From Streptomycetaceae bacterium (lineage in GTDB: Bacteria; Actinomycetota; Actinomycetes; Nanopelagicales; Nanopelagicaceae), in contig JAIXYD010000102.1 in NCBI GenBank assembly GCA_027490415.1, positions 1-11,427 on the forward strand: a stretch of DNA of 11,427 nt. The letters are read 5' to 3'. Positions 1-11,427 of the stretch are shown here, piece by piece (positions within the stretch are counted from its first letter, which is position 1; the number at the start of each line of letters is the position of its first letter). The notes under the pieces were generated by a model. The model did no database searches. It worked only from the letters and a program-made list of their open reading frames with translations, and was not told the DNA's origin. A program made the translations under genes and the position numbers.

Positions 1-360
1 ATCTTGATGGGATGGGATCTCTTCTTAGACCCACAAATGGTTGCAGCAGGACGCTGGACATGGGAAGTAACCGGAGCATCGTTTCCCTATGCACCAGAAA
101 TTCCATTATCAAATCCATTTGGCTGGCTACTTTCTGGTCTTACCTTGATTGCAATCTTGCACTTTGTTCTTCCAACAGAGCGACGTAAGGAAGCGCCGAG
201 CACTATGGCAGCTGACATTTTCTTGGGTTGGAGCTTAGTTGGCGGATTTATTGCTCAGTTCTTCTTCTTTGGTCGACAGGGCTTGGCGCTTGTCGCCTTT
301 CTCATTTACGGCGCAATTCTTGCTCCGTACTTCTTTACTCAGTGGCTTAATCGCAGCTAA
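1..360 (+). CDS. cruF: Carotenoid 1,2-hydratase, CruF family (3' part only)
   Basis: Only the last ~120 residues are present; the reading frame is open from the first base, so the true start lies upstream. The segment contains G-W-D-L-F-L-D-P-Q-M-V followed by G-R-W-T-W, which matches the conserved block of the CruF / bisanhydrobacterioruberin hydratase family (DUF422), an integral membrane enzyme that adds water across the terminal double bond of a psi-end to give a 1-hydroxy carotenoid. Two or three hydrophobic helices follow (about residues 40-55 and 74-110 of the visible part), as expected for the C-terminal membrane bundle. The stop is 5 bases before the glycosyltransferase start, which supports co-transcription and the CruF-then-CruG order of action. 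The family call is fairly secure. Whether the substrate is acyclic (lycopene-like) or monocyclic (gamma-carotene-like) cannot be told from this fragment. Confidence 0.85.
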   Translation: MLMGWDLFLDPQMVAAGRWTWEVTGASFPYAPEIPLSNPFGWLLSGLTLIAILHFVLPTERRKEAPSTMAADIFLGWSLVGGFIAQFFFFGRQGLALVAFLIYGAILAPYFFTQWLNRS

Positions 361-365
361 CTGAC

Positions 366-1445
366 ATGTCTGCCCTTCTCAGTTTGTCCGTTGTAATTAA
401 TTCATTTCTATTGAGTATGGCAATTTTTAATGCCTTCACAATTGTTCGACCTCGGACCCAGGGATCACAAAATTTGAGTTTTTCCATCCTTGTTCCGTGT
501 CGCAACGAGGCTGAAAATGTCACAGACCTCGTTGCCGCCCTTGGGGCACTCGATCATGCAAGGTATGAAGTTATCTTTATTGATGACAACTCAACGGATG
601 GAACTGGCGAGTTGTTAGTTGAGTCAATCGCGGGTATCCCCTTCATGAAAGTTATTAGTGCAGCCGAGCTTCCAGATGGGTGGCTAGGAAAGCCATGGGC
701 GTTATCGCAAGGGCTTAGCCATGCAACACACGATTACATTGTGACCGTTGATGCTGATGTTCGTTTGGCACCTAATGCGCTATCAGCAATGGATTCAGTT
801 CTGCAGAAAACAGAATCAGATTTTCTCTCGCCCTACCCATACCAAATTGCAGTAACAATGTCAGAGAGAGTTGTACAGCCTCTCTTGCAATGGACATGGA
901 TGACTACGGTTCCACTACGTCTAGCAATGAGAAGTTCTCGTCCATCCTTGGCGGTTGCTAACGGCCAATTCCTCCTTGTTAAGAAAAGTGCCCTCCTTAG
1001 CGTTGGTGGATTTTCAGCCATCAAATCAAGTGTTTTAGATGATATTGATCTAGCGCGTGTCCTCATTCGTGGTGGATTTAGCGGTGGAGTGTGTGATGGC
1101 TCAAAGATTGCAGCAACGCGAATGTATTCATCCTTCAAAGAGATCCGAGCCGGATATGGAAAATCAATGTCTACCGGATTTGGTGGGGCCTTTGGTTCTC
1201 TTTTGCTCGCAGCAGTGATGGCCATCTCTGGACTCCTTCCATTTATCTTTTCATTCTTCGGATCACCGATGGCCACCACTGCATTACTGCTTGTTATCAC
1301 CTCCCGTGTGGTCTCTGCCATTTCTTCACGTTCGCTCATCATCGACAGCCTCTTACATCCCATCTCCACCGTTTTCTTTATCTATCTCTTGATCTACTCC
1401 AACTTCTTCCACACAAAGATCACGTGGAAAGGAAGGTCGATATGA
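366..1445 (+). CDS. cruG: Carotenoid glycosyltransferase, CruG-like (GT2 family)
   Basis: A 359-residue membrane-associated family 2 glycosyltransferase. An N-terminal hydrophobic helix (about 4-27) precedes the GT-A fold: I-L-V-P-C-R-N-E (41-48) and F-I-D-D-N-S-T-D-G-T (71-80) bind the nucleotide sugar, V-D-A-D (128-131) is the metal-binding DxD, and L-D-D-I-D (224-228) sits where the catalytic acidic pair is expected. Two or three hydrophobic helices (about 276-300, 303-320, 332-348) close the protein. Its position directly after cruF points to CruG, which transfers a sugar to the tertiary hydroxyl made by CruF; this is inference from context plus family. The start ATG has no clear ribosome binding site and lies 5 bases after the cruF stop, so translational coupling is likely. 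The stop overlaps the next start as ATGA. A different lipid-linked acceptor is the main alternative. Confidence 0.8.
   Translation: MSALLSLSVVINSFLLSMAIFNAFTIVRPRTQGSQNLSFSILVPCRNEAENVTDLVAALGALDHARYEVIFIDDNSTDGTGELLVESIAGIPFMKVISAAELPDGWLGKPWALSQGLSHATHDYIVTVDADVRLAPNALSAMDSVLQKTESDFLSPYPYQIAVTMSERVVQPLLQWTWMTTVPLRLAMRSSRPSLAVANGQFLLVKKSALLSVGGFSAIKSSVLDDIDLARVLIRGGFSGGVCDGSKIAATRMYSSFKEIRAGYGKSMSTGFGGAFGSLLLAAVMAISGLLPFIFSFFGSPMATTALLLVITSRVVSAISSRSLIIDSLLHPISTVFFIYLLIYSNFFHTKITWKGRSI
1431..1436 (+). promoter_or_regulatory. Ribosome binding site deciding the CrtD-like start
   Basis: GGAAGG lies 5 bases before ATG 1442. It selects that ATG over the in-frame GTG at 1424, which has no comparable site and would add six residues ahead of the FAD-binding motif. 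Confidence 0.7.
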
Positions 1446-2971
1446 CGGCGAATGAAAAAAAGGTCGTTGTGATCGGCGCAGGAATGGGTGGAATGGCAAC
1501 AGCTGCCCGTTTAGCAAAAAAGGGGTACTCGGTTCACGTATTCGAAGCTAGCGATCGCCACGGTGGAAAATGTCGCACCGAGTGGATTCAAGGTTACGCA
1601 TTCGATACAGGACCTTCACTTCTCACACTTCCGGCTGTCTATCGAGATCTCTTTCAACGTACCGGTGATGTTCTAGGCCGAGTCGTCGAACTCACTCCCG
1701 TCGATCCATCATTTGATTATCGATTCCATGATGGAACTTCTGTGAAATTTGCCAATCTCTCGCGCACTAAAACTTTGCAGGCAATTTCGGATTCCTATGG
1801 CATGGATGCATCCAAGGAATGGGATCAGATCATGCGTCGAGCAGAAGCCATGTGGGATGTTTCCCGCGAACCATTTATCGAATCAGAACTTAAATCCGTT
1901 GCTTCTTTATTGAAGCGAAAATCACTCATGAGAGATTTATTTGTCATCTCGCCTTGGAAATCAATCCGTGGGCTTGCAATCAAGAGTCCTCATCTTCGCA
2001 AAATTCTTGATCGCTATGCCACATACAGCGGATCAGATCCTCGTGTTGCACCAGCAGTCCTATCGTCAATTGCTTTTGTCGAAGAAGCATTCGGTGCCTG
2101 GCATATCACTGGAGGTATCGGAAAGCTCGGTGATGCTCTCTATCAACGGTGCTTAGACCGTGGCGTTGTCTTTGAATTCAATGCTCGCGTCTCTGAGATC
2201 ACTCATGAGAGTGGTCGCGTCACAGGTATATCTCTTGAGGATGGTCGTAAGATTTCTGCACCCACGGTTGTCGCAAATGCTGATGCAGGGGTAATTTATT
2301 CAAAACTGATTAAGAATCCGCCAAGTTCAGTCAGTAGAGCGGGACGTTCAATCGCCAAGATGGAGCCATCACTTGCTGGCTTCTCTTTATTGCTTGGACT
2401 TCGACCATCAGATGAACCAAGACTTGAACACCACACGGTTCTATTCCCCGAGAATTACGATCAGGAGTTTGAATCGATCTTTAGCAGGAAAGTCCCAGTG
2501 GATGATCCAACAATCTATATTTGTGCTCCCCGCGATGTAACTATGGTCAAAAAAGAAGGACACGAAGCTTGGTTTGTTTTAGTCAACGCTCCTCGTCACG
2601 GAAGCGATGCCTTTGATTGGAGCGATCGTGATTTTGCAAACCAGTATGCGCAGAAGATAATTGATCGAATTGAATCTCACGGAATTCAAATTCGAAATCG
2701 ACTTGATCTCTTAGAAATTCGCACCCCCGCAGATTTAGAGGCTAGCGTTTTAGCACCGGGCGGATCTATCTATGGCACTTCGAGCAATGGATCACGGAGC
2801 GCTTTTAATCGTGCCAAAAATCGAAGCCCACTGAAAGGCTTGTATTGCGTTGGTGGAAGTGCTCACCCTGGCGGAGGCTTACCTCTCGTTGGGCTAAGCG
2901 CTGAGATAGTTGCTCAAGCAATTATCACGCAAGATAGCGGTGCGCAGCTCTCATCACTTGATAGACACTGA
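1442..2971 (+). CDS. crtD: Carotenoid desaturase, CrtI/CrtD family
   Basis: A 509-residue FAD-dependent carotenoid oxidoreductase. The N-terminal dinucleotide fold is G-A-G-M-G-G (12-17) with the ribose-binding Glu at about 35, followed by the family block G-Y-A-F-D-T-G-P-S. The C-terminal CrtI signature is V-G-G-S-A-H-P-G-G-G-L-P (about 470-481). It is clearly a paralog of the CrtI at 5529. Because it sits with cruF and cruG and not with crtE/crtB, I infer a CrtD-type role: 3,4-desaturation of the 1-hydroxylated psi-end. A ketolase of the same fold (CrtO/CruO type) or a second phytoene desaturase cannot be excluded by eye. The start is ATG 1442, overlapping the cruG stop by 4 bases. The 3' end overlaps the convergent phosphatidyltransferase gene by 47 bases, leaving no room for a terminator between them. 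Confidence 0.75.
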   Translation: MTANEKKVVVIGAGMGGMATAARLAKKGYSVHVFEASDRHGGKCRTEWIQGYAFDTGPSLLTLPAVYRDLFQRTGDVLGRVVELTPVDPSFDYRFHDGTSVKFANLSRTKTLQAISDSYGMDASKEWDQIMRRAEAMWDVSREPFIESELKSVASLLKRKSLMRDLFVISPWKSIRGLAIKSPHLRKILDRYATYSGSDPRVAPAVLSSIAFVEEAFGAWHITGGIGKLGDALYQRCLDRGVVFEFNARVSEITHESGRVTGISLEDGRKISAPTVVANADAGVIYSKLIKNPPSSVSRAGRSIAKMEPSLAGFSLLLGLRPSDEPRLEHHTVLFPENYDQEFESIFSRKVPVDDPTIYICAPRDVTMVKKEGHEAWFVLVNAPRHGSDAFDWSDRDFANQYAQKIIDRIESHGIQIRNRLDLLEIRTPADLEASVLAPGGSIYGTSSNGSRSAFNRAKNRSPLKGLYCVGGSAHPGGGLPLVGLSAEIVAQAIITQDSGAQLSSLDRH

Positions 2972-3542
2972 AGGTTGCCATTGCCGTAAATACATAGATT
3001 GCATATGGCGCAAATGAAAAATCAAGTAGTTCAAGGACCATGAAGATCGATATTGCACTTGCACGTACTGGGCGTTCTGCGATTGTCACCACGCCAATCT
3101 CGTGAAAACCAAGTGATGCCATGCGTGCTCTGGCATATTCCTGTGTGAGCGCAAGAGCAAATAGCGCTAAACAAATCTCTGGTGGAATCCCCCACTGATA
3201 AAGGGCGACGAACCAGAGTCCCTCGGTGATTCGGTCGGCAATAGCATCAAGGGTTGCGCCAAATTGACTGACCTTGCCCGAAACAATGGCAACGCTTCCA
3301 TCAACGCCATCACAAATCAGGGATAGAACTAGGAAGATCAGGGCAATTACTGAATTTGAATAGAAGAGAGCAGCCGTTGCAGTGAGTACGCCAAGTAGGG
3401 TCAAAATATTTGGTGTGATTCTTAAAGCGCTTAATCCACGAGCAATGAAATAAGAGATGCTGAGCCAGCCTTTAACTATTCCCTTAATTTCTGCATCCAG
3501 ATGAAGCTTGCTCCATGTTGCAAAAAACTCTTCACGTTTCAT
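2925..3542 (-). CDS. CDP-alcohol phosphatidyltransferase family protein
   Basis: A 205-residue membrane enzyme that moves a phosphatidyl group from a CDP-linked lipid to an alcohol. The family motif D-x2-D-G-x2-A-R-x8-G-x3-D-x3-D is present at 78-103: D78, D81, G82, A85, G95, D99 and D103 are all in register, but the usual Arg after A85 is Ile86. Hydrophobic helices flank the motif (about 47-77, 105-133, 155-200). Many actinobacteria carry a subfamily with A-V instead of A-R and a later E-R-P-x-R block, and this protein has A-E-R-P-V-R; that is recalled knowledge. The alcohol (glycerol phosphate, inositol phosphate or other) is unknown, so I give no symbol. It starts 3 bases after the metF stop and is almost certainly in the same operon. 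There is no strong ribosome binding site, which fits coupled translation. Confidence 0.8.
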   Translation of the reverse strand: MKREEFFATWSKLHLDAEIKGIVKGWLSISYFIARGLSALRITPNILTLLGVLTATAALFYSNSVIALIFLVLSLICDGVDGSVAIVSGKVSQFGATLDAIADRITEGLWFVALYQWGIPPEICLALFALALTQEYARARMASLGFHEIGVVTIAERPVRASAISIFMVLELLDFSFAPYAIYVFTAMATFSVYQVMRAAHRYLA

Positions 3543-3545
3543 CGC

Positions 3546-4403
3546 TTAGCGCCGATCTTGTAAAGATTCAAAGATTTCGCTAGTCGCAGTCGAACTGTTC
3601 ATTGTGTAGAAGTGGATGCCAGGCACTCCAGCATCAATCAGGTCATTACAAAGATTGAGGGCAATCTCCACGCCTAACTTACGGACATCTTCTGGATTAT
3701 TTTCAACTGCCGCAAAACGCGAAGCGATTGAGTCTGGGATTGGTGTTCCACCGAGCTCTGCCATTTTGGTCAACAATTTCACATTGGTAACTGGGAGAAC
3801 GCCAGCGATGATTGGCAAGCTCGAACCTCGAGCTGCTAATGAATCTACTAAACGCTTCCACTTATCTACTTCAAAGAAGAACTGTGTGGTTGCAAAAGTT
3901 GCGCCAAGCGATTCTTTACGCAGAAGAACATCAATATCTTTATCAAAATTTCCTTCGGAATTGGGATGTCCATCGGGAAATGCGGCAACACCAATCGTGA
4001 AATCTCCATGTTCACGAGCTAATGTGATGAGCTCATCGGCATGGGTCAGTCCACCAGCAACTGGTGTCCATGGTGCGCGTGGACCACCGACCGGATCTCC
4101 GCGTAACGCCAAAATGCTTTTAATTCCAGATTCGGTATATCGATGAAGAATCTCGATGAGTTCATCGCGCGTAGAACCAACACACGTTAAGTGCGCAACG
4201 GTTGGAATGTTGGTTCTTGCAGTGATCTCTGAAGTGATCCGGATGGTGCGATCTCGAGTTCCACCACCGGCACCATAGGTAACGGCGACGAAATCTGGAT
4301 GCAGTGTGGCAAGGCTAGATAAGGCGGCCCACAGGCGATCTTCCCCAGCCACATCTTTCGGAGGAAAGAACTCAAATGAGTACATTCGCTTTTCAAGTCG
4401 CAT
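3546..4403 (-). CDS. metF: Methylenetetrahydrofolate reductase
   Basis: About 285 residues with the hallmarks of MTHFR, the FAD enzyme that reduces 5,10-methylene-THF to 5-methyl-THF for methionine synthesis. Visible blocks are Y-S-F-E-F-F-P-P-K (8-16) with the catalytic Glu at 11, V-T-Y-G-A-G-G-G-T-R, A-H-L-T-C-V, A-L-R-G-D-P, G-V-A-A-F-P-D-G-H-P-N-S and T-Q-F-F-F. Length is slightly under the usual 290-300. The start is uncertain: ATG at 4403 is used here, GTG at 4409 would add two residues, and ATG at 4385 would begin at M-Y-S-F. None has a well-spaced ribosome binding site. It is divergent from crtE and leads the CDP-alcohol phosphatidyltransferase. Function is secure; the start is not. 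Confidence 0.93.
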   Translation of the reverse strand: MRLEKRMYSFEFFPPKDVAGEDRLWAALSSLATLHPDFVAVTYGAGGGTRDRTIRITSEITARTNIPTVAHLTCVGSTRDELIEILHRYTESGIKSILALRGDPVGGPRAPWTPVAGGLTHADELITLAREHGDFTIGVAAFPDGHPNSEGNFDKDIDVLLRKESLGATFATTQFFFEVDKWKRLVDSLAARGSSLPIIAGVLPVTNVKLLTKMAELGGTPIPDSIASRFAAVENNPEDVRKLGVEIALNLCNDLIDAGVPGIHFYTMNSSTATSEIFESLQDRR

Positions 4404-4447
4404 CTCCACGCGGTCAGGGTACCGTTGCCCTCGTGAATAGTCAGGTT

Positions 4448-5518
4448 ATGGATGAACTTGTATCAGTTCGTGAGCAAGTACAGGCAGCCTTGGCTACGTA
4501 TTTATCGCAAGCCCGCTCTCATCTGACCACTATCGGTTCTCAGCTCGCTCCTGTCTGCGACGGACTTGAAGAATTTATTCTTGATGGTGGAAAACGCCTA
4601 CGACCTCTCTTTGCTTACGCCGGACATAAGGCAGCTGGCAAAGATGTTGGGGCGGCTGAGATTAAAGCTTTTGCAAGTTTGGAATTCTTGCAGGCCTGTG
4701 CGCTGATTCATGATGATTTGATGGATGCATCAGATACTCGACGTGGCAAACCGGCAATGCATCGTAGATTTGAGAACTTACATCAAGAGCAAGCACTGGC
4801 TGGCCTGTCAGAACAATTCGGAGCTGCTGCTGCAATTCTTTTGGGTGATCTAGCTCTTGTGCAATCTGATCACATGCTTCACACATCAGGAATTTCATCC
4901 GAGCAACTATTGGATGCACTGGCGGTCCATGATGAGATGCGAATCGAGTTAATGGCTGGTCAATATCTCGATGTTCGCGAGGCGGGCGAAAAGAGCCACA
5001 ATGTAGAACGCTCGCTACGAATTGCACGTTTTAAGTCTGGCAAATACAGCATTGAACGACCATTGCACCTCGGCGCAACAATCGCTCAGCGTGATCCTGC
5101 AATTCGCACTCCGTTAACATGGCGCTTATCCGAATACGGTCTTCCACTAGGTGAAGCATTTCAACTTCGAGATGATCTCCTAGGTATTTTTGGAGATCCA
5201 GAAGTTACCGGAAAGCCTGCAGGCGATGATCTACGTGAAGGAAAGCGCACTGTGCTTATGGCGATGGCGATGGATCGCACTTCAGATGCTGGGCGCAAAG
5301 AACTGACTACCCACTTAGGTGATCCTGAACTTTCTCTTGATGTCATCGAAAAGCTTCGTGGCATCATCAATGAAAGTGGAGCTGTCGATAGCGTTGAGGG
5401 TCTCATTGAGAAACTCACCTTTGACGCTCTCACGGCCTCCAAATCAGCTGAAATTGCAGAAGATTCACAAGAACTATTGGCCGCGCTTGCAGCAAGTGCA
5501 ACTGCGCGGAAGAGCTAG
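4448..5518 (+). CDS. crtE: Polyprenyl (geranylgeranyl) diphosphate synthase
   Basis: A head-to-tail trans-prenyltransferase of about 356 residues that makes the C20 precursor for CrtB. It shows G-G-K-R-L-R-P (47-53), the first aspartate motif D-D-L-M-D (89-93) within A-L-I-H-D-D, and the second motif Q-L-R-D-D-L-L-G (239-246) followed by V-T-G-K-P-A-G-D-D-L-R-E-G-K-R-T-V-L, typical of actinobacterial IdsA/CrtE enzymes. The residues 4 and 5 before the first motif are Ala and Cys, not aromatic, so the chain-length limit is not obvious and a product longer than C20 is possible. Start: ATG 4448 matches where related proteins begin. An in-frame ATG at 4376 would add 24 unlikely residues and overlap the metF start region; GTG 4433 is another option. 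The stop codon forms part of the crtI ribosome binding site, so the two are in one operon. Confidence 0.88.
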   Translation: MDELVSVREQVQAALATYLSQARSHLTTIGSQLAPVCDGLEEFILDGGKRLRPLFAYAGHKAAGKDVGAAEIKAFASLEFLQACALIHDDLMDASDTRRGKPAMHRRFENLHQEQALAGLSEQFGAAAAILLGDLALVQSDHMLHTSGISSEQLLDALAVHDEMRIELMAGQYLDVREAGEKSHNVERSLRIARFKSGKYSIERPLHLGATIAQRDPAIRTPLTWRLSEYGLPLGEAFQLRDDLLGIFGDPEVTGKPAGDDLREGKRTVLMAMAMDRTSDAGRKELTTHLGDPELSLDVIEKLRGIINESGAVDSVEGLIEKLTFDALTASKSAEIAEDSQELLAALAASATARKS

Positions 5519-5521
5519 GAG
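5517..5521 (+). promoter_or_regulatory. Ribosome binding site of crtI, sharing the crtE stop codon
   Basis: AGGAG lies 7 bases before ATG 5529 and its first two bases are the end of the crtE TAG stop (5516-5518). Ribosomes finishing crtE therefore clear or occupy the crtI start signal, coupling the two genes. Confidence 0.75.
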
Positions 5522-5528
5522 ATAAAAA

Positions 5529-7013
5529 ATGGTTGCACGTATCAAGGGTCCAACTGATCACGTCGTTGTTGTCGGCGCAGGTCTTGCCGGGCTCAGCGCT
5601 GCACTTCGCCTTGCTGGTGCAGGACGCAAGGTAACTGTCCTAGAGCGAGCAAGTGTTCCAGGCGGTCGAAACGGTCTACTCAATAAAGATGGGTATGCCT
5701 TCGATACCGGTCCTAGTGTTTTGACAATGCCTTCATTGATTCAAGATGCATTCTCCTGCGTGGGCGAAGATATGAAGGATTGGTTAGACCTCACACCAGT
5801 AAAGCCTCTCTACCGCGCCTTCTATCACGATGGCAGCATTATTAACGTCCATGCAAATACTCAAGAGATGGAAGAAGAAATTGCAAGGACTGTAAGCCCA
5901 GAGGAAGCTCTTGGATATCGTAGATATGTAGATTTTGTTACCAAACTGTACAAGTACGAGATGAACGACTTCATCGATCGAAACATTGATTCGCCATTTA
6001 ATTTGCTCACTCCAAACCTTGCACGACTTGTGGCTCTCGGTGGTTTTAGGCGGCTCGCTCCCAAGGTCAATCAATTCTTGAAAGATCCACGTTTGCAGAA
6101 GGTCTATTCATTCCAGGCTATGTATGCCGGCGTAAGCCCACAGCAGGCGTTGGCCATCTATGCAGTGATTGCTTACATGGACTCCGTCAACGGTGTCTTC
6201 TTCCCTAAGGGTGGAATGCATGCAGTTCCTCGCGCACTTGCAGCGGCTGCAGAAAAGCATGGAGTCGTCTTTAAGTACGACACTGAAGTAACTGGTGTTG
6301 AAGTCGTTAACAAGCGTGCTCGCGCGGTTACAACTGCAACAGGTGAGCGTTACGAATGTGATGCAATTGTCATGAACCCAGATCTACCAGTTGTCTGGCG
6401 CGATATTCTTGGCAAGACTCCACTCAATATCAAGCGTTTAAAGTATTCACCATCGTGTGTGACACTTCTGGTCGGATCCTCAAAGAAATATGATCACACT
6501 GCACATCACAATATTCACTTTGGTGAGTCTTGGGATGGTGTTTTTGACGAGTTAATCAACAAGAAGATCCTGATGACTGATCCTTCCGTACTTGTCACAA
6601 TTCCTAGTAAGGATGATCCATCTCTGGCTCCTGCAGGCAAAGAGTCGTATTACATTCTTTATCCAACCCCTAACTTGGATGCCGATATTGATTGGAAGAA
6701 GCAAGCTGGTCCGTATCGCGATCATATGATTAAGACTTTGGAAGCGCGTGGATACACCGATTTTGAAGCTGGCATTGAAACAGAGGTAATGACAACACCT
6801 CTTGATTGGGAGAGCCAAGGAATGATGCGCGGTGCACCATTTGCTAGCGCACATACTTTCTTCCAAACAGGTCCTTTCAGACCTCGCAATATCGCAGCAG
6901 GTTTTGAAAACATCGTCTTTGCTGGCTCTGGCACACAACCTGGTGTTGGAGTTCCAATGGTTCTCATTTCAGGTCGTCTTGCTGCCGAGCGAATAGTTGG
7001 ACCTGTTAAGTAA
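5529..7013 (+). CDS. crtI: Phytoene desaturase
   Basis: A 494-residue FAD-dependent desaturase that converts colourless phytoene to lycopene (or another desaturation level) at the membrane. The N-terminal FAD fold is V-V-V-V-G-A-G-L-A-G (12-21) with the acidic ribose-binding Glu at 39, followed by G-Y-A-F-D-T-G-P-S. The C-terminal signature is G-S-G-T-Q-P-G-V-G-V-P-M-V-L-I-S-G-R (466-483), the actinobacterial CrtI variant in which Gln and Val replace the usual His and Gly of T-H-P-G-G-G. Placement between crtE and crtB supports the assignment over the paralog at 1442. Its stop overlaps the crtB start by one base (TAATG), indicating coupled translation. The number of desaturation steps cannot be read from the sequence. 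Confidence 0.93.
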   Translation: MVARIKGPTDHVVVVGAGLAGLSAALRLAGAGRKVTVLERASVPGGRNGLLNKDGYAFDTGPSVLTMPSLIQDAFSCVGEDMKDWLDLTPVKPLYRAFYHDGSIINVHANTQEMEEEIARTVSPEEALGYRRYVDFVTKLYKYEMNDFIDRNIDSPFNLLTPNLARLVALGGFRRLAPKVNQFLKDPRLQKVYSFQAMYAGVSPQQALAIYAVIAYMDSVNGVFFPKGGMHAVPRALAAAAEKHGVVFKYDTEVTGVEVVNKRARAVTTATGERYECDAIVMNPDLPVVWRDILGKTPLNIKRLKYSPSCVTLLVGSSKKYDHTAHHNIHFGESWDGVFDELINKKILMTDPSVLVTIPSKDDPSLAPAGKESYYILYPTPNLDADIDWKKQAGPYRDHMIKTLEARGYTDFEAGIETEVMTTPLDWESQGMMRGAPFASAHTFFQTGPFRPRNIAAGFENIVFAGSGTQPGVGVPMVLISGRLAAERIVGPVK

Positions 7014-7924
7014 TGAGCGAACTTGATGCAGCCGGGATCACTGATCCTGCACTTCGCGCATCATATGCCGAGTGCAAGAGACTTAACTCTTTGCATGGAA
7101 AAACGTATTACTTAGCAACACTTCTTCTTCCGCCAGCAAAACGTCCATTTGTGCACGCACTCTACGGATTTGCTCGTTATGCAGATGAAATTGTGGACGA
7201 TCTCGCTTCAACGCTTAGCCCGCAAGAGAAGGCAGATGTACTACGTACATGGAGTTCTGGAGTACTTGCAGATTTATCATTAGGTAAAAGTAATGATGCA
7301 GTAGGTGCGGCTCTGGTGGATACTGTTGCTCGATTTGATATCCCCCATCAACATTTTGTTGACTTTCTGCATTCAATGGAGATGGATCTCACAGTATCCA
7401 CATATGCAAACTATGAGGCGTTGAGTGAGTATGTCTATGGATCCGCTGCAGTTATTGGATTACAAATGGTTCCTATTCTTGGTGCACTCTCAGATGATGC
7501 TTATGAAAGTGCGAAAAAACTCGGGATCGCCTTTCAATTAGCTAACTTCATCCGCGATGTCGGGGAAGATCTCGATCGTGGACGCATTTATCTCCCACTT
7601 GATGAACTTGCAACTCACGGCGTCGACGAAAAAATGCTCTACACACGTGTTCTCACCCCTGAAATTGTTCACGCACTGAAGTTTCAGATCGCTCGCGTGC
7701 GTCAATTACAGTCCGAGGCAGACGCTGGCATTGATCTATTGCATCCGACCAGCCGACCTTGCATCCGCGCAGCAAGCGAACTTTATTGTGGGATTGTTGA
7801 TGAAGTCGAAGCGATTGGCTATGACATCTTCAATAAGCGTGCCAAAACTTCAACGGCCCGCAGACTTCGTGTTGCAGGCAGGGCTTACATTCAGGCCCTA
7901 TCCGCTAGACGTGCGCTAGACTAA
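7013..7924 (+). CDS. crtB: Phytoene synthase
   Basis: A 303-residue squalene/phytoene synthase family enzyme that joins two geranylgeranyl diphosphates head to head to make phytoene, the committed step to C40 carotenoids. The two metal-binding acidic motifs are visible: A-D-E-I-V-D-D (57-63), after the conserved L-Y-G-F-A-R-Y, and R-D-V-G-E-D (181-186), within F-Q-L-A-N-F-I-R-D-V-G-E-D followed by R-G-R-I-Y-L-P. Length matches the family. It overlaps the crtI stop by one base and is the last gene of crtE-crtI-crtB. The end of its coding sequence probably also holds the promoter for the thiamine unit, since the riboswitch begins only a few bases after the TAA. Confidence 0.95.
   Translation: MSELDAAGITDPALRASYAECKRLNSLHGKTYYLATLLLPPAKRPFVHALYGFARYADEIVDDLASTLSPQEKADVLRTWSSGVLADLSLGKSNDAVGAALVDTVARFDIPHQHFVDFLHSMEMDLTVSTYANYEALSEYVYGSAAVIGLQMVPILGALSDDAYESAKKLGIAFQLANFIRDVGEDLDRGRIYLPLDELATHGVDEKMLYTRVLTPEIVHALKFQIARVRQLQSEADAGIDLLHPTSRPCIRAASELYCGIVDEVEAIGYDIFNKRAKTSTARRLRVAGRAYIQALSARRALD
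7917..7922 (+). promoter_or_regulatory. Possible -10 box for the riboswitch transcript
   Basis: TAGACT fits TAnnnT and would start RNA near 7929, just before the aptamer core at 7931. It overlaps the crtB stop codon. I see no matching -35 element at the right distance, so this is tentative; read-through from crtB is the alternative. Confidence 0.25.
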
Positions 7925-7927
7925 AAA

Positions 7928-8021
7928 CGCGGGAGCACATGCGTTACTTGTAACGCTGCTGAGAGGATCTCACTGGGAGATCGACCGCTTGACCCGTCCG
8001 GTAATGCGGACGAGGAAAGGA
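7928..8021 (+). promoter_or_regulatory. TPP riboswitch (THI element)
   Basis: The leader carries the conserved blocks of a thiamine diphosphate aptamer in order. GGGAGC (7931-7936) is followed by a hairpin GCGTTA/TAACGC (7941-7946 with 7951-7956), then GCTGAGAGGA (7958-7967), whose CTGAGA binds the pyrimidine ring. A P3 hairpin follows, GATCTC/GAGATC (7966-7971 with 7977-7982). Then come GACCGCTTGACCC, a GTCCG/CGGAC stem (7996-8000 with 8007-8011) enclosing the invariant GTAATG, and the closing ACGAGGAAAGG. The last block also contains the ribosome binding site of the next gene (AAGGA, 8017-8021), so TPP binding should block translation of pnuT; no terminator hairpin is seen. I could not find a convincing P1 stem, which is unusual. 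Confidence 0.88.
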
Positions 8022-8027
8022 TTAATG

Positions 8028-8573
8028 ATGTCTACCCTCGAAATAATTGCAGCGATGATTTCTTTCATTGGTGTTGCACTCGGTGTGACAGGAAAGCGAA
8101 TTACCTGGCCATGGTGGGCCTTGAGCAGTGTTCTCTACGGAATTCTTTTCATTCAATGGGATTTATTTGCAAGCGCTGCTCTGCAGATCGTCTTTTTTGT
8201 CGCGGCAATTGCGGGTTGGTTCGGCTGGGGTAAGAATGGCGCAGTACCTGGTCCACTTAAGAATACTTATCGGATCTACATAGCGGTTGCAGTAATTCTC
8301 GCAACTCTTGCACTAGCACCAGTTTTAGATCGCATCGGTGCCGCTTCAACCTATGCCGATGCGATTCTTCTCTTCGCTTCAATAGCTGCTCAATTACTTA
8401 TGGTCTATCAGAAATATGAAACGTGGGTTATCTGGCTTGTCGTAAACATTGGGTATACCGCGCTCTATTACAGTCAAGAGCTCTACCCAACTGCCATCCT
8501 CTACGTTGTCTTCACCGTGGTAGCGGCCGTGGGTTGGAGGCGTTGGTATGCAACTTATCGAAGCACTATCTGA
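8028..8573 (+). CDS. pnuT: Thiamine transporter, PnuC family (PnuT)
   Basis: A 181-residue integral membrane protein of the PnuC vitamin-uptake family, with about six to seven hydrophobic segments and few charges between them. The aromatic patterns match the family: W-P-W-W-A-L-S-S near the first third, G-W-F-G-W after the third helix, and W-V-I-W-L-V-V-N late in the protein, where PnuC proteins use W-x2-W-x3-(D/N) to hold the vitamin. PnuC homologs carry nicotinamide riboside, riboflavin or thiamine; the TPP riboswitch directly upstream makes thiamine the best choice (PnuT). Such carriers are thought to equilibrate substrate and need a kinase to trap it. ATG 8028 has ideal spacing (6 bases) to AAGGA; ATG 8025 is adjacent, and a TTG at 7989 lies inside the aptamer and is rejected. 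The 3' end overlaps the kinase gene by 26 bases. Confidence 0.85.
   Translation: MSTLEIIAAMISFIGVALGVTGKRITWPWWALSSVLYGILFIQWDLFASAALQIVFFVAAIAGWFGWGKNGAVPGPLKNTYRIYIAVAVILATLALAPVLDRIGAASTYADAILLFASIAAQLLMVYQKYETWVIWLVVNIGYTALYYSQELYPTAILYVVFTVVAAVGWRRWYATYRSTI
8536..8540 (+). promoter_or_regulatory. Ribosome binding site of the kinase inside pnuT
   Basis: GGAGG lies 7 bases before ATG 8548, within the last codons of pnuT. It fixes the start of the kinase gene and shows that the 26-base overlap is genuine. Confidence 0.75.
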
Positions 8574-9084
8574 GATAACGCAAGCAGTTGAGCAACCCAT
8601 CATTGCAATTGATGGGCCAGCAGGCGCGGGAAAGACCACTCTTGCTTCGACTCTTTCCTTAGCGCTCTCACCGAGCATGAGTACGAGAGTCATTCACATG
8701 GATGAGCTCTACCCAGGTTGGGAGAAGGCACTTGGTGAAGAGTTAAGCAAAACACTGACGTGGCTTACTTCTTGCCACAAAGCGAAGAAACCACTGCTTT
8801 ATTCGTCCTTTAACTGGGGTGCCAATGAATTCCACCCACCCAAGTCACATGAATCAACACAATTACTCATTATTGAAGGTGTCGCTAGCGCACAACTTCC
8901 TATAGAAGAAAGTTTGGCGACCTCAATTTGGCTTGACCTGGATCCAGAGATCGGATTTCGCAGAGTGATCGAAAGAGATGGCGAGAGCATTTCCCTTGAG
9001 ATGAAGAAGTGGCTTGTGATGCAGGAGCAACACTTTGCAGCAGATAGGACGAAAGAGCGCTGCGAATTCATTCTTTCAACCTAA
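8548..9084 (+). CDS. P-loop small-molecule kinase, uridine-kinase-like, substrate unknown
   Basis: A 178-residue P-loop NTPase of the nucleoside/nucleotide kinase type. The Walker A motif is G-P-A-G-A-G-K-T (23-30), preceded by I-I-A-I-D. H-M-D-E-L-Y-P-G-W (50-58) supplies the acidic residue expected after strand 2, L-L-I-I-E-G-V-A-S is the Walker B-like strand, and W-L-D-L-D-P-E followed by R-R-V-I-E-R-D-G resembles the lid of small kinases. Similar proteins with M-D-D-L-Y-x-G-W and a lid ending R-D-G are common in actinobacteria and usually annotated uridine kinase or AAA ATPase; to my knowledge their substrate is unproven. Overlap with pnuT and shared riboswitch control suggest it phosphorylates thiamine or a related compound on entry. 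That is inference; the fold gives no direct sign of thiamine binding. Confidence 0.75.
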   Translation: MQLIEALSEITQAVEQPIIAIDGPAGAGKTTLASTLSLALSPSMSTRVIHMDELYPGWEKALGEELSKTLTWLTSCHKAKKPLLYSSFNWGANEFHPPKSHESTQLLIIEGVASAQLPIEESLATSIWLDLDPEIGFRRVIERDGESISLEMKKWLVMQEQHFAADRTKERCEFILST

Positions 9085-9087
9085 AAT
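9082..9087 (+). promoter_or_regulatory. -10 box for a leaderless PASTA-kinase transcript
   Basis: TAAAAT is a close match to TATAAT and begins on the stop codon of the preceding gene. Six bases separate it from ATG 9094, so RNA would start at or next to the A of the start codon. There is no ribosome binding site in the gap, which fits leaderless translation, common in actinobacteria. No clear -35 element is seen. Confidence 0.6.
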
Positions 9088-9093
9088 TGCCTC

Positions 9094-10998
9094 ATGTCCG
9101 ATCTCACCGGCAACCTTATTGATGGTCGCTATCAGCTACTGCGCCAGATGGACGCTGGCGGCATGGCCACAATCTATGAAGCCATCGATACTCGTCTAGA
9201 TCGACGCGTCGCAGTAAAAATCATGCATGCACATCTTGCTCAAGATGAGCAATTTGTAGAACGGTTTATCCGCGAAGCTAAAGCTGCCGCTGCATTAAGC
9301 CATCCCAATATTGTCGCTGTCCAAGATCAAGGCTGGAACCAAAGTGGAATTCCAGCAGTCTTTATTGTTATGGAATTGGTTGATGGACACACCCTGCGTG
9401 AGTATCTCAATGAGCGAGGCAAAATCGCGATTGCAGATGGAATTAAGTTTTTGCTTCCCGTGCTGAGCGCACTCGGAGCGGCTCATCGTTTAGGAATTGT
9501 TCACCGAGATGTGAAACCGGAAAACATTCTGGTCTCCAAAGAAGGTCGAATTAAGATCACCGATTTTGGGCTAGCCAAAGGCGCAATGATTGGCAGCACA
9601 ATGACGGCTGAATCAAGTGTGATTTTAGGTAGCGTCTCCTACCTATCCCCCGAACAAGTTTCACGCGGAATAGCTGATTCGCGAAGCGATGTGTACTCGG
9701 CGGCAATTACAGCATTTGAAATATTTACCGGAACTAAACCTTTTGAAGGTGAAGAACCTATCCAGATTGCATTTATGCATGTGAATTCCCGCGTGCCTCG
9801 AATTAGTACATTAATTGATGACGTTCCAGAAGCGCTCGATGATTTGATCTTTGCAGCAACAAGTGTGGATCCGGATGAACGTCCTCGAGATTGCCAGGTA
9901 TTCCATAGTCAGCTACTTGCAATTTCGCAGTCGTTAAACCCATCTGCGCCACAAATGAGTCTCGAATTAGATATTCCTATTGCACCCATGAGAAGTAAGT
10001 CAAAGAAGAAATCTCGCGGCAAGTTTGCCCAGATCACTGAGAGAATTTCATTGACACTTCCAACATCCACCGGGAAAGAGAATACGGCGCAGGTGAAAGA
10101 GCGTAGAAAAGTCAGTAAGCGAGTGCGCCGTAATCGATGGATTGCTGCAGGACTTGCTGTGCTGCTTGGAATTACCACATGGTGGGTTTTGATCGGCCCC
10201 GGTGCATCAGTGAAATTCCCATCTGTTGTGGGAGCCACAACAGAGCAAGCCAATTCCACGCTTACTGCCCTTGGTCTCAAGACAGTAGTCGTTGACGAAC
10301 GCTTTGATGAAGATATAGCAAAGGGGAAAGTAATATCGACTGATCCATTTGCTGGAGACTCAATCGCACTTGGTGGCACTGTCAATTTGGTGGTTTCAAA
10401 AGGTGCAGAGAGATACACCATTCCCTCTCTCATCAATCTGACACCTGAAGCTGCTGTTAATCTTCTGGCTAAATCACCGCTTAAGGTTGGTGAAATTACA
10501 GAAGTGTTTAGCACCAAAGTTCCAAAGGGTTTCGTTATCTCATCAAATCCAGAACAAGGAGCTCGCGTTAAGCGAGATACATTAGTTGATATGGTTGTAA
10601 GCAAAGGTGTAGAAACCTTTAGCCTGGCATCTTTCGTCGGGACAAATGGCGAGCAAGCTCTCAATGAACTTACTGTTGCCGGATTTAATGTGACTACAAC
10701 GTATGCCTTTGATGAGAAAGCAATGCCAGGAGAAGTGATCTCCCAGAACCCAGCAGCCGGAACTCCACTTGCCAAGGGTGCGGCGGTAGAAATATTTGTT
10801 TCTAAAGGTTCCGCCTTTGTCTATATCCCTAATGTGATGCGCTACACCCAAGACCGAGCAGTCGCTCTATTAGAAGATTTAGGGCTAAAAGTTGTCGTCA
10901 AGAAGGTAACCAAGAGTGCAAAATTGGTAATCGGAATAGATCCAAAGGTCAACGCGAAGGTTAAGCGTGGAAGTACGGTGACTCTCACAGTAGGGTAG
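9094..10998 (+). CDS. Transmembrane Ser/Thr protein kinase with PASTA domains, PknL/PknB-like
   Basis: A 634-residue receptor kinase. The cytoplasmic catalytic domain (about 13-275) has V-A-V-K with Lys42, helix-C Glu61, H-R-D-V-K-P-E-N with catalytic Asp139, D-F-G (157-159) and Y-L-S-P-E (183-187), so it should be active. The glycine loop reads M-D-A-G-G-M-A, with Asp20 where the first Gly is usual. A basic, Ser/Lys-rich juxtamembrane stretch (300-348) precedes one transmembrane helix (about 349-367). Outside the membrane are four PASTA repeats (375-437, 441-505, 509-572, 576-634), the first three ending V-S-K-G; such domains sense peptidoglycan fragments or lipid II. The third lacks the usual I-P at its start. 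Proximity to a prenyl synthase gene recalls actinobacterial pknL. It is 9 bases downstream of the kinase gene with its own likely promoter. Start ATG 9094 sits about ten residues before the domain. Confidence 0.93.
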   Translation: MSDLTGNLIDGRYQLLRQMDAGGMATIYEAIDTRLDRRVAVKIMHAHLAQDEQFVERFIREAKAAAALSHPNIVAVQDQGWNQSGIPAVFIVMELVDGHTLREYLNERGKIAIADGIKFLLPVLSALGAAHRLGIVHRDVKPENILVSKEGRIKITDFGLAKGAMIGSTMTAESSVILGSVSYLSPEQVSRGIADSRSDVYSAAITAFEIFTGTKPFEGEEPIQIAFMHVNSRVPRISTLIDDVPEALDDLIFAATSVDPDERPRDCQVFHSQLLAISQSLNPSAPQMSLELDIPIAPMRSKSKKKSRGKFAQITERISLTLPTSTGKENTAQVKERRKVSKRVRRNRWIAAGLAVLLGITTWWVLIGPGASVKFPSVVGATTEQANSTLTALGLKTVVVDERFDEDIAKGKVISTDPFAGDSIALGGTVNLVVSKGAERYTIPSLINLTPEAAVNLLAKSPLKVGEITEVFSTKVPKGFVISSNPEQGARVKRDTLVDMVVSKGVETFSLASFVGTNGEQALNELTVAGFNVTTTYAFDEKAMPGEVISQNPAAGTPLAKGAAVEIFVSKGSAFVYIPNVMRYTQDRAVALLEDLGLKVVVKKVTKSAKLVIGIDPKVNAKVKRGSTVTLTVG

Positions 10999-11002
10999 GC
11001 AA

Positions 11003-11427
11003 ATGCCAAAAGCAGCCTTGCCTCGAATCGGAGCCCACACACCTACAAGTGGTGGAATGGCCAAGCGTTCTATTGAGTACGCACGTATTACTAAAGCTGA
11101 GGCGATCCAAGTGTTTACCTCTAACCCACGCGGATGGGCGATGCCTGAAACAAATCATGAGGCCGATGCCCTCTTCCGCGAGCGAGCTGCTGAATTAGAT
11201 CTAGAAGTCTATGTTCACGCTCCCTTTCTCATTAACTTGGGTTCACCAACGGAAGGAACATATAAAAATTCGTTGGCCTCTACTGAGTACTCTCTCAAGC
11301 GTGGTCAAGAAATTGGCGCACTAGGCGTCGTTATTCATACTGGTTCTGCAGTCAATGAAGACTTTATCGAAGGCGCTTGGAAGCAAATTCACGAAGGCAT
11401 GATGCCCATACTTAATGCACTCACAGA
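11003..11427 (+). CDS. nfo: Endonuclease IV / deoxyribonuclease IV (5' part only)
   Basis: The first 141 codons of an AP endonuclease family 2 protein; the gene runs off the window. Visible motifs are R-I-G-A-H (8-12) with S-G-G-M at 16-19, A-I-Q-V-F-T-S-N-P-R-G-W (34-45), V-H-A-P-F-L-I-N-L-G-S-P (71-82) and V-I-H-T-G-S (110-115). His72 and His112 are spaced as E. coli Nfo zinc ligands His69 and His109, though H-T-G-S replaces the usual H-P-G-S. Endonuclease IV cuts the backbone 5' of abasic sites in base-excision repair. The start ATG is 4 bases after the PASTA-kinase stop, with weak site TAGG or TAGGG just upstream, so the two are probably co-transcribed. A sugar isomerase of the same TIM-barrel superfamily is less likely given the N-P-R-x-W block. 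Confidence 0.88.
   Translation, partial: MPKAALPRIGAHTPTSGGMAKRSIEYARITKAEAIQVFTSNPRGWAMPETNHEADALFRERAAELDLEVYVHAPFLINLGSPTEGTYKNSLASTEYSLKRGQEIGALGVVIHTGSAVNEDFIEGAWKQIHEGMMPILNALT

Follow-up and report, generated by a model that had tools for sequence, protein, structure and literature searches.

Among the systems closest to the locus described here, the nicotinamide riboside transporter PnuC is paired with NadR, a P-loop ribosylnicotinamide kinase. For thiamine, Tnr3 is an enzyme of the thiamine pyrophosphokinase (TPK) type taken to give thiamine pyrophosphate (TPP) in one step, and ThiK (YcfN of E. coli), of aminoglycoside-phosphotransferase fold, forms thiamine monophosphate (TMP) from thiamine and ATP, with ThiL acting next. 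In Bacteroidetes, a TPP riboswitch, the transporter PnuT and Tnr3 occur together (PMC5613172). For freshwater acI actinobacteria, PnuT and its riboswitch are already published: the passages of Kang 2017 on acI thiamine genes (PMC5301498) report that in four strains a PnuC-type gene, called a probable PnuT, is preceded by a THI element, along with a lack of nearly all thiamine synthesis and salvage enzymes, and do not mention the kinase that is our subject.

That kinase, encoded directly behind pnuT, is in our estimation (probability about 85%) a thiamine kinase non-homologous to ThiK, ThiL and TPK, acting in a proposed PnuT–kinase–ThiL pathway. The acI pair would work like PnuC–NadR, differing from it in substrate, TPP riboswitch and kinase sequence family. 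It resembles the pnuT–tnr3 arrangement (PMC5613172) in uniting a riboswitch, PnuT and a proposed thiamine-phosphorylating enzyme, but has an unrelated P-loop kinase plus ThiL. With ThiK it would share the reaction and ThiL as the next enzyme, whereas its P-loop fold and its absence from the ThiK-model matches set it apart.

The window (the whole stretch of 11,427 nt that was analysed) derives from contig C196 of a 1.10-Mb metagenome-assembled genome, 68% complete, which the window's relatives place with the freshwater acI actinobacteria (Nanopelagicales-like). In order, it carries a carotenoid cluster, a TPP riboswitch, pnuT, the P-loop kinase gene and a gene for a PASTA Ser/Thr kinase. The features concerned are:

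7013–7924, + strand: crtB (phytoene synthase), upstream neighbour (PF00494, E = 2e-67)
7919–8035, + strand: TPP riboswitch (THI element), extending to the pnuT translation start (RF00059, 33.8 bits)
8028–8573, + strand: pnuT, PnuC-family transporter, probably for thiamine (PF04973; TPP riboswitch upstream)
8536–8540, + strand: GGAGG within pnuT, from its sequence a probable ribosome-binding site of the kinase
8548–9084, + strand: P-loop kinase, proposed thiamine kinase, thiamine to TMP (open reading frame, family matches, predicted fold)
8614–8637, + strand: Walker A motif GPAGAGKT, residues 23–30 (alignment with 51 relatives)
8695–8721, + strand: family motif HMDELYPGW, residues 50–58 (alignment with 51 relatives)
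9094–10998, + strand: PASTA Ser/Thr kinase of the pknB type, neighbour on the downstream side, in conserved synteny (NF033483, 628.7 bits)

The open reading frames and the sequence bear out the sequence-only reading that the kinase begins inside pnuT. The latter starts at the ATG at 8028 (a second in-frame ATG lies at 8025) and its last stop base is 8573; the kinase frame runs from the ATG at 8548, preceded by the GGAGG at a spacing of 7 bases, to the last stop base at 9084, giving an overlap of 26 bases and a product of 178 residues. Upstream, crtB is probably not part of the riboswitch–pnuT–kinase unit, and no functional link between the pknB-type gene and the pnuT–kinase pair was seen.

The riboswitch claimed by the same reading also stands. 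A default Rfam scan of the window reported none, because the element (E = 3.8e-5) falls below the Rfam gathering score of 54.3 bits; likewise, an RF00059 search of the window's own genome at E 0.001 returned nothing, although the element reaches 33.8 bits in the window. A GGGAG...CTGAGA element lies in the same place 5′ of pnuT in all 68 relatives with upstream sequence (L001 left out of the count), the whole search pattern being present in 59 and its 5′ part only in 9. Across 20 sequences, 8 of the 19 predicted base pairs covary, both partners having changed with pairing intact, and the 3′ end of the element extends into the ribosome-binding region of pnuT. In a TPP riboswitch search of 13 chosen genomes, none was found in G028, although this genome has PnuT beside the kinase.

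The pnuT product belongs to PF04973 (NMN_transporter; E = 5.7e-37, 127.8 bits against a cut-off of 27.3) and stands behind a TPP riboswitch that scores below the gathering threshold in the window and recurs in relatives; it probably carries thiamine. In named public genomes 71 kinase loci were found, and in 69 of them the gene immediately upstream encodes PnuT; the two exceptions, left out of the PnuT count, are L071, whose contig breaks off within the kinase gene, and L070, from a distant member of the Micrococcales. For 66 of the 69, the kinase could start at a codon located within pnuT. The pnuT–kinase arrangement in 69 of 71 named loci is not due to chance.

Calling the kinase an orphan, as had been done from the sequence, was not quite right, as it has 815 homologues at E 0.001, many of whose source records carry the label 'uridine kinase'. 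The description as uridine-kinase-like and dissimilar to TPK and ThiK was sound: the protein matches PF00485 (PRK/uridine kinase superfamily) at 28.8 bits, above the cut-off of 22, PF04263 (TPK_catalytic) is not among its Pfam matches and the ThiK model TIGR02721 is not in the best 25 of its 39 NCBIfam matches. Its predicted structure (pLDDT 95.3) has a uridine-cytidine-kinase fold, assigned through VIA-align comparison, so that the modelled fold is uridine-kinase-like and unlike that of ThiK or TPK. The curated sequence models for uridine kinase score far lower than their cut-offs (TIGR00235, 23.7 of 220.3 bits; PRK05480, 31.8 of 180), and a PHROGs search gave uninformative P-loop matches only. 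Within Walker A, G23, G26, G28, K29 and T30 are invariant in the 51 aligned relatives, as are H50, M51, D52, L54, Y55, G57 and W58 of the family motif. By its top NCBIfam hit, to the 'hypothetical protein' family NF005115/PRK06547 (84.6 bits where 173 are required, E = 5e-24), the kinase is a distant relative of that family rather than a member. The P-loop and the DxxYxGW motif are shared with it, whereas the acI kinases form their own clade (support 100/99) in a tree used for this clade only, its deep branches being weak, its rows long and its composition uneven. The window kinase reaches half of the score that NF005115 requires, so what one of these branches does may not apply to the other. 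A weakly matching paralogue (G081 and G114; L095, L096; roughly 52 bits) belongs to another family and served as outgroup only.

The survey of the order comprised 121 genomes (G000 and 120 others, evenly drawn, the window's own genome included). TPK, surveyed through its catalytic domain PF04263, was found in 0/121, the same model matching 7 of 14 known genomes used as a control; the window's genome thus has no PF04263 match either, and the ordinary TPK that the sequence-only reading had named as evidence against itself did not turn up. ThiL exceeds its cut-off in 108/121 genomes, with some match in 119 (in many cases the weak second match seems to be another member of the family) and 194 bits in the window's own genome. 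Clear ThiE is limited to 5/121; 12 more have weak or partial matches that were not counted as ThiE, namely G017 (18.9 bits, or 29.9 with neighbours, passing the cut-off of 27 only by summing) and 11 weaker ones. ThiK (TIGR02721) passes its cut-off in 0/61 genomes and has no match at E 0.001 in the window's own genome; weak matches occur in 31/61, up to 72.5 bits against a cut-off of 299.45, with 24/61 reaching 57 bits. As candidates for ThiK these were set aside, since two that were read exceed the choline kinase cut-off of PF01633. With ThiL present and PF04263 missing, the gap in the order lies at thiamine to TMP: most genomes can convert TMP to TPP and show no known route from thiamine to TMP. 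The question raised earlier, whether genomes with the kinase lack tnr3/thiN, thiK or thiL, is answered yes for TPK (as PF04263) and for ThiK over cut-off (61 genomes), and no for ThiL.

The kinase itself is nearly universal in this set, its profile (A1) matching 118/121 genomes at E 1e-42 or better. Five of these matches contain stop codons within the matched stretch (G115, G038, G103, G072, G076); the open frames measure 164 aa in G103 and 165–175 aa in the other four, and the whole frame was read in G076, G103 and G038. PnuT lies directly upstream in 110/118 (103 by coordinates, four from the loci of G028, G038, G046 and G103, and three more in G070, G118 and G075, the adjacency in G075 spanning a contig break). 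As the acI kinases are one clade in a fixed synteny, crtB–(pnuT)–kinase–pknB, these 110 pairings are not independent. In the eight remaining genomes (G007, G044, G059, G076, G081, G089, G109, G114), the kinase stays before pknB and no riboswitch was found near it; each has a TPP riboswitch elsewhere (two below gathering score), sitting just before ThiB in seven and before YkoE in G044. ThiB, by the subfamily model TIGR01254, exceeds its cut-off in exactly those seven of the 121 genomes; against the equivalog thiB model TIGR01276 the genes reach 69–112 of 317 bits. Kinase and a TPP-linked thiamine-type importer thus occur together in 118/118 genomes, the riboswitch having been checked in part of the 110 with PnuT and the importers surveyed being PnuT, ThiB and YkoE. 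The co-occurrence anticipated from the sequence is accordingly found, with PnuT in 110, ThiB in seven and YkoE in one, and neither PnuT nor ThiB being found in the three genomes without the kinase. G007 and G044 keep importer and kinase despite having ThiE and ThiC (ThiC seen by scan in G007 and by eye in G044).

The three genomes without the kinase (G035, G060, G111) belong to one genus, so the absence counts as a single evolutionary event; the only hits of the kinase profile in them are weak P-loop ones near 22 bits. Between crtB and pknB, the kinase's place elsewhere, they have thiO, thiG, thiE and a TPP riboswitch (L104:5809–9785, L105:3341–7312, L214:459–4430 in genus g8), and a second TPP riboswitch precedes CytX, which has an HMP transporter model as its best match but scores under the cut-off of that model. 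TMP in these genomes can, on gene content, come from ThiE. No ThiB match was found in any of the three, no PnuT at the crtB–pknB interval, and no YkoE match in G035, the one of them searched. A PnuC-family gene is missing from G060; that of G035 was rejected as PnuT, sitting behind an FMN riboswitch, and no riboswitch was found for that of G111 in the stretch examined. As a separate observation, the crtB–pknB spot is taken by thiamine genes of two unrelated kinds, thiO/thiG/thiE in genus g8 and pnuT–kinase in other genera.

Beyond the order, NF005115 matches at E 0.001 occur in 344 of 394 Actinomycetes, 28 of them over cut-off; many of the weak ones are surely other P-loop proteins. PF09819 (Pfam name ABC_cobalt), which we take to be the YkoE family, matched in 115/394, and B. 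subtilis matched in the control. When the coordinates of the best 150 NF005115 matches were compared with these, a kinase followed YkoE at a distance of 2–4 kb, on the same strand, in 11/115 genomes (nine of family f36, two of f4), against a chance estimate of ~0.1. All 11 loci show a TPP riboswitch over gathering score, YkoE, EcfA (with two Walker motifs), EcfT and then the kinase, whose possible starts lie between 92 bases upstream and 61 bases downstream of the EcfT stop. According to PMC5037267, YkoE of B. subtilis binds thiamine. In the other 104 genomes no link appeared among those matches, nor was a kinase seen at the 20 YkoE loci read from them. The motif D[DE]xYxGW, with an aliphatic or aromatic third letter, is present in 81/81 acI loci, 11/11 YkoE-linked kinases and 21/32 others. 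Further NF005115 kinases have tRNA genes (f36) or a cluster of riboflavin genes (f26, f33, f20) as neighbours, and the concern that the family might mostly sit away from thiamine genes holds in part: it is true of most of the wider Actinomycetes members seen and not of the acI kinases. PnuC-family genes near kinases of f26, f33 and f20 were rejected as a second PnuT pairing, being incidental to the riboflavin cluster: in L178–L182 the gene lies about 2–7 kb from the kinase on the opposite strand with other genes between, an FMN riboswitch is present in four of the five clusters, and rib and hisG-like genes were recognized by eye. In eight of ten NF005115 kinases of genus g79 (f36) in L127–L141, DS replaces DD/DE in DxxYxGW (L127, L129, L133–L136, L139, L141); none of the eight is beside ykoEDC, and this type of motif may mark another substrate.

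That the kinase acts on a nucleoside or another small molecule, and owes its place behind pnuT to an accident of frozen gene order, is suggested by its fold, by its top Pfam match to uridine kinase/PRK and by the many 'uridine kinase' records; the eight genomes that keep it before pknB with neither PnuT nor a riboswitch found nearby, and the members that have tRNA or riboflavin genes nearby, fit the same account. We consider it unlikely: those eight genomes have another thiamine importer (ThiB in seven, YkoE in one), the only genomes without the kinase are those in which no thiamine importer turned up, YkoEDC and distant relatives of the kinase make up a second thiamine operon, and the protein reaches about a tenth of the cut-off of uridine kinase model TIGR00235. 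A nucleoside kinase would, moreover, leave the genomes lacking clear ThiE with no known route to TMP. Overlapping with this account is one in which a different protein, for instance of the aminoglycoside-phosphotransferase/choline-kinase type, is the real acI thiamine kinase, as the weak ThiK-model matches might indicate. These are not universal, however, and of the two that were read, both beyond the choline kinase cut-off (which alone does not exclude thiamine), one comes from G035, a genome with neither the P-loop kinase nor a visible thiamine importer, so we regard this as distinctly improbable.

More improbable still is that the enzyme is a pyrophosphokinase giving TPP in one step, or acts on TMP as well. 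Known relatives of the uridine-kinase-like fold transfer one phosphate, and ThiL is over cut-off in 108/121 genomes although 116/121 have no clear ThiE, a retention that makes sense if TMP is the intermediate; the precedent for such an activity is the Bacteroides PnuT partner Tnr3, taken to make TPP from thiamine (PMC5613172). TPP riboswitches are found here ahead of precursor importers too, CytX among them, and phosphorylation of HMP or HET as a precursor, or of a breakdown product, would accord with that. This we hold to be very improbable in acI, because clear ThiE, required to join the two moieties, is absent in 116/121; in addition, the three genomes with ThiE and CytX do without the kinase, and YkoE of B. 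subtilis binds thiamine (PMC5037267). The original suggestion of a non-homologous kinase for thiamine or a precursor is therefore narrowed: thiamine is favoured over HMP/HET, and the enzyme is probably a monophosphate kinase rather than a pyrophosphokinase.

For the thiamine kinase that we propose, gene order, overlap, riboswitch, the lack of a TPK match, ThiL, co-occurrence and predicted fold are in hand. PnuT would admit thiamine along its concentration gradient, by facilitated diffusion. The kinase, encoded together with PnuT on the riboswitch-controlled mRNA and presumably translated in coupling with PnuT, would use ATP to phosphorylate thiamine to TMP, which would be trapped in the cell; ThiL, encoded elsewhere, would add the second phosphate to give TPP. 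Binding of TPP to the riboswitch would then shut off pnuT and, via translational coupling, the kinase. Substrate and reaction we infer from the pathway gap and the co-occurrence; trapping and the direction of the switch are likewise inferred.

The locus thus offers a concrete candidate for the missing thiamine-to-TMP step in very common freshwater bacteria, and the kinase would bring a new protein family to a reaction already known. No publication assigning its function, and no mention of 'PRK06547', was found in the mostly open-access literature searched. If the assignment is true, PnuC-type carriers gain another thiamine-phosphorylating partner, the 'uridine kinase' label of many freshwater sequences can be corrected, and it becomes easier to foresee which bacteria rely on vitamin B1 dissolved in the water, and on which form of it. 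Tentatively, and at somewhat less than even odds, the acI kinase and the PRK06547-like family may together be the thiamine kinase of Actinomycetes generally, with a uridine-kinase fold independent of ThiK and TPK, serving PnuT, ThiBPQ or YkoEDC and replacing TPK class-wide.

Next to these genes, the carotenoid cluster (366–7924 of the window) comprises two phytoene-desaturase-like genes (1424–2971 and 5529–7013), a prenyl synthase gene, crtB and a family-2 glycosyltransferase gene. In G044 and G114 (L091, L097), neither crtI nor crtB turned up next to the kinase, and a prenyl synthase gene lies directly 5′ of it. Some relatives (L090, L094, L104) have two small genes inserted behind crtB, ahead of the kinase or the thi genes, with a lycopene cyclase domain in the small gene(s) of L104, the sole locus scanned for it. 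Within the window, an MTHFR frame (3546–4409, − strand) and the polyprenyl synthase frame (4376–5518, + strand) are divergent, with an overlap of 34 bases as listed.
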